From Chloroflexota bacterium (GTDB lineage: Bacteria > Chloroflexota > UBA6077), in assembly GCA_021845945.1 (NCBI GenBank), contig JAJZRD010000198.1, positions 1-7,173 of the forward strand: a stretch of 7,173 nt of DNA, given 5' to 3'. The notes under the pieces were generated by a model, which was not told where the DNA came from, searched no databases, and saw nothing but the letters and a program-made list of their open reading frames with translations. Below are positions 1 through 7,173 of the stretch, piece after piece (position 1 is the first letter of the stretch; every line of letters begins with the position of its first letter). A program made the position numbers and the translations under genes.

Positions 1-126
1 GAGGAGTATGCGGCTTGGGCCGAGGCTCAGCCCGCCGTCCGGGACTACTACGAGGAGGCGGAGGTCGTGATGAAGCGGATGGGGACGGTCAGGCGGACCA
101 GTGCCGCGCCTCTGGTGAGCATCTAG
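1..126 (+). CDS. C-terminal fragment of an unidentified protein
   Basis: An open frame enters from the left edge and ends at TAG 124-126, giving the last 41 residues of a protein that starts outside the window. The tail is rich in charged and aromatic residues (EEYAAWAEAQ, RDYYEEAEVV, then MKRMGTVRRTS) and has no membrane segment or recognisable motif. It lies 31 bases before the start of the SIS isomerase gene on the same strand, so it is probably in the same operon. Sugar kinases and nucleotidyltransferases often sit beside GmhA-like isomerases, but nothing visible here proves either. The frame is supported by its GC-rich third codon positions and by ending just before a good ribosome binding site for the next gene. 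Confidence 0.55.
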   Translation, partial: EEYAAWAEAQPAVRDYYEEAEVVMKRMGTVRRTSAAPLVSI

Positions 127-157
127 ACACCCCCCACGTTCTGTGTCGGAGGATAAC

Positions 158-724
158 ATGGACTCGATCGACCGCTATCTCGCCGAAGTCGCGGAGATGG
201 TTAGCGCGCTCCCGAGGGACGACATCCGGAGGGTGGTGGAGGCCGTGCGGGAGGTGAGGGACGCGGGCCGGCGGCTGTTCATCATGGGAAACGGGGGTAG
301 CGCGGCCACCGCATCTCACATGGCCTGCGACCTGGCCAAGACGTCGACCTCCGATGGCGAGAAGCGGATCATGGCCACAGCCCTCACCGACAACGTGCCG
401 CTCATGACGGCTTGGGCCAACGACTCGGCGTACGAAGACGTGTTCGCCGAGCAGCTTCTGAACCTGGTCCAGCCGGGCGATCTGGTGATCGCCATCAGCG
501 GCAGCGGGAACTCGCCGAACGTCCTCAAGGCGGTCGAGGTGGCCAAGAGGGCCGGAGCGACCACGGTGGGATTCACCGGCCGGTTTGGTGGTAGACTGGG
601 GGAGATCGCGGACATAGCGGTGAGGGTACCGGGCAACCGGATCGAGCAGGCCGAAGACGGGCACATGATCCTGGACCATGTGATCGCGGTGGCGCTGAGA
701 GAAGAGGCGGGAGTGCCGGATTGA
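158..724 (+). CDS. SIS-domain phosphosugar isomerase, GmhA-like
   Basis: This is a 188-residue cytoplasmic protein, close to the usual length of sedoheptulose-7-phosphate isomerase (GmhA). That family makes D-glycero-manno-heptose 7-phosphate for surface glycans. SIS signatures are clear: GNGGSAATASH at residues 44-54, AND at 87-89, and SGSGNSPNV at 114-122. By alignment from memory with E. coli GmhA, metal/catalytic positions H61 and H180 are kept as H54 and H174. E65 appears as D58 and Q172 as E166, so the exact substrate is not certain. ATG 158 is chosen because GGAGG (148-152) lies 5 bases upstream; an in-frame GTG at 143 would leave that site inside the gene. The stop TGA (722-724) overlaps the start of the next gene, implying translational coupling with the ligase and a role in surface polysaccharide synthesis. 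It could be a related SIS isomerase rather than true GmhA. Confidence 0.88.
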   Translation: MDSIDRYLAEVAEMVSALPRDDIRRVVEAVREVRDAGRRLFIMGNGGSAATASHMACDLAKTSTSDGEKRIMATALTDNVPLMTAWANDSAYEDVFAEQLLNLVQPGDLVIAISGSGNSPNVLKAVEVAKRAGATTVGFTGRFGGRLGEIADIAVRVPGNRIEQAEDGHMILDHVIAVALREEAGVPD

Positions 725-2295
725 CGGTGATTCGCCTTACAGCTAAGGATGATAGTGCTGTGGGGGCCGGCCGCAGGGTTGCAGCCGGCCCCCTTGGCAC
801 TGTGCTCGATATCGGGGTTCCGGCCCTGGCCGGCCCGCTGCTGCTTTTCCCCCGTGGGGCGCTGCCGCTGGCCGGCCTGGCGGCCATCGCGGCGTTGTGG
901 GTGGCGAGGTGCGTTGTCTGGAGAACCCCTTACGGGGCGAAGCCCCTCGGCCTGCCCATGCTTCTCATCCTCGTGATGGCGGCTCAGTCGCTCTATCCGT
1001 CGGTGGACCTCTGCCTGAGCCTGCCGAAGCTGTACGGCATCGTCCTGGGCGTCGCGATCTACTTCGGCGTCGCCGATGGGGTGCGGAGTCGGAGGTGGTG
1101 GTGGGTGGGGGTGGCCCTGCTGGTCGTGGCCGCCGTCGGTGTGGCGGCCGTGGGGCTGGTGGGCACCAGCTGGCTGGACAAGCTGCCGGGGAGCGCGGCG
1201 GTCTACAACCGGATCCCGCGCGTCATAAGCTCCATCCCCAGCTCCTTCGGCACCATCGCCGGCATCCATCCCAACGAGGTAGGGGGGACGTTGGCGTTCC
1301 TACTGCCAATTCCGCTGGGACTTCTGCTGTGGTCGATCAGGCTTCGTAGGGGCGGTTCGCGAACCGCCCCTACAGGGGTGGGGGTGACGAGCCGGGCGGC
1401 AGGGCACAGGGCCCTGCCCTACGTTTCTGCGGTGAGCTTGCTCACGGCCGGGCCGGTGCTGGTGCTGACTCAGTCCCGAAGCGCCCTCATAGGGACCGCC
1501 GTGGCGGTGGCCGTGCTGCTCGCCCTGCGCTGGCGGCGGGTTGGATATCTGCTTGCGGCAGTGGCACTCGTGGGGACGATAGCTCTCGCTGTGATCGGTC
1601 CCCAGCGGGTGTACGACTGGGCGGTGCAGCTGGACCAGGCCAGCCGGACCGGAGGGTCCACCCTGGCCAGCCGCGAGGAGGTGTGGAACCGCGCCCTCTA
1701 CATGATCCAGGACTTCCCCTTCACGGGGATCGGGCTGAACACGTTCCCGAGGGTGCTGGACACCCTCTACCCATCCTTCCTGGCGGGGCCGGACGCGCGG
1801 ATCCCCCACGCCCATAACATCTACCTGCAGACGGCGGTGGACCTGGGGCTGGCGGGATTGATGGCCTTCGTGGGGATCTGGATGATCGTCGCGTGGCAGG
1901 CGGTGCAGGCCTACCGGCGGGCGGAGGGGTTGATGCGGGGCGCCATCGCGGGGCTGGGGGCCGGATGCCTGGCCTACCTGGTGTACGGGATCACCGACGC
2001 CATCACCCTGGGGGCGAAGCCGCTGCCGCTGCTGTGGGCCATGGTGGGGTTGATCGTGGTGGCCAACAGGTTGTTGCCCACCACGAAAGAGTCAAATAAA
2101 GAATCTATTGGGGACACCCCAAACCCCGCCCAGGCCGCGACGCTGCGCTCGCTCGCGTCGCGTGCCCTGGACCCGCTCTCCGTGCTGCGAGAGGTCGGCA
2201 GGACGGTGTGGATGCTGTACTGGACGGTGGCGCTGTTCTTCGCGGGGATGGCCTACCTGGTGGTGGGGATCTCCATCAGCGGGTGGGTGCCGTAG
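721..2295 (+). CDS. O-antigen ligase / Wzy-type polymerase family membrane protein
   Basis: A 524-residue integral membrane protein with about 12 hydrophobic segments (roughly 31-66, 79-90, 103-119, 127-147, 187-206, 234-293, 372-449 and 497-518). Family hallmarks are visible: HPNEVGG (183-189), QSRSALIG (251-258) with the conserved Arg after a helix, a large loop with REEVWNRAL (318-326), GIGLNTFP (336-343), and HAHNIYLQ (363-370) followed by DLGLAGL. WaaL/Wzy proteins join or polymerise undecaprenyl-linked glycans on the outer face of the membrane. The TTG start at 721 overlaps the isomerase stop (TTGA) and has GGGAG at 709-713, 7 bases upstream. GTG 802 is a possible alternative start with no clear binding site. 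Three palindromes lie in frame at residues 12-27, 209-234 and 463-467, all outside membrane helices. A C-terminal extra helix follows a linker of unusually AT-rich codons. Ligase versus polymerase cannot be decided from sequence. Confidence 0.87.
   Translation: MTVIRLTAKDDSAVGAGRRVAAGPLGTVLDIGVPALAGPLLLFPRGALPLAGLAAIAALWVARCVVWRTPYGAKPLGLPMLLILVMAAQSLYPSVDLCLSLPKLYGIVLGVAIYFGVADGVRSRRWWWVGVALLVVAAVGVAAVGLVGTSWLDKLPGSAAVYNRIPRVISSIPSSFGTIAGIHPNEVGGTLAFLLPIPLGLLLWSIRLRRGGSRTAPTGVGVTSRAAGHRALPYVSAVSLLTAGPVLVLTQSRSALIGTAVAVAVLLALRWRRVGYLLAAVALVGTIALAVIGPQRVYDWAVQLDQASRTGGSTLASREEVWNRALYMIQDFPFTGIGLNTFPRVLDTLYPSFLAGPDARIPHAHNIYLQTAVDLGLAGLMAFVGIWMIVAWQAVQAYRRAEGLMRGAIAGLGAGCLAYLVYGITDAITLGAKPLPLLWAMVGLIVVANRLLPTTKESNKESIGDTPNPAQAATLRSLASRALDPLSVLREVGRTVWMLYWTVALFFAGMAYLVVGISISGWVP
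754..801 (+). repeat. Long inverted repeat near the 5' end of the ligase gene
   Basis: The 10-bp arms GGGGGCCGGC (762-771) and GCCGGCCCCC (784-793) are perfect and flank a 12-base loop. They are extended in register by AGTGC (754-758) and GCACT (797-801), with GU-type or mismatched pairs between. The hairpin starts 33 bases after the TTG start and encodes residues 12-27, a stretch before the first membrane helix. It could slow early translation or be an inserted palindromic element; which one is inference. Confidence 0.75.
1346..1422 (+). repeat. Palindromic composite element inside the ligase gene
   Basis: Two hairpins lie side by side. The first is a perfect 28-bp palindrome at 1346-1373 with 14-bp arms (GTAGGGGCGGTTCG and its reverse complement). 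The second has arms GGCAGGGC (1398-1405) and GCCCTGCC (1411-1418) with loop ACAGG, followed by CTAC. The block is framed by GTAGGG at the left end and CCCTAC at the right end. It encodes residues 209-234, a Gly/Arg/Thr-rich loop (RRGGSRTAPTGVG) between two membrane helices, and does not break the frame. The second hairpin and its flanks recur at 4906-4938. It looks like a REP-like element that inserted in frame. Confidence 0.78.
2108..2122 (+). repeat. Small perfect hairpin in the ligase C-terminal linker
   Basis: TTGGGG (2108-2113), ACA, CCCCAA (2117-2122) form a perfect 6-bp stem with a 3-base loop, followed by ACCCCG. It encodes residues 463-467 in a linker between the last core helix and an extra C-terminal helix. 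The codons just before it (about 2086-2107) are AT-rich compared with the rest of the gene, which fits a locally inserted segment, though short stems like this also occur by chance. Confidence 0.4.
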
Positions 2296-2324
2296 CCGGG
2301 CGGGCCCATCGGGCTTCACCCGGC
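2295..2324 (+). terminator. Possible hairpin after the ligase gene
   Basis: GCCGGG (2295-2300) can pair with CCCGGC (2319-2324) around an imperfect inner stem (GCCC ATC GGGC). It begins at the last base of the ligase stop codon. No T-tract follows, so it would not be a standard intrinsic terminator. It could stabilise the 3' end of the message or be another GC-rich repeat. From here to the antitoxin promoter (about 2325-2500) I see no convincing gene. Confidence 0.25.
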
Positions 2325-2502
2325 CGCCGGCAGCGGGGGCCCTGATCTGATCTGCCATACTCTCCTCGTCCCTAAGCACGACACGCAGTGGTATCCGGTG
2401 CGAATGGCAAGAGGTGTGGCATGGGGAAGCGGAGACCTGCCGCCGACGCGAGGGGAGGGGTGGTACGCGTATTGCATGCGGCTCCTTGCGTACAGTCGAT
2501 AA

Positions 2503-2531
2503 TGCAAGGCATTGCGCATGATTGCCTTGCA
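2503..2531 (+). promoter_or_regulatory. Candidate VapBC operator (9-bp inverted repeat)
   Basis: TGCAAGGCA (2503-2511) and TGCCTTGCA (2523-2531) are perfect inverted repeats with an 11-base spacer. Their centres are 20 bp apart, about two helical turns. The right arm overlaps the likely -35 element of the antitoxin promoter. VapBC complexes are known to repress their own operons through inverted repeats bound by the AbrB-type domain. Extra TTGC-type half sites occur nearby (2472, 2486, 2512, 2557), which would allow cooperative binding. The binding role is inferred from position and symmetry. Confidence 0.55.
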
Positions 2532-2550
2532 GATGCCCGCTGCCTATGCT
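2522..2550 (+). promoter_or_regulatory. Candidate sigma-70 promoter for the toxin-antitoxin operon
   Basis: TTGCCT (2522-2527) and TATGCT (2545-2550) are separated by 17 bases and sit just before the antitoxin ribosome binding site (AGGAGGT, 2561-2567). An overlapping -10 alternative is TAGAAT (2551-2556). Each box matches the consensus in four or five of six bases. The short distance to the binding site would give a very short leader, which makes this tentative. Confidence 0.35.
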
Positions 2551-2574
2551 AGAATATTGCAGGAGGTAAGGACG

Positions 2575-2856
2575 ATGCGAAGAGCTGGTGCACTTATGGT
2601 GCCGGAAATTGCGGGCGACGCCACCCTGACGGCGAAGAATCAAGTAAGCCTGCCTGCGAAACGGATGCGCGAACTTGGCTGGGAGAAGGGCGACAAACTG
2701 ATCGTCGAGGTTCTGGGTGAGGACATGCTACTTCTCGTGCGTCGGCCCGCTCGTTGGACCGATGCTTTTGCCGGACGGCTTACCCACGTGTTCGGTACTC
2801 ACGAGGAGAACGTGGAATGGATCGAACGTGAACGCACCAATTGGACCGAGGAGTAG
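2575..2856 (+). CDS. vapB: VapB-type antitoxin, AbrB/SpoVT-like DNA-binding domain
   Basis: A 93-residue protein with a swapped-hairpin AbrB domain at about residues 16-59 (TLTAKNQVSLPAKRMRELGW, then GDKLIVEVLGEDMLLLVRRP). This is the usual DNA-binding and dimerising part of VapB antitoxins. The charged C-terminal tail (about 60-93, with WTDAFAGRL and ENVEWIERERTNW) is the part expected to wrap and block the toxin. ATG 2575 is chosen because AGGAGGT (2561-2567) lies 7 bases upstream; an in-frame ATG at 2512 would put the promoter and operator inside the gene. The toxin gene starts 9 bases after the stop. The inverted repeat at 2503-2531 suggests self-repression. The family is clear; the exact VapB subfamily is not. 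Confidence 0.87.
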   Translation: MRRAGALMVPEIAGDATLTAKNQVSLPAKRMRELGWEKGDKLIVEVLGEDMLLLVRRPARWTDAFAGRLTHVFGTHEENVEWIERERTNWTEE

Positions 2857-2865
2857 GGCAGACAG

Positions 2866-3336
2866 ATGAACTCGGCTGCACTTGACCGGGCGATAGGTGA
2901 TGCGCACCGAATCCTGCTGGACACCAGCGCACTTATCGCGTACCACAGCACAGCCGAACTGGTGCATCCGCTCGCTCGGCACCTGCTGGGCCGTATCGAG
3001 GAGGCTTCCGATCCTCTCACGGGTTACTTTTCGGTGGTTAGTGCAGCCGAGTTGCTCGTGCGCCCTTATCAGAGAGGAACCCCTGAGCTGACCCTCATGC
3101 ACACGTTCTTGGCGGGATTCCCAAATCTCACAGTGCTGCCAGTGGACCTGGCGATCGCCACGCAAGCAGCCACCCTTAGAGCGATAAGCGGGGTTCGTAT
3201 GCCAGACGCAATGATCGTGGCCACCGGCCTCCTCTCGGGGTGCGAGGCCATTGTCAGCAACGATGAGCAATGGAAACGAAGAATGGAACCGCTCTTCCGT
3301 CAATTCAGGTGGGTGTACCTGGGCGCCTTCGCGTAG
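2866..3336 (+). CDS. vapC: VapC-type PIN-domain ribonuclease toxin
   Basis: A 156-residue PIN-domain protein, slightly longer than typical VapC (about 130-140) because of about 15 extra residues before the first strand. The four acidic metal-binding positions are present: D19 in ILLDTSALIAY, E62 in SAAELLV, D114 in RMPDAMIVATG, and D133 in IVSNDEQW. VapC toxins cleave RNA, commonly tRNA or the 23S sarcin-ricin loop, in a Mg-dependent way; the target here is unknown. GAGGAG (2848-2853), inside the antitoxin gene end, is the nearest binding site to ATG 2866 but is 12 bases away, so translation may depend on coupling to the antitoxin. The gene ends inside a strong hairpin (3312-3348). All catalytic residues are intact, so it is probably active. 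Confidence 0.9.
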   Translation: MNSAALDRAIGDAHRILLDTSALIAYHSTAELVHPLARHLLGRIEEASDPLTGYFSVVSAAELLVRPYQRGTPELTLMHTFLAGFPNLTVLPVDLAIATQAATLRAISGVRMPDAMIVATGLLSGCEAIVSNDEQWKRRMEPLFRQFRWVYLGAFA

Positions 3337-3348
3337 CCCAGGTACACC
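3312..3348 (+). terminator. Strong hairpin spanning the vapC stop codon
   Basis: The 13-bp perfect arms GGTGTACCTGGGC (3312-3324) and GCCCAGGTACACC (3336-3348) have an 11-base loop that contains the end of the toxin gene; the TAG stop is 3334-3336. It lies between two convergent genes (hydrolase stop at 3425), so it could end transcription or protect 3' ends from either side. There is no T-tract on either strand, so it is not a textbook intrinsic terminator, and a REP-like origin is possible. The gap 3349-3424 holds only a small CGCTG-T-CAGCG palindrome (3420-3430) over the hydrolase stop. Confidence 0.55.
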
Positions 3349-3424
3349 GGCGGCGTGGTCAACTGCTGCTAGGGAGAGGTTGGAGACAGCAGGAGAACAC
3401 GTTGAGGAACGACGCTGGACGCTG

Positions 3425-4495
3425 TCAGCGCACGGGGATGGGTCCCGTCCCTGCGCTGGCCAGCGCACCGCGAGCCAGCAGCGAGCCCTGGGTCAGCAGC
3501 TTGCCGGCCTCGGTCGGCTGCCCCGAGTCGTCCAGGAGATAGAGGGCGTTGGCTGCTCCCGCCCAGGGGTCGGGTGCCGGGTTGGTGCCGAAGATGAACC
3601 AGCGATCCACCCCTTCCTGCTCCAGCCACGGAACCAACTCCGCCAGGTAGGCGGCGACCTCGGGCCAGGCATAGTTGACTCCGCGATACAGGGAGTCGGA
3701 TCCCCTCACGATCTCCCGATATCCCCAGATGGTTCCCATCTCGGTGACCCAGATGGGGGTCGTCTGATGTCCCGGGATCGACCGGACGTAGTCACGGAAG
3801 TCCGTGAACAGCAGCTTCGAGTAGGCCATATCCACCATGGGCAGCTTCTTCCACTCGGGATCGAAGCTGTAGATGTGGAGGCCCCATACGTCGACCGGGG
3901 GCTCCGTCCCATAGCGGGACCGATATGCGGCCCGGAAGCTGTCGATCCAGGAGCGATAGCCGCCGCCCCAGTTGAAGAGGTTGGGGCCTACCAGCCTGGC
4001 GGTGGGGTCGGCCTGCTTCAGGGCCACCGCGTAGTCGTGCCAGATCTGGGCGTAATAGTCGAAACGCTGCTGGCCCCGAGCAGCCAGGAACGGATCGCGA
4101 ACCAGGTCCTGGCCCTCGAGATCGGGCTCGTTGAACACCATCCAGTAGTGGCCCGGGCGGAGATGCGCCTGCTGCGCAACGCGCTCGATGGGCGCGCGGT
4201 TGGTCTCCCCTCCGCGGAGGACACCGACCTTCTGTGTGCCCCAGGGTTCGTCGTCCAGTCGATAGGAGTAGTCGTAGTACCAGTCCAGGTTGAGTTTCCG
4301 CAGTCGCTCGACCACGGGGGCGGGCTGGGCTTTCGGCCCCACGACGGCAACTCCGCCGCGGGGGTATGCCGTGGGCGCAGCCGCAGCAGACTGGCCAGGC
4401 GGGACGAGGGCAGGCAGGACGATGGCGAGAAGCGCCACGATCCAGGGAAGGAGGAGCTTGAACGGAGCACACGGACGCCGCGACGGCCTGAACAT
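3425..4495 (-). CDS. Secreted glycoside-hydrolase-like protein (GH-A clan fold, Asl1/GH128- or GH39-like)
   Basis: A 356-residue exported protein. The N-terminus has basic residues, a hydrophobic core (about 12-31) and a likely signal cleavage near QSAAAAP (35-41). The rest is a TIM-barrel-type glycosidase. VFNEPD (120-125) supplies the acid/base Glu E123 and PIWVTEMG (247-254) the nucleophile Glu E252, the usual beta-4 and beta-7 placement of clan GH-A. Other barrel features are DWYYDYSYR (71-79) and DVWGLHIYSF (202-211). The end (DRWFIFGT... NALYLLDDSGQPTEAGKLL) is typical of these enzymes. Substrate is unknown; a beta-glycan is plausible. ATG 4495 follows GGAAAAGGGG with 5 bases spacing. 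The gene is preceded by a cyclic-di-GMP-I riboswitch (4553-4650), so its expression is probably set by that second messenger. A paralogue lies at 6658-7173. Confidence 0.82.
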   Translation of the reverse strand: MFRPSRRPCAPFKLLLPWIVALLAIVLPALVPPGQSAAAAPTAYPRGGVAVVGPKAQPAPVVERLRKLNLDWYYDYSYRLDDEPWGTQKVGVLRGGETNRAPIERVAQQAHLRPGHYWMVFNEPDLEGQDLVRDPFLAARGQQRFDYYAQIWHDYAVALKQADPTARLVGPNLFNWGGGYRSWIDSFRAAYRSRYGTEPPVDVWGLHIYSFDPEWKKLPMVDMAYSKLLFTDFRDYVRSIPGHQTTPIWVTEMGTIWGYREIVRGSDSLYRGVNYAWPEVAAYLAELVPWLEQEGVDRWFIFGTNPAPDPWAGAANALYLLDDSGQPTEAGKLLTQGSLLARGALASAGTGPIPVR

Positions 4496-4509
4496 GGCAG
4501 CCCCTTTTC

Positions 4510-4554
4510 CGGGACCGCCAGGACGGCCGTTGCGCGCGGCTCGATGCGTCCTGG
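4510..4554 (-). promoter_or_regulatory. Predicted riboswitch expression platform
   Basis: In the minus-strand RNA, CCAGGACG (4554-4547) pairs perfectly with CGUCCUGG (4525-4518), with an inner GCCG/CGGC stem. Its 5' arm shares two bases with the 3' strand of aptamer stem P1. Just after it, CGGUCCCG (4517-4510) is perfectly complementary to CGGGACCG (4650-4643), the 5' strand of P1, and abuts the ribosome binding site GGAAAAGGGG (4510-4501). Ligand-bound P1 and this alternative pairing exclude each other, which suggests control of translation start. There is no U-tract, so termination control is less likely. Confidence 0.5.
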
Positions 4555-4650
4555 GACTTCGGTAGCCCTGCCGCCATCGCCCCCGAGAGGGGCCTTAGGC
4601 CATCGGCTTTGCGTCCCCACCTTTCGGTGGGTTTGCCTTTATCGGTCCCG
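4553..4650 (-). promoter_or_regulatory. Cyclic-di-GMP-I riboswitch (GEMM-I) aptamer
   Basis: The minus-strand RNA carries the full GEMM-I pattern in order. It has the P1 strand CGGGAC, GGCAAACC, a CCCACC-GAAA-GGUGGG hairpin with GNRA loop (4631-4616), GGGACGCAAAGCC, the receptor half CCUAAG (4599-4594), a GC-rich hairpin, the receptor half GAUGG (4578-4574), GGGCUACC, and the P1 closing strand GUCCC (4557-4553). By recalled Vc2 numbering, G20 is at 4636, A47 at 4609 and C92 at 4562, all kept. G at position 20 favours cyclic-di-GMP over the 3',3'-cGAMP variant. It lies 57 bases upstream of the secreted hydrolase start and probably links that enzyme to biofilm or motility state. Confidence 0.93.
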
Positions 4651-4707
4651 ATGGATTCTTATTGGAGGTTCACCCGAGGAGGGTGACCCACCTACAAGAA
4701 TCATCGG
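4648..4707 (-). repeat. Hairpin directly 5' of the riboswitch
   Basis: Four nested stems pair in the minus-strand RNA: CCGAT/ATCGG (4707-4703 with 4652-4648), GATTCTT/AAGAATC (4702-4696 with 4660-4654), AGGT/ACCT, and TCACCC/GGGTGA around loop TCCTC (4680-4676). That is about 22 base pairs with small bulges. It ends where aptamer stem P1 begins. It could be a leader stem that protects the 5' end, a read-through barrier after the upstream gene, or a DNA repeat; no T-tract follows it. Confidence 0.6.
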
Positions 4708-4810
4708 CTGATGAAGGCGTTTTCTTTAGAGGCTACAGGTGGCGGGGTGCGCGACGCCGGCCGGAGAGACCGCCGTTTCAGAGGGGGCCGGGGTGACCGA
4801 CGGAGGGGTA

Positions 4811-4869
4811 GCTGGCAGTCGATACTCGGTAGCGGGCGATCACAAGACTACCAGAGATCGGCTGCCAGC
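4811..4869. repeat. 59-bp imperfect inverted repeat between genes
   Basis: GCTGGCAG (4811-4818) and CTGCCAGC (4862-4869) are perfect arms. In the same register CGAT (4820-4823) pairs with ATCG (4857-4860), and GGTAG (4828-4832) with CTACC (4848-4852), leaving a 15-base loop. The nested order suggests selection for a folded RNA or cruciform rather than chance. The nearby AGGTA-C-TACCT (4882-4892) is a further small palindrome. No gene is apparent in 4708-4949. Confidence 0.6.
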
Positions 4870-4905
4870 GACCAACCACTTAGGTACTACCTCTCTTACC
4901 GTGCA

Positions 4906-4938
4906 GCCGGGCGGCGGGGTACAAGACCCCGCCCTACG
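4906..4938. repeat. REP-like hairpin repeat, second copy
   Basis: Stem arms GGCGGGGT (4913-4920) and ACCCCGCC (4926-4933) flank loop ACAAG, followed by CTACG. The 33 bases match 1391-1423 inside the ligase gene at 28 positions. Four of the five differences form two compensated base pairs and the fifth is in the loop. It sits 12 bases after the stop of the minus-strand gene 4950-6323, where it could protect or end that message. The covariation supports a mobile or structure-conserved hairpin family. Confidence 0.75.
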
Positions 4939-4949
4939 CTGCTCAAGTC

Positions 4950-6323
4950 TTACTGTAGCGGCAGAGGAACCACGGCTTCGACGGGCCAGAGCCCGGCCTC
5001 CTTAGCGAGGTCGCCGCCGTTGCCGATTATCACGGTGCCGGCCGTGGCCCAGGGCACGTTCACCTTCCACATTTGGAGGGTGGCGCGCTGCATCCGCACG
5101 CCTACCATCGGCCCGTAATCCTTCACCGACAGAGGCAGACCGAAAGTCTCCTCCCAGTTGGGATCGCTCTGAACGGCGCTCAGAATGGGCGGGTAGGGGA
5201 CCAAGATGGACAGGTGGCGAGCCACGACGGCGTCAAAGGGCAGACCGGTATCCGGGCTGGTGTCGGCCGCGGGAGGTACCTCGCGGAAGGTGTCCAGCCA
5301 GCTATCGTCCCCCCGTCGGTTGAGATCGTCGAAGATGTTGACGGGCACAGCCATGCCCAACTCAGGACGCCACTGCAGGGCCATCTTCTGGAACGTCTGG
5401 GTGATGAAGCCGCCGTGGAAGAAGCGGCCGCTGACGGGGTAACCAACTCGCGGCACACCACCCATCCGCTGGAACTCCGTCCAGAAGGCAGCCGAGTCGT
5501 CGTCGGTGACCGTGAAGCCGGTTCCACCGACGCCTCCGAACCCATTCGACTCCGAGAAGAAGCGTCCGTTGGAGAGGGCGACCTCGCTCCCCCCTGAGGT
5601 GGTGGGCACGATCATGGCCGCGACCACCCCACTGAACGGGACGGTGGCGGTGATCTTACCGTTGGCTGGATCCGGGGAGGTGGGGAGGGCGAGCCAGCCC
5701 TTGTCGGTGAAGATGCCCATGACGATGCGCGAAATGTTCCCTCCGGCCTTGTCCATGTCGGCGGGGGTCGGACTATAGGTCAGCAGCAGCGGCGCGACGA
5801 AGGGGCGCTGCTGGCCAAGTGGGACCATCTCAACCGCCGCGGCCTGGAAGAAGCCGGGGGGCGCCGGCCGTGACATGGCCAGGGAGCCGGGCAACCCCTG
5901 AATCAGCAAGGCGCCGTCCCCGAACAGGATGCCGGCAGACAGGTAGTTGGACCCAAGGGAGCTGCCAAGGGAACCCGGGTCGACAGGAGTGAACACGATG
6001 CTAATGGAGCCTCCGGTCCCAGGAATCGTCACGAAGATGAAGGACAGGGGGGTACCCACGGTGCCACCGCCTGTCGGCACGATCACGACGATTGTGGGGC
6101 CCGAGAGCGTGATACCGCCGGGCAGAGGCGGCAGCGGAAAAGCCGAGGGAGACGGCGGGGCGGGCGCTGGCGGCGGGGGCACGGTCTGACCCAGGGCGGT
6201 CCCCCAACTTCCGCCAAGGCCGGCCACCAGGGCGATGGCCACCGCCACTACCAGAGCGAGCGCGTACCTACCGACCGACTCCCTGAGTCGGCGCCTGGGG
6301 ATGCGGGTGAGTCGATGCAGCAT
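4950..6323 (-). CDS. Secreted Pro-rich protein with tandem Chloroflexota-style C-terminal modules
   Basis: A 457-residue exported protein of unknown function. It has a basic N-terminus, a long hydrophobic segment (about 20-38) and a likely cleavage near TALGQT (42-47), then a Pro-rich stalk (49-67). A beta-rich, Gly/Thr/Val-rich domain (about 70-245) ends VPFSGVVAAMIVP. Two modules follow. The first is FWTEFQRMGGVPRVGYPVSG with a FITQTFQKMALQW continuation (280-318). The second is FGLPLSVKDYG, MQRATLQMW and VPWATAGTVIIGNGGDLAKEAG (394-444). Such modules recur in secreted Chloroflexota proteins and may bind cell wall or glycan (inference). ATG 6323 is chosen because GAGGAGGA (6338-6331) lies 7 bases upstream; ATG 6371 would add 16 residues without a good site. 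It lies between two paralogous hydrolase genes on the same strand. Confidence 0.82.
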   Translation of the reverse strand: MLHRLTRIPRRRLRESVGRYALALVVAVAIALVAGLGGSWGTALGQTVPPPPAPAPPSPSAFPLPPLPGGITLSGPTIVVIVPTGGGTVGTPLSFIFVTIPGTGGSISIVFTPVDPGSLGSSLGSNYLSAGILFGDGALLIQGLPGSLAMSRPAPPGFFQAAAVEMVPLGQQRPFVAPLLLTYSPTPADMDKAGGNISRIVMGIFTDKGWLALPTSPDPANGKITATVPFSGVVAAMIVPTTSGGSEVALSNGRFFSESNGFGGVGGTGFTVTDDDSAAFWTEFQRMGGVPRVGYPVSGRFFHGGFITQTFQKMALQWRPELGMAVPVNIFDDLNRRGDDSWLDTFREVPPAADTSPDTGLPFDAVVARHLSILVPYPPILSAVQSDPNWEETFGLPLSVKDYGPMVGVRMQRATLQMWKVNVPWATAGTVIIGNGGDLAKEAGLWPVEAVVPLPLQ

Positions 6324-6657
6324 CTGCCAATCCTCCTCATCTCGATGCACCGTCGCCGCCTCGGGCATCATCCCTGCGTAACTGGATCTCGCGATCCTCT
6401 CGTGGACGACCGCGGTAGGCGGCGGACCTATCGTCGGGCCACGTCACCACCACCGAGACCGCTCGACAACCATGGTCGAGGGCATCCATGACGGAAGTCC
6501 ATCAGGATATTTGTTGTAGTACCATAGCACAAGGCCATGATCTTGTCTACTACTATTTTTAGCCACATTGATCTTGAGATTAGTTTCGATGTCCGCGCAT
6601 TGGCAGGTATCTCCGTAGGATACTGTGGTGTCGACGATGTACAGAGAGTCCCCATGG
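6324..6657. other. Gene-free stretch with an AT-richer core
   Basis: This 334-base gap precedes the 6323 gene. The 6500-6600 part is clearly AT-richer than its surroundings. I see small inverted repeats: CTCGAC/GTCGAG at 6462-6480, and GGATC/GATCC at 6384-6397 with a GCGA loop on the minus strand. I see no GEMM motif here and no convincing gene on either strand. It probably holds the promoter and leader of the secreted-protein gene. Confidence 0.45.
6521..6549 (-). promoter_or_regulatory. Weak candidate promoter for the secreted-protein gene
   Basis: On the minus strand, TAGACA (6549-6544, five of six to TTGACA) and TATGGT (6526-6521, four of six to TATAAT) are separated by exactly 17 bases. 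They fall within the AT-rich patch, about 200 bases upstream of the gene start. The implied leader of roughly 190 bases is long, and no known riboswitch is visible in it. Confidence 0.3.
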
Positions 6658-7173
6658 TCACCGGGCGGGCGCCGCGCCGGCTCGCGTCCGGTACCGCTCA
6701 CCAAAGGGGGTGAGGGTCAGCGTGCCCGGCTGCAGCAGGGAAATGCCAGCTGTAGTGCTGGCGTAGGGTTCCGGTGGAGGCGCCGTGGCGTAGAGAAACC
6801 AGCGGTCCACCAACCCATCGAGGCTGGAGCGGCTCAGCCAGGATAGCATCTCGTCGACGTACCCGCCGACCAGGTCATCCCGGAAGGAGCCGACCGGCAC
6901 CGCAACGGACTTCCCGTCCCGCTCGACCCACTGAACCCCGTCGAAGCCCCAGATCACCCCAAACTCGGTGAGCCAGAGATGGAGCTGGAGCCCCCTGGAG
7001 TCGAGCCACTCGCGGGCACCCGTGACCTGCGCCTGGTCCGCGGCGGCGTTCACCAGCGGCAGGTGGTCCCAGTCCAGGCTGTAGGCGTGTATTCCCCAGA
7101 CGTCGAGGGGCAGGGGCCCGTACCGCTCCTGGTAGCTGTTGATGAAAGCCTCAGACCAGCCCCGCCCCGCGGG
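6658..7173 (-). CDS. Secreted glycoside-hydrolase-like protein, C-terminal part (paralogue of 3425-4495)
   Basis: The frame enters from the right edge and ends at TGA 6660-6658, giving the last 171 residues; the N-terminus and acid/base Glu lie outside. It clearly resembles the hydrolase at 3425-4495. RYGPLPLDVWGIHAYSLDW matches RYGTEPPVDVWGLHIYSFDPEW, LWLTEFGVIWG matches IWVTEMGTIWG, and VDRWFLYAT matches VDRWFIFGT. The nucleophile Glu is E70 of the fragment (LTEFG). Both end in the same barrel-closing region with LLQPGTLTLTPFGERYR. An in-frame GTG at 7053 is not the true start because the homologous sequence continues upstream of it to the edge. Its regulation cannot be seen here; whether it also has a riboswitch lies beyond the window. 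The substrate is unknown. Confidence 0.82.
   Translation of the reverse strand, partial: PAGRGWSEAFINSYQERYGPLPLDVWGIHAYSLDWDHLPLVNAAADQAQVTGAREWLDSRGLQLHLWLTEFGVIWGFDGVQWVERDGKSVAVPVGSFRDDLVGGYVDEMLSWLSRSSLDGLVDRWFLYATAPPPEPYASTTAGISLLQPGTLTLTPFGERYRTRAGAAPAR

Follow-up and report, generated by a model that had tools for sequence, protein, structure and literature searches.

The window, as the whole 7,173-nucleotide stretch of analysed DNA is called here, contains a c-di-GMP-I riboswitch aptamer that appears, judged from the DNA, to lie in the 5' leader of a gene encoding an exported glycoside hydrolase (Table 1). Aptamer and gene are on the same strand, with a gap of 62 nt between the aptamer end at 4558 and the ATG at 4495. 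Convergent with the hydrolase gene and 1.1 kb from it is a Wzy_C gene, so that the polysaccharide ligase reported near the hydrolase by the first-pass annotation is indeed there; an AbrB/MazE-type and PIN-domain gene pair (VapBC-like, 2512-3336) occupies the interval. Upstream of the hydrolase, a gene for a 473-aa exported protein stands between it and a second, related hydrolase gene.

Table 1. Positions and supporting evidence of the features in the window.
Feature	Position	Strand	Evidence
Wzy_C O-antigen-ligase-type polysaccharide gene	721..2295	+	PF04932, 84.7 bits
Exported GH-A-fold glycoside hydrolase, 356 aa, putative catalytic E123 and E252	3425..4495	-	PF11790, fold, homologues
Predicted 10-bp hairpin hiding the ribosome site and the A of ATG	4495..4520	-	UGGCGGUCCC (4520-4511) with GGGGCUGCCA (4504-4495), folding
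CGGUCCC, also in the 5' arm of the sequestering hairpin	4511..4517	-	7-bp complement of P1 5' strand
Alternative hairpin	4518..4554	-	CCAGGACG (4554-4547) with CGUCCUGG (4525-4518); inverted repeat I5, 8 bp, 100%; folding
Helix P1 3' strand (CG, AA, GUCCC)	4553..4561	-	Folding
c-di-GMP-I (GEMM-I class) riboswitch aptamer	4558..4647	-	RF01051, full length
Helix P1 5' strand (GGGACCG)	4643..4649	-	4649-4645 pairs 4557-4553; 4644-4643 pairs 4561-4560
Exported 473-aa protein, upstream of hydrolase	4950..6371	-	Without Pfam family
Second related hydrolase, C-terminal part, continues past window end	6658..7173	-	36% identity to the first over 149 aa, E 2e-22

The identity of the aptamer is decided by its covariance-model match. 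A cmscan search of the window against Rfam at E values up to 1 returned two matches, of which the sole one above its gathering score was to RF01051 (81.2 bits against 35, E 2.3e-15), and model positions 1-87 of 87 are covered, the aptamer not being truncated. A GEMM-I element had been proposed for the minus strand at 4553-4650, with ends that prove right to within a few bases, and the surplus bases of that call include helix P1. This closing helix, which adjoins the binding pocket, is predicted by folding to comprise seven standard pairs and an AA bulge. Among the 161 Chloroflexota aptamers in the matches listed, the register of P1 seen in the window is the best supported, clearly for the inner pairs (68.9% compared with 15.8-38.5% in slid registers) and weakly for the outer pairs (48.9% compared with 32.7-41.2%). 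The aptamer has a G at RF01051 model position 11, which we take to be the ligand-selective position 20. By its match to the family model, the element is confirmed as a genuine riboswitch of the ordinary c-di-GMP-I class, with c-di-GMP as its predicted ligand. Two imperfect inverted repeats were also observed in the same intergenic region, one a hairpin directly upstream of the aptamer (4654-4702; 22-nt arms, 82% complementary, 5-nt loop) and the other at 4807-4873 (26-nt arms, 77%); no copies of either were found among the matches listed for 265 loci, at E 0.01 in the case of the hairpin.

The gene behind the aptamer had been described from its letters as encoding an exported GH-A-like hydrolase with both catalytic glutamates, and this description is borne out by a Pfam match to PF11790 (Glyco_hydro_cc; 68.2 bits, cut-off 21), by homologues and by the predicted fold. 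Membership in GH39 was rejected, PF01229 scoring below its cut-off (19 against 26 bits). The N-terminus resembles, by eye, a Sec-type signal peptide. Enzymes of clan GH-A carry their two catalytic glutamates at the ends of beta-strands 4 and 7. In a manual count on the predicted model, E123 (in FNEPD) comes right after the fourth barrel strand and E252 (in WVTE) at the end of the seventh, and this putative catalytic pair is invariant in 12 aligned homologues. The two residues also align with glutamates in PDB 6uaq, although the stretch that holds the second is weakly aligned (i-Evalue 37, compared with 0.69 in 6uaw). The fold is predicted to be a GH-A TIM barrel, nearest to the GH128 beta-1,3-glucanases (PDB 6uaw, 6uay and 6uaq), although identity in the listed structural matches is 15-26%. 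The window protein is longer than these glucanases, which share its Pfam family Glyco_hydro_cc, and its likeness to them would be one of predicted fold only. PslG, the hydrolase of the P. aeruginosa psl exopolysaccharide cluster, is also close in fold (17-19% identity); unlike pslG, the window gene stands separate, convergent with a ligase gene and behind a riboswitch.

Residues 240-471 of the 473-aa exported protein match a protein whose listed Pfam domain is GH5 (P0058, 48%), and residues 251-469 match one named 'polysaccharide biosynthesis protein PslG' at its source (P0059, 49%). Chloroflexota or Chloroflexi names are attached to one homologue of the hydrolase and to some of those of the 473-aa protein, and the SIS-domain protein at 155-724 has its closest relative in the genome collection in 'Chloroflexi bacterium UBA6077' (74%). 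The host is thus probably a member of Chloroflexota. The Wzy_C gene of this UBA6077 genome (G001) is 57% identical to that of the window over 500 aa, and near it are found a bacterial sugar transferase, a PAS-GGDEF protein and, of the hydrolase, only a remnant (residues 198-310, in two frames). The PAS-GGDEF protein (L262, 6367-7215) lies between the remnant and Wzy_C, and its GGDEF motif appears degenerate by eye. Seven GGDEF matches were found in this genome, the closest relative by the SIS protein, together with a single c-di-GMP-I match on a different contig from the Wzy_C gene and the remnant. The remnant shows that hydrolase and ligase genes were linked long ago and is neutral toward the riboswitch pairing. 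Taken together, the window and UBA6077 neighbourhoods indicate that the hydrolase is linked to exopolysaccharide-type genes, much as pslG is linked to the psl genes (PMC9075953).

Folding of the leader suggests how the aptamer could act on the gene. Calculations were made for each RNA 3' end with the aptamer core enforced in both states. When P1 is present, the 10-bp hairpin hides the ribosome site; when P1 is absent, the 5' strand of P1 takes the 5' arm of that hairpin, where the segment CGGUCCC has GUCCC in common with the 3' strand of P1. The alternative hairpin excludes both full P1 and the sequestering hairpin. For RNA 3' ends from 4513 to 4499 the structure without P1 is favoured, by up to 10.6 kcal/mol, the value reached at 4503 (-70.6 vs -60.0); from 4497 on, with the ribosome-site arm out, the structure with P1 and the sequestering hairpin is favoured by 1.8 to 5.3 kcal/mol, with 5.3 at 4495 (-77.2 vs -71.9) and 3.9 at 4480. 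Since the form without P1 is preferred early and the form with P1 and hairpin later, a ligand that holds P1 cotranscriptionally would commit the RNA directly to the closed state. Among 2000 dinucleotide shuffles of the platform, 26 contained an equally long complement to the P1 5' strand, 197 buried the ribosome site to the same degree, so that burial by itself is not rare, and 2 did both; these counts are after the fact, since the two-state model was conceived on the present leader sequence alone. An earlier candidate for the anti-sequestering pairing (4568-4560 with 4517-4511) was dropped, at -76.7 against -82.6 for P1 with the sequestering hairpin, and an intrinsic terminator was likewise rejected, the single terminator-like site of the region being on the plus strand.

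These mutually exclusive structures suggest, on the modelled pairings, a translational OFF switch of the Vc2 type. Excerpts of PMC9262584 describe Vc2 as such a switch, with the stability of P1 as the key factor. Like this Vibrio element, the window element matches the whole aptamer model of RF01051, and P1-dependent masking of the ribosome site is proposed for its leader; unlike Vc2, it has a Chloroflexota-like host and a GH-A hydrolase as its target, and its alternative pairings were derived from this leader alone. Direct control of the hydrolase is the best reading because the aptamer lies in the 5' leader together with a plausible two-state expression platform. On balance, the riboswitch probably governs translation of an exported GH128/PslG-like glycan hydrolase and turns it off at high c-di-GMP. 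More specifically, high c-di-GMP would hold helix P1 and leave UGGCGGUCCC free to pair with GGGGCUGCCA, masking the ribosome site and start codon and switching the gene off. At low c-di-GMP, the P1 5' strand would pair instead with CGGUCCC and CCAGGACG with CGUCCUGG, so that the ribosome site would be open during RNA synthesis and the cell would make and export the hydrolase, which would then cut back matrix polysaccharide or set it free. The hydrolase would be a sensible target, and the modelled expression platform is attractive. A fuller proposal can be put forward only tentatively, namely that a cotranscriptional translational OFF switch, with the 3' strand of P1 repeated inside the ribosome-site hairpin, times the PslG/GH128-like enzyme so that exopolysaccharide of the neighbouring gene set is cut only as c-di-GMP falls.

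Several features of the predicted structures count against an OFF switch. At equilibrium without ligand, the ribosome site of the full-length leader is predicted to be buried too, and the ON state would therefore be transient only. The open state, in which the P1 5' strand pairs downstream, leaves GGGG only partly free (0.31-0.55 unpaired), and with the upstream hairpin added the aptamer is broken in the unconstrained minimum (-115.9 vs -111.9 with the aptamer enforced). The weak support for the outer P1 pairs and the frequency of burial among shuffles also count against it, as do the results given below: no shared burial in the leaders of the phylum, no promoter-like site, and no c-di-GMP-I element at the scanned loci of more distant hydrolase relatives. 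The opposite sign of control, in which c-di-GMP raises the hydrolase, for example for remodelling or maturing of the matrix during biofilm growth, is a possible though unlikely explanation. Here the ligand would help the aptamer close and so favour the pairing of 4649-4643 with 4517-4511 around an intact core; helices P2 and P3 can still form in the predicted open structure, where they were enforced. Both signs are known within the family according to excerpts of PMC9262584, Cd1 being an OFF switch and the closely related pilM switch an ON switch, and PslG matters in the biofilm development of P. aeruginosa (PMC9075953, in part). However, that same pairing takes the 5' strand of P1 and therefore excludes P1, a helix on which binding by Vc2 is described as depending critically (PMC9262584, in part).

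Less probable still is an intact aptamer that acts mainly at transcription, through Rho or pausing, or that is uncoupled from the hydrolase. Such a role would agree with the scan of the leader region, in which no promoter-like site was found, and with the lack of shared ribosome-site burial across the phylum. In 69 other Chloroflexota leaders, chosen for a gap of 20-200 nt, a ribosome-site motif and a hydrophobic N-terminus (one gene being counted twice), the mean unpaired value was 0.45 compared with 0.44 after shuffling; the value lay below that of the shuffles in 34 of the 69, and a terminator-like element was present in 8. Against it stand the full-length, high-scoring aptamer, the 62 nt that separate it from the ATG and the absence of any terminator-like site from the minus strand at 4480-4960. 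Sensing of 3',3'-cGAMP instead of c-di-GMP (the GEMM-Ib subclass) is very improbable, for although this subclass belongs to the same Rfam family and an A occurs at presumed position 20 in 17 of 161 Chloroflexota aptamers among the matches listed, the window has a G at the place presumed to be position 20. In a Geobacter element, a change of A20 to G shifts selectivity from cGAMP to c-di-GMP (PMC6456294).

The window joins a known sensor class to a known enzyme type, and this example of their pairing is new. Chitinase genes behind riboswitches of the c-di-GMP-I class have already been published, as excerpts of PMC6366702 indicate; that case resembles the present one in placing a riboswitch of the same kind before a glycan-acting enzyme and differs in that the enzyme is a chitinase, not GH128-like, from another phylum. 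No description of a c-di-GMP riboswitch with the present type of hydrolase was found among the titles and abstract openings listed in searches of the open PMC literature. The first-pass annotation regarded this pairing as little described; it was absent from the other scanned loci of hydrolase relatives. Besides a copy at 99%, the closest homologues (P0002-P0009) are 59-77% identical over the alignment. A hydrolase relative is present in 61 of 400 genomes of the phylum and, class-wide, in 9 of 29 genomes; no c-di-GMP-I element was found near such relatives at 30 phylum loci with flanks of about 1.5 kb, scanned at the Rfam gathering score, nor at 13 class-wide loci, whose genes are partly the same, and the loci scanned were those of more distant relatives. 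Searched with the hydrolase alignment, genome contigs yielded 50 pattern stretches, none of them confirmed as a relative, and viral contigs yielded two distant relatives (27% identity), both without a riboswitch.

In Chloroflexota, c-di-GMP-I elements are common: they occur in 89 of 400 genomes sampled from the phylum to which UBA6077 belongs, in 15 of 61 comprising UBA6077 and its relatives, and in 5 of 24 reached via Chloroflexota-named loci, these three sets overlapping. The census used here comprises 162 c-di-GMP-I rows among the matches listed for these sets and omits 4 of the 150 rows listed from the 400-genome set and one below-cut-off row of the 61-genome set. Downstream genes were chosen by a simple script, which gave none for four aptamers and surely erred in some choices. 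Of the 137 distinct downstream ORFs among the matches listed, 93 carry a hydrophobic segment at the N-terminus, as judged by a crude score without control. Pfam was run on 117 of these ORFs, 20 that were judged spurious-looking being left out, and among the first 25 of 68 families listed were peptidase S8 (16), sortase (12), RuvB (10), trypsin (3) and pectate-lyase-like (2). Glycan hydrolases are represented by a GH113 gene 109 nt behind an aptamer (L092, 231 bits), a GH5 gene 298 nt behind one by its chosen start (L095, 117 bits) and, at 164 nt, an exported-looking 509-aa ORF (L232) that has no Pfam match and appears GH-A-like from its motifs WIIGNEPD and IWLTEMG. Exported GH-A-type enzymes are thus repeated targets, but they do not form a single homologous family.

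The census also yielded several observations on other genes. Sortase genes often lie behind an aptamer (12 of 117, among the matches listed), in several cases behind tandem aptamers, and 13 sortase loci look alike by eye (L102, L103, L120-L122, L125, L128, L132, L134, L177, L184, L192 and L196). An aptamer precedes ruvB in 10 genomes (L113, L135, L178, L180, L183, L188, L193, L195, L199 and L216), with two or three in tandem at 8 of the 10 among the rows used; no description of a c-di-GMP riboswitch before ruvB was found in the literature as judged by titles. Three genomes have an aptamer 92-99 nt before a gene for a sigma-70 family factor that resembles, by eye, a motility or developmental sigma factor (L222, L233 and L239). 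At presumed position 20, the 161 phylum aptamers among the matches listed have 137 G, 17 A and 5 C, with 2 unresolved, and several of those associated with ruvB have A or C; thus, variants that bind cGAMP or other ligands may exist in the phylum.

From the range of downstream genes, it seems that in Chloroflexota these riboswitches regularly connect c-di-GMP with exported proteins, including proteases, sortases and glycoside hydrolases. At the present locus, the cell may make the hydrolase mainly when the biofilm signal is low. If direct control is true, a biofilm second messenger would gate a matrix-sugar-cutting enzyme without a protein regulator, in a poorly known and largely uncultured phylum. 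If the timing proposed for the OFF switch is also true, the leader would constitute an RNA-only dispersal circuit in uncultured Chloroflexota, as part of a wider riboswitch regulon of exported enzymes.
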